Assembly (NCBI GenBank): GCA_027340655.1
Contig: DAHWQR010000031.1
Span: forward strand, 1 to 55,232
Length of the DNA: 55,232 nucleotides
Source of the DNA: Candidatus Saccharimonadota bacterium
Lineage (GTDB): Bacteria; Patescibacteriota; Saccharimonadia; Saccharimonadales; UBA4665
Direction: 5' to 3'
Below, piece after piece: positions 1 to 55,232 of this stretch; position 1 is the first letter of the stretch; each line of letters opens with the position of its first letter. The notes beneath the pieces were generated by a model. The model was given only the letters and a program-made list of their open reading frames with translations. It was not told the origin of the DNA and made no database searches. The position numbers were made by a program, and so were the translations under genes.

Positions 1-2082
1 AAAGTCCATGTTCTGAGTAGCATCGATGAATTAATTTTGTCCCTAGACAGCGGAAATCTTAGTTTGCAGTCGCCGGTAACTTTGCCTTTCAGGGGCATGG
101 TTCGGACTACTACCGCAGGTAGGATTCTCTTTAACGAGACGTTCCCGGAAGATTTCCCGTTCCATGATGAGCCAATGACCAAAAAACGCCTGCAATCTGT
201 AATGGCCGAAGTTTACGCTCGTTATGGCCAAGAGAGAACCGCAGAAATTGCCGATGAACTAAAAGACCTTGGATTTACCTATGCCACGATATCCGGTTTA
301 AGCATGGGCATGGGCGACTTTGAAAGAATTAAGGGTATGGATGAGCTGATTCAAGTCGGTGACGATCGTTCTGCTGCCATCTCCGAGCAATACGAACAAG
401 GCTTCATTACCGAGCCTGAACGAGTACGTTTAGTCGTAGATAACTGGACGAAGATTGAGAGCCAGGTTCAGGATCTTCTAGCCGAGCAAACCGTTAACCG
501 GGACTCCTCAATGGCAATTGCTATAACTTCAGGAGCTAGAGGTAATATCTCTCAAATGAAGATGACTGTCGGTATGGTCGGTGTATTGCAAGATGCGGCC
601 GGTCGAACGATTGAGCTCCCTATTAAGTCAAGCTACATTAGCGGACTAGATCCTCTTGAGTACTTCACCGGTACGAGAGGAACCCGTAAGGCCTTAATCG
701 ACATTGCACTTAAGACAGCTGATGCCGGCTATTTGACACGACGTTTAGTAGACGTATCTCAAGACGTATTTACGATTGATGACGATCTTGCGGATCCCGG
801 ATTTTCGATGTTGCGCGAAGACGCTGAAGTTATTGGCACTAGCTATGCAACGCGTCTAGCGGGTCGCTATGCTGCTGAAAATATTGGTAAGCATGTTAAG
901 CTCGGTGAGCTGATTACTCCCGAAATTGCTCAAGCTATCGAGGCCGATACTAAACTTGACGGCGTAAAGATAATGAGCGCTCTGTCGTGCATGAACGTAC
1001 GCGGTGTCCCAAGCCGTAGTTATGGTGTCGACCCGGCTACCGGAAAACTAGTTAGCTCACACCACCCTATTGGCGTAATTGCCGCACAAAGCATCGGTGA
1101 ACCAGGCACTCAGTTAAGTCTGGACTCCAAGCACCGTTCCGGCGCCTTGGTGGCCGATGATGCTGCCCAAGGTCTAAGCCGTATTGAAGAGTTATTTGAG
1201 TGCCGAACCCCTAAGGGTGTGGCGTACCTCTCAGACATTAGCGGTACGGTTAATGCTTGGGAAGATGGCGATCATTACGTAGTGCAAATTACCTCTCATA
1301 GCAAGAAAAACCTGAGCTTTGAAATCGGCGATCGAAAGCCAAAACTGGCTAGCGGCACAGATGTTCAAGTTGGCGATGTAATTGCCTCAAGCGAAGACGG
1401 AAGTGATCCGTTAATTGCGCCAATGTCCGGTCGGCTTAGCGTTAGCGATACGACCCTCCAAATTACTCCAACCAAACAAAGTGTTTTGCGCTATGAAATT
1501 CCAGGCATTAAACAGCTGCTTGTTGCTGATGGTGACAAGGTAGTTGCCGGCCAAAGACTGACTAACGGTTCGATTAATCTTCACGACCTCATGCGCTTAC
1601 AAGGAGTTGAGTCAACTCAGCGTTACATCATGAACGAAATTTTGAAGATTTTTGTCGGCCAAGGTCAGAATATTGCAGATAAGCACCTTGAGATTATTGT
1701 GCGTCAGATGTTCAGCCGTGTTCAAATAGAAGATAGCGGCGACAGTGAATTTGTTACCGGAGACATTGTTTCTAAACTTGCAGTGGGTGATGCTAACGAA
1801 AAATTAGTCGCCGAAGGTAAGCAACCAGCCCGTTACATCCAGTTGCTGCTTGGTATAACTAAGGCTTCGTTGTCTACTGATTCATTCCTTTCGGCAGCTT
1901 CTTTCCAGGACACCACCAGGGTACTGATTGCAGCCGCTGCATCAGGAAAGATTGATCGCTTGTTTGGTCTTAAGGAAAACGTCATTTTAGGACGTAAAAT
2001 TCCTGTCGGTACCGGTTACGTTTCTGAAGAAGAAGACCTGAGTGAAGGAAGTGAAATCGAGCAGGAATCGTACGTCAGTTGA
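1..2082 (+). CDS. rpoC: DNA-directed RNA polymerase subunit beta' (C-terminal part, 5' truncated by window)
   Basis: Frame is open from base 1; motifs ADAGYLTRRLVDVSQDV, HHPIGVIAAQSIGEPGTQLSL; stop TGA 2080-2082. Confidence 0.97.
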   Translation, partial: KVHVLSSIDELILSLDSGNLSLQSPVTLPFRGMVRTTTAGRILFNETFPEDFPFHDEPMTKKRLQSVMAEVYARYGQERTAEIADELKDLGFTYATISGLSMGMGDFERIKGMDELIQVGDDRSAAISEQYEQGFITEPERVRLVVDNWTKIESQVQDLLAEQTVNRDSSMAIAITSGARGNISQMKMTVGMVGVLQDAAGRTIELPIKSSYISGLDPLEYFTGTRGTRKALIDIALKTADAGYLTRRLVDVSQDVFTIDDDLADPGFSMLREDAEVIGTSYATRLAGRYAAENIGKHVKLGELITPEIAQAIEADTKLDGVKIMSALSCMNVRGVPSRSYGVDPATGKLVSSHHPIGVIAAQSIGEPGTQLSLDSKHRSGALVADDAAQGLSRIEELFECRTPKGVAYLSDISGTVNAWEDGDHYVVQITSHSKKNLSFEIGDRKPKLASGTDVQVGDVIASSEDGSDPLIAPMSGRLSVSDTTLQITPTKQSVLRYEIPGIKQLLVADGDKVVAGQRLTNGSINLHDLMRLQGVESTQRYIMNEILKIFVGQGQNIADKHLEIIVRQMFSRVQIEDSGDSEFVTGDIVSKLAVGDANEKLVAEGKQPARYIQLLLGITKASLSTDSFLSAASFQDTTRVLIAAAASGKIDRLFGLKENVILGRKIPVGTGYVSEEEDLSEGSEIEQESYVS

Positions 2083-2108
2083 TTTTAACCCGTCTTATCT
2101 GATAGAAT
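2079..2108 (+). promoter_or_regulatory. Candidate promoter of the str operon: TTGATT, 18 bp spacer, TAGAAT with TG extension
   Basis: -35-like TTGATT 2079-2084 overlapping the rpoC stop; -10-like TAGAAT 2103-2108 preceded by TGA. Confidence 0.45.
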
Positions 2109-2258
2109 GCGGTTAAACGAAATTAAGTAATTTAAAGAGAAGGATAGTTTTAAGGTAGACCCTAAGCCCAAACATTGTAGTTAAGCGAGCTTCATCAAGT
2201 AGTTATCGCAATCACTGCTAAAGGGTCATAAAGCACCAGCCTAAAGCACACAACCATA

Positions 2259-2666
2259 ATGCCAACCATTAACCAATTAGTTAGAAAACCGCGCACTAAA
2301 GTGACGACTAAAAGTAAGTCGCCGGCGATGCAGCGTGTCGTAAACAACCTTAAAACTACCGGATATGAGAAACCGGCACCGTTTAAACGGGGTGTTTGCA
2401 TTAAGGTTACGACTAAGACTCCTAAGAAACCAAACTCAGCTCTGCGGAAAGTGGCCCGCGTTAGATTAACAAATGGCTATGAAGTCTGGGCCTATATTGG
2501 CGGCGAAGGTCATAATTTACAGGAGCATGCCGTTGTATTAGTTCGTGGCGGTCGCGTTAAGGACTTGCCAGGTGTGCGTTACCACATCGTACGTGGTTCG
2601 TTAGACCTTCAGGGAGTAAACGACCGAAAGCAAGGACGTAGTAAATACGGAGCAAAGAAAGCTTAA
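2259..2666 (+). CDS. rpsL: 30S ribosomal protein uS12
   Basis: [12 protein letters not shown]...[21 protein letters not shown]. Confidence 0.98.
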
Positions 2667-2672
2667 ATAACC

Positions 2673-3152
2673 ATGCCACGCAAGAAAACCAAAGCCTTCA
2701 CTAGAGATATTCAACCAGACCGGATGTATAACAGCGTTTTAGTACAGCGCTTAATAAACCGGGTAATGCTAGACGGCAAGAAGCAATTAGCCGAAAGATT
2801 AGTATATACCGCGATGCAGTCAGCGGCTATTAAGCTTAAGGTAGATAACCCGCTTGATGTTTTTGAACAAGCATACAAGAATATCCAGCCTTTAACTGAA
2901 ACCCGTTCCCGCCGTGTCGGTGGTGCGAACTATCAGATTCCTTTTGAAGTAAAGGGTCAGCGACAGACGCACCTGACAATCATGTGGTTAGTAGCCGCCG
3001 CCAGAGCCCGTAAAGGCATGAGCATGGCCGATCGTTTGGCGGCCGAATTTACCGACGCCTATAACGGTACCGGTGCGGCTGTCAAGAAGCGCGAAGATAC
3101 GCACCGCATGGCTGAAGCTAACCGGGCATTCGCTCACTTTGCGCGTACCTAA
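2673..3152 (+). CDS. rpsG: 30S ribosomal protein uS7
   Basis: [21 protein letters not shown]...; operon position. Confidence 0.97.
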
Positions 3153-3205
3153 GAGTAATTCCTTAAGTAAACTAATATATAAAGACTAGATTTTAGGATA
3201 TAACG

Positions 3206-5290
3206 ATGGCCAACTCCACCTACCCGATAGATAAACTGCGTAATATTGGCATTATTGCGCATATTGACGCCGGTAAGACTACCACTACAGAAGGTATTCT
3301 TTACCGGACTGGCCTTAAGCATAAAATTGGCGCTGTTCACGAAGGCGAGACGACCACCGACTGGATGGCCCAAGAACGAGAACGTGGAATAACTATTGTT
3401 TCGGCGGCTGTAACTTGCTACTGGAAAGAGCATCAGATCAATATTATTGATACTCCGGGACACATTGACTTTACTGTCGAGGTGGAACGTAGTCTACGTG
3501 TCTTAGATGGTGCGGTGGTAGTATTCGACGGCAAAATGGGCGTTGAGAGCCAAAGTGAAACTGTCTGGCGTCAAGCCGATAAATACAATGTGCCTCGAAT
3601 CTGTTTTATTAATAAGATTAATCAGACCGGTGGTGACTTCTATAAATCGTTGGAATCGATTCATGCTCGACTTAGTAAGCAAGCCTTCCCAATTCATTTG
3701 CCGATCGGATTCGAACAAGCCGTTAACGGCGTTATTGATTTAATCAGCATGAAGGCTTACACCTATAAAGAATATACCGACCATGAACTAGTCGAAACCT
3801 CGGTTCCCGAAGATATGATCGATGAAGCTAAGCGTTACCGTTCGCTTCTAATTGAGAACGCCGTATCTGAAGACGAACCGATGCTCGAGAAGTATCTGGA
3901 AGTTGGCGAAGAAGGAATGAGCGAAGATGACATTCGTCACGCCGTTAGAATCGCTACCTTATCCGGTAAATTCTACCCTGTAACCGGCGGTGATGGACGG
4001 GGTGTAATTGTCGAAAAACTGCTTGATCTCGTCAACGATTTACTGCCTAGTCCGAACGATCGCGGCGTAACCTGGGGCAAGCATCCCAAGACAGGCGAAG
4101 AGATTGAACGTAAGCCGGACACTAGTGAACCTTTTTGTGCCCTGGCATTTAAGATTGCCACCGACCCGTTTGTCGGTAAGTTGGCTTACTTTAGAGTTTA
4201 TTCCGGCAAAATCGTCGCCGGAAGCTATATTTTGAACAGTTCGACTAATGAAAAAGAGCGAGTCGGCCGGATTGTTCGTATGCAGGCCGATAAACGCGAG
4301 GATCTTGCCGAAGTCAAGGCTGGGGACATTGCGGCGATTGTCGGACTTAAGGGAACGACCACCGGTAATACGCTTTGCGACGTTAGTCACCCGATTATTC
4401 TTGAAAGTATAACCTTCCCAGAGCCTCCGGTATCGATTGCTATCGAACCAAAGACTAAAGCTGACCAAGAGAAAATGAGTTTGGCCCTACAGCGTTTAGC
4501 TGAAGAAGACCCAACCTTCCGGATCCGTGTTGATGAAGAAACCGGTCAGACAATCATCTCTGGAATGGGTGAGCTGCACCTAGACATTATTGTTGATCGC
4601 ATGAAACGCGAATTCGGCGTCGAAGCTAACGTTGGTCAGCCACAGGTAGCCTACCGAGAAACGATACGAAAAAGTGATGTCGAAGTCCAGGGTAAGTACA
4701 TCCGTCAAACCGGCGGTCGTGGTCAATACGGAGACGTCTGGCTTAGGCTGTCGCCAAACGAAGCTGGAGCCGGGTTTGAGTTTAATAATTCGATTCGCGG
4801 CGGTACCGTTCCCAGTGAATATATTCCAGCGGTCCGTAAGGGTATTGAAGAGGCCTTGTCTAACGGTGTCATTGCCGGCTACCCGGTAGTAGATATTAAG
4901 GCAGAGCTATATGACGGTAGTTATCACGACGTCGACTCCTCGGAAATGGCATTTTCGATTGCTGGCTCAATGGCTCTTCAAGAAGGTGTTAAACGCGCCA
5001 ATCCGGTATTATTAGAGCCTATTATGAAGCTGGTTGTGGTTTGTCCGGAAAGTTTCATGGGTGACGTTATTGGAGACTTAAACTCTAAACGCGGTCGAAT
5101 TGAAAGCATGGAAGATCTAGCCAACGGGGTTAAAGAGATTACAGCATTTGTTCCATTGGCCGAATTGTTTGGGTACACCACCAACTTAAGATCTATGACT
5201 CAGGGGCGAGCCAGCTCGACGATGGAACTTGACCGCTACATGGACGTTCCTTCTCACGTTACTGAAAGCATTATTGCTAAAAAACGCTAA
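3206..5290 (+). CDS. fusA: Elongation factor G
   Basis: [34 protein letters not shown]. Confidence 0.98.
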
Positions 5291-5325
5291 GCACCGCTCA
5301 AAAAATCAAATAATAGTCGAAAATA

Positions 5326-5358
5326 AAAAGCTTACCCCTTTACAAAGGTGTGGCTTTT
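5326..5358 (+). terminator. Candidate hairpin between fusA and tuf
   Basis: AAAAGC(N)CCTT/AAGG(N)GCTTTT imperfect stem ending in T-rich sequence. Confidence 0.45.
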
Positions 5359-5423
5359 CTCTATACTAGCGACGGTAAAAAGCGTGGGTCTGTTAATAGT
5401 ATTTCTGTTAACTAACGCTTAAA

Positions 5424-5429
5424 TATAAT
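5424..5429 (+). promoter_or_regulatory. Candidate -10 element for tuf transcription
   Basis: TATAAT about 75 nt upstream of tuf; no strong -35 recognised. Confidence 0.35.
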
Positions 5430-5502
5430 TATCTAGTAAGCGAAAAGAGACTTTGAATAAAACTCATCTTGACGCTTACATTAGCAAGGAGAAGTTAAGA
5501 AT

Positions 5503-6684
5503 ATGGCTACATTCGATCGCACCAAACCGCATGTTAACGTCGGCACTATGGGGCACGTTGACCATGGTAAAACTACGCTTACGGCCGCTATTACCGCAGT
5601 TCTAGCGAAGCGTTTGCCAAGTGACATAAATAAGCCGGTTCCTTATGACCAGATTGACAAGGCTCCTGAAGAAAGAGCTCGTGGTATTACGATTGCCACA
5701 TCGCACCAGGAATATGAAAGCGAAAAGCGTCACTACGCTCACGTGGACATGCCCGGACACGCTGACTACGTCAAGAACATGATTACCGGTGCCGCGCAGA
5801 TTGACGGCGCAATTTTAGTCGTTAGCGCTGCTGACGGCCCAATGCCTCAGACTCGTGAGCACGTTCTTCTTGCCCGTCAGGTAGGTGTTCCAAGTATCTT
5901 GGTCTACATGAACAAGATGGACCTCGCCGATCCAGAACTAGTTGACTTAGTTGAGGAAGAAATTCGTGACCTACTAGCTAAGTACGACTTCGACCGTGAC
6001 TGCCCGATTATTCGCGGCTCAGCCACTAAGGCTTTGGAAGGCGATAAAGAGAGCGAAGATTCAATTATGGCCCTAGTTAAAGCTATGGACGACTACATTC
6101 CGGAACCGGTTCGTAGTCTCGACAAGCCATTTTTGATGCCAATTGAAGACGTTTTCTCAATTAAGGGACGCGGTACTGTGGCTACCGGAAGAATTGAAGC
6201 CGGCATTGTAAAAATGAACGACGAAGTTGAGATTGTTGGCATTCGTCCAACCACTAAGTCAGTAGTTACCGGTATTGAAGCTTTCAAGAAACAGCTGGAC
6301 GAAGGACGTGCCGGAGACAACGCCGGTATCCTCTTGCGCGGTATTGAACGCGACGACATTGAACGTGGTCAAGTTTTGGCAAAACCGGGCACAATTACCC
6401 CCCACACCGAATTTGAGAGTGAAGTCTATATTCTTACCAAAGAAGAAGGCGGACGTCACACACCGTTCTTTAAGGGCTACAAGCCGCAGTTTTACTTCAG
6501 AACCACTGACGTTACCGGAGAAGTTGAACTACCAGCAGACAAAGAAATGGTGATGCCTGGAGACACAATTACCTTCAACGTAAAACTACTAGCCCCGATT
6601 GCTATGGATCAAGGTCTACGCTTCGCTATCCGTGAAGGCGGACGAACCGTTGGCGCTGGAGTTGTCACTAAGGTAGTTAAGTAA
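5503..6684 (+). CDS. tuf: Elongation factor Tu
   Basis: [24 protein letters not shown]. Confidence 0.98.
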
Positions 6685-6699
6685 GAAACTATTAGATAT

Positions 6700-7026
6700 A
6701 TGGCTGAAGTTAAGACCGAAACTAAACAACGCATCAGGATTCGTTTAAAGGCCTACGATCACAAGGTGATTGATCAGGCAGCCAAGCAAATAATCGATAC
6801 AGCTTTGAGAACTGGTGCTAGTTTAGCCGGTCCAATACCTTTGCCAACTAGGAAGTCTACGTTTACGGTAATTAAAAGTCCTCATGTCTATAAGAAAAGC
6901 CGTGAACAGTTTGAGATGCGTGTTCACAAACGTCTGATTGACGTTTTTGAGCCAACCGCTAAAACAATTGACAGTCTTATGAACCTGTCATTGCCAGCCG
7001 GTTGCGATGTTGAAATTAAAATGTAA
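6700..7026 (+). CDS. rpsJ: 30S ribosomal protein uS10
   Basis: [26 protein letters not shown]. Confidence 0.97.
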
Positions 7027-7092
7027 TTGCCGTATTATTTTCAACGCATTGACTGTTTAAAGTTTAATTGCTAATCTATAACGGTATCTTTT

Positions 7093-7228
7093 GCAATCTA
7101 ACGCGTTGCATTGTGGGCTAATAAGCTAATGCTGAGGTCCAAAAGGTAGCCACAATAGTTGGCTCGGATGATTATAGCGTTAAGGTAAAAGCAAGCGAAT
7201 AAATTTTAAGGAGCTTTAGCTAAAAGCT
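7093..7228 (+). promoter_or_regulatory. Structured leader between rpsJ and rplC (candidate cis-regulatory RNA)
   Basis: 10-bp stem with one bulge: ATTGTGGGCTA 7110-7120 / TAGCCACAAT 7147-7156; hairpin AGCTTT-AGCTA-AAAGCT 7212-7228 between SD and ATG. Confidence 0.45.
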
Positions 7229-7229
7229 A

Positions 7230-7847
7230 ATGAAGGCATTAATCACATATAAGCTAGGCATGACTTCGCTGATTGGCGAGGACGGCATTGTGACTCCAGT
7301 CACCTTGTTGGATGCTGCCTCAAATGTGGTAGTTGGCAAGCGTACTGTCGAGAAAGATGGCTATAGCGCCTTAATTATTGGAGCTGGAACTAGCAAGAAG
7401 CAGTCCAAGCCGGTAGCCGGTATGCTAAAAGCTTCGCAAGCTAACTCTTCTATGATTCAAGAGATTCGTCTAACAGATGCTGAACTAAATGAATTAAACG
7501 TCGGCGACAAACTAAACGCCGACGTTTTTAGTGTTGGAGATATAGTCGCCGTAAGCGGAACCAGCAAAGGTAAGGGCTGGGCCGGTACAATTAAGCGGCA
7601 TAACTTTCACCGCGGTCGTAAAACTCACGGTGGACGCAGCTACCGTCGCGTGGGATCAATTGGATCAATGTACCCGCAGCACATTCTAAAGGGCAAAAAA
7701 ATGGCCGGACGCATGGGACATGTCAAAGTAACCACTCGTGGTCTTAAAGTAGCATATATCGACAGTGCCAATAATGCGATTGGTGTTATTGGGGCTGTGC
7801 CAGGACCCAAAAAAGGTGTTGTTTTGCTACGGGGGGATATTAAATAA
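7230..7847 (+). CDS. rplC: 50S ribosomal protein uL3
   Basis: KALITYKLGMT; KGKGWAGTIKRHNFHRGRKTHGGRSYRRVGSIG. Confidence 0.97.
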   Translation: MKALITYKLGMTSLIGEDGIVTPVTLLDAASNVVVGKRTVEKDGYSALIIGAGTSKKQSKPVAGMLKASQANSSMIQEIRLTDAELNELNVGDKLNADVFSVGDIVAVSGTSKGKGWAGTIKRHNFHRGRKTHGGRSYRRVGSIGSMYPQHILKGKKMAGRMGHVKVTTRGLKVAYIDSANNAIGVIGAVPGPKKGVVLLRGDIK

Positions 7848-8527
7848 TGCCCACTATTACTTATTCTAAAAGCGGCACTAAGGCTACCTCTCAGGTAAAG
7901 CTTGATCCTTTATTGTTTGGTGTTAAGGATATTAATACCCGTCTTTTGGCTCAAGCCTATGATGCCCATTTAGCAAACGGCCGAATTAATCTGGCTAAAA
8001 CTAAGACTCGTGGCCTGATTAGTGGTGGTGGCAAAAAACCACATCCCCAAAAAGGCACCGGCAGAGCTCGTAGTGGTTCAACCCGTAATCCTTTGTGGCG
8101 TAGCGGTGGCACGATTTTTGGTCCTACCGGGATTGAAAACTATTCGCACAAGATGAATGTTAAAGCTAAGCGGGTTGCGGTTATTCATGCCCTAAGCGCC
8201 TTAAATGCCCGCAATACTAGCGCTATAAAAATTATTGAAGAACTGACGCTAAAAACCGCTAAAACTAAGGAACTTGAATCTTTGCTGGCTAAACTTGGCG
8301 CAATGGATGGCTTTACCTTAATTGTTTGCGACACACTTAGTGACAATCTAAAGTTGGCCAGCCGCAATTTAAGTAATGTTACGATTTGTGCAGCAACTTA
8401 TCTAAACGTCGTCAAACTTTTAGACGCCGACACCCTTCTTATTACTAAGCCGGCCCTGCAGGAAATAACCAGCTGGTTGAAGCCGCTGTCCGTTAAAAAA
8501 TCCACCAAAATTGAGGCTAAGGTATGA
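7847..8527 (+). CDS. rplD: 50S ribosomal protein uL4
   Basis: KTKTRGLISGGGKKPHPQKGTGRARSGSTRNPLWRSGGTIFGPTG. Confidence 0.96.
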   Translation: MPTITYSKSGTKATSQVKLDPLLFGVKDINTRLLAQAYDAHLANGRINLAKTKTRGLISGGGKKPHPQKGTGRARSGSTRNPLWRSGGTIFGPTGIENYSHKMNVKAKRVAVIHALSALNARNTSAIKIIEELTLKTAKTKELESLLAKLGAMDGFTLIVCDTLSDNLKLASRNLSNVTICAATYLNVVKLLDADTLLITKPALQEITSWLKPLSVKKSTKIEAKV

Positions 8528-8946
8528 GTAATCAAGCGCACAATCCAAAAAGCTTAAATGTCTTACCACGGCTCAGTGAAAAGGGTTACACCTTAAGTCA
8601 TGACAATGTTTACGTCGTAGACGTTGATTCGACGCTAAACAAGAGTGACGTCAAACGAGCAATTGAAAGCCAGTTCGCCGTCAAGGTAGTTAAAATTAAC
8701 ATTTTAAATGCCAAGGGCAAAGCTAAGCGCTCTATTTCAAAACAAGGGCGAAAAGTAGCATATGGTCGCGACGTTGACGTCAAAAAGGCCTACGTGTCTT
8801 TAGCCGAAGGCAATAGCTTGCCGTTCTTTGAAGCGATTGAAGAAGAAGAGAAAAAGGCCGAGGAAGTTCAAGCTAAGGTAGCTAAGGAAATCGAAAAACA
8901 GGATAAACCGAAGCGCCGGTCCCGTAAGAAAGAGGATCAGGAGTAA
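8524..8946 (+). CDS. rplW: 50S ribosomal protein uL23 with charged C-terminal extension
   Basis: LSEKGYTLSHDNVYVVDVD...; position between rplD and rplB. Confidence 0.93.
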   Translation: MSNQAHNPKSLNVLPRLSEKGYTLSHDNVYVVDVDSTLNKSDVKRAIESQFAVKVVKINILNAKGKAKRSISKQGRKVAYGRDVDVKKAYVSLAEGNSLPFFEAIEEEEKKAEEVQAKVAKEIEKQDKPKRRSRKKEDQE

Positions 8947-8951
8947 ACATT

Positions 8952-9788
8952 ATGCCTATTACAGCCTATAAGCCTACTTCTAGTGCCCGTCGAGGAATGA
9001 CTAGCGAAGATACTTCAGAGCTAACAACTTCCAAACCGACCCGATCATTGACGCAATCTTTTAAGAAAAGTCACGGCCGCAATAACCAGGGACGAATTAC
9101 TACCCGGCACAAAGGTGGTGCTAGCCGTCGAAAGTACCGCAGTATTAGCTTTGCGTTACCTAAGAATTACCACGGCATAATCGAGCACATTGAATACGAC
9201 CCCAACCGCACTAGCCATATCGCTCGTCTTAAGGGAGATGACGGCCGCTATAGATATATTCTTGCGGCTCATGGGATGACTGTCGGTCAACAGATACATA
9301 GCGGTGACGATGTCGCGATTGACACTGGTAACCGTTTAACACTTAGCCAAATTCCGGTCGGCAGCGTAATTCACGCTATTGAACTTAAACCCGGTAAAGG
9401 AGCTCAGGTAGTGCGCAGCGCTGGAGCCTCCGCCCAATTAGTGGCTCGAGACGAGAATTCAGCCCAAGTACGTTTACCAAGTGGCGAAGTGCGCTTGTTT
9501 AGTTTAGAATGTAGCGCTAGCCTCGGAGTTATCGGCAATGAACAGCATCAGAACGTTTCAATCGGTAAAGCTGGACGTAATCGCCGCAAAGGAATTCGAC
9601 CAACTGTTCGCGGTGTAGTTATGAATGCGGTTGATCACCCTCACGGTGGTGGAGATGGCGGTAGACACCGTATGGCTAAAGCGCCACGTACACCATGGGG
9701 GCAAAAGACCTTGGGACTCAAGACGCGTCGTAATAAATCGACTAATAAGTATATTGTTCGCAGCCGACATGCGAGTAGAAGGAGCTAA
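8952..9788 (+). CDS. rplB: 50S ribosomal protein uL2
   Basis: [39 protein letters not shown]. Confidence 0.98.
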
Positions 9789-9793
9789 ATGTT

Positions 9794-10090
9794 ATGAGCC
9801 GATCACTTAAAAAAGGACCGTTTATCGACTTTAAGCTGGCACGTAAGCTTGACCGTCTTGCTCCTGAAGACCGGACAATTGTTAAAACCTGGGCTCGAGC
9901 AAGCACTATTGCCCCGGAATTTGTCGGCCGTACGATTGCCGTGCATAACGGCAAGGTTCACGTTCCGGTATTTGTAACCGAGAATATGGTCGGTCATAAG
10001 TTAGGTGAATTTGCACCAACTCGTAAATTCCGTTCTCACGGTGGTAAGCTCGCTAAGGCCTCATCTAGTTCATCAGGAAGTAAGGGGTAA
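9794..10090 (+). CDS. rpsS: 30S ribosomal protein uS19
   Basis: [15 protein letters not shown]. Confidence 0.97.
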
Positions 10091-10095
10091 GCAAA

Positions 10096-10506
10096 ATGCC
10101 AGTACAAGCCGTTGCCAAAGGAGTAAATCAGAGCCCGCGTAAAGTTGCGGTAGTTGCTGCGTTGGTCCGAGGCCACAGTGTTAGCGAAGCTCTGACTATA
10201 CTTGAACACACTCCAAGACGTAGCTCGCTGGCAGTGATTAAGGTAATTAAGAGCGCCCAGGCCAATGCCGACTATAATCACGGTTATAAGCCAGCTACTT
10301 TGAGGATTACCGAAATCAGCGTATCGCCTGGCCCAAGACTTAAACGATTCCGTCCAGTGGCTCGCGGCGCGGCTCATCCGTTCCAGAAACGCACCTCACA
10401 CATTCGGGTTATCGTTGACGGTGAACTGCGTACTCCAAAGGCCGAAAAGACTAAGAGTAAGCCGCTTGATAATTCTAGCGCCAAGCAGAAAGTAGCAGGG
10501 AAGTAA
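10096..10506 (+). CDS. rplV: 50S ribosomal protein uL22
   Basis: QSPRKVAVVAALVRGHSVSEAL; GPRLKRFRPVARGAAHPFQKRTSHI. Confidence 0.96.
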   Translation: MPVQAVAKGVNQSPRKVAVVAALVRGHSVSEALTILEHTPRRSSLAVIKVIKSAQANADYNHGYKPATLRITEISVSPGPRLKRFRPVARGAAHPFQKRTSHIRVIVDGELRTPKAEKTKSKPLDNSSAKQKVAGK

Positions 10507-10510
10507 TACT

Positions 10511-11140
10511 ATGGGTCAAAAAGTAAATCCAATTAGCATGCGTCTTCAGCTGAACAAGGAATGGAGCAGCCGTTGGTTTGCAGATAAGCGTTCATATGCC
10601 AGTTTTCTAGGCGATGATTTGCGGGTTCGCCGTCTAATCCAAGATAAACTAGGTAGCCGGGCATCAATTAACCGCGTTGAAATCAGCCGTACGCCAAACC
10701 TAGTGACAGTTACGATTTATACTGCCAAAGCCGGAGTAGTAATTGGACGTGGCGGTGTCGGTGCGCAAGATCTTAAGGATGAAATTGAGAAAATCTATCA
10801 CACGCCGACAAGAGTCAACATCGAAGAAATTAAAAAGCCGGATCTATATGCCAAGCTGGTAGCCGAAAACATTGCGCATCAATTAGAACGCCGGATGAGC
10901 TTCAGAAGAGCTATTAAGAGCACTGCTGCAGCCACGATGCGGGCTGGCGCTAAAGGAGTACGCATTGAAGTTAGTGGCCGTTTAAATGGTTCAGAAATGA
11001 GTCGCCGCGAGAAAGAAGTTGCTGGTTCGGTACCTCTGCACACTATAAGGGCAGATATTGACTACGCCTTCTCACCGGCCTTCACTCAAGCTGGAATTAT
11101 TGGCGTCAAGGTATGGATATATAAGGGCGAGGTAATCTAA
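10511..11140 (+). CDS. rpsC: 30S ribosomal protein uS3
   Basis: [26 protein letters not shown]. Confidence 0.97.
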
Positions 11141-11141
11141 G

Positions 11142-11555
11142 ATGTTAATTCCAGCAAGAAGTAAATTCCGCAAGGTCCGTAAAGGAAGAATTCGTGGTGT
11201 CGCTACCTCCGGCAACTATATTGCCTATGGCGATTACGGCCTGCAAGCCCAAGGTAATGAACGTTTGAATTCACGACAGATTGAAGCCGCTAGGCAGGCT
11301 ATGACTAGATATATCAAGCGTGGCGGTAAAATTTGGATACGTATTTTCCCGCATACTCCTGTTACCCGTAAGCCTCAAGACGTTAAGATGGGAAGCGGTA
11401 AGGGCAGCCCGGAATTTTTCGTAGCTAAAGTCCGTCCTGGTACCATTTTGTTTGAAATGCAAGGTGTTACTGAGTCAGATGCTAGAGAGGCAATGCGTTT
11501 AGCGGCCAATAAGCTACCGGTTAAAACTCGCTTTCTGATTCGAGAGGAGTCCTAA
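11142..11555 (+). CDS. rplP: 50S ribosomal protein uL16
   Basis: [19 protein letters not shown]; position. Confidence 0.97.
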
Positions 11556-11570
11556 AGAAGGTTAATTATT

Positions 11571-11771
11571 ATGAAGATTGCAGATATCCGAAAATTAAGT
11601 ACCGATGAGCTAACTAAGCAAAGTAGCTCACTTAGGGACGAGATCGTTGAATTAAAGCGCATGAAAAGTATGGGCGAGATTACTAACGTGCGCCAAGTAA
11701 AGAACAAGCGTAAGGATCTGGCGCGAATGCTAAGCGTACTTAGCGAACAACTGTTAAAGGAGAAAATCTAA
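11571..11771 (+). CDS. rpmC: 50S ribosomal protein uL29
   Basis: Small helical protein with L29 pattern between rplP and rpsQ. Confidence 0.92.
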   Translation: MKIADIRKLSTDELTKQSSSLRDEIVELKRMKSMGEITNVRQVKNKRKDLARMLSVLSEQLLKEKI

Positions 11772-12130
11772 TGCCCAAAACATTTAACGGTGTAGTAAGC
11801 GCGATTTCCGGGAATAAAACAATTGCCGTTAAAGTCGAGCGACGCAAAACCCATCCAATTTTACGCAAACAATACCTGGATACCAAAAAATTTATGGTTC
11901 ACGACGAGGCCAGTGAAGCCTTAGTCGGGGACAAGGTTTCAATTATTGAGTGTCGTCCGCTGAGCGCTACTAAACACTTTAAGCTGGAGCGCATTTTAGT
12001 TCGCCCTAAGCTTAGAGAAGATGCTCTGGCCCCTTTAAAGGCCGATCAAACAGTAATTACTGATAAATCTGACGAAGTTGAAAAAGCGGCTAAGACTGCC
12101 CAAGTAAAGAAGAAGAGCGTAAAATCATGA
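11771..12130 (+). CDS. rpsQ: 30S ribosomal protein uS17 with C-terminal extension
   Basis: [29 protein letters not shown]. Confidence 0.95.
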
Positions 12131-12495
12131 TTCAACAAGAAACTAGATTAAACGTAGCTGACAATAGCGGAGCCCGGGAGATTCTGTGTATTCGTGTACT
12201 AGGCGGCAGCCGTCGTCGTTATGCTCGGGTCGGAGACATTATCGTAGCTACTGTCAAACAAGCTAATCCTAACGGTACAGTTAAGAAGAAAAGTGTCGTT
12301 AAGGCGGTAGTTGTGCGTACGACAGATCAGATCCGCCGTAGTGACGGTTCGACAATTAAATTTGACGATAATTCTGCAGTAATAATTGCTGACGATAAGA
12401 CACCGCGCGGAACCCGAATTTTCGGTCCAGTTCCGCGTGAGCTTCGCGAAAAAGGCTACGCTCGTATAATTAGCCTAGCTCCGGAGGTCCTTTAA
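12127..12495 (+). CDS. rplN: 50S ribosomal protein uL14
   Basis: [33 protein letters not shown]. Confidence 0.98.
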
Positions 12496-12825
12496 ATGAG
12501 TGAACATAGATACAAGATACGGCTTAAGAAGGGCGATCAAGTAGTGGTCCGGAGTGGTAAATACAAAGGCAAAACCGGCAAAGTTTTAGCTACACACCCA
12601 ACCCTGAACGCTGTTACTGTCGAAGGTATCAACGTGGTTAAACATCATTTGAAGCCTAATAAGGAATACCCTCAGGGCGGAATTGTAGATGAGACTAAGC
12701 CAATTAATGTCAGTAAAGTCGGTATTTACGAGCCGACACTAAAAAAGGCAAGCCGCATTAGTTTTAGCTTCAAAGATGATGTCAAGGTTCGCTCATATCG
12801 AGCCAGCAACAAGGAGATTAAATAA
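12496..12825 (+). CDS. rplX: 50S ribosomal protein uL24
   Basis: IRLKKGDQVVVRSGKYKGKTGKVL. Confidence 0.96.
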   Translation: MSEHRYKIRLKKGDQVVVRSGKYKGKTGKVLATHPTLNAVTVEGINVVKHHLKPNKEYPQGGIVDETKPINVSKVGIYEPTLKKASRISFSFKDDVKVRSYRASNKEIK

Positions 12826-13406
12826 TGGCCGCCTCAAAGTCTGCTACTAAGCCGTACCAAGCTCGACTCCAGCAACTATATAAAACGCAGTTTGAAGCGG
12901 AGCTTAAAAATGAGCTCCAGCTAAACAATGTTAATCAGGTCCCGAAGCTTGAGAAGATCGTCATTAATAGTGGCGTTGGAAAAGCCAAGGACGATAACAA
13001 ATTAATGGATACGATGATTAACACCCTGCGCAAAATTAGCGGTCAGCAACCGGTACAAACCGTTGCAAAGAAGTCAATTGCCTCATTTAAGCTCCGTGAG
13101 GGAGATAAGGTTGGACTTAAAGTTACTTTACGTGGTGAAAGAATGTATGAATTCATGGATCGTCTAATTAATATAGTCTTACCCAGACTGCGAGATTTCC
13201 ATGGCGTAAGTGAGCGTGCCTTTGACAAACAGGGTAATTATGCGCTAGGATTAACAGATCAATCGGTTTTTCCGGAACTGAGTTTTGAAGAGACATCGCC
13301 AGCACACGGAATACAAGTGATTTTTGTTATTAAAGCCGAGCAACCAGCTCATTCCAGAGCCTTGCTTGCTAAGATGGGTCTACCCTTTACTAAGGAAAGC
13401 AAATAA
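12825..13406 (+). CDS. rplE: 50S ribosomal protein uL5
   Basis: [37 protein letters not shown]. Confidence 0.97.
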
Positions 13407-13410
13407 TACA

Positions 13411-13680
13411 ATGGCTAAGAGATCAATAGTAGTTAGAGATGCCAAGCGCCAAGTGATGATTCGTCGCTATGCTGCTAAGAGGGCCGAGCTAAAAGAGCTG
13501 GGAGATTGGGAAGGATTAGCCAAATTGCCACGCAATAGTTCACCGACCCGCTGGAAGAATCGCTGCGTCGAGACGCACCGGCCTCGTGGATACATGCGCC
13601 AATTCGGGCTGAGTCGGATTAGTTTTCGTGAGCACGCAAGCCGGGGCGAAATTCCGGGTGTAACTAAATCGAGCTGGTAG
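13411..13680 (+). CDS. rpsN: 30S ribosomal protein uS14 (long, zinc-independent C- type)
   Basis: Start reset from ORF-track 13324 to ATG 13411: [14 protein letters not shown]...; [33 protein letters not shown]. Confidence 0.96.
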
Positions 13681-13694
13681 GAAAAAGAATAACT

Positions 13695-14096
13695 ATGAGC
13701 ACAGTATCAACCGACCCCATTTCTGACATGCTAGCGCGTATTCGTAATGCGAATGCCGTTAATAAAACCGAGATAGCTTTACCGTACTCTAAAATTAAAG
13801 AATCGGTGGCTAAGGTGTTAGCTAAGTCTAACTTCATTGTCTCGGTATCTGTTGATGGCAAAGGTACCGCCAAGACGTTACAACTTACTTTGTCCTCAAG
13901 TGAACGAAGCCCCAAAATTACAGCGATTAAACGACTGAGTAAACCTGGACGAAGGGTTTACGCTGGAACCAAAGATATTCCTTGGGTTAAGCAAGGGCGC
14001 GGAATAGTTATTATTTCTACCGCGAATGGTATTATGAGCGGCGAAGATGCAAAACGCTTGCGTCTCGGTGGTGAACTGATTTGTGAGGTTTATTAG
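13695..14096 (+). CDS. rpsH: 30S ribosomal protein uS8
   Basis: STDPISDMLARIRNANAV; GIVIISTANGIMSGEDAKRLRLGGELICEVY. Confidence 0.97.
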   Translation: MSTVSTDPISDMLARIRNANAVNKTEIALPYSKIKESVAKVLAKSNFIVSVSVDGKGTAKTLQLTLSSSERSPKITAIKRLSKPGRRVYAGTKDIPWVKQGRGIVIISTANGIMSGEDAKRLRLGGELICEVY

Positions 14097-14098
14097 TT

Positions 14099-14644
14099 AT
14101 GAGTCGTATCGGTAGACAACCAATCTTAATTCCTTCCGGAGTTAGCGTTAACGTAAGCGACGGCCTAGTCACGGTTAGTGGTAATAAGGGCAATCTAGTT
14201 CAGCCAATGCTGGAAGGCTTAGCGGTAAATATTGACGGTTCACAAGTCTTAGTTACTACTTTAGGCGAAGAGACCAAGTTTAGAGCGAATCATGGCTTGA
14301 TGCGCACGCTAATTAATAATATGGTGCTTGGTGTGAGCCAAGGCTTCAGTAAGAAACTGGAAATTAACGGTGTCGGCTATAGAGCTATGATGGAAGGTCC
14401 TAAAAAAATTAAGCTTTCCCTAGGCTACTCTCATGACATTTCGTTCACTTTGCCTGAAAATGTTGACGCCGCAATTGAGCAAAACATTATTACAATTACC
14501 GGAGCTGACAAACAGCGTGTCGGTCAAGTAGCCAGCGAAATCAGGGAGTTGCGCAAGCCAGAACCATACAAGGGTAAGGGCATTAGGTACGAAGGTGAGT
14601 ACATTATTAGGAAGAGCGGCAAAAGCGGCAAGGAGAGTAAGTAG
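14099..14644 (+). CDS. rplF: 50S ribosomal protein uL6
   Basis: MSRIGRQPILIPSGV; KPEPYKGKGIRYEGEYI. Confidence 0.97.
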   Translation: MSRIGRQPILIPSGVSVNVSDGLVTVSGNKGNLVQPMLEGLAVNIDGSQVLVTTLGEETKFRANHGLMRTLINNMVLGVSQGFSKKLEINGVGYRAMMEGPKKIKLSLGYSHDISFTLPENVDAAIEQNIITITGADKQRVGQVASEIRELRKPEPYKGKGIRYEGEYIIRKSGKSGKESK

Positions 14645-14651
14645 ATTTCTT

Positions 14652-15005
14652 ATGGATCGTCTAACCCAAAAAATGAATTCAATGCAAATGCGTAAAAAGC
14701 GGGTACGCGCAGCTATTAATGGCACCAAAGAGCGACCGCGTTTAAGCGTGCACATCTCGCTTAGCCACGTTAATGCTCAATTAATCGATGACACGACGTC
14801 CACCACATTAATTTATGTCACTTCTGTTGGAAGGAAATTAACTGGGACAATGACCGAAAAGGCTGCAACTATTGGAACGGAGCTTGCGAAAAAGTCCAAG
14901 ACTGCAGGCATTAATAAAGTTGTTTTTGACCGCGGAAGTAAACTATACCATGGCCGGGTTAAGGCCTTAGCCGATGCGGCAAGAGCCGGCGGACTGGAAT
15001 TCTAA
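14652..15005 (+). CDS. rplR: 50S ribosomal protein uL18
   Basis: Start reset from 14595 to ATG 14652; RLSVHISLSHVNAQLIDD, FDRGSKLYHGRVKALADAARAGGLEF. Confidence 0.94.
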   Translation: MDRLTQKMNSMQMRKKRVRAAINGTKERPRLSVHISLSHVNAQLIDDTTSTTLIYVTSVGRKLTGTMTEKAATIGTELAKKSKTAGINKVVFDRGSKLYHGRVKALADAARAGGLEF

Positions 15006-15635
15006 ATGAATAATAACGCCAATAATAAAACTGCTAATTTATCTGGGAACAATCCTAAGTCGCAAGGTCGTCCCGGAATGTCTTTTGGAGCTTCTAGGCG
15101 AGGAAAGATGGATATTGACGAGGACAAGCGCTTTGACGAACAGATGCTACATATTGACCGCGTAGCACGTGTAGTTAAGGGTGGACGCCGCTTTCGTTTC
15201 CGTGCCTTAGTCGTAGTCGGCGACCACAAAGCACTAGTCGGAATTGGGATTGCTAAAGGAGCAGATGTTACTTCCGCGGTTACTAAGGCCAACGAAGTAG
15301 CGAAAAAGAATATGATTAAAGTTCCGTTGTATCGAGACACGATACCGCACGATGTAGAAGCCAAAGTTGGCGGATCAAGAATCCTCTTAAAACCAGCTTC
15401 TGCCGGAACCGGGTTAATTGCTGGCGGCGTAGTACGTACTATCTTGGAAGTTGCCGGAGTGGGTAACGTTCTTAGCAAATCCTTGGGTTCATCAAACAAG
15501 GCCAACACCGCCTACGCTACGCTTGCGGCACTCAAGCAACTCAAGCCGGCTAGCGAATGGACGACGCGCATTAATAGCGCAGCCGCTAAAGTAGATACCG
15601 CTAAGGCAAAGCTTGCTAAGGAAGTAACTAAGTAA
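15006..15635 (+). CDS. rpsE: 30S ribosomal protein uS5
   Basis: HIDRVARVVKGGRRFRFRALVVVGD; position. Confidence 0.97.
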   Translation: MNNNANNKTANLSGNNPKSQGRPGMSFGASRRGKMDIDEDKRFDEQMLHIDRVARVVKGGRRFRFRALVVVGDHKALVGIGIAKGADVTSAVTKANEVAKKNMIKVPLYRDTIPHDVEAKVGGSRILLKPASAGTGLIAGGVVRTILEVAGVGNVLSKSLGSSNKANTAYATLAALKQLKPASEWTTRINSAAAKVDTAKAKLAKEVTK

Positions 15636-15656
15636 AGTTATAAATAAGAAGTAGCT

Positions 15657-16142
15657 ATGAAATACCACGAACTTACAGTAAAAAAACATCGCCAGGCTAA
15701 ACGAGTCGGGCGTGGCATTGCCGGCGGGCAAGGCAAAACAGCCGGTCGCGGCACCAAAGGCCAGAAAGCTCGTACCGGATGGTCATTGCGTCCAGGATTT
15801 GCTGGCGGACAAAATCCACTAATGCAACAACTTCCAAAGTTGCCGGGTTTTAGGTCGATTCATGCAAAAACCACTAACGTCTACACTAAGCAGTTGAATT
15901 TACTTAAGGAATCTACCATTACTGCCGATAGCTTAGCTAAAGCCGGATTTATCGAGCATCCTTACCAAGCCGTTAAGCTTTTAAATAACGGCGAAATTAA
16001 GCGCAATCTTAATGTTAGCTTGCCAGCGGCATCGGCTTCGGCAATTGAAGCCATCGAACAAGCTGGCGGCACGTTTAAAAAAGTAGATCGCATACCCAGG
16101 ACGTCAAAGAGCAATTCTAAAGCAAAAGCTAATAAAGATTAG
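15657..16142 (+). CDS. rplO: 50S ribosomal protein uL15
   Basis: RVGRGIAGGQGKTAGRGTKGQKARTG. Confidence 0.97.
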   Translation: MKYHELTVKKHRQAKRVGRGIAGGQGKTAGRGTKGQKARTGWSLRPGFAGGQNPLMQQLPKLPGFRSIHAKTTNVYTKQLNLLKESTITADSLAKAGFIEHPYQAVKLLNNGEIKRNLNVSLPAASASAIEAIEQAGGTFKKVDRIPRTSKSNSKAKANKD

Positions 16143-16305
16143 CTCATAATCGAAGAAAGCTTTTGGAGTGGGCTATCTCATCTTGGCGAATAAAGGCGGT
16201 CATGGCATACTACTAGGTGATAGGTTTAAAAACGGAGCTTTAAAGAGGGAGAAAATCTAGCCTTTATAGAATTTTGCACAGCTGGCTAGAACTAAATAAA
16301 AGTCG

Positions 16306-17802
16306 ATGAACTGGAAAATAATTTGGCAGTCGTTAAAGCAACGGGACATGCAAAAACGCCTATTGGCGCTGCTGGGGATTATTATTGTTTTTCGGGTGAT
16401 GATCAACATTCCCGTACCACTTGGTAGCGCAAAAGACCTGCACCAGATTATATCTAATCTTTTTAATTCTAAAACCGCACCGCAGTTCCTTAGTTTTCTA
16501 AACGTCCTATCCGGAGGCGCTCTAGCCAACTTCTCTATAATGTTGGCCGGTCTAGGCCCCTACATTAACGCTTCGATTATAATGCAGCTATTAACCAAGG
16601 CGATTCCTCAGCTGGAAGCCTTGCATGATGAGGGTGAATTCGGCCAGAAAAAGATCAATCAATATACTCGAATACTTACCTTTCCACTGGCTATTATTCA
16701 GTCCATTGGCTCAATCTTCTTGATTCGACAAGCTGCCCAGAGTATTGGTGGAAGCAATATTACTGCTCATGCCTCAATAATGCAATGGGTAATCATGGTT
16801 GCCGCACTAACCGGCGCTTCGATGTTGCTAATGTGGCTTGGGGAATTAATTACCGAGCAGGGTATTGGAAACGGTATTTCATTAATTATTACGGTCGGCA
16901 TTGTTAGCCGCTTACCATCGAACATCTATGACATTGTTAATGCCCAATTAGGAACCAAAGATCGTTGGAAGCTATTCGGACACACCTTACCGATGGATAA
17001 GCGCGCCTCATTTTACCTGATAGGTATAGTTCTTTCTATTATAATTCTGACTTGGATCGTCGTTAAGCTCAATGAAGCCGCGCGGAATCTGACTATTAAT
17101 TATGCAAAGCGAGTTCAGGGCAACCGGGCCTATGGTGGTGTTACTACCACGCTACCGGTTAAATTAATTACTGCTGGCGTTATTCCGATTATTTTTGCAG
17201 TAGCATTTTTAAGTGTGCCCGGGTTTGCCGGCCAGCTGATGAGTGCCGCACACAACCCAACGATTGCTCATATTGGCAGTAACCTAGTCAGTTGGTTCCA
17301 AACTCCCTCAGCAACCACGTTTGCGACCGAGCATTGGAAAGCTTATATCTATCCGGTTACCTACTTCCTGCTAGTCTTCGTATTCACCTTTTTCTATACG
17401 TCAATTACCTTTAACTCTAAAGAGATTGCCGAGAACCTGCAAAAACAAGGCGGATTTTTAGAAGGTGTTCGCAGTGGCAAGCAGACTGAAAAATACTTGT
17501 CTAAAATCGTGAACCGCCTGACTCTTTTTGGTGCGGCCAGCCTGGGAATTCTCGCATTATTACCGATTATTGCTCAGATCTTTATTAATCAAAACATCAC
17601 CATTGGTGGTACCTCTATTCTAATCTTGGTCTCAGTAGCCCTACAAACCCTAAGAGCGATAGAGTCTAGAGCTCTGATGGTTACCTATGACCAATACAGT
17701 GAACCGGACTTTTTCTATGAGCCGGAAGTCGCCGTAGAAGCCGCTACTGGCGCTCAAAGGCTTAAGATTACGGATCGATTTCGCCCACGTAAGTCCAAAT
17801 AA
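16306..17802 (+). CDS. secY: Preprotein translocase subunit SecY
   Basis: Multi-pass; LAGLGPYINASIIMQLL, WLGELITEQGIGNGISLIIT. Confidence 0.97.
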   Translation: MNWKIIWQSLKQRDMQKRLLALLGIIIVFRVMINIPVPLGSAKDLHQIISNLFNSKTAPQFLSFLNVLSGGALANFSIMLAGLGPYINASIIMQLLTKAIPQLEALHDEGEFGQKKINQYTRILTFPLAIIQSIGSIFLIRQAAQSIGGSNITAHASIMQWVIMVAALTGASMLLMWLGELITEQGIGNGISLIITVGIVSRLPSNIYDIVNAQLGTKDRWKLFGHTLPMDKRASFYLIGIVLSIIILTWIVVKLNEAARNLTINYAKRVQGNRAYGGVTTTLPVKLITAGVIPIIFAVAFLSVPGFAGQLMSAAHNPTIAHIGSNLVSWFQTPSATTFATEHWKAYIYPVTYFLLVFVFTFFYTSITFNSKEIAENLQKQGGFLEGVRSGKQTEKYLSKIVNRLTLFGAASLGILALLPIIAQIFINQNITIGGTSILILVSVALQTLRAIESRALMVTYDQYSEPDFFYEPEVAVEAATGAQRLKITDRFRPRKSK

Positions 17803-17911
17803 CCCGTTCCAGGCTGGACATTTATAAGTACTTTATTTTGTGTTATGATAGTTTTAAGATTAAACGGCAGCAGCGTCTGAACCGTCTCTTGCAGAAGATT
17901 GATAAAAACTC

Positions 17912-17941
17912 TTTACATTAGTTATAGTTTGTTGGTATAAT
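17912..17941 (+). promoter_or_regulatory. Strong candidate promoter upstream of infA: TTTACA, 18 bp, TGG-TATAAT
   Basis: -35 17912-17917, extended -10 17936-17941; predicted leader of only about 12 nt before infA ATG. Confidence 0.6.
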
Positions 17942-17959
17942 TGCACCTTAGTTATAGGT

Positions 17960-18181
17960 ATGGCTGCCAATAAAGAAGTAATCGAGCTTAGCGGTACTAT
18001 CGTTGAGACTCTGCCCGGTACCCAGTTTCGGGTTGAACTCGAAAACGGCCATCAGATTATAGCTCACGTTGCCGGCAAGATGAGGAAGCATTTTATCCGC
18101 ATCGTACCAGGTGACAGCGTAACGGTTGAGTTGACCCCTTACGATCTTACTAAGGGCAGAATCACCTATCGCAAGTCTTAA
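17960..18181 (+). CDS. infA: Translation initiation factor IF-1
   Basis: [41 protein letters not shown]. Confidence 0.97.
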
Positions 18182-18233
18182 AAGTTCAATTTTTTTAAGG
18201 CAGTGTGTCAAATTCAAGGAGGAATTGATCCGC

Positions 18234-18350
18234 ATGAAAGTGCGTGCCAGCGTCAAAAAGATAAGCCCTGATGATTTAGTCGTCCGTCGTAAAGGACGGG
18301 TATATATTATCAACAAGCGTAAACCCAAGCATAAGCAAAGGCAGGGTTAA
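18234..18350 (+). CDS. rpmJ: 50S ribosomal protein bL36, 38 aa, no cysteines (not in supplied ORF track)
   Basis: Translated by eye: [44 protein letters not shown]-like SD upstream. Confidence 0.96.
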
Positions 18351-18356
18351 TTAGAT

Positions 18357-18743
18357 ATGGCGCGAATTTCTGGAGTTACACTACCAAGTGAGAAGCAAAT
18401 ATGGGTCTCCTTGACATATATTTACGGCATTGGTCCTAAATCCAGTCAGGACATTCTTGCTAAAGCTAAAGTCGATCCGACGCTACGTACCAAAAACCTT
18501 AATGACGATGAGATTTCTAGGATTTCTGAGGTAATTGCCAACAACTATTCCGTTGAAGGCGATTTACAGCGTATTGTCAGTGGCAATATTAAACGACTTA
18601 AAGATATCAAGAGTTACCGCGGAATCCGACATAGCGCAAATTTACCGACCCGTGGACAACGTACCAAGACAAATGCCCGAACCCGCCGTGGTAAGAAAGT
18701 AACTGTTGCTGGTACCGCTAAGAAGGTAGCGGCAAAGACATAA
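18357..18743 (+). CDS. rpsM: 30S ribosomal protein uS13
   Basis: [48 protein letters not shown]. Confidence 0.97.
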
Positions 18744-18759
18744 TCTAATACGGAATAAT

Positions 18760-19218
18760 ATGACAGACGATAAAGACATAGTTAAAGATACCCCAGTAGT
18801 AGCTGAGCAAACTGATGCCGTCGTAGCAGAAACTGCTGCCACTCCTAAGAAGCGTAAATCTAAGCGCAGCGTTACAGCTGGACAGGCTCATATTCAAGCT
18901 ACTTTCAACAATACAATTATTAGTCTAACCGATAGTTCAGGGGCGGTGATTAGTACTTCCAGTGCCGGAACATGCGGTTTTCGTGGCTCTAAAAAGGGTA
19001 CCGCTTATGCCGCACAGGTTGCCACTGAGCGAGCTACTGCAGCTGCAAAACAACAGTATGGCCTTACTAAAGTCGATGTTTTTGTCAAAGGCATAGGTTT
19101 AGGCCGAGACGCTGCAATCCGAACCCTAGGACAGCAAGACATTTATGTAGAAACTATCGCTGATGTTACTGGTGTGCCGCATGGCGGTGTAAGGCCTAAG
19201 AAGGCTAGGAGAGTGTAG
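18760..19218 (+). CDS. rpsK: 30S ribosomal protein uS11 with N-terminal extension
   Basis: AHIQATFNNTIISLTD; GVPHGGVRPKKARRV. Confidence 0.97.
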   Translation: MTDDKDIVKDTPVVAEQTDAVVAETAATPKKRKSKRSVTAGQAHIQATFNNTIISLTDSSGAVISTSSAGTCGFRGSKKGTAYAAQVATERATAAAKQQYGLTKVDVFVKGIGLGRDAAIRTLGQQDIYVETIADVTGVPHGGVRPKKARRV

Positions 19219-19228
19219 CAATAAAACT

Positions 19229-19846
19229 ATGGCTAGAGATCTTCAATCAATTGTAAAAATGAGTCGTCGCGAGGGCTATGCTCTCCATCCTAAGGCGCAT
19301 AAAGCCCTGGTTAAGCGTCCTTCTCCGCCTGGACAACAGGCGGCTAACGCTCGACCCTCCAAGCCTAGTCAATATGCTCAACAGCTACGCGAGAAGCAAA
19401 AGGTAAAGCGTCTGTATGGATTATTGGAGCGTCAATTTGCCAAACTAATGCGCGAGGCTAGTCGACGTCAAGGACAGTCCGGAGAAATCCTGCTACAAAT
19501 GCTGGAACTTCGAGCGGATAACACAGTTTATCGAGCTGGATTTGCACCGTCTAGACGTGCCGCCAGGCAACTTGTCAGCCACGGACACTTCTTACTAAAC
19601 GGTAATCGCATTGACATCCCGTCTATACAAATGAAAATTGGTGATGTTCTGCAGTTTCGTCCGCACAGTTTAAACAGTGATTATTTTAAACACCTAGACG
19701 ACGTTAGTGCTGCACCAAATACCTATCCTGCCTGGATTAAAGTTAATCGTAAGAAAGGTGAAGTGAGTGTCAGCTCACTGCCTACCCGTGACGACGCCGA
19801 ACTAGATATTAATGAGCAGTTAATAGTTGAGTACTATTCACGCTAA
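19229..19846 (+). CDS. rpsD: 30S ribosomal protein uS4 (cysteine-free N terminus)
   Basis: SRREGYAL...KQKVKRLYGLLERQFAKL; ELRADNTVYRAGFAPSRRAARQLVSHGHFLLNG. Confidence 0.97.
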   Translation: MARDLQSIVKMSRREGYALHPKAHKALVKRPSPPGQQAANARPSKPSQYAQQLREKQKVKRLYGLLERQFAKLMREASRRQGQSGEILLQMLELRADNTVYRAGFAPSRRAARQLVSHGHFLLNGNRIDIPSIQMKIGDVLQFRPHSLNSDYFKHLDDVSAAPNTYPAWIKVNRKKGEVSVSSLPTRDDAELDINEQLIVEYYSR

Positions 19847-19864
19847 AGGAGGAAAGAGTAAACA

Positions 19865-20818
19865 ATGTCAAACCTAATTCATACACCAGGAGTAGTCAAC
19901 GTTGACGAACACAGTCCCTACTCGTCAACATTCACTATCGAACCGCTACACAGCGGTTACGGGATGACTTTAGGCAACTCCTTAAGGCGAGTTCTGCTTT
20001 CAAGTATTTCCGGCGCAGTTATAACTAGTTTTAAAATCGAAGGTGTAACGCACGAGTTTACGACAGTTAAGGGTGTTAAAGAAGATGTCGTAGACATCAT
20101 GATGAATCTAAAAAACATCCGTTTTCGTGTTTACGGCGAGGAACTACAAACCCTGCGTTTAGTTAAACAAGGTAAAGGCCCAGTTACTGCTAAGGATATT
20201 AGCCTAAACGCAGATGTTGAAGTTGTTAATCCTGACCAACTAATTGCCACGATTGATGATGAGAAAGGCAAGCTAGTTATCGATATGGTAGTTGAAATTG
20301 GACGAGGCTACCGCACTATTGAAGAAGGAACTGCCAAAAAGGGGAGCGATATGATTGCCTTAGACGCAGTATTTACCCCAGTTTTAAGAGTGCGCTATAA
20401 GGTAGAAAATACCCGCGTTGGCCAGATTACGGATCTAGACAAACTAATTCTGACCGTAGATACCGACGGCTCGATATCTCCAAGCGATGCTTTTGAGGAA
20501 GCCGCTGCTATTTTAGTCAGCCAGTATACAGCGCTAGCCGGAAAAACACGGATAGCTGCGACCCCTAGCTTAATCCAACAACCAAGCGATGACTCGATTA
20601 TTGAAAATGATATGATTGGCGAGGAGATTACTGCACTAAACACCTCAATCGAAGACCTCAATTTATCAGCCCGGACCACTAATGCCCTAATCAATAACGA
20701 CATTCATACCATTAAGGACCTTTTTAGCCTAAACGACGCAGAACTTAAAGATTTGAAGGGTTTTGGCAGTAAAGCTCTTGATGAAGTGAAGGATAAAATG
20801 GCGGAGTTAGAGCTGTAG
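19865..20818 (+). CDS. rpoA: DNA-directed RNA polymerase subunit alpha
   Basis: EPLHSGYGMTLGNSLRRVLLSSISG; C-terminal helix-hairpin LKGFGSKALDEVKDKM. Confidence 0.98.
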   Translation: MSNLIHTPGVVNVDEHSPYSSTFTIEPLHSGYGMTLGNSLRRVLLSSISGAVITSFKIEGVTHEFTTVKGVKEDVVDIMMNLKNIRFRVYGEELQTLRLVKQGKGPVTAKDISLNADVEVVNPDQLIATIDDEKGKLVIDMVVEIGRGYRTIEEGTAKKGSDMIALDAVFTPVLRVRYKVENTRVGQITDLDKLILTVDTDGSISPSDAFEEAAAILVSQYTALAGKTRIAATPSLIQQPSDDSIIENDMIGEEITALNTSIEDLNLSARTTNALINNDIHTIKDLFSLNDAELKDLKGFGSKALDEVKDKMAELEL

Positions 20819-20821
20819 CAT

Positions 20822-21241
20822 ATGCACCGACACGGATACAAAGGCAGAAAACTGCATCGTGAAACTGATCAACGCCTAGCCCTAGTTAAGGGCCTAGCTG
20901 AGGCTCTAATAATAAACGAGCAAATTACTACTACCCACGCTAAGGCTAAAGAAGTTTTGCCATATTTAGAAAAGCTTATTACCAAAGCTAAAGCCGGAGG
21001 TCTACATAATCGTAGACAGGTAATCTCTAGCTTACAAACCTTGCAAGCTGCCAATAAGTTAGTTGATGAACTGGCGCCCAAACTCTCCGCCCGCAACAGC
21101 GGCTATTTACGCATTAAACGCAGCACTACTCGCAAGGGAGATAACGCACAAATGGCTGTCATTCAGTTTGTAGACGACTTGCGAGTCAGTGAACCGGTAA
21201 TTGAGACTAAAGAAGCGGCAATAGAAGAGGCTAAGTCATGA
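20822..21241 (+). CDS. rplQ: 50S ribosomal protein bL17
   Basis: MHRHGYKGRKLHRETDQRLALVKGLAEALI. Confidence 0.97.
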   Translation: MHRHGYKGRKLHRETDQRLALVKGLAEALIINEQITTTHAKAKEVLPYLEKLITKAKAGGLHNRRQVISSLQTLQAANKLVDELAPKLSARNSGYLRIKRSTTRKGDNAQMAVIQFVDDLRVSEPVIETKEAAIEEAKS

Positions 21242-21690
21242 AAAAAACATACTCTATTAAACCTGCAGATATAACTAGAAGCTGGTATGTAATCGATGCT
21301 GACAGTGAATCCACTTTAGGTAGAATCGCAGCTGAAGCAGCTAAATTGCTACTTGGAAAAGGTAAAACACAGTATAGTTCGCACATCGATTGCGGTGACT
21401 ACGTAATAATCACTAACGCATCTAAACTTAAGGTTAGCGGTAAAAAAATGGATCAAAAAAGCTATCATCGCCACAGTGGTTACCCGGGCGGGTTGACTAG
21501 CCGAACCTTACGTGAACAAATGGATCGTGATCCAACTAGAGTGCTTGAATTAGCGGTCAAAGGTATGCTTCCGGCAAATAAGCTGCTTAGCGAACGCCTA
21601 AAACGCCTTAAGGTCTATAAGGACGGTGAGCACCCTCATGCTCCTCAGACTCCAATTGAGCTAACATTCGGGAAAGGTAAGCAGGATTAA
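21238..21690 (+). CDS. rplM: 50S ribosomal protein uL13
   Basis: WYVIDADSESTLGRIAAEAAKLLLGKGKTQYSSHIDCGDYVIITNA; 4-nt overlap with rplQ. Confidence 0.97.
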   Translation: MKKTYSIKPADITRSWYVIDADSESTLGRIAAEAAKLLLGKGKTQYSSHIDCGDYVIITNASKLKVSGKKMDQKSYHRHSGYPGGLTSRTLREQMDRDPTRVLELAVKGMLPANKLLSERLKRLKVYKDGEHPHAPQTPIELTFGKGKQD

Positions 21691-21692
21691 AC

Positions 21693-22109
21693 ATGGCTAA
21701 TACAACTTCAGCTAAATCCAACCGTTATAGCTATTCTCTAGGCCGACGCAAAAGCGCTACCGCTAGAGTCCGATTGCTAAGCGGAAATGGTGAAATTACA
21801 GTCAATGGTAAACCGGCCAGTGAGTATTTTGGCAACAGCAAATATCTACTAAACAAACTTAATGACCCCTTTATTGCTATTGACGTCGTGGGAAAACACA
21901 ATGTCTCAGTCAAGGTGAGCGGCGGTGGTCATGACGGACAGGTTGAAGCTATTCGTCTTGGTATCGCAAGAGCTCTTGTTCAGCAAAACGAAGAGCTGAA
22001 AGCCACTCTCAAAAGGGCCGATCTATTGGGCCGTGATTCACGAGAGAAAGAGCGCAAGAAGTTTGGTCTTAAGGGAGCTCGTAAGCAACGTCAGTTCACG
22101 AAGCGTTAA
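21693..22109 (+). CDS. rpsI: 30S ribosomal protein uS9
   Basis: SLGRRKSATARVRLL; DSREKERKKFGLKGARKQRQFTKR. Confidence 0.97.
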   Translation: MANTTSAKSNRYSYSLGRRKSATARVRLLSGNGEITVNGKPASEYFGNSKYLLNKLNDPFIAIDVVGKHNVSVKVSGGGHDGQVEAIRLGIARALVQQNEELKATLKRADLLGRDSREKERKKFGLKGARKQRQFTKR

Positions 22110-22149
22110 TTTTTCGGGTTTAAGTCATACATCATCTTAAAATCTCGAG

Positions 22150-22190
22150 TATACTTAAGTATAGTTAATTGGTATTCTACTTGAGTATAG
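22150..22190 (+). promoter_or_regulatory. Palindrome and near-repeat upstream of trpS (candidate operator or tandem promoter)
   Basis: Perfect 14-nt palindrome TATACTTAAGTATA 22150-22163; ACTTAAGTATAG 22153-22164 repeated as ACTTGAGTATAG 22179-22190. Confidence 0.35.
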
Positions 22191-22210
22191 GGATATCCTA
22201 GTAAATATAT

Positions 22211-23236
22211 ATGTCAAAAGAGGTAATTCTTACAGGCGTACGATCTAATGCTGAGCTAACTCTTGGTAATTATCTAGGCGCCATTCTGCCATTAGTTAGA
22301 TTACAGCAACGCTATAGCGGCGATTACCAAATTAACGCTTTCATGCCGGACCTGCATAGCATAACAACCCCTACGGATTATGATCAACTTTACGCACGAA
22401 CAATCTATAATCTTCGGATATTTGCCGCCGCGGGACTGAAACTAGATGATCCGAACACTCTGATATACCGACAAAGTTATATACCGGCGCATTGTGAACT
22501 TACCTGGATATTGGACAGCTTTATTTATTACGGCGAACTTTCTCGAATGACTCAGTTTAAGGAGAAAAGCCAGGGTCAGGAGAGTGTTAGCGCTAGTTTG
22601 TTTAATTATCCAGCCCTAATGGCCGCCGATATTTTGCTATACGATGCGTCCTACGTTCCGGTCGGCGAAGATCAGCGACAGCATCTTGAATTAAGCCGCG
22701 ATGTGGCAATTAGAATGAATAATTTATTTGGCAATCTTTTTGTTGTACCAAAAACTTGGGAAGAACAGGTAAAGTTCAATCATGCCGGTGCTCGAATCCG
22801 CAGTTTAAAACATCCCGAATTTAAGATGAGTAAGAGTATTAGCGATCCAAGCGGTACAATTCTTCTTTCAGATAGTCCAAAAGATGCAAGGCATAAGATC
22901 TTATCTGCCACTACTGACTCATTCAGTTTAATCGATTACGACTTCAAGCTTCGTCCGGGAATTAGTAACTTGCTATTAATTATTGCCACAATCCAAAATA
23001 AAACGGTAGAAGAGGTTACTCTTGAATGGAAGGGTCAAACTAGCTATGCCAAATTAAAACAAGCGGCAGCTGAGCTAGTAGAATCGGAACTTGAAAAGTT
23101 ACAGGCTAATTTAGCACTAATCACGGAAAATGAGGCTTTAGAAGCCCTGGCAAAGCACGAATCCACGGTACGCGAAGTAGCTAACATTAAGCTGGCGAAA
23201 GTGCAGGCTAGTGTAGGCTTGCGGCCGAAGCAGTAG
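22211..23236 (+). CDS. trpS: Tryptophanyl-tRNA synthetase
   Basis: LTGVRSNAELTLGNYLGAI; PVGEDQRQHLELSRDVAIRMN; KMSKS. Confidence 0.96.
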   Translation: MSKEVILTGVRSNAELTLGNYLGAILPLVRLQQRYSGDYQINAFMPDLHSITTPTDYDQLYARTIYNLRIFAAAGLKLDDPNTLIYRQSYIPAHCELTWILDSFIYYGELSRMTQFKEKSQGQESVSASLFNYPALMAADILLYDASYVPVGEDQRQHLELSRDVAIRMNNLFGNLFVVPKTWEEQVKFNHAGARIRSLKHPEFKMSKSISDPSGTILLSDSPKDARHKILSATTDSFSLIDYDFKLRPGISNLLLIIATIQNKTVEEVTLEWKGQTSYAKLKQAAAELVESELEKLQANLALITENEALEALAKHESTVREVANIKLAKVQASVGLRPKQ

Positions 23237-23239
23237 TTA

Positions 23240-24139
23240 ATGACTAAAATCCTTAAATTTGATCAGGATACGCCGCAACGCTTAGATGTATATTTAAGGG
23301 CTAACTTTCCTCAAGTTAGTCGTAATCAGATTGCAAAAGTTATAACCTCAGGCTTAGTCTTAGTTCAAAACGCCAAAGCCAAGCCTTCAACTAAATTACA
23401 TAGTGGTGAGCGCATTAGTTTTTCTGCCGAGATATTTCAACTACCGGAGATTGAAGATATTAATTTAGACGTTATTTATGAAGATGACTTCTGCATAGTA
23501 ATTAATAAGCCGAGCGGGGTTATTACGCACGCCAAAGGAGCCTTTAGTTCAGAGGCAAGTGTTGCCAGCTTTGCAAAGCCACGCTTAGCTTCAGATATTG
23601 ACCCGGAAGGCCAAAATAACCGCGCTGGTATTGTTCACCGTTTAGACCGTGGCACCTCAGGGGTGATTATTGTAGCTAAAACCGCAGCTGCGCAAAAATA
23701 TCTAAACCGCCAATTTTCGACTCGCAAAGTTAAGAAAACCTATTATGCCCTAGTAAAAGGGAGATTAGGCAAAACTGAAGCACAAATCAATATGCCTATT
23801 GAGCGCAATCCTAAGCAGCCGTCAACTTTTAGACCTGGCGCCAATGGACGCGTAGCTCTAACCCAATATCTCGTTATTGCCACTAATGATAAGTACAGTT
23901 TGCTTAAGGTTACCCCAATAACTGGACGTACGCATCAAATTAGGGTGCATTTAAGGGCGATTAACCATCCAATCGTCGGAGATACAGTATATGGCGGAGA
24001 ACCGGCTGATAGGCTGATGTTGCATGCAGCATCAATCGAGGTCAACCTACCAAACTCCTATCCGAGAACTTTCTCTGCGCCACTACCGAAAGATTTTAAA
24101 AAATTTATAAAAGTTTCTAAAGCGCAGTTAGCCCTATGA
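23240..24139 (+). CDS. RluA/RluD-family 23S rRNA pseudouridine synthase with N-terminal S4 domain
   Basis: IVHRLDRGTSGVIIVAKT; GRTHQIRVHLRAINHPIVGDTVYG. Confidence 0.93.
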   Translation: MTKILKFDQDTPQRLDVYLRANFPQVSRNQIAKVITSGLVLVQNAKAKPSTKLHSGERISFSAEIFQLPEIEDINLDVIYEDDFCIVINKPSGVITHAKGAFSSEASVASFAKPRLASDIDPEGQNNRAGIVHRLDRGTSGVIIVAKTAAAQKYLNRQFSTRKVKKTYYALVKGRLGKTEAQINMPIERNPKQPSTFRPGANGRVALTQYLVIATNDKYSLLKVTPITGRTHQIRVHLRAINHPIVGDTVYGGEPADRLMLHAASIEVNLPNSYPRTFSAPLPKDFKKFIKVSKAQLAL

Positions 24140-25014
24140 ACAGCAAACCGGACTTAATTTTAAATCCATACAGTCTAAAACAACTGCAGATATATATTGA
24201 TTCCCCGAGTTTCGGATTGCTGGTTAGCGGACCTACAGGCAGCGGTAAAACAAGCGTCATAAACTGGGTAGCGGCTACGTTACTAGGTATTGATACTGCC
24301 GACGTCGATACTTATCCTTACGTTTTAAAACTACCACACGAAGCAAAAACCGGTAATATTTCTATTGATTCGGTGCATCTTATTGATCCATTTTTCGGCA
24401 AAACTGTACTTAAATCTAATCAGCATCAGATATCTCGTCTTGTAATAATCGATGATGCCGAGAATCTAAGTTTACCTGCCCAGAATGCACTACTTAAAAA
24501 TCTTGAAGAACCACCAATTGGAAGCACATTTTTAATGAGTAGCGCTCAACCTAGCTTATTACTAGATACCGTAAAATCTCGATTACTGAAGATTAGACTA
24601 GCCAGTGTGAGTAAAAATATTCTTAAAAATCACCTAATAGACATGGGCTGTACAGAAGTTTCAGCTATGCAAGCGATAGCACTTAGTGGCGCAATACCCG
24701 GTCTAGCTATAGCCTTAGTGAATAATCAGTCTGAGCATCCCATGCTAGTTGCAGCCGATGCAGCAAAGAAGTTGTTGTCATCTAAACAGGATCAGAAACT
24801 TAAACTAGTTAGCTGGCTAGCAAAAGATACGCGCCTTTCTGGTGATGTTTTGTCGGTGCTACAACAAATGGCAAGACTTAGTTTAGAAAACTCCGTCGGC
24901 GAGCAAACCAGGCGCTGGCAAAATGTATTAAATTATGCGTATTCGGCTGAAGAAAGATTAGAAACTAATGCCAACCTTAGACTTACGTTGACTAATCTAG
25001 CCCTGCACATTTAG
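24136..25014 (+). CDS. DNA polymerase III delta'-like clamp loader AAA+ protein
   Basis: Walker A SGPTGSGKTS; VIIDDAENLSLPAQNALLKNLEEPP. Confidence 0.8.
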   Translation: MNSKPDLILNPYSLKQLQIYIDSPSFGLLVSGPTGSGKTSVINWVAATLLGIDTADVDTYPYVLKLPHEAKTGNISIDSVHLIDPFFGKTVLKSNQHQISRLVIIDDAENLSLPAQNALLKNLEEPPIGSTFLMSSAQPSLLLDTVKSRLLKIRLASVSKNILKNHLIDMGCTEVSAMQAIALSGAIPGLAIALVNNQSEHPMLVAADAAKKLLSSKQDQKLKLVSWLAKDTRLSGDVLSVLQQMARLSLENSVGEQTRRWQNVLNYAYSAEERLETNANLRLTLTNLALHI

Positions 25015-25046
25015 ATACTCGAGGTATATAATAGAAAGATCACATT

Positions 25047-25703
25047 ATGTACGAACTGTTAATTATCGTAGCATTCTCGGCTTTTGCATTCTATAACTTA
25101 AATGTTCATGATGATGAATTTGCAAATACATCGCGCAAGATAGGAGATAGAGTGGGCAAGTTATGGGATATTGCGCATCGCAGCATGAAAGAAAACCGGA
25201 TGTTAAGGGCAGAGAAAGCGCTTATTACTATCCTCAAGATTGATGAGCGCAATGCTGCAGCCTACAATCGACTCGGTATCTTATATGCTAAACAAAAGGA
25301 GTATCGTGACGCTATTGACTGCTTTGAGATAGCTAGTAGCCTTGAAGCCACTCCATCCTCACTTCATAACTTGGGATTAATTTATTACGAAACCGAAAAT
25401 TACGATAAAGCCGCTATAGCTTTTGAGCAAGCCATTAAACTTGAAGACGCGCTAGCTACTAGGCATGTTGCCTACGCTAAAGTTCAGGAAAAACTTGGAA
25501 ATCATAAATTGATGATTCAAGAACTTGAAGTGGCCGCAGAACTAGAACCCACCAAAGAAATTTACGAATTATTAAAGCGAGCATACGATCACCAGGGTAT
25601 GGTCGAGGAATCAGATAAGATTGTTGCGAAGTTAAAGAAGATGACTCGCCAACCAAAAAGCGCCAAAAGATTACTTAGACCAGCGCGGCGAGTAATAATC
25701 TAA
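25047..25703 (+). CDS. TPR-repeat protein with N-terminal hydrophobic segment
   Basis: AAYNRLGILYAKQKEYRDAIDCFEIASSLE; LHNLGLIYYETENYDKAAIAFEQAIKLE. Confidence 0.8.
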   Translation: MYELLIIVAFSAFAFYNLNVHDDEFANTSRKIGDRVGKLWDIAHRSMKENRMLRAEKALITILKIDERNAAAYNRLGILYAKQKEYRDAIDCFEIASSLEATPSSLHNLGLIYYETENYDKAAIAFEQAIKLEDALATRHVAYAKVQEKLGNHKLMIQELEVAAELEPTKEIYELLKRAYDHQGMVEESDKIVAKLKKMTRQPKSAKRLLRPARRVII

Positions 25704-25706
25704 TCT

Positions 25707-26090
25707 CTAAACCAGCACTTCGTTATTAAATAGAGTTCTACTAATTAGGGAATATGCAGCGGCTTGAGCTCTCTGAGCGTTTTTTTGTGTAGATTCCACA
25801 TCCGATTGCTCCACTCTAGCAAAAATATCATGCAGTAAATTCTTGATCTCTGGTAACCTTGAACTTAAAACCTCTGCATATTGATGCTCACTTTTGGCGA
25901 AGACGTAGTACTGAGGGGTGCCACTTAACTCGCCATTATTGGCTAAAGCAAAAGAACCATCGCCAAATTTAATAATAACGTCGCCTGCGGTCTTTAAAAG
26001 CTCAGGGTCTACATCTAGCTCCCCAATTTCTGAAAAGCGAGAATGACTGGGATCAATAATTACCGAAAGAACTTCACCGTTGTATGGCAT
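25707..26090 (-). CDS. Hypothetical protein
   Basis: 127-aa ORF, no family recognised. Confidence 0.65.
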   Translation of the reverse strand: MPYNGEVLSVIIDPSHSRFSEIGELDVDPELLKTAGDVIIKFGDGSFALANNGELSGTPQYYVFAKSEHQYAEVLSSRLPEIKNLLHDIFARVEQSDVESTQKNAQRAQAAAYSLISRTLFNNEVLV

Positions 26091-26183
26091 TTTATTTAAA
26101 GCAACCTTTCGAAATATTATTAATATTCAGATTTTATTTTGTAATTTAAGCACTGAGTGTGACTTAAATCAACTATGGATATC

Positions 26184-26900
26184 CTAATCTCCCGATTGAC
26201 GTTCAAGTCCATTTATCGCGAAAACCATATTAACAGGATATAAATTCGGATGATTCGGGTTAAATGGTATCTGCACTTTCGAAATTAAAGGAGCGTATGA
26301 ATTAGTCTTTGTTACTTGAATATTTCCCGTGTCAGGTAATAACTCATAAACTATATCCTGTTCAAATTTAATTAGATCTGACCTCGGAAATCTTAAATCT
26401 ACGCTAATCAGACGTTTATCCGGATCAAGTTCAAAATCTTCTTCACCGACAATAAGCGTGCCATCTAGATAGCTATCTGTCACACGTATCGGTAATGGGT
26501 CGTATGATGATTTTCCAGCTACTCTGACAAGCCCACTAATAACTCTAGAATTCAAGGTAAGGTTTTGATCTAAAATATTCGGATTTGGTCGCACCGGGTC
26601 GATTACTTGATTCTCTCGCCGATTAGTAAATATATCGAGTATCTTGCTTCCAAGCGAGCGTTTTCGCCGGTCTTCTTTTTGGCGAAGGTTAATTTCTATG
26701 GCTTGACGGATCGCACGCATATGTTCCAGAGTTGCCGCGGACTTAGCCGGACCGCTGAGATAGTCCATAAGCCTTAGGGGGTCAAGACTGTCTTTGCTTT
26801 CCCGGTAACCAATATCATATCTTTCAAATAACTCATCAGTAGCCCGGTAAACTTTCTCCCGAATGTTGTCGACTCCAATGATGGGCATTACCTGTTCCAT
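26184..26900 (-). CDS. Hypothetical protein
   Basis: 238-aa ORF, no family recognised. Confidence 0.7.
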   Translation of the reverse strand: MEQVMPIIGVDNIREKVYRATDELFERYDIGYRESKDSLDPLRLMDYLSGPAKSAATLEHMRAIRQAIEINLRQKEDRRKRSLGSKILDIFTNRRENQVIDPVRPNPNILDQNLTLNSRVISGLVRVAGKSSYDPLPIRVTDSYLDGTLIVGEEDFELDPDKRLISVDLRFPRSDLIKFEQDIVYELLPDTGNIQVTKTNSYAPLISKVQIPFNPNHPNLYPVNMVFAINGLERQSGD

Positions 26901-27224
26901 ATTTATCTATAATATAACTATTCTGTCAAATAATCTATACTCGGCACTCTTTATTTACAGATTTTTCCCAGTCTTGAGCTTGTTTGTAATCTTACGGCAA
27001 ACTTTACTTATGGGCTTACTGCAAAATGGGCAATTTAAGGTCGAAGAATATAAAAATTATCATCCACAGAGCTTTAATTTGTGGTGCAGCTTAGTAAAAG
27101 AGGTCAGACTTAGATTAACAGCTAACAGTCTGCCTAGAACTAGCTTCTAGTTGGCTCTGGTGCCTTAAATTCAAAATCATTATTCATAAATAATATTTAC
27201 GACGTGTGCTAGTTCTGCCAAGTG

Positions 27225-27310
27225 TGGTGCAGGGAGAGGGATTCGAACCCCCGAAGGCGAATGCCAGTTGTTTTACAGACAACCGTGTTTGACCGCTTCA
27301 CTATCCCTGC
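27225..27310 (-). tRNA. tRNA-Tyr (anticodon GTA), CCA encoded
   Basis: Reverse complement GCAGGGATAGTGAAGCGG...CTGTAAA...GGCATTCGCC variable arm...GGTTCGAATCCCCCTCCCTGCACCA. Confidence 0.93.
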
Positions 27311-27317
27311 ATTTTGC

Positions 27318-27393
27318 TGGAGCCACGGTCGGGATTTGAACCCGAGACCTCATTCTTACCATGAATGCGCTCTACCAGCTGAGCTACCGCGGC
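27318..27393 (-). tRNA. tRNA-Thr (anticodon GGT), CCA encoded
   Basis: Reverse complement GCCGCGGTAGCTCAGCTGGTAGAGCGCATTCATGGTAAGAATGAGGTCTCGGGTTCAAATCCCGACCGTGGCTCCA. Confidence 0.95.
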
Positions 27394-27455
27394 ATAATTA
27401 TCCGATTCAATATAGCAAATTATATCTGTTTTTGCTACATTTAAGACTGTGACTT

Positions 27456-27531
27456 GCCGCCTTAGCTCAGTTGGTAGAGCGTCAGTTTTGTAAACTGAAT
27501 GTCGTCGGTTCGAATCCGACAGGCGGCTCCA
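27456..27531 (+). tRNA. tRNA-Thr (anticodon TGT), CCA encoded
   Basis: GCCGCCTTAGCTCAGTTGGTAGAGCGTCAGTTTTGTAAACTGAATGTCGTCGGTTCGAATCCGACAGGCGGCTCCA. Confidence 0.96.
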
Positions 27532-27568
27532 TTTACATATTAGCGTTAATCTGTTAGGATATAAACTT

Positions 27569-27769
27569 ATGGCTAAAAAAGGCGAGAAGCGAAAAATTAT
27601 CGGCATGGTCAGCGAGGAAAGCGGCGAGCGTATCTATTATACGACCAAGAATACCCAAAATACTCCTGATAAACTTAAACTACGTAAATACAGCCCTAAG
27701 CTTAGAAGACACGTTGAATTTGTTGAAACTAAGAAAAGCTTGGGCCGTAACGAAGCGCCAAAACGTTAA
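27569..27769 (+). CDS. rpmG: 50S ribosomal protein bL33 (no cysteines)
   Basis: [34 protein letters not shown]. Confidence 0.9.
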
Positions 27770-29706
27770 TCAGATATCTCATAAAAATCGAGAAGCGTAT
27801 TTAGTACTTCAGCATGGCTCCAGACTAAAGGAGCAACACCGAGCGGAGAACCGTTGTCTGGGTCAAATTGCTCAGAAAGTATCCCACTTGGCAACTGGCG
27901 ATCGAGCGACCACTTAATGAGCTTGGCGGCAGCTTCCTTATCATTAGTTGCGATTAAGTATTGAGCTAGCCACAATGTGCAGACTACCCAGGGATTACCT
28001 AGATACTGACTCTTTTTCAAGAAATAGTTATCGTGCTCATAGCGCACCACACCACCAATAGGGACTACATTAGTAATTCTGGTTTTAACCTGTTCAGCGG
28101 TCTTAATAATGCGCTTATCATCTAAAGACAAGCCGCTATACATAAACGGACCGTATAGTGAGGAAATGTCTATCACGTCGTCAAAAACCGTATTAGAATC
28201 TTTACTATATAGAAAACCCCGTCTAAAATAACCGTCCTGATGAGTCAGTTTATCAAGGTTCGAGCGAATACTATTGGCTACTCTCTGCCACAACTGCGCA
28301 TCCTCAATGTGATCAGTAAGGCTGGCTAGTTTAGCTGCAGCGTCCAGACCGGCGATGACCGTCGTAGTGGTGTAGGTGGTAGTCATAAACCGCTCTTCCC
28401 ATAAATCGTAACTAGCATGGGGCAAACCGGTAGCTGGATCAATATAGTGGGCAATAAAGTGTGCCGCTGGTGCGATAAATTTATCATATATATCATGAAT
28501 AAACAGTTGATCATGGCTATAGGTATAGAATTGATTCAACATAAACAGTACGGCTGCAGTTTCGTCTTCCTGGATTGCTAGCTCTTTGGAGCGATTGTGA
28601 ACAAGCGGATGCCATGTACTGCCAATTGCCCTGTCGGGCTGGTATTTGTGCATCATATAACCTTCAGGATGCATAGTATCTTTAGCGAAATTAAAGAAGT
28701 TTCTAGCTTCATCGAATAAACCGAGTCGAATCAGCGGCCATAGCGCATAAGCCGCATCACGCGGCCAACAGTAACAGTAATAATCACGTCCGAAGTTAAA
28801 TATAGAAGAGTCACCGCTAGCTAAAATTGAGCCTCGAGCATCACAATGAGCCTTAATTACAAGTAAGCTCTTACACATTGCCGTAAGATGCATCGGGGAT
28901 ACCTTGTCCTTGAGCTGTTCTAGAGCTGGAGTTATCCACTCATGCCAATAAATGCGGACTGACTGCTCGCGTTCGGAAATATCATAATGCTTAAGATGAG
29001 TATGGACTAGCTGTGCATCATATTGGCTCTCGGCTGCCACTACCCAATAATCTACCTCATAGCTAGCACCGGCAGCGAGAGTTCTAGAAAACCTAATTAC
29101 GCTATCTACGCCTCCATGTTCGACAAGGTTACCGGACAATTCACCATCTTCAGCATCCCTAAATGTGCCCTCTTTACCTTCAATCGAGAAATTACCGACT
29201 GCGAACTGATCATAATCGCCACCATCTACGAACTTACCGGCGATTAGTAGGCTACAACGACCCTTGTAATCTAGCAAATAGTGGTCATCTGGCACATAGA
29301 GAGCTGTGTCAGCCCGCCCACTTCTTGAGATCTCAAATACCTGATGCATAAATAATCGAATCTCGCGTTCTTTATCCGACTCATTAATGAGCTTGATTCT
29401 TCTAACAAGCGCGTTATACTGGCGATCAACGAAATCTTCAAAGTTTAAGCGAATACCGAGCTGTGCATTACGCATTGTAATATGGCTAATTAATGCGGAT
29501 TCTTCAAAGTCTAAGTGAACTTCCCACTTACCGTCATCCACCCAAGAAAACTGACCGTTAACCCAGACCCCAACTTTATGAGGAATACTACGGGCGTTAT
29601 TTAAATTGTCTAATCCAACATAGGGATAGTAGAAATCGTGAACCAAGCCGTTGCTATCTAGCCCGACGAACAACTGTCCGTTACTAAGAACCACCGGCCT
29701 AGCCAT
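27766..29706 (-). CDS. Glycoside hydrolase family 15-like (glucoamylase type)
   Basis: [35 protein letters not shown]. Confidence 0.85.
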
Positions 29707-29727
29707 TTTCCACCCCCTTAGTTAAGT

Positions 29728-30933
29728 TCAAACTAATACGCCCCTGTCTAACAGTCTGGATTTAAGGTCGTGAAAAGCATTCATAAAATTAAGATATGCT
29801 TCGTAAGGTGAGTCATAAGGACTGAAGTAAGCGTGAATATCCCCATCATTAAACCATTTAATGCACATATAGTAGAAGTGATCCGAGGTTTGTAGCTTGC
29901 GCCAGTCGTCAATAATCGCCCAGTCGTTTAGCTCGAGCAGGGGCTTCTCTAAAGCGTAGAGTGCTGAAATAGCTTGTTGCTGCATTGCATTACCAAGCCA
30001 CGCGCTTAAGTCACGTTCGGTATCGGCCCAGGTAATAGTATTTGGAGTATCAACCTCACCCACCGCCTCTATTGTATCCGCTGCTTGGCTAACAGTCATA
30101 AAACCATGATTACTATCTGCTAACCAATATCCGGGTAAGTGATCGAGGAATTCAAAAATACCCGACTCCTGCCACTGGTGCTCGCCAAAGGTTTCATAGT
30201 CCATGAATAGGTTAAAGATTTCGGCATCCTGATCGTCGCTTAGCCAATGTACGAATTTATCGGCCGTCAAGGGCCATTCACTCCAGTTATGATCCCCAAA
30301 ACGGAAAGCAATGTCGTCACTTAAACGATAATTTTTTAACAAAAGCTTAATATTTGGTGCACCAACTGGGCGATAAACATAATTTGGGCTGCGCCAACCC
30401 AGCATTTGATGCCAACCTTCTGCGAGAATACCGCTATAGCCGGCATCTTGGGCCCATGCGGCTAGTTCATTGTTATATGCCAGCTCAGTATTTCTAAAGA
30501 CCCTTGGTTCCTGATTAAAAATACGCTTAACTATTTCCTTGTGCATAGCAACTTGAGTTTCAAATTCACTTCTAGAATAAAAGAAGGCAAGTGAGTGATG
30601 ATAAGTCTCAGCAACCAGTTCAACACGCCCAGTATTAACAAGTTCCTGGAACGATCTAAGAGCTTCCGGTGACCAAGCCTCCAGCTGCTCTAAAAGAACG
30701 CCGGACATCGAAAGACTCAGCTTAAATTCCGGATATTTATTCAGTAGCTGAAGTAAGCGCGCGTTAGTCGGTAGATAACTTTTTTCAGCAACTTTCAAAA
30801 GAACGCGTTTGTTATTCTCATTGTTATCCCAAGGAGCATCAAAGTAATCGTGATTAACGCCACTATCGAAAATCGTATAGTGCCGTAGCCTATACGGTTG
30901 GTGCACGTGCATATACAAGGAAATAGACTTCAC
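29728..30933 (-). CDS. Glycoside hydrolase family 57 (alpha-amylase-like)
   Basis: LYMHVHQPYRLRHY; FRNTELAYNNELAAWAQDAGYSGILAEG; FMDYETFGEHQ. Confidence 0.88.
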   Translation of the reverse strand: MKSISLYMHVHQPYRLRHYTIFDSGVNHDYFDAPWDNNENNKRVLLKVAEKSYLPTNARLLQLLNKYPEFKLSLSMSGVLLEQLEAWSPEALRSFQELVNTGRVELVAETYHHSLAFFYSRSEFETQVAMHKEIVKRIFNQEPRVFRNTELAYNNELAAWAQDAGYSGILAEGWHQMLGWRSPNYVYRPVGAPNIKLLLKNYRLSDDIAFRFGDHNWSEWPLTADKFVHWLSDDQDAEIFNLFMDYETFGEHQWQESGIFEFLDHLPGYWLADSNHGFMTVSQAADTIEAVGEVDTPNTITWADTERDLSAWLGNAMQQQAISALYALEKPLLELNDWAIIDDWRKLQTSDHFYYMCIKWFNDGDIHAYFSPYDSPYEAYLNFMNAFHDLKSRLLDRGVLV

Positions 30934-32138
30934 GCCTCGGCTCCTTGAGTATGTTTCTCATAGAGGCGCTTGACATCTTTAGCCGACTTTTCCCAACTAA
31001 GAGACAAAAGCTCATTCTCGATTTCTGAACTAAGTGTATCGTGCAAAGCGTCACTTCTTAATACGCCGACTATTTTGTTAGCCATCTCATTAACATCCCA
31101 AAAATCAACCACCAAGCAATTAGATAAAACTTCGCTTACCCCAGATTGCTTAGATACTAAGGAAGGAACTCCGTAGAATCCAGCTTCAAGAGGAGTAAGT
31201 CCAAAAGGCTCAGAAACCGAAGGCATAACAAACAAATCGGCAATAGAGAAGGAGTCACGCCAAGATTTGCCGCGTTGAAAACCAGCGAACACAACATTCG
31301 CTCCAACTCCCAGCTCTGCCGAAAGTCCAACTAACTCATTAAACTGATCACCTGAGCCAACTAGTAAAAAGACGGTTTTAGGTAATTTTTGGCAGACGAT
31401 TTGCGCAGCGTGAATTAGATTAGTCAGGCCTTTTTGAATTGTTATCCGTCCGACATTTGAAACTATCTTGTAGCCATTTTGCTTTAACTGCATCAGATAA
31501 CGGTAAGAATTATCCGGGCTGGAAGGCTGAAGAGAGTTCCTATCAATGCTGTTATAGATTACTTCAATTTTATCTGCCGGGATATTGTACTCTTTGACTA
31601 TTTTTTGCTTGGTCAAATCACTAACAGCAATCACGCTATCGGCGGCCAACATCGCAGTTTCTTCAATTTCACGAACTAAAGGATTACCGAGATCACCTCC
31701 GGCTCGATCAGATTCGATTGAGTGAACGTGCAGAATAATTGGAATGTTGCGATTTAGTGCCTTGACTTTCAGTGCGGCCCGAAAAGTAAGCCAGTCATGG
31801 GCATGAACGACATCGAAATTTAAGCCTTTAATCATGTCGCCAACTGCATGTTCATAAAATTGTGCCTGCTCATAGAGGTTGTGCCATTCATCATGCCCAT
31901 CTTGATAAATATAGCGGTAACTATCATAAGCGTTCCCGGCTTTAATGATTTCAAGAATCCCGTCAGTGCGCGCTGCTGTAACCTTCATGAAGTTAATATT
32001 GTGTTCGGCTTCGTATGGAAGAATAAACTCAAGGTCGACATCATTTTTAGACAACTCTTCGCAGAGCTGGTAACAAGCGACCCCCAACCCACCACTATTA
32101 TGCGGCGGCAATTCCCAACCGAGCATTAGCACTTTCAT
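30930..32138 (-). CDS. Glycosyltransferase GT4/GT5, glycogen-synthase-like
   Basis: LGWELPPHNSGGLGVACYQL; VHAHDWLTFRAAL; MPSVSEPFGLTPLEAGFYGVPSLVS. Confidence 0.88.
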   Translation of the reverse strand: MKVLMLGWELPPHNSGGLGVACYQLCEELSKNDVDLEFILPYEAEHNINFMKVTAARTDGILEIIKAGNAYDSYRYIYQDGHDEWHNLYEQAQFYEHAVGDMIKGLNFDVVHAHDWLTFRAALKVKALNRNIPIILHVHSIESDRAGGDLGNPLVREIEETAMLAADSVIAVSDLTKQKIVKEYNIPADKIEVIYNSIDRNSLQPSSPDNSYRYLMQLKQNGYKIVSNVGRITIQKGLTNLIHAAQIVCQKLPKTVFLLVGSGDQFNELVGLSAELGVGANVVFAGFQRGKSWRDSFSIADLFVMPSVSEPFGLTPLEAGFYGVPSLVSKQSGVSEVLSNCLVVDFWDVNEMANKIVGVLRSDALHDTLSSEIENELLSLSWEKSAKDVKRLYEKHTQGAEA

Positions 32139-32303
32139 CTGTTATCTTTTCGTTTTTTTGGAATCCTCCAACTTATTATATTAAACCAACAGCTTAAGCA
32201 CAACCTTTATAATCTGTTTTTTATGCACAGGCTAACATCAGCCCTCGTTTTGGCCTTTTGCACAAGCAAACATAGATTTGAACGTGTAAACTAGGAATTA
32301 ATA

Positions 32304-33668
32304 ATGCAGACAGCAAAAGACAGTCAGACTGCCTCCTTAGTTGAAGTTGTTAACCAAGCTAAAAAAGTGCTGGATCTCAACAGTATTGAGAACTTAGTTA
32401 TACCGGCTCAAGGACTTTATCCGCATCGAGTTCTATGGGATAGCTGTTTTGCAGCCATTGGCTTGAGTCACTATGACGTAAAAAAGGCACAACTGCAAAT
32501 AGACTCCTATTTGAAGACGCAATGGTCCAACGGAATGATTCCACATATCATATTCAATCCGCTGCCAAAGTATTGGTGGGACCGTCATATCTGGCGCAGT
32601 AAAATATCTCCTTTATCAAAACGCTCAATTGCTACGAGTGGCATAACTCAACCGCCAATGTTCGCGGAGGCCATAGTACGCATTGGCAATAAATTAACTG
32701 ATATTGAGCGCCACAAGTGGTACGAGCAGAAACTAGACAATCTCATTGCATACCACCGCTGGCTATACGCTGAGCGTAATCCGGAAAAAACAGGCCTAAT
32801 AACCCTAATTCATCCTTGGGAAACCGGATTGGACAATACTCCGCCGTGGCTAGCGTCGCTAAGGCACCATCATGCACCCTGGTGGATTAATATGATTACC
32901 TGGCTCAAGATAGATAAAGTAGCCGATAAAATTCGTTTTGACGCAAGATATGTTGATCCGAGCGAACGAAGTACTACCTATGAGGCATTAAGACTCTACG
33001 ATGCACTTAGGAAAATTCGCAAGAAAAAATACGACTCAACTAAAATTATGCCCAATTCAACTTTTGCAATTGAAGATATTGCATATAATTCAATCTTTAT
33101 CCGAGCCAATAGCTTACTCAAAGAAATTGCGGCCTCTATAAATCAGAAACTTCCTGAAGATCTTTTAAGCAATATCGCTATGTCGGAGGCTAGTTTTAAT
33201 AAACTTTGGGACAGTGAAGATAAAAAATATTTCTCGCGCAACCAAAAGTACGGCAACTTCCTCAAAGAAGACTCGATCGGCTCATTATTACCTCTATACT
33301 CGGGAATTATTAGCGATTCTAGAGCCAAGGAGCTTCTACAAAGAATAAAGAGCAAGAGCGACTTTAACACTACCTATCCTTTGCCTAGCGTGCCGATCTC
33401 ATCTCCGTGGTTTAAGCCGAGACGCTATTGGCAGGGACCGAGCTGGATCAATATTAACTGGCTCATAATAGACGGCTTGAAACGCTACGGATTCGAGAAA
33501 GAGGCTTTAGAGCTCAGCAACAAATCGGTACTTTTGGTTAAAGACAAGGGGTTTTATGAATACTTTAACCCGTTAAGCGGTGAACCTGCCGGAGTGGTGA
33601 ATTTTTCCTGGACAGCAGCACTAATTATAGATCTGATTAATCAAACGCATCCGGAGTTAGGCGATTAG
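32304..33668 (+). CDS. (alpha/alpha)6-barrel glycoside hydrolase, GH63/trehalase-like
   Basis: LWDSCFAAIGLSHYD; HPWETGLDNTPPW; RRYWQGPSWININWLIIDGL. Confidence 0.75.
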   Translation: MQTAKDSQTASLVEVVNQAKKVLDLNSIENLVIPAQGLYPHRVLWDSCFAAIGLSHYDVKKAQLQIDSYLKTQWSNGMIPHIIFNPLPKYWWDRHIWRSKISPLSKRSIATSGITQPPMFAEAIVRIGNKLTDIERHKWYEQKLDNLIAYHRWLYAERNPEKTGLITLIHPWETGLDNTPPWLASLRHHHAPWWINMITWLKIDKVADKIRFDARYVDPSERSTTYEALRLYDALRKIRKKKYDSTKIMPNSTFAIEDIAYNSIFIRANSLLKEIAASINQKLPEDLLSNIAMSEASFNKLWDSEDKKYFSRNQKYGNFLKEDSIGSLLPLYSGIISDSRAKELLQRIKSKSDFNTTYPLPSVPISSPWFKPRRYWQGPSWININWLIIDGLKRYGFEKEALELSNKSVLLVKDKGFYEYFNPLSGEPAGVVNFSWTAALIIDLINQTHPELGD

Positions 33669-33689
33669 TATCGTCCCGGTTTCAGTTGA

Positions 33690-34556
33690 CTACTTGGCTT
33701 TAATTTTAATGCGTTTTTGTACCAGCCAAATTAAAGCGACGCTCAAAATACCGGATAAGACTAAAATCAGGTTTGTGGCATTAGTTGATGGTATTCTACT
33801 TAAGGCAGCTAGGTTATTGGATGGTTGAATCTGCCAGATTGTTAATGAGGCCAACCTTGAATTTAGATTATTTAGGGTAATTCCGACATTAATAGAATTA
33901 TTATGCGATAACTCTAAAAGCGCAGTTTGGCCAAGACGCAATTCTAGCGAAATGTCACCAGATTGAGTTGATACTATTAAGTGTGCGGAAGGATCTTTGT
34001 TAGAGTCGGTAATCGACGAAATTGTCAGTGTTCGATAACTGGTGGTCGCTTCAGATGAATTGGCGGCGTATGAAATTACCGGAAAAGTGTAGACCTCATT
34101 TAGCGGCATAGTGATACTAAAACTCTGAATTATATTCTGATTAGCAAGCGGGGACAGGTTTAGAGGAAACTTCAGTAAGGGAAGAGTCGGAATAGGTAAT
34201 GGTGCAGCGCTGTTGGTTGAAGTAACTGGAGCCGCGTAGTTTACTCCAGAAACGTTTTCAAGGTCATCATATGGTGAAATAACGAAATGAGCTGGTTTAG
34301 AGACAACTAAACTAAGGTGGCTAGAAGCCTGAGATTTCGATCCGGGCACAAGTTGCTTGGATTGAACCGGCATGCCGCAAGCTTGGGGTGTTATGTAGAT
34401 AATCTGCTTAGTACCATTATTTAATATCGTAAAAATGCAGTTTAAGGGCAGGATTTGTTGCGTAAAATTGTCCTGCAAGGCAGATGCGCGTAAGGGAGTT
34501 AAGCTGTAAAGTAACAGCAAGACAAATCCAGTCCAATATAGCTTCTTTTTACTCAT
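33690..34556 (-). CDS. Secreted protein with signal peptide and C-terminal TM anchor
   Basis: Signal-like MSKKKLYWTGFVLLLLYSLTPLRASA; C-terminal NLILVLSGILSVALIWLVQKRIKIKAK. Confidence 0.75.
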   Translation of the reverse strand: MSKKKLYWTGFVLLLLYSLTPLRASALQDNFTQQILPLNCIFTILNNGTKQIIYITPQACGMPVQSKQLVPGSKSQASSHLSLVVSKPAHFVISPYDDLENVSGVNYAAPVTSTNSAAPLPIPTLPLLKFPLNLSPLANQNIIQSFSITMPLNEVYTFPVISYAANSSEATTSYRTLTISSITDSNKDPSAHLIVSTQSGDISLELRLGQTALLELSHNNSINVGITLNNLNSRLASLTIWQIQPSNNLAALSRIPSTNATNLILVLSGILSVALIWLVQKRIKIKAK

Positions 34557-35779
34557 AGGGCAGTCAAGGTTAGAGTAAGCGAAAGACTATAGGAGCCTGC
34601 TGGCTGCATTGACGGAACGGCCTGGCTTAAACCGATATTAGTTATGTCCCAATAGCAATAATAGCTAGCCGAAGAACTAGCACTCGTAATTGTGACTGGA
34701 GTAGTTCCGGTCATGGCACTGTCCGCTCCAGCGCTTAGCCCAGTATTTGTGCAGCCATACTCTGGGCTAGTCTCAGGAGTTATGACTTGAGATGCAGGAG
34801 AGATAGTTAACTGCCCAGCCGTACAGCCGGCGGGAGATCCTGATGCATTATTATAGGCATAGTTTTGGCCGCTTCCGTCAGACCATGATGAAGATGAGGC
34901 TGCGATTGTGAGATTCCATCCAAGATTATCGCTTGGCTCTGTATTGGTAATACGAATCTGCTGTGAACTAGTCCCTAAAACTCCAGTAGCCGTCTGGCAA
35001 CTAAAAGACTGATTAAGGGCTGTCAGGGATACTGTCGGGCTAGTTATTGAAGTGCCTGAGGAGTTTACTATATCTCCGCTGAATACCGGGCTAGGAGCAA
35101 TCTTAAATGCTGCGATTTGACCACGCCAGTTGTATCCGCTAGCTACCGTAGCGCTAGTAGAGTAACTGCTAGGGCTGTTAACCGTAAAATAGGCACTACC
35201 AAAGGCCATTCGCGTGGACGGTTTACCGCCAGAAGATGTTGAGATCATTTGCGTAAATGAGTTCGTCCAACCGGAAGGGGAAGTGTTAGTATCGGAGGTA
35301 ATTCCAGCTATCAATAGATCGTTATAATTATTGTTAGTTAAGCTACCCGAAGAAGCTATACTAGAAGATCCTGATGAAGTTACGGTATTAACGACGTCGA
35401 GAGGACTGACATTCTCTATGCCGCTAAACTCGATAATCTGTATTGCATCAGTGCCGCCGCTATAGGTGCAACTAATAGTCGTCTCACCTCCAGCGGCTAC
35501 TTTATAGAAAATAGCCTGAGACGGATCAGACGCCTCATTGATGGCTGTCGAAAATCCGCTCGGAGCGGTAAGTGTATATGCGCCGTTACTTGAGCAAATC
35601 GCCACCAGTAAATCACCGGCTGTTGCAGCGGTAGAAAAACTTACAGAGCCAGAAGTACTATAGTTACTTTCCGCTAGAGTCGTTGCCGCATAGGTCTTAC
35701 TAGGAACAAATATGCCGCAGATCATCAGCACTAAAATAGCGACCGGCGCAATGTATTTGCTGCGGCTTAATAGCAGCAT
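34553..35779 (-). CDS. Secreted protein with N-terminal beta-rich domain and C-terminal WxL-like domain
   Basis: Signal-like N terminus; C-terminal region (GWNLTIAAS...SYSLSLTLTLTAL) aligns by eye with ORF 37007-37669. Confidence 0.7.
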   Translation of the reverse strand: MLLLSRSKYIAPVAILVLMICGIFVPSKTYAATTLAESNYSTSGSVSFSTAATAGDLLVAICSSNGAYTLTAPSGFSTAINEASDPSQAIFYKVAAGGETTISCTYSGGTDAIQIIEFSGIENVSPLDVVNTVTSSGSSSIASSGSLTNNNYNDLLIAGITSDTNTSPSGWTNSFTQMISTSSGGKPSTRMAFGSAYFTVNSPSSYSTSATVASGYNWRGQIAAFKIAPSPVFSGDIVNSSGTSITSPTVSLTALNQSFSCQTATGVLGTSSQQIRITNTEPSDNLGWNLTIAASSSSWSDGSGQNYAYNNASGSPAGCTAGQLTISPASQVITPETSPEYGCTNTGLSAGADSAMTGTTPVTITSASSSASYYCYWDITNIGLSQAVPSMQPAGSYSLSLTLTLTAL

Positions 35780-35785
35780 AAGAGT

Positions 35786-36943
35786 TTAGTCCTTATGCTT
35801 AGGCGGTAATTTAATTGTTTGCTTATCAGATAAAGTGTAGGGGGCTTTTATCTTATTGGAGGCTGCCAGTTTTTTCCATGAGACCCCAGTCTTCTCAGCA
35901 AGGCTTTCAAGTGTATCCCCGTGTTTGACAGAATAATTTTCCCATTTAGTAGTGACCATTCGATTCCATTTCCGTGTTCGTACCAGCCAGTAAATTGCCC
36001 CTACGACAATAATTAGAACTATCAGCTCAATAACCGCGGCCAGCGGCTTAGGCGTCGCAAAAAATACCGAGGAGTTCATAACTAAGACTTTCTGGTTCGA
36101 ATTATCTTGAAGCCCAAGTCCAGTATTTGGATTGTCGTTAAACGAGACTGTCGCCCTAGCTACATAGAAGCCTCCCCAAAACGGATGGCTGAGATCGTAA
36201 CTGGAAACCATGCTACTCTGAGGCAAGACAGGCATCGTGCCTTCATTTACGGTTTGCGAAGAAGCGCCGTAAAAGGATACTAACTGTAGGCGTAACTTTG
36301 CATCCAATGAGACGTTACCGTCATTATTAATGGCTGGCGTAACAAGATAGCTGCCACTACTGCCGCTGGCTACTTTCACGGAAGTTAAAGCGAGTTTTTT
36401 AACTAGCTTACCCGGGATTGTAACGACCACCCTAATAGCCGTCCGAAAACTTAAGACAATACCGTTTTTATTTGAAGGAGCGGCAGTCTGCGATGAAGCC
36501 TGTAGAGTTATACAACCGTCGTGTTCTCCAACGCTAACCGTATTCGAATTTGGGACCGTCACCGTAAAAGGAACGTCCTGATTGGAATTAGCCGGCACCG
36601 TAACGGAAGAAGACTGAAGATTAATCCATGCTCCGACGCTAGTTTTCGGCTCAACAGCTTGCTTGCACGTAAACTGGCCGCCAGTGGCGAGTTCAGAATC
36701 TACTGCATCGATAGCGATAGTCTGGGTTTGATTAGTATCGTTTTGAACTTCGACGGCATTACTTCCTGATTGACCGGGTTTCAATGTAAAGATAAAGATT
36801 GACTGAGTGCGAGGATTAGACGGGTTGGTATAGACTGGCCTACCGCCAATTCCGCCATAATTAATTGCTGAAGCGCTTGCAAATAAAAAGAAGCTTGGCA
36901 CAAGTGCTAAACTCAACACAACTAGTGTAAGCTTCTTTTTCAT
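35786..36943 (-). CDS. DUF916-like secreted protein with TM segment and C-terminal LysM domain
   Basis: FTLKPGQSGSNAVEVQNDTNQTQTIAIDAVDSE...SVGEHDGCITLQAS; TM AAVIELIVLIIVVGAIYWLV; LysM YSVKHGDTLESLAEKTGVSWKKLAASNKI. Confidence 0.75.
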   Translation of the reverse strand: MKKKLTLVVLSLALVPSFFLFASASAINYGGIGGRPVYTNPSNPRTQSIFIFTLKPGQSGSNAVEVQNDTNQTQTIAIDAVDSELATGGQFTCKQAVEPKTSVGAWINLQSSSVTVPANSNQDVPFTVTVPNSNTVSVGEHDGCITLQASSQTAAPSNKNGIVLSFRTAIRVVVTIPGKLVKKLALTSVKVASGSSGSYLVTPAINNDGNVSLDAKLRLQLVSFYGASSQTVNEGTMPVLPQSSMVSSYDLSHPFWGGFYVARATVSFNDNPNTGLGLQDNSNQKVLVMNSSVFFATPKPLAAVIELIVLIIVVGAIYWLVRTRKWNRMVTTKWENYSVKHGDTLESLAEKTGVSWKKLAASNKIKAPYTLSDKQTIKLPPKHKD

Positions 36944-37006
36944 CTTATTAGAATTTATACAGTATCTGCCTCTATTAGGCTAATTTTTCCGCTAAACACC
37001 CCTATT

Positions 37007-37669
37007 TTAGGTGTGTGACAAAGTAATTGTCATTGGCAAAGTATAGCTGTCGCTCGGAGTCAAAGCTGGAATGGTTTGGCTCAAATTAATGCCTGTAACA
37101 TAGCCTTCCCAGGCCGTCCCGGCAGTATCGCTCATCAAAGTTACGCTAGGCGTAGTAGTGCCATTAAAGGGAGCTGAGGCTCCTAAAGAAACGGTCGAAT
37201 TATTTGCAGAACATGAACTATTACAATCCATGGTAATAGTACCGACTGACGGATTGACTGTTAGATCTCCGTAAGTACATCCCGAACCGGCGGTATTGTT
37301 ATAGGCATAGGTATCAGTCGAGTGAACTGTTCCAGTCCATGTTGCGGAAGTTCCACCAGTTGCCGCCAAGGCAATATTCCAAGTATTAATTCCAGAGGCT
37401 AGGTTAGTAACATTAATCAAGTCATTCGAATCACCTAAGGCTGCCGTACTAGTGCTGCAAGAGAAACTATAGTTTTGGGCCGGAAAAGATACCGTAGGAT
37501 TGCTAACCGGTGTTGTGTCGCCAGACTGATTAATACTGGCGGTTAATGACCCCGCGTTAATTGTCTGATTAAATGTTGGCGTAAGACTAGCAAAAGCCAC
37601 AGATCCTGGCACTAAGACTAATACAACCATAACAATGGCTGAAAAGGCTATACTGATAAAGTTTTTCAC
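37007..37669 (-). CDS. Secreted WxL-like protein
   Basis: GTG start at 37669-37667 preferred (GGAGG SD upstream); signal VKNFISIAFSAIVMVVLVLVPGSVAFA; shares C-terminal domain with 34553-35779. Confidence 0.7.
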   Translation of the reverse strand: MKNFISIAFSAIVMVVLVLVPGSVAFASLTPTFNQTINAGSLTASINQSGDTTPVSNPTVSFPAQNYSFSCSTSTAALGDSNDLINVTNLASGINTWNIALAATGGTSATWTGTVHSTDTYAYNNTAGSGCTYGDLTVNPSVGTITMDCNSSCSANNSTVSLGASAPFNGTTTPSVTLMSDTAGTAWEGYVTGINLSQTIPALTPSDSYTLPMTITLSHT

Positions 37670-37816
37670 AACACCTCCGCACATTTATTTTTTACCTTAA
37701 GCATAATATTAAATTCACTCATACTTTCTGTCAATACATTAAGTGAAAGTGCTAAACGTTTATGAATTGGCTAGGCAAAAGTTAGAATAGACCTTAAATA
37801 TTCTTAATAATCAAAA

Positions 37817-37890
37817 TGGCAGGGGTGGTCGGACTCGAACCGACAGCACAGCTTTTGGAGAGCTGCCGCTTACCATTAACGTACACCCCT
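37817..37890 (-). tRNA. tRNA-Trp (anticodon CCA), CCA tail encoded
   Basis: Reverse complement AGGGGTGTACGTTAATGGTAAGCGGCAGCTCTCCAAAAGCTGTGCTGTCGGTTCGAGTCCGACCACCCCTGCCA. Confidence 0.93.
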
Positions 37891-38008
37891 TTGTGCACTC
37901 GAGTTAATACTATAAATTAAGATTGGCAATAAGTTAAATATTAAAACAACGTTTTTATCTATGCTTATGCTTTTATTAATAGGTCAAATCTGGTATATCT
38001 AAACAGTA

Positions 38009-38677
38009 ATGAATAAGATTGTTCCTTCTCAGCCGCTTTTAATTATGCTTTACGGCTATCCAGGAGCTGGAAAAAGCTATGTCGCCAGACAGTTGGCCGC
38101 CAGTTTATCCGCGGCTCACGTACAAGGTGAGAGAATACGCCATGACCTCTTTAGTGCGCCGCGCTACGACCGGAGCGAAAATGAGGCTGTAACGAACCTG
38201 ATGGAATATATGACTCAGGAGTTTTTAGGCGCCGGAATGAGCGTAATTTATGACACAAGCGTATCAAGAGCCGCCCAAAGACAGTCCTTACGCAATCTCG
38301 CCAGGAAGTATAAGTGCCAGCCTCTGGTTATTTGGCTGCAGATAGATTCGGAATCGGCTTACCTTAGAACTCAGCGCCGCGATCGTCGCAAGTCCGATGA
38401 CCGCTATTCAGAATCTATGGATCGCAAGACTTTTGATGCCATCATAGGCAATATGCAGAATCCTACGAACGCTGAAGATTATGTAGTTGTCAGCGGCAAG
38501 CACGTATTTAACACGCAGCTTTCGGCTATCCTAAAAAAATTAAACGACATGAACATGCTGCAGCATATTGATGACTTAAGCAGCGGCCTAGCCAAGCCGG
38601 GACTAGTTAATCTTATTCCTGACCCAAGTGCCGGCCGTGTCGATCTTAACCGTAGGCGTAATATTGTCATTCGTTAA
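38009..38677 (+). CDS. P-loop kinase-like ATPase (AAA_33 type)
   Basis: MLYGYPGAGKSYVARQLA; IYDTSVSRAAQRQSLRNLARKY. Confidence 0.8.
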   Translation: MNKIVPSQPLLIMLYGYPGAGKSYVARQLAASLSAAHVQGERIRHDLFSAPRYDRSENEAVTNLMEYMTQEFLGAGMSVIYDTSVSRAAQRQSLRNLARKYKCQPLVIWLQIDSESAYLRTQRRDRRKSDDRYSESMDRKTFDAIIGNMQNPTNAEDYVVVSGKHVFNTQLSAILKKLNDMNMLQHIDDLSSGLAKPGLVNLIPDPSAGRVDLNRRRNIVIR

Positions 38678-38727
38678 ATTTAACTAACTTTCACGGTTTC
38701 TGGTATTGTGCGATAGTTGAATAAAAG

Positions 38728-39438
38728 ATGGCCACAAAAATCTTTAAATTAGAATCTATCGGGACGGTCAGTGTTTCCAAACGGCGCTCCAGCCGCCAAA
38801 TTACTCTTAGTTTATCTCCACAAGGCAATGTTCGAGTATCAATTCCTTATTGGGCGCCTTACCAAGCAGGCTTAAATTTTGCTCAGTCTAAAGCGACTTG
38901 GATAAAAAACAAGCAGCCTCTGGAGCTGCTTTTTTTGCAAAACCAAAAAATTAGCAGCGGGCATCAGTTGAACTTCGTTCAATCTTCAGATTTACTAAAG
39001 CCAAGCCGTAGGTTTCAAGGCGACCAGATCATTGTCGCTTACCCGGATAAATTATGCATTGACCACCCCGCCGTCCAGCAAAAAGCACATCAGGCAGTAA
39101 TTAAAGCCCTCCGCTCCCAAGCCGAAGATATCTTACCGTCACGCATAGACTCTCTTTCCAGACAATTCAATTTGCCCTATAGCGAGCTTAAAATAAAACA
39201 ACTCTCCCGGCGTTGGGGCAGCTGCGATAAAGACCATAAAATAGTCCTGAATCTGTTCCTCACCCAATTACCTGATGAGCTATTAGATTACGTAATTTGC
39301 CATGAGCTGGCTCATACCAAGCAACTAAACCATGGACCGCAGTTTTGGGAGTTACTTAACCAGATATCCCCGAACGCACAACAGCTGAAGCGTGAGATTA
39401 AAAAGTACAATCCAAGAATAATCATGCTTGAGGGATAG
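38728..39438 (+). CDS. YgjP/DUF45-type metallopeptidase
   Basis: LSRRWGSCDKDHKIVLNLFLTQLPDELLDYVICHELAHTKQLNHGPQFWELL. Confidence 0.9.
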   Translation: MATKIFKLESIGTVSVSKRRSSRQITLSLSPQGNVRVSIPYWAPYQAGLNFAQSKATWIKNKQPLELLFLQNQKISSGHQLNFVQSSDLLKPSRRFQGDQIIVAYPDKLCIDHPAVQQKAHQAVIKALRSQAEDILPSRIDSLSRQFNLPYSELKIKQLSRRWGSCDKDHKIVLNLFLTQLPDELLDYVICHELAHTKQLNHGPQFWELLNQISPNAQQLKREIKKYNPRIIMLEG

Positions 39439-39485
39439 TTAAATGTTAATTACTTCGCTACAATAGCTTAAGGTTAAGCGTTTTA

Positions 39486-40625
39486 ATGGATGTACATAAA
39501 TTAATACCAACTCCAAAGAATAAAAACCTCGAGTCTATGGCCTTTAACAGGCTGACCAGCCTGGTTAATAGTATGGCCGATGGCGTAATTGCGGTAGACA
39601 AAAACATTAAGGTGGTTCTTTTTAATGGTGCGGCACTTAACATTTTAGATCGCAATAACCTAAAAGAAGGCGACAATCTAAAGGATATATTAAAACCGGT
39701 AGACCAGAACTACCATACCGTGGACATCGTCAAGCTGGTTCGCGAGGCAACCGCCCCAACAACTAACCGTGACCTACGCTTATCCTATAGTGACGGTAGC
39801 GTGTCTGATCTGTACCTGAGTATCGCCCCGGTGCATTTAGGGTTTAATGATGCCGGCAAAGAAACAGCCGGTTACGTGCTATTGTTACGAGATATTACGG
39901 CTGAAAAATCGTTAGAAGAAGAACGTGATGAATTTATTAGCGTTGTTTCCCATGAGCTGCGTACGCCAATTACAATCGCTGAAGGAAACATATCTAACGC
40001 TCAACTTATTTTTGAAAAGAGCGGCGATATGGAAAAAATTAAATCAGCGCTCAAGGCTGCACATGATCAAGTTCTATTTTTAGCCGACATGATTAACGAT
40101 CTTGCGACTCTCAGTCGCGCTGAGCGCGGTAAATTGACAGTCGAGGTTGAGCCAATCAACGTCCACGACCTAGTCCTTGAACTAGCGAGCAATTATCTTC
40201 CAGAAGCTACCGATCATGGTCTACAAATTAAGACCGAGATTGATCCGAAATTAGAGCTTTTGAGATCCTCTAAGCTCTACGTTCGTGAGATTATGCAGAA
40301 CCTAATTACAAACGCCATTAAATACACTCCTAAAGGGCAAATTACGCTTAGTGCTTACCAGCGGCATATGAACGTTGAAATTAGCGTCAGTGACACCGGT
40401 ATTGGCATTACCAAATCTGATCAGGAGCGTATTTTTGATAAATTCTTCCGTTCCGATGATGTTCGGGCCCGAGCCATAAACGGCACCGGTCTAGGACTAT
40501 ACGTAACGATGAAGTTAGCAAAATTAGTTGGCGCTGAGATTAGCTTTAAAAGCGAGCTTAACAAGGGCTCAACTTTTAGCGTCACTTTCCCAAACATGAC
40601 CCAAACTGACGATTCTAAGCATTAG
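39486..40625 (+). CDS. PAS-domain sensor histidine kinase, no TM segment evident
   Basis: FISVVSHELRTPITIAEG (H box); QNLITNAIKYTPKG (N box); DTGIGI; GTGLGLYV. Confidence 0.93.
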   Translation: MDVHKLIPTPKNKNLESMAFNRLTSLVNSMADGVIAVDKNIKVVLFNGAALNILDRNNLKEGDNLKDILKPVDQNYHTVDIVKLVREATAPTTNRDLRLSYSDGSVSDLYLSIAPVHLGFNDAGKETAGYVLLLRDITAEKSLEEERDEFISVVSHELRTPITIAEGNISNAQLIFEKSGDMEKIKSALKAAHDQVLFLADMINDLATLSRAERGKLTVEVEPINVHDLVLELASNYLPEATDHGLQIKTEIDPKLELLRSSKLYVREIMQNLITNAIKYTPKGQITLSAYQRHMNVEISVSDTGIGITKSDQERIFDKFFRSDDVRARAINGTGLGLYVTMKLAKLVGAEISFKSELNKGSTFSVTFPNMTQTDDSKH

Positions 40626-42108
40626 GCTGCGGCTCGTGATTCATTACCGAAGGAGTAATGCTGCGCCCCTTCCACAGAACGACTCCCAGCTCATAGCGCC
40701 ACATAGAAAGATGCATCAAGTAAATATCTAGGACTAGATACAAGGGCCAGAGCAATATGCCGCTCAGTAGTTTTTTCCCATAAGTTAGATTCAAAAGCAT
40801 ACAAAAGGCTACTCCAATAAAGAAGTAAGCAAATAAAGCAAGGAATAGAACAAGCCAATTAAGACTGAGGATAGCTAATATAATGAGGACCAATGACGCT
40901 AACCCGCCGAGTAGCTCAACTAGAGCAGCCAGCATCACCGACTCAACCTGACGCCTTAATTGAGGATAGCGCAAGCGAACCGACGTCTCGAATTGCGCAC
41001 TACTATATTTCTGGCTCAAGACCCCTTCGTAGTGGAAGAAGCTATAGCCGTCAGACTTTAGGGCTTGCTTAGCAAAATAACTCTCTGGAGATATGCGCCT
41101 GCTGACAGCCTTAAAGCCGCCGCTATTATTTAAAAATTCGCGTCTGGCGACCCAACAGGTAGATAAAACAGGAGGACGGTGAAGGGCTCGACGTGGGATA
41201 CTAATCTCCCAAGCATACCTTAAGGGTTGATAAAAACGTCGCCAAATTGAGCTTGAGAGTTCATTATTCGGTAAAATCGAAAGCATTTGTTTATCTCTGC
41301 TGACTAACGAAGAGACAAGGAAGCGCAGCGAGTCTTCGCTAAAGTGCACATCGGCTCCACAAAACAAAATTATTTCTCCGTTGGCAGCCTCAAGTAGCTG
41401 CTGGTAAGCCCAGTTTTTAGCCAACCACTCCTCGTTAAACTCCTTCCCCGGGATGAATTCCACGCCGTCATGAGCAAACGAACGAATAATTTCCGGCGTC
41501 CTGCGATCCGTTGAACTATCGTCTAGAACAAATACCTCCAATTTCGGATAATCGTTTTTCAAGATCGACCCTAGACAATTTAGAAGCGAGTCCGATTCAT
41601 CGCGCGCTGGTATCGCTACCGTAAGAGTCGGGAGATCATTGCTTGGCAATAGCTTACTGTTATTTCCGACTGCTTGAGTAACGTTTTTGCTGCGCCAAGT
41701 TGAGGCCAGTAAGCTTAAGCCAAAAACATAACTAAACACCGCTAGAGCAAGCTCAATATCGAATGTCGGTTCATAGTAGTAGATAAACAGCCCCAAAGCA
41801 GCGACCAATAATTGAACCAACCACAACCTAAAACCGCTGCGCAGAGTAATCCGGCGCAAATGTTCTTGATTAATTTGGCTCTTGGCTAATCTATATAAAT
41901 TAAACAGCTGATAAAGAGCAATAAAGACCAAGAGAACGATAAAAAACTGTTGTTTAACAACGCTAATTAGTAATAGGTATAGGCTGACTATAATGGTCAC
42001 TAAAGAGAAAATGGCGCTCAGAAGTTTACGTTTGGACCATAATCTCTTAGTTCCTAGGTATACTTCAAACAAACCGACGACTAATAGTAGTAGGACGCTC
42101 AGCAGCAT
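40615..42108 (-). CDS. Membrane-associated glycosyltransferase family 2
   Basis: LTVAIPARDESDSLLNCLGSILKNDYPKLEVFVLDDSSTD; several TM segments. Confidence 0.88.
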   Translation of the reverse strand: MLLSVLLLLVVGLFEVYLGTKRLWSKRKLLSAIFSLVTIIVSLYLLLISVVKQQFFIVLLVFIALYQLFNLYRLAKSQINQEHLRRITLRSGFRLWLVQLLVAALGLFIYYYEPTFDIELALAVFSYVFGLSLLASTWRSKNVTQAVGNNSKLLPSNDLPTLTVAIPARDESDSLLNCLGSILKNDYPKLEVFVLDDSSTDRRTPEIIRSFAHDGVEFIPGKEFNEEWLAKNWAYQQLLEAANGEIILFCGADVHFSEDSLRFLVSSLVSRDKQMLSILPNNELSSSIWRRFYQPLRYAWEISIPRRALHRPPVLSTCWVARREFLNNSGGFKAVSRRISPESYFAKQALKSDGYSFFHYEGVLSQKYSSAQFETSVRLRYPQLRRQVESVMLAALVELLGGLASLVLIILAILSLNWLVLFLALFAYFFIGVAFCMLLNLTYGKKLLSGILLWPLYLVLDIYLMHLSMWRYELGVVLWKGRSITPSVMNHEPQPNA

Positions 42109-42127
42109 ATTAAAATTGACCTAATGT

Positions 42128-42266
42128 TTGTGATCCGCTTAACTTAAGCATTATCTATAAAGTATAGGCTAGAGAGATATCTAATCCAACACCCTATTGC
42201 TCCTAATGGATCACAATGCTAAACTTGACATTAGTGGCCTACAGTTAACGTAATTGTAGGCTTTTT
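42128..42266 (+). promoter_or_regulatory. secE-nusG leader: long-range inverted repeat plus terminator-like hairpin
   Basis: TTGTGATCC 42128-42136 / GGATCACAA 42208-42216; GCCTACA 42237-42243 / TGTAGGC 42255-42261 then TTTTT 42262-42266. Confidence 0.5.
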
Positions 42267-42284
42267 AGATGGAGAAAAACAATT

Positions 42285-42677
42285 ATGGCAGACGGCCCTA
42301 AACGCAAATTACGACCGGCGCAAACGATCAGAGAAAAATCTGAGACGGCTAAAACAGTAAAGCCGAAAAAAAAGTCCCGCCGAAGTGTAGTTTTCGGCAG
42401 TATTAAAATACCCTTCCAAAAACTAGGCAAATTTCTTAATCAGTACAAAGCATTTCGGATAATTGCCAAGGTTTTGCGTTTCATTGGACGGATTATTGTT
42501 CCGGCTTATCTACGCAATAGCTGGAAAGAGATCAAGCTAGTGACTTGGCCGTCAAGACGCGAGACTTATCGTTTAACAGTAGCGGTTATTGGTTTTGCAA
42601 TAATTATCGGCGCGGTAGTCGCATCATTGGATTACGGTTTAACACGCTTATTTAGAATTATTATATTAGGGCATTAA
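42285..42677 (+). CDS. secE: Preprotein translocase subunit SecE
   Basis: LRNSWKEIKLVTWPSRRETYRLTVAVIGFAIIIGAVVASLDYGL. Confidence 0.94.
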   Translation: MADGPKRKLRPAQTIREKSETAKTVKPKKKSRRSVVFGSIKIPFQKLGKFLNQYKAFRIIAKVLRFIGRIIVPAYLRNSWKEIKLVTWPSRRETYRLTVAVIGFAIIIGAVVASLDYGLTRLFRIIILGH

Positions 42678-42710
42678 GACGAGTCTATTCATTAAGGAGA
42701 AGGATAAGAT

Positions 42711-43268
42711 ATGGCAGCATTAACTACAAACAAACGCTACGACACCAGCAAACGCTGGTATGCGATTCACACTTACAGCGGATACGAGGAGAAAGTCGCT
42801 GAAAGTATCCGTCAACGTGCCGAAAGTCTGGATATGGGCGATAAGATTTTCGAAGTCTTAGTACCTAAAGAAAAGATGATTGAAATCAAGAACGGCAAAC
42901 GTAGAGTAGTTGAAAAGCGAATTTTCCAAGGTTACGTCCTTGTTCAAATGAAGCTTAGCGAAGATGCCTGGTACATCGTTAGAAATACGCCAAGCGTAAC
43001 CGGTTTTGTTGGCAGCGGCACCGACCCGACACCAATTGAGCAAGATGAAATTGAAAAAATACAAAAACGCATGGGCCTAGATCAACCTAAGCACAAGATT
43101 GATTACAATATCGGTGACGTGGTTAACATTATTGACGGACCCTTTAAAAGTTTCGACGGCGCTATTAACGAAATTGACGAGCAAAAGGGCAAACTCAAGG
43201 TGTTAGTCAACATGTTTGGACGCGAAACACCCGTCGAATTAGATAGTCTGCAGGTCAAACGCGTATAG
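42711..43268 (+). CDS. nusG: Transcription termination/antitermination protein NusG
   Basis: KRWYAIHTYSGYEEKVAESIRQR; KOW region VVNIIDGPFKSFDGAINEID. Confidence 0.97.
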   Translation: MAALTTNKRYDTSKRWYAIHTYSGYEEKVAESIRQRAESLDMGDKIFEVLVPKEKMIEIKNGKRRVVEKRIFQGYVLVQMKLSEDAWYIVRNTPSVTGFVGSGTDPTPIEQDEIEKIQKRMGLDQPKHKIDYNIGDVVNIIDGPFKSFDGAINEIDEQKGKLKVLVNMFGRETPVELDSLQVKRV

Positions 43269-43290
43269 CGAGTTGTCAAACAACTCCTAA

Positions 43291-43307
43291 ATTGCTAAAA
43301 TAGCAAT
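43291..43307 (+). promoter_or_regulatory. Short perfect hairpin upstream of rplK
   Basis: ATTGCTA-AAA-TAGCAAT. Confidence 0.3.
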
Positions 43308-43337
43308 CTGTTACGTGCTCAAAATTAAGGAGATATC

Positions 43338-43769
43338 ATGGCTAGTAAAGCCATTAAGGCAAATCTAAAACTAAAAATTCGTGCCGGGCAGGCCAATCCT
43401 GCACCGCCAGTTGGTAGTACGCTCGGACAATACGGCGTAAACATGATGGATTTCATTAATCCATTTAATGAACAAACCAAAGATTTAAACGGCGCTGAGC
43501 TAACCGTGCATATTGTGATTTATGAAGACCGCAGTATGAACTTTAGGTACGTAACGACACCAACCGATGATCGCATCCGGGCAGCCCTTAAGATTACCAA
43601 GGGATCCGGGAAACCGAACAGCGAAAAGATTTCTAAGAAGCTTAGCCAAGCCGACTTAGCCGCAATTGCTGAAGATAAGGCTAAAGACATGAACACCGAT
43701 GATCTAGAGGCCGTGAAAAAGATGGTAGCCGGAACCGCTCGCAGCATGGGCGTTGAAATCGAGAAATAA
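43338..43769 (+). CDS. rplK: 50S ribosomal protein uL11
   Basis: LKIRAGQANPAPPVGSTLGQYGVNMMDF. Confidence 0.97.
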   Translation: MASKAIKANLKLKIRAGQANPAPPVGSTLGQYGVNMMDFINPFNEQTKDLNGAELTVHIVIYEDRSMNFRYVTTPTDDRIRAALKITKGSGKPNSEKISKKLSQADLAAIAEDKAKDMNTDDLEAVKKMVAGTARSMGVEIEK

Positions 43770-43798
43770 TTTTTTCAAGTTTAGTTAATTAATAATTA

Positions 43799-43831
43799 GT
43801 GGGAGGCCCCTAAATATGCCGTTATTACCAC
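43799..43831 (+). promoter_or_regulatory. Candidate L1-binding autoregulatory site upstream of rplA
   Basis: GTGGGAGGCCCCTAAATATGCCGTTATTACCAC resembles the 23S L1-stalk arms (GUGGGAGGC ... UACCAC). Confidence 0.5.
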
Positions 43832-43849
43832 GAAAGGATTTGATAATAT

Positions 43850-44767
43850 ATGCCGACTAAGAAAAGACCCCAAGTAGATACTGCCAAAGAGGCAGTTATC
43901 GAGCCCACTACGGCTAAACCCGTTAAAGACGCGAAAGTCAGTACTGCCAAGGCTGGTAAACGCAGTCTTAAGGCAATAACTGAGGCGGAAGAGAAACAGG
44001 CCAAAGAAGAACGCAAGCTTAGTGTAAAAGCATCGGCTGAGGAGAAAAAGGAACAGCCTAAGACTAGTCACCGAGTAGTTAGCCGTTTAGATAGACGTGC
44101 CAAGGCTTATAAAAATGTCTATGCTCTCATTGATCAAGATAAGAAATACACGCTCGAAGAAGCGGCACGATTAATCGGAAAAACAAATCCGGTTAAATTC
44201 GATGCGACTGTTGAACTACATATGAAGCTAGGAGTCGATCCAAGACAGGCTGATGAAAATATCCGCGACACCGTACTGCTGCCTGCAGGGAGCGGAAGGA
44301 CATTAAGAGTAGCTGTTTTTGTCAGCGGAGATGAGGCTGAGACAGCTAAGGCTGCTGGGGCAGATCTAGTTGGTGAAAGCAATGTAATTTCTGAGTTAGA
44401 ATCCGGTAGCTTTAGTTTTGATGTCTTGATCTCGACTCCCTCTCAAATGGCTAAGTTAGGGAAGTATGCGCGCGTGCTAGGTCCTCGCGGCTTGATGCCG
44501 AACCCCAAGAGCGGTACCGTAACGAACGATATTGCACAAGCTATTAAAGAAGCGAAGTCCGGTAAAGTTGAATACCGCGTCGATAGTGGCAGCAATCTGC
44601 ATATTCCAGTCGGAAAAGTCAGTTTTAAGCCTGAGGCCTTAATTGAAAACTTAAACGCCGTAATCTCTAGCGTGCAGTCAAATAAGCCGGCCAGCGTGAA
44701 GGGTGCCTACATCATCAATATGCACTTGTCGACATCTATGGGACCGTCTTTAAAGTTAGCGCTTTAA
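43850..44767 (+). CDS. rplA: 50S ribosomal protein uL1 with about 80-aa charged N-terminal extension
   Basis: YTLEEAARLIGKTNPVKFDATVELHMKLGVDPRQADENIRDTVLLPAG; GPRGLMPNPKSGTVT. Confidence 0.96.
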   Translation: MPTKKRPQVDTAKEAVIEPTTAKPVKDAKVSTAKAGKRSLKAITEAEEKQAKEERKLSVKASAEEKKEQPKTSHRVVSRLDRRAKAYKNVYALIDQDKKYTLEEAARLIGKTNPVKFDATVELHMKLGVDPRQADENIRDTVLLPAGSGRTLRVAVFVSGDEAETAKAAGADLVGESNVISELESGSFSFDVLISTPSQMAKLGKYARVLGPRGLMPNPKSGTVTNDIAQAIKEAKSGKVEYRVDSGSNLHIPVGKVSFKPEALIENLNAVISSVQSNKPASVKGAYIINMHLSTSMGPSLKLAL

Positions 44768-46459
44768 GCGCGCGCTTTTAGGCAATCGCATCGCTAGTAA
44801 CAAAGCATTAAGCATTTTCGTAAAGCCTCGCACGCCACCTCGATACCCTAGATAGCGATCTTCCCATCTCGGTTCATACTTAGATTTAAAGCGATGTAAG
44901 CCGCTAAAAGAGTAGATCCGGTCACCGTTAACATAGGCAAAGCGCAGTACGCTAGAGACCAAGTTCTCTTCTGTCTGTGGCAAGTCTAAGCCAACCAGTG
45001 GCGACAAGCCTAGGCTTAAACTAGATTGATTATTCTCCCTGAGCTTAAATAACAAACCGTAGAGCAAAAAGTCATTACAATTTGGCGGCGCAGAAGCTGA
45101 GGCGCGTAACATGTCATAAGTCACTTCAATAGGACTAAAACTGTTAGACGGCACGATATTTAAGAATGCCTGAATGGTTTGGGCGGCATCACGCACTACG
45201 GCAACACTACATTGCTGAATATATTCCTCATTGAAATAGCCCATCACAAAGCCACGCTCGGTTCGTCCTGGTTTGCTTAACCAGTCATCGGATATTTTCC
45301 TGAGACGATCCACGACCGCATCGTGATGTGGAGGAACGAGAAGCTCAAAGCTAAAGTTTTCTTTTTCGAAGCGGTTTCTAATATTACGAAAGTACTTGTT
45401 AACGGCCGTGACTTCACAGAAGTGATTTACGTCAACGTAAGCCTCTTGGCCTATTAATTGCAGCTGGTAACCTGCAGAATCATAAATTGCTTGGTATTTT
45501 GCATCAACGTGAACCAGCGCTGGCTGCCAATCATTAGCCCAGCAAAGCTCCGAAAACTCTCTAAGAAGTTTTTTAAAAGATTGCTGCCTACCAACCGGAT
45601 CAGCTAAGACAAGCGCTACGCCACGTTTAGTGTAATAGGCCAGTGCGGCGTCGCCCCGTTGATTAAAGAAATATTGTTTATCATGAGGCCACAGCTTAAA
45701 GAAATCCTCACTTGGAGCTCCGTACTCATCCATAAGAGCCTTAATACGTTTACGCTGTTCGCTTTGGTCGATAAAACGAGCTCGCACCGGCTGCACCAAT
45801 GAGATTACGAGATAGGCGACCGATGCGGTACTAACAAAAGACAAGGAGTCCATAAACAGCTTAGCGCGCTTGGTATAGGGATGAAGGGGATGATTAGTGG
45901 TGAGATCAAACTGATCAATAGTATGGTGAATTGCACTAGGGAAGTTGATTTCAACATGAAAATCCGTCTCATCCATTAGCAAAAAGCCACTTACGCCATA
46001 GGCTAGCGTAATAACTAAAACGGATAATGCTAAGATCAGAGAACCCCGAAAGGCGCGAATATCGCTTTTAACCCGAAAGTCATTTCGGGATACCATTAGG
46101 GCTACTAAAATGACGACTGGCAAAAATACATAACGGAATAGGATTACTAAAGATACCCGTCCGACATGCAAGTGGTCGAGGTATTCGGCCGTACCCTCGC
46201 CAAGAAGAAATGTAAAAGCAGCTGCAGCTAAAACTAAGGCCGTTCGCTTACGTCTATACAGCAGAAGACTTAAATAGACAAAGCCAAGTCCCAACAGTAA
46301 ATGGACGTCAATAGTAAAGCTATTTAATAGCTTTAGGCGATGCACCCTAAATTGATCGAACAAGGTACTTGCGATAATAAATAGTCCGTACAGCCCAACA
46401 ATCAGGGTAATAAACAACACAACAAGATTTGTTCGGGATGCTGAGTTTTTAGATTTCAT
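44756..46459 (-). CDS. MprF-like integral membrane protein with DUF2156 (LPG synthetase C-terminal) domain
   Basis: N-terminal TM block; EDFFKLWPHDKQYFFNQRGDAALAYYTKRGVALVLADPVG. Confidence 0.8.
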   Translation of the reverse strand: MKSKNSASRTNLVVLFITLIVGLYGLFIIASTLFDQFRVHRLKLLNSFTIDVHLLLGLGFVYLSLLLYRRKRTALVLAAAAFTFLLGEGTAEYLDHLHVGRVSLVILFRYVFLPVVILVALMVSRNDFRVKSDIRAFRGSLILALSVLVITLAYGVSGFLLMDETDFHVEINFPSAIHHTIDQFDLTTNHPLHPYTKRAKLFMDSLSFVSTASVAYLVISLVQPVRARFIDQSEQRKRIKALMDEYGAPSEDFFKLWPHDKQYFFNQRGDAALAYYTKRGVALVLADPVGRQQSFKKLLREFSELCWANDWQPALVHVDAKYQAIYDSAGYQLQLIGQEAYVDVNHFCEVTAVNKYFRNIRNRFEKENFSFELLVPPHHDAVVDRLRKISDDWLSKPGRTERGFVMGYFNEEYIQQCSVAVVRDAAQTIQAFLNIVPSNSFSPIEVTYDMLRASASAPPNCNDFLLYGLLFKLRENNQSSLSLGLSPLVGLDLPQTEENLVSSVLRFAYVNGDRIYSFSGLHRFKSKYEPRWEDRYLGYRGGVRGFTKMLNALLLAMRLPKSARLKR

Positions 46460-46582
46460 GCTTATTAGTTAATACCATTGTACTTAATTATTAGAACCTT
46501 TAGAACTTTATTTATATTTGCTAATTGTGCAAGAAAATATGTAAAATAGAATAAAGATATAAATACGTGAGGGCATACGCCT

Positions 46583-47296
46583 TTGGGAGTTTATAGTAAC
46601 ACCGAAATTCGCGAGGCAATCAAGGGTGGGCATATTCTCTGTGTCCCGTTTAATCCCAAACATGTTGCCCATGCCAGCATGGACGTTACGCTTGGGCATT
46701 ACTTTTACCGAATAGAGCGCATGAATCAGCGGGCCATTTATAATCCCTTCGACAAAGAAGATGTAGAACGGTATTTTGACGGCCCATATAAAGCCATGCC
46801 ACACCTAGAATGGTGCAAGCTGAACAGTTTCTTACCCCTCAAGAACATACCGCCTGATCACCCTGTAATAAGCTTGAAGCCGGGTGAACGTATTCTAGCT
46901 CACACGCATGAATTCTTCGGCATCTTACCACCAGGAGCATACGAGCTTAAAAGTCGCTCTAGTTGGGGACGCAACGGTGTGGCTGTTTGTTTTGATGCCG
47001 GTTGGGTAGATCCAGGTTACATTAATCGCCTGACCTTAGAGATATACAACTTAAATCAACACGAAACGGTACTTTTACCAGTAGGAGAAAGGATCGCGCA
47101 GGCCGTCTTTCACCACACTGGTCCGGTAGAAGGTAGCTACGGCGAAGGCAGAGATAGCGGCTTTAGCGGTAAATACCAACAGGGAACCGATATCGAGACC
47201 ATTATTCAAACCTGGGCTCCGGACATGATGCTCCCGAAAGCCTACAAAGATAATCGTAGTTTACCCAAAGCAATTGATGGCATGGCCTATGAATAG
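46583..47296 (+). CDS. dcd: dCTP deaminase family protein (TTG start)
   Basis: ELKSRSSWGRNGVAVCFDAGWVDPGYINRLTLEIYNLN. Confidence 0.88.
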   Translation: MGVYSNTEIREAIKGGHILCVPFNPKHVAHASMDVTLGHYFYRIERMNQRAIYNPFDKEDVERYFDGPYKAMPHLEWCKLNSFLPLKNIPPDHPVISLKPGERILAHTHEFFGILPPGAYELKSRSSWGRNGVAVCFDAGWVDPGYINRLTLEIYNLNQHETVLLPVGERIAQAVFHHTGPVEGSYGEGRDSGFSGKYQQGTDIETIIQTWAPDMMLPKAYKDNRSLPKAIDGMAYE

Positions 47297-49634
47297 AGGC
47301 AAGTACATAGTTATTGAGGGCCCCGGGGGAGTCGGAAAAACAACTCAAGTACTGGAACTCTCGCGACGGTTACAAGCCGCCGGCTTACCAATTCGTACTT
47401 TGCGTGAACCGGATTCGCAGAGCGACTTAACGGCTCGCACGATTAGGCATCTGACTCAAGATCCGACCTATCCTATGAATACCGTAACCGAAGTACTTCT
47501 GTACAACGCAGCTCGTTCCCAGTCTCTCCAAGTAATCGCTAAAAGTTTAGACCAAGGAGTAACTTGCGTTGTTGATCGCAATTATTTAACCACCCTAACG
47601 GTCCAATACTATGGACGCGGAGATGTTAAAAATTACGAGGCAATTAACCGAATAATTGAATTTGCGGTAAATGGCATGGAGCCGGACTTGACTATTGTAA
47701 TGGACGCTCCGGTGCAAGACTTAATTAAGCATGCCGGGGCGCGCAATCAGGGCGAGCGTTTTGACCATCTGGATTCAGAATTTTTAGAGCGGGTTAGAGC
47801 CGGCTATCTATGGGAGGCCAATCAGCGTGGGTATCCAATAGTTGTAGCTACCGGATCGGAGGAGGAAGTTGCAAACCGAATTTGGCCGCATGTGGCTCGT
47901 ACTTTAGCAGATCACAATTCGGACCTCGCGCAACCTAAATCTTACAGCGCTGCTGACACCGCACGATTAGAGTCCGCTTCTCCACAAATATCCACTGAGG
48001 CAAATGAACCGCTAATCGTTAAAGAAGATGGTAATTACCGGGTTACTGAAAGTGGCAATAAAGTTCTTGATTTAGCGGTAACTGACCAAAAAGGGAATAT
48101 TTACGCCTTTTACGATTACTTTGCGCCTGCGACAATTGCTGCTGCAATGGCCAGATTAAGCCGTCGGGGCGACGACATGCGCGTTATTCTGCTTGATGAA
48201 TTTGCCAAGAACAACGGCCAGGATGCCGATTTATTAAAGCGAGTTATAACTGCTTATGGAGATGATTCGGTGCAGCAGCTAGCCGGAATACATCTAGTCG
48301 TTGAACAAGCCTCTAACCTGCTAACTAAGAAACTGGAATGGGGAAGGTTGGCGGCATACCTCGAGCAATCGACGCGCTATATTTACTACGACAAAAAGGA
48401 CGCTCAGGGCAACTACCGCTACATGACTCCGGACAGCTTAGATGCGCAGTCTAAAAAAGTCTTTAAACAAACGATGGATCAAATATTTGATCTGTACTCT
48501 TCCTTAGTGCATAAGATGAGTAGTTATATTGAGGCTGTTAGCAGCGTTCCGCCTAAGGAGCGCGACGCCGCATTTCGCGCTTCAATCAAAGCCCAGGCCT
48601 GCGACGTCGCCAGGCCGATGCTCCCGGTAGCAACCACTTCTACAGTGGGGATATACGCTTCTGGTCAGGCAGTGGAATCGCTCATTATGCACCTGCTCGC
48701 AGATGACACTATTGAAGCAAGAAAAGCCGGCCAGGCAATACTAAAGCAGGCTAGAAAGGTTATACCAATGTTTCTAGAGCGAGCGGATAGGCCTGACCGA
48801 GGCGGGGCCATGGTGGCTTACCGAGCAAACACCGCCCATGCCATGAAAGATCTGTCAAAGGACTTGCTCGGACAAAAGCTTGCACAAAGTTCTGAAGCCA
48901 AAGCTACACTAGTCGACATCTGGCCGCATAACGAGCTCGACCTAGTAGCTGACATGCTCTATGAGCACAGTGATTTACCGCTCACCGAGATCCGCAAAAT
49001 TGTCGATAGCCTAAGCTATGAAGATAAAGTTAAAGTCATGCAAAGCTATTTTGGCGAAAGGCTAAACCGCCGGCAGCGGCCGGGCCGGGCACTCGAAAAA
49101 GCCCATTATAGCTGGGACATTGTCTGCGATTACGGTATATTTCGGGATTTGCAAAGGCACCGTATGGTAGATGATTTAGCTTGGCAGGAGCTGACCCCCA
49201 GATATGGTTATGACATACCGGAATTAATCGAAAAAGCCGGCCTAAGCGAAATTTATGAAAACGCTTTTGATCTGTCTCTTAAACTTTACAGCAAGCTAAC
49301 TGCCGCCGGATTCCAGCTGGAAGCCCAGTATGCTACATTGCTAGGCCACCGCATGCGCTGGAAAATGACCTATAACGCCCGCGAAGCTTTTCATCTGCAC
49401 GAGCTTAGAACCACCCCTCAAGGACACCCCGGATACCGCAAGTTAATTCAATCAATGCACGAAGAACTATCCAAATACCACCCCATAATCTACGAGGCCA
49501 TGATCTTCGTTAACCGTGATGAGGATCCTGAGCTATCTCGCTTGGCAGCCGAACGCTATAGTCAATTTAAGCTCAACCAACTATCCTCCAAACAGGTAAT
49601 TCGAAAAACTGGGAAAAAGCAGCCTAGGCCCTAA
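47289..49634 (+). CDS. Fusion: thymidylate kinase + two ThyX-like (FAD-dependent thymidylate synthase) domains
   Basis: Start reset from 47274 to ATG 47289; MNRGKYIVIEGPGGVGKTTQ (Tmk); YGDDSVQQLAGIHLVVEQASNLLTKKLEWGRLAAYLEQSTRY and IFRDLQRHRMVDDLAWQELTPRY (ThyX repeats). Confidence 0.88.
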   Translation: MNRGKYIVIEGPGGVGKTTQVLELSRRLQAAGLPIRTLREPDSQSDLTARTIRHLTQDPTYPMNTVTEVLLYNAARSQSLQVIAKSLDQGVTCVVDRNYLTTLTVQYYGRGDVKNYEAINRIIEFAVNGMEPDLTIVMDAPVQDLIKHAGARNQGERFDHLDSEFLERVRAGYLWEANQRGYPIVVATGSEEEVANRIWPHVARTLADHNSDLAQPKSYSAADTARLESASPQISTEANEPLIVKEDGNYRVTESGNKVLDLAVTDQKGNIYAFYDYFAPATIAAAMARLSRRGDDMRVILLDEFAKNNGQDADLLKRVITAYGDDSVQQLAGIHLVVEQASNLLTKKLEWGRLAAYLEQSTRYIYYDKKDAQGNYRYMTPDSLDAQSKKVFKQTMDQIFDLYSSLVHKMSSYIEAVSSVPPKERDAAFRASIKAQACDVARPMLPVATTSTVGIYASGQAVESLIMHLLADDTIEARKAGQAILKQARKVIPMFLERADRPDRGGAMVAYRANTAHAMKDLSKDLLGQKLAQSSEAKATLVDIWPHNELDLVADMLYEHSDLPLTEIRKIVDSLSYEDKVKVMQSYFGERLNRRQRPGRALEKAHYSWDIVCDYGIFRDLQRHRMVDDLAWQELTPRYGYDIPELIEKAGLSEIYENAFDLSLKLYSKLTAAGFQLEAQYATLLGHRMRWKMTYNAREAFHLHELRTTPQGHPGYRKLIQSMHEELSKYHPIIYEAMIFVNRDEDPELSRLAAERYSQFKLNQLSSKQVIRKTGKKQPRP

Positions 49635-50215
49635 ATATCTCGAAGTGCTGGGTCATGGACGTAGGTAATGCCGCTGATGCCAATGGTGGGTATTTCGTCG
49701 GTAGGAAATGAACGGCTAAAGTCATAAACGCAGGAAATGCCGGTATAAGTTTTTCGACCCGGCAAAAAAACCGATTCAGCATATAAATGCTCACAATTCC
49801 TAGCCCCGCGGGCGTAAGTAACGTATCGATCAGGGCTATCAAAATCTATCGGCGGAAGCCAGAAATCGTCAGGATCCTTACCCTCTAGAACAGCCTTAAT
49901 CCGAGGAAAATGGAATCGTAGGCCGTTATGTGTAGCATTAAGTACCTGATCGCCAGCGGGCAAATATACTTCGCTACGCTTCGATGAGCCATATAGTTCT
50001 ACGACATGCTCGCCAATGATGCGTAAGGCCTTTTGATCCCTAAATATTTCAAGACCTTTCGGATCAATCGAATCGTCTGGTCTGCGTTTAATGTATCCTT
50101 TAGGAAAACGATCCTTATAAACCTCAGAATTATCGCGGACATAGCCGCGAACGCAAATTATCTCTGGAGATGGCTCAACCTCCAACTCTCTTGTATCAAA
50201 TTTTTCTAAAGTCAT
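49631..50215 (-). CDS. Hypothetical protein
   Basis: 194-aa ORF, no family recognised. Confidence 0.65.
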   Translation of the reverse strand: MTLEKFDTRELEVEPSPEIICVRGYVRDNSEVYKDRFPKGYIKRRPDDSIDPKGLEIFRDQKALRIIGEHVVELYGSSKRSEVYLPAGDQVLNATHNGLRFHFPRIKAVLEGKDPDDFWLPPIDFDSPDRYVTYARGARNCEHLYAESVFLPGRKTYTGISCVYDFSRSFPTDEIPTIGISGITYVHDPALRDI

Positions 50216-50355
50216 TTTTTAAAACCGAAATTAAGATTACTCGTAATTACTACTGTTGTCAATCGTAATATAGATTTGTTTTAACGCTATTTTCAGCTAC
50301 TTAAAAAAGTTAAAAATATTGCATTTACACATCATTCTGTTAGAATTGGTTTTAA

Positions 50356-50515
50356 GTTGCCTGAAGACAGCGACGGGAAATTTTCCTTGATAATGTCGCC
50401 GAGGTCTAGTTCAACTCTTAAAGAAGTCCTCATCTCTGCTTTAGATAGTTAGATGAGCACTTCTTCGGCAACAACGGTTAAATTTTTCGAGCTAACAAAA
50501 TATGGTCGATAGCCC
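50356..50515 (+). promoter_or_regulatory. Ribosomal protein L10 leader
   Basis: TGCCTGAAGACAGCGACGGG...TGTCGCCGAGGTCTAG matches the L10-leader kink-turn pattern; downstream hairpin GAAGTcCTCATCT...AGATGAGcACTTC. Confidence 0.75.
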
Positions 50516-50555
50516 GGAATAATAAAATCAACTAAATAAGGAAAGCGTAATCACT

Positions 50556-51083
50556 ATGCCTTTAACTAAGGAAAAGAAGGAGCAAGTCGTCTCAAGTATT
50601 GGCGAACTGCTCAGTTCATCTAAGATGACCGTTATCGTCAAGTATCAGGGAACTCCTGTTAAAAGCTTGCAATCTCTTCGTCGTGAGGCCAGAGAAAACG
50701 GTACGGTTATTAAGGTAGTAAAAAACCGTTTAGTAATCAAAGCTTTGTCCCAACTGGATCGCTTTAAGTCAGTTGATGTCGGCCCCCTAGAGGGAATGCT
50801 CGCGTATGCATTTAACGACAGCGACGAAGTGGCAGCTGCGGCTAGTTTAGCGAATTTTGCTAAAACCAATCCGACCCTAGAATTCGTCGGGGCTATTACT
50901 GCGGATGGTAACTGGCTCGGCGCCGATCAGGTCGGCGATTTGGCGAAACTGCCAGGCAAACCGGAGCTGATCGCATTGGTTGTTGCCTTACTCGGCACCC
51001 CAATCCGTTCAGTTATCAGCGCTACGAGATCCGGACTGCCGGCAATAATTTCGGCACTAGAAGCTAACGCAAGCCAAGCATAA
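50556..51083 (+). CDS. rplJ: 50S ribosomal protein uL10
   Basis: KYQGTPVKSLQSLRREARENGTVIKVVKNRLVIKAL. Confidence 0.96.
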   Translation: MPLTKEKKEQVVSSIGELLSSSKMTVIVKYQGTPVKSLQSLRREARENGTVIKVVKNRLVIKALSQLDRFKSVDVGPLEGMLAYAFNDSDEVAAAASLANFAKTNPTLEFVGAITADGNWLGADQVGDLAKLPGKPELIALVVALLGTPIRSVISATRSGLPAIISALEANASQA

Positions 51084-51114
51084 TAATTAATTAGAAATTT
51101 TAAGGAGCAAAGTT

Positions 51115-51501
51115 ATGGCAAATAGCAATAATATCGAGAAATTAGCAGAAGAGCTGGTCAAGTTGACCGTTCTTGAGGTAAATGAACTTAGTAACATCCT
51201 AAAAGATAAGTACGGAATTGAACCAGCAGCCGCGATAGCTGCTGTGGCCGCTCCTGCTGCCGCTGGAGCTGCTGAAGTCGAGGAAGCAAAAAGTGAATAC
51301 GATGTCGTGCTTAAAGACGCAGGCGCTCAAAAAGTGGCTGTTATTAAGGCCGTTAAGGACATTACCAACCTAGGCCTGGGTGAAGCTAAGGCTTTAGTCG
51401 ATGGCGCACCAAAGACGATTCTTGAAAAAGCTAAGACTGAAGACGCTGAAGCCGCTAAGAAAAAGCTTGAAGAAGCCGGCGCTACAGTAGAATTAGCTTA
51501 A
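51115..51501 (+). CDS. rplL: 50S ribosomal protein bL12
   Basis: [41 protein letters not shown]. Confidence 0.98.
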
Positions 51502-51535
51502 TTTTAAACAATTTAACTTTCGAGCTAATTAGAGA

Positions 51536-51563
51536 AAAGTGTTCTTTATCCACAGAACACTTT
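51536..51563 (+). terminator. Hairpin after rplL
   Basis: Perfect 10-bp stem AAAGTGTTCT/AGAACACTTT, 8-nt loop; short T run. Confidence 0.55.
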
Positions 51564-51648
51564 GACATTAGTGCGCATTAATGTTAGTTTGAATCTAACT
51601 GTCCGAGACAAATACGGATTAGGTCGGAGGAAGTGAATAGATACCAAC

Positions 51649-52155
51649 ATGCCAGACGTACCAGATAAACAAATCAAAAGACTTCGGTCGTTAATCAGAG
51701 AAGCAGAAACCAATCTAGCGGCGGCTAGTGAGCTATTAGTTAGCCTGGTCGGTGATGACGAGAAGATTGCGCCTATAGCCCGTGAGGACACCTTGGGAAA
51801 AATAATAGAGGGTGTTTTTGATGGTCAGAATATGGTCGGCAGCGATGCTAAGACCTATCCCGTACCGGCTAATTACGCCTCTAAATCTAAGCTGGTACAA
51901 GGAGATATCCTAAAGCTGACTATTTCTGATGATGGAGCATTTCTTTATAAGCAAATTGGCCCAGTTCCAAGAAAACAGGTTGTCGGAACCTTAAATCTTG
52001 AGAATGGTCACTATTTAGTGTCAGTCGGCGATAAGAGCTACCGTGTCCTGTTAGCTAGCGTAACCTACTTTAAGGCTAAGCCCGGCGATCAGGTAAGCGT
52101 TAACATCCCAGAAGACGATAACGCCGAGTGGGCTGCCCTAGAAGCCGCTCTGTAA
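51649..52155 (+). CDS. Hypothetical protein
   Basis: 168-aa ORF between rplL and dnaX; N-terminal helical, C-terminal beta-rich. Confidence 0.75.
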   Translation: MPDVPDKQIKRLRSLIREAETNLAAASELLVSLVGDDEKIAPIAREDTLGKIIEGVFDGQNMVGSDAKTYPVPANYASKSKLVQGDILKLTISDDGAFLYKQIGPVPRKQVVGTLNLENGHYLVSVGDKSYRVLLASVTYFKAKPGDQVSVNIPEDDNAEWAALEAAL

Positions 52156-52209
52156 ACAGGTTTTACTCCCAAGCTCAGCACTTTTTAAGATATAATAGGT
52201 CTATTCACT

Positions 52210-53781
52210 ATGGGGCAAGCGCTATATCGCAAATACCGGTCTAAAAGCCTGTCCGAGGTTATTGGCCAGGAGCATATTACTAAAACCCTGGAGCAAGCTA
52301 TTAAAAGCGGCCGGATTTCGCATGCCTACTTATTTACTGGGCCAAAGGGAGTTGGCAAAACTTCTGTCGCCCGGATTTTCGCCCACGACATCAACGGCCT
52401 AGAATATGATGACGATTTAGGCCACCTCGACATCATAGAGATTGACGCCGCCTCCAATCGTAAGCTCGAAGAGACCAAAGCACTGATTGAAAGGGTCTAT
52501 GTAGCTCCGGTAAGCGCTAAATACAAGGTTTACATCATCGACGAGGTACATATGCTTACCCGAGAGTCGTTTAATGCCTTGCTAAAAACTCTTGAAGAAC
52601 CGCCTGAGCACGTTGTCTATATTCTAGCCACTACCGAACTGCAAAAGATGCCTGAAACGATTGTCAGTCGCACTCAGCGTTTTGTCTTTAAGCCGATTAA
52701 GCAGGAAAAAGTGGTGAAACATTTAGCATCAATCGCCAAACATGAAGGCATCAAAATCGACGCTAAGGCCTTAGAGATGATTGCCGAGCACGGTCAGGGA
52801 AGTTTTCGAGACAGCATTGCCTTATTGGATCAAGCGGCCAATTATGCTCAGCCGATATCCGAAACTGACATCAGCACTTTACTCGGCATACCTCCCAGCC
52901 AACTAATTGAAGAGCTTATCGATGCCCTAAGTAAAGGTGATTTAAACCAGGTGATTGTACTGACCCATGATTTAATTGAACAGGGATACCCGGCGACGTC
53001 GATTGCTACAAGACTATCAAAAGAGTTGCGACAAAAGCTTATTGATGACCAATCTCCGTTAGCAAGCGATCTTGCCCTCAAGTTACTCGAAGACTTACTA
53101 GATGTCGGGGCAGCTACAAATCCTGAAACCTATCTAGAGATCTGCCTGCTAAAGGCTTTACCCCAGATTTCCGCTAAACCAAGCTCCGTCTCTAGCCAGT
53201 TGCCGGATACGGAAAGCGTGAAAGAGATTCAACCTACTTATCAAGAACCTCCAGCAGCCAGAAAGCACGAAAGCAAATCTTTGCCAAAACCCACGGACGA
53301 GAAAAATAGCATCAATGCTAAAACGGAAAAAAAACTTAATGACAAAAATGGGCCTAATCTAGACTCTAATATGCCGGTTACATCATCTAAAACCGCAGCT
53401 CCAGTTGAAGAAGAGAAAGTTACATTAAAAACCAAAGCTACTCAGACTATGGATAAGGATTCGTGGAATGATGTTTTAGGTCTACTTAGAAGCAGCCATA
53501 ACACCCTATACGGAGTGGTCCGAATGGCAAGCCTAGACTTTGACAGCGCACATAACATAATTAGACTTAAGTTCGCCTATCAGTTCCACAAAAATAGAGT
53601 TAACGAACCCAAGAATCTTTCATACATTCAATCAGCCATCAAAAAAGTTAGCGGACAGAGCTACGTCATTGAATGCGTGATTGACCAATCGCTTTTAGAT
53701 AAGGAAGGCCCTGGCAAAGAAGCCGAATCTAATAAGCTCGAAACAATTAGCTCTATTTTTGGAGGTGGAGAGTTAATTTAG
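52210..53781 (+). CDS. dnaX: DNA polymerase III subunit gamma/tau
   Basis: LYRKYRSKSLSEVIGQEHITKTLEQAIKSGRISHAYLFTGPKGVGKTSVARIFA; IIDEVHMLTRESFNALLKTLEEPPEHV. Confidence 0.96.
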   Translation: MGQALYRKYRSKSLSEVIGQEHITKTLEQAIKSGRISHAYLFTGPKGVGKTSVARIFAHDINGLEYDDDLGHLDIIEIDAASNRKLEETKALIERVYVAPVSAKYKVYIIDEVHMLTRESFNALLKTLEEPPEHVVYILATTELQKMPETIVSRTQRFVFKPIKQEKVVKHLASIAKHEGIKIDAKALEMIAEHGQGSFRDSIALLDQAANYAQPISETDISTLLGIPPSQLIEELIDALSKGDLNQVIVLTHDLIEQGYPATSIATRLSKELRQKLIDDQSPLASDLALKLLEDLLDVGAATNPETYLEICLLKALPQISAKPSSVSSQLPDTESVKEIQPTYQEPPAARKHESKSLPKPTDEKNSINAKTEKKLNDKNGPNLDSNMPVTSSKTAAPVEEEKVTLKTKATQTMDKDSWNDVLGLLRSSHNTLYGVVRMASLDFDSAHNIIRLKFAYQFHKNRVNEPKNLSYIQSAIKKVSGQSYVIECVIDQSLLDKEGPGKEAESNKLETISSIFGGGELI

Positions 53782-53868
53782 TAATGGGAAAACGTGTTTA
53801 TAACTGTTAGGGTATATCTAGTGCAGATAATATAATAGAGCTTCTAGGTAGAGTCGAGACCAAAAATT

Positions 53869-55230
53869 ATGTCTGATATAACTAAATCGCTTCAGCAACC
53901 GCCGCAGAACATCGATGCCGAAGCGTCGCTGCTTGGCTCGATACTTATCGATACCGATGCCATAGTAAAAATTGCCGATCAGATAAGACCTACCGACTTT
54001 TTCGACAAACGACACGAAATTATCTATTCCGCAATGAACGAGCTTTACACTCAGCGCTCAGCCATTGACGTTCTTACTCTTGCTAACCAACTCAAGGCCA
54101 ACGGCGAACTGGACAGCATTGGTGGTGCCGGATATTTAACAGAGCTCACAAACTTCGTTCCAACTGCCGCGCACGTCGAGCAATACGCCGACATAGTGGC
54201 CCAAAAAGCCTTGCGCCGACGCCTAATTTCAGTTTCTCAGCAAATGGTATCGCTAGGATTTGACGAGACTAAAGCCCTACACGAGCTAATTGAAGAGGCT
54301 GAAAGCAACCTATTCGCAGTCAGCGAGCAGCATATCAAGCAATCCGTGGTGAGCTTGGAAACTATTCTTGCTGAAAGTTTTGAACGTCTTGATGACTTGC
54401 ATAAGGACAAAAAGAAGCTACGCGGTTTAGCGACCGGTTTTAAAGATTTGGATAATCTTCTAGCCGGCTTTCAACGTTCCGACTTATTCATCCTTGCAGC
54501 GCGACCTTCGATGGGCAAAACCGCATTAATGCTAAACTTCGCACACAACGTTGCTGTTAAATCGAAGCAACCAGTACTATTTTTTAGCTTAGAAATGAGC
54601 AAGGAGCAATTAGTTGACCGCCTGTTGAGTATCGAGTCAGGGGTGGACGCCTGGTCATTAAGAACTGGGAACCTAACTGATACAGACTTCGAAAAGATTG
54701 GCGAAGCGATGGGCGCTTTAAGTGAAGCTCCGATTTATATCGACGACACGCCCGGCATATCCGTCAGCGACCTGCGCACTATCGCAAGAAGGGAAAACCA
54801 CCGTCACCCGCTTGGCATGATTATTATTGACTACTTGCAATTAATGAGCGGCGGCAGTCGTTTTAGCAATGACGGAAATCGTGTTCAAGAAATCTCCGAT
54901 ATCTCACGTGGGCTGAAAAGTATCGCCCGTGAGCTAGACGTACCATTACTAGCGGCTTCGCAACTAAACCGTTCGGTAGAAAGCCGAAGCCCACAGATTC
55001 CGCAGTTATCCGACCTAAGGGAAAGTGGCTCTCTGGAACAAGATGCCGACGTCGTAGCCTTTATCTACCGAGAAGACTATTACAATCCCGACACAGACCG
55101 AAAGGGAATAACTGACCTTCTCATAAAGAAGCATCGTAATGGCCCGACTGGTGGCGTGGAACTCTTCTTTGACCGCGAGAAACAGCGCTTTCGTTCTGTA
55201 GATACACACCATTCTAATCCTTTTGAATAG
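53869..55230 (+). CDS. dnaB: Replicative DNA helicase DnaB
   Basis: PPQNIDAEASLLGSILID; LAARPSMGKTALMLNFA; IIDYLQLMSGG. Confidence 0.97.
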   Translation: MSDITKSLQQPPQNIDAEASLLGSILIDTDAIVKIADQIRPTDFFDKRHEIIYSAMNELYTQRSAIDVLTLANQLKANGELDSIGGAGYLTELTNFVPTAAHVEQYADIVAQKALRRRLISVSQQMVSLGFDETKALHELIEEAESNLFAVSEQHIKQSVVSLETILAESFERLDDLHKDKKKLRGLATGFKDLDNLLAGFQRSDLFILAARPSMGKTALMLNFAHNVAVKSKQPVLFFSLEMSKEQLVDRLLSIESGVDAWSLRTGNLTDTDFEKIGEAMGALSEAPIYIDDTPGISVSDLRTIARRENHRHPLGMIIIDYLQLMSGGSRFSNDGNRVQEISDISRGLKSIARELDVPLLAASQLNRSVESRSPQIPQLSDLRESGSLEQDADVVAFIYREDYYNPDTDRKGITDLLIKKHRNGPTGGVELFFDREKQRFRSVDTHHSNPFE

Positions 55231-55232
55231 TA

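Follow-up and report, generated by a model that had tools for sequence, protein, structure and literature searches.

Two enzymes of the thymidylate pathway are joined in one chain in protozoa, in the form of a fusion of DHFR with the thymidylate synthase ThyA, and the ThyX of Chlamydia trachomatis, which is also long (about 529 aa), is reportedly biochemically active. The other systems closest to the gene described here are the single-domain, homotetrameric ThyX enzymes (Thermotoga maritima TM0449, Mycobacterium tuberculosis and PBCV-1), whose active sites are shared between monomers, and the thymidylate kinases (Tmk) of the TIGR00041 type, such as those of Pseudomonas aeruginosa, Aquifex and T. 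maritima. Tandem ThyX proteins without a kinase are already annotated in public records of plasmids and a phage, as ‘FAD-dependent thymidylate synthase’ in Euzebya (WP_164711104.1), Miltoncostaea (WP_217924789.1), Parabacteroides (WP_009276148.1) and Bacillus (WP_087635014.1), and as ‘thymidylate synthase’ in Tunturiibacter phage Tunturi_5 (XOB77493.1).

The gene described here encodes a Tmk followed by two ThyX domains. It has the fold and catalytic residues of the homotetrameric ThyX enzymes in common, but differs from them in having two non-identical halves per chain, an Asp in place of His53 and an attached kinase. The annotated tandems also have two Thy1 halves per chain and share out the catalytic residues between them in the same way, but they have no kinase and are about 23–41 % identical to the fusion. 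The kinase part has the P-loop and DR motif of the TIGR00041-type enzymes, from which it differs in being joined to ThyX, and the protozoan fusion has a synthase of an unrelated family, with a partner that acts in folate recycling and is not the next kinase. The preliminary description of this DNA considered the architecture unfamiliar; this holds for the kinase fusion but not for the tandem ThyX as such. The literature that was searched, with most subscription journals outside its scope, contained no description of a Tmk–ThyX fusion, of the split site or of the catalytically dead fusions reported below.

The fusion gene and its genome setting

The window, by which we mean the whole 55,232-nucleotide stretch analysed (contig DAHWQR010000031.1 of assembly GCA_027340655.1), comes from a 535-kb draft genome in 36 contigs that is 86 % complete. 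Translation of the fusion ORF gives 781 codons and a stop with no internal stops, in agreement with the preliminary description, and Pfam and NCBIfam searches place one thymidylate kinase domain ahead of two Thy1/ThyX domains (Table 1). The N-terminal Tmk that had been proposed is borne out by its two motifs and by matches to PF02223 (1e-26, 94.2 bits against a cut-off of 27) and TIGR00041 (93 bits, above the cut-off of 83.25). The C-terminal region likewise passes the proposed comparison with Thy1 profiles: PF02511 matches it in two stretches (3.7e-36, 125.2 bits against a cut-off of 24.8), and the genome search resolves two separate domains in one frame, at 48120–48767 (62.5 bits) and 48945–49484 (63.7 bits), each of which exceeds the Pfam cut-off separately. 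The thyX equivalog profile TIGR02170, however, scores 61.3 bits, under its cut-off of 87.9, so that automatic annotation could rest on the kinase part and the fusion possibly be named from that part alone.

Table 1. Features of the fusion locus, and thyA genes near catalytically dead fusions in related genomes
Feature	Position	Strand	Basis or remark
dcd, dCTP deaminase (DCD)	46583..47296	+	directly upstream; 8-nt overlap with fusion start
tmk-thyX-thyX fusion ORF	47289..49634	+	781 aa; translation and profile matches
Thymidylate kinase domain, residues 1–208, TIGR00041 type	47289..47912	+	PF02223 residues 9–198, TIGR00041, Foldseek
P-loop GPGGVGKTT, residues 11–19	47319..47345	+	sequence
Tmk DR motif D96-R97	47574..47579	+	sequence
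Linker, residues 209–239	47913..48005	+	pLDDT below 50 at residues 210–237
ThyX half 1, residues 240–545	48006..48923	+	S30, S88, R90, Y91, R147 equivalents kept; R78-H79 and R174 lost
S361-T-R363-Y364 = T. maritima S88..R90-Y91	48369..48380	+	invariant in intact members
R442 = T. maritima R147 position	48612..48614	+	invariant; M. tuberculosis ThyX alignment
ThyX half 2, residues 546–768	48924..49592	+	R78-H79-R80, N163/R165, R174 equivalents kept; S88 and R147 side lost
R623-H624-R625 = RHR motif	49155..49163	+	invariant in window family
R707 = T. maritima R174 (dUMP activation)	49407..49409	+	invariant; PBCV-1 ThyX ‘HYIELRTS’ alignment
194-aa ORF	49631-50215	-	ends overlap fusion by 4 nt
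thyA near dead fusion	G038 C46, G002 C91, G136 C15, G116 C7		loci L140, L141, L071, L138

When an AlphaFold model of the full-length protein was searched with Foldseek, the top matches were solved Tmk structures (TMt about 0.85) and Tmk structures alone were returned; ThyX is absent because the Tmk matches crowd it out, and the search was therefore redone with the tandem ThyX part by itself. By profile and motifs, the fused kinase part is predicted to be an active dTMP kinase. The low-confidence residues that follow it in the model (210–237) appear as would be expected for a flexible linker.

It is next to inconceivable that the fused ORF is an artefact of assembly or frame that unites two genes, even though the source genome is a draft in many contigs: the identical open frame was found again in many independent assemblies, and three relatives with named records (titled Candidatus Saccharibacteria) match at 72–86 % identity over almost the whole length. 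Because the fused frame is repeated across so many assemblies, this explanation was rejected.

Within its own genome, at the 86 % completeness given above, the fusion provides the sole matches to Thymidylate_kin (PF02223) and Thy1 (PF02511), and the genome search found no ThyA. A gene for SHMT, for CH2-THF, is present. The sole Tmk match is likewise the fused kinase in G112 and G092, which at 97 % are the most complete congeners. The dcd gene matches PF22769 (9.1e-32) and scores 89.9 bits with TIGR02274, slightly under the cut-off of 92.8. It is the same-strand upstream neighbour in 40 of the 40 fused relatives with upstream DNA (L004–L028 and L030–L044, among which two pairs are one gene fetched twice), and in 39 of these it overlaps the open frame of the fusion or lies within about 25 nt of it, the remaining one being 611 nt away. 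Searches of the window's genome for a separate dUTPase found none: PF00692 matches dcd alone, and PF08761 matches nothing. Dcd is probably of the bifunctional deaminase/dUTPase kind, which would take dCTP to dUMP. Given the overlap upstream and the lack of a detected separate dUTPase, dcd and the fusion are likely a cassette of two genes that leads from dCTP to dTDP, the sole such route detected in this genome.

The short ORF on the opposite strand beyond the fusion is without a Pfam match. As read by eye, positions 43850–51501 of the window contain what we take to be the ribosomal protein genes rplA and rplJ-rplL; between them lie dcd and the fusion, together with a presumed membrane/LPG-synthase-like gene and an ORF of unknown kind. 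In many bacteria rplA and rplJ-rplL are contiguous.

Division of the ThyX active site

Equivalent ThyX residues are numbered here as in T. maritima. His53 is conserved in ThyX and takes part in folate stacking. R174 activates dUMP, and S88, R90 and Y91 are needed (PMC8316439); R78 touches reduced FAD, and H53 is supplied by a third monomer (PMC11940539). In PBCV-1 ThyX, Ser88 from monomer B and Arg182 from monomer A contribute to the same site (PMC3498832), and counting along the alignment places this Arg182 at the R174 position. Since published ThyX sites are shared between monomers in this way, halves that each hold part of a site can work.

The fused chain as a whole has equivalents of R78, R80, S88, R90, Y91, R147 and R174 (R623, R625, S361, R363, Y364, R442 and R707 respectively), though no single domain contains the RHR-x7-S motif, as RHR is in half 2 and S88/R90/Y91 are in half 1. 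In most members W351-G352 of half 1 occupy the R78-H79 positions. The two halves could not be usefully aligned with each other by profile comparison and were therefore compared through canonical ThyX; their sequence match to solved ThyX proteins is weak. The AlphaFold model of the tandem (pLDDT 85, pTM 0.80) nevertheless matches the TM0449 ThyX structures (TMt about 0.6–0.7, E about 1e-6), and on this model the tandem is predicted to have the ThyX fold.

The SRYR residues of half 1 and the RHR and R174 residues of half 2 are kept together in 107 sequence entries, which include some duplicate fetches of one gene. Where half 1 is intact, the departures from this pattern are variants with RGR, RHK or RHN and one frame truncated at its end; RGR or RHK occurs in three distant tandems from the order. 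By comparison, nearly all of 33 aligned single-domain ThyX proteins (from phages and Patescibacteria) have RHR, S88, R147 and R174 in one domain. The complementary split is also present in the tandem ThyX proteins of Actinobacteria, Parabacteroides, Bacillus, Paenibacillus, an acidobacterial phage and distant Patescibacteria; every unfused tandem examined divides the residues in essentially the same way, with RHN in place of RHR in Bacillus and Paenibacillus. For this reason the tandem is best read, from its residues, as a pseudo-dimer in which each chain holds a single composite site.

The preliminary description spoke of two successive ThyX-like domains. There are indeed two Thy1 domains in the chain, but they are not two synthases, since each has part of a site. 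A chain of two independent, complete synthases and a kinase might be argued from the separate scores of the halves above the Thy1 cut-off, but it is highly improbable: half 1 mostly has W351-G352 and lacks R174, half 2 lacks S88 and R147, and the same split recurs in all tandems examined. We rejected it on these residues.

At the His53 position half 1 has Asp325 and half 2 has Pro598, Asp620 stands at the Q75 position, and half 2 has three additional residues after RHR. The change of H53 to Asp in the window family need not abolish binding, since crystal structures of T. maritima H53D with FAD and dUMP exist (4kar and 4kas). These three departures amount to a remodelled folate/flavin side, as might be seen in a bifunctional protein whose ThyX part used a different donor or made a modified nucleotide and not dTMP. 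Such altered chemistry is nevertheless very unlikely, for the fusion is the sole thymidylate synthase candidate in a genome that has SHMT, and it adjoins dcd.

Distribution, kinase types and dead fusions

A protein search with the fusion found matches in 131 of the 148 genomes of the order, and the survey that the preliminary description proposed shows that the Tmk–ThyX–ThyX arrangement recurs across it, with the same architecture in an open frame, about 50–86 % identical, in dozens of other genomes. Among intact tandems, 74 genome entries have a recognisable fused Tmk and 15 do not, some of these 15 being truncated by contig ends. Outside the order, tandem ThyX is common among 382 genomes across the phylum; since the frames there are of 619 aa or less among the matches listed, fusion to the kinase appears to be peculiar to this order. 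Among plasmid and phage records, none covered 80 % of the query.

The fused kinases are of two types, which occupy the same position ahead of the same tandem ThyX. One is the TIGR00041 type of the window; the other, found in other members of the order, has its best matches to NF005923 and to M. tuberculosis Tmk structures. One pair of the two types, compared singly, is 25 % identical over 182 columns. A quick tree of the ThyX part shows about 12 switches of the kinase label, and well-supported branches force two to three of them; this switching may reflect repeated fusion or domain exchange, and the quick tree fits either. Some genomes of the same family have a second, short gene resembling Tmk close to the fusion (L081:1890-2546 and L078:5372-6052), and none was found in the window's genome.

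The ThyX part was read in 105 genomes. Intact tandems alone are present in 85 of them, dead ones alone (as called from residues) in 17, and both in three. In the 17 dead-only genomes the fusion or its remnant has lost ThyX residues on both sides of the site, although most dead fusions are still open frames of about 460–700 codons. ThyA is present in 14 of these 17 genomes and in four of the 85 with intact tandems only (Fisher p = 3e-11); this test counts related genomes as independent, and a fairer contrast is that within the five families having both states (f1, f2, f3, f31 and f37), in which dead fusions occur with ThyA and intact ones mostly without it (one-sided sign test, p = 0.03). The three dead-only genomes with no detected ThyA are 76, 90 and 92 % complete. 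In four genomes the ThyA gene lies close to the dead fusion, at about 0.2 kb (G002), 1.4 kb (G038), 2.5 kb (G116) and 3.4 kb (G136), suggesting that ThyA replaced ThyX in place. That decay of ThyX accompanies the presence of ThyA speaks for thymidylate synthesis as the function for which the split residues are retained.

A Tmk with a catalytically degraded ThyX in a long open frame was seen, mostly in ThyA genomes, at loci L063–L069, L071, L130 and L137–L142. In two cases (L141:108-1910 and L070:1301-2824) the kinase P-loop is lost too while roughly 500–600 aa are still open, and the kinase part of L140 matches weakly as well.

The dead fusions, together with the replacement of H53 in the window protein, raise the question of whether the ThyX part is already non-catalytic in the window's genome and acts as a scaffold for Tmk. 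We regard this as very unlikely: the window family shows no variation at the remaining split residues, where the dead fusions have losses on both sides, and no ThyA was found in the genome.

A proposed single-chain route from dUMP to dTDP

The reading that we favour, and of which we are fairly confident, is a bifunctional thymidylate enzyme made of Tmk and a single-chain, split-site ThyX pseudo-dimer, acting with Dcd as a cassette from dCTP to dTDP; its synthase and kinase activities, oligomer, stoichiometry, working sites and Dcd bifunctionality are all predicted. Half 1 would give the flexible-loop side of the site (the Ser88/Arg90/Tyr91 and Arg147 equivalents) and half 2 the flavin/dUMP side (Arg78-His79-Arg80 and Arg174). 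If the protein assembles like the ThyX homotetramer, a pair of chains would make up a body of four domains, in which two composite sites would work and two would be vestigial. Dcd, encoded upstream, would convert dCTP to dUMP; the composite sites would then convert dUMP to dTMP with FAD, CH2-THF and NAD(P)H, and the N-terminal Tmk, on its flexible linker, would convert dTMP to dTDP.

We infer, with good support, that one protein would thus convert dUMP to dTDP, as the preliminary description had supposed. The kinase motifs and most ThyX catalytic positions are conserved, the fusion is the sole thymidylate synthase and sole Tmk detected in its genome, and elsewhere it is with ThyA that ThyX decays.

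A broader history can be proposed more tentatively, and we would put it at somewhat less than an even chance as a whole. What selection keeps may be the linkage itself; two distantly related kinases would have been joined to one split-site ThyX body, either through repeated fusion or through swapping; after takeover by ThyA, the ThyX part would lose its catalytic residues and stay, often as 300–400 residues, as a pseudoenzyme scaffold for Tmk; and each four ThyX domains would hold two working and two vestigial sites.

The fusion would join in one chain two consecutive, essential DNA-precursor steps, the last two that are specific to making the DNA letter T, in bacteria with reduced genomes (Saccharibacteria). 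In the tandem, the active site of ThyX would be dissected by nature, so that the residues of each side may be read from evolution and their contributions tested with mutants of single halves without the mixing of subunits. The dead fusions, in turn, may serve as natural experiments on the role of the ThyX body for Tmk beyond catalysis.
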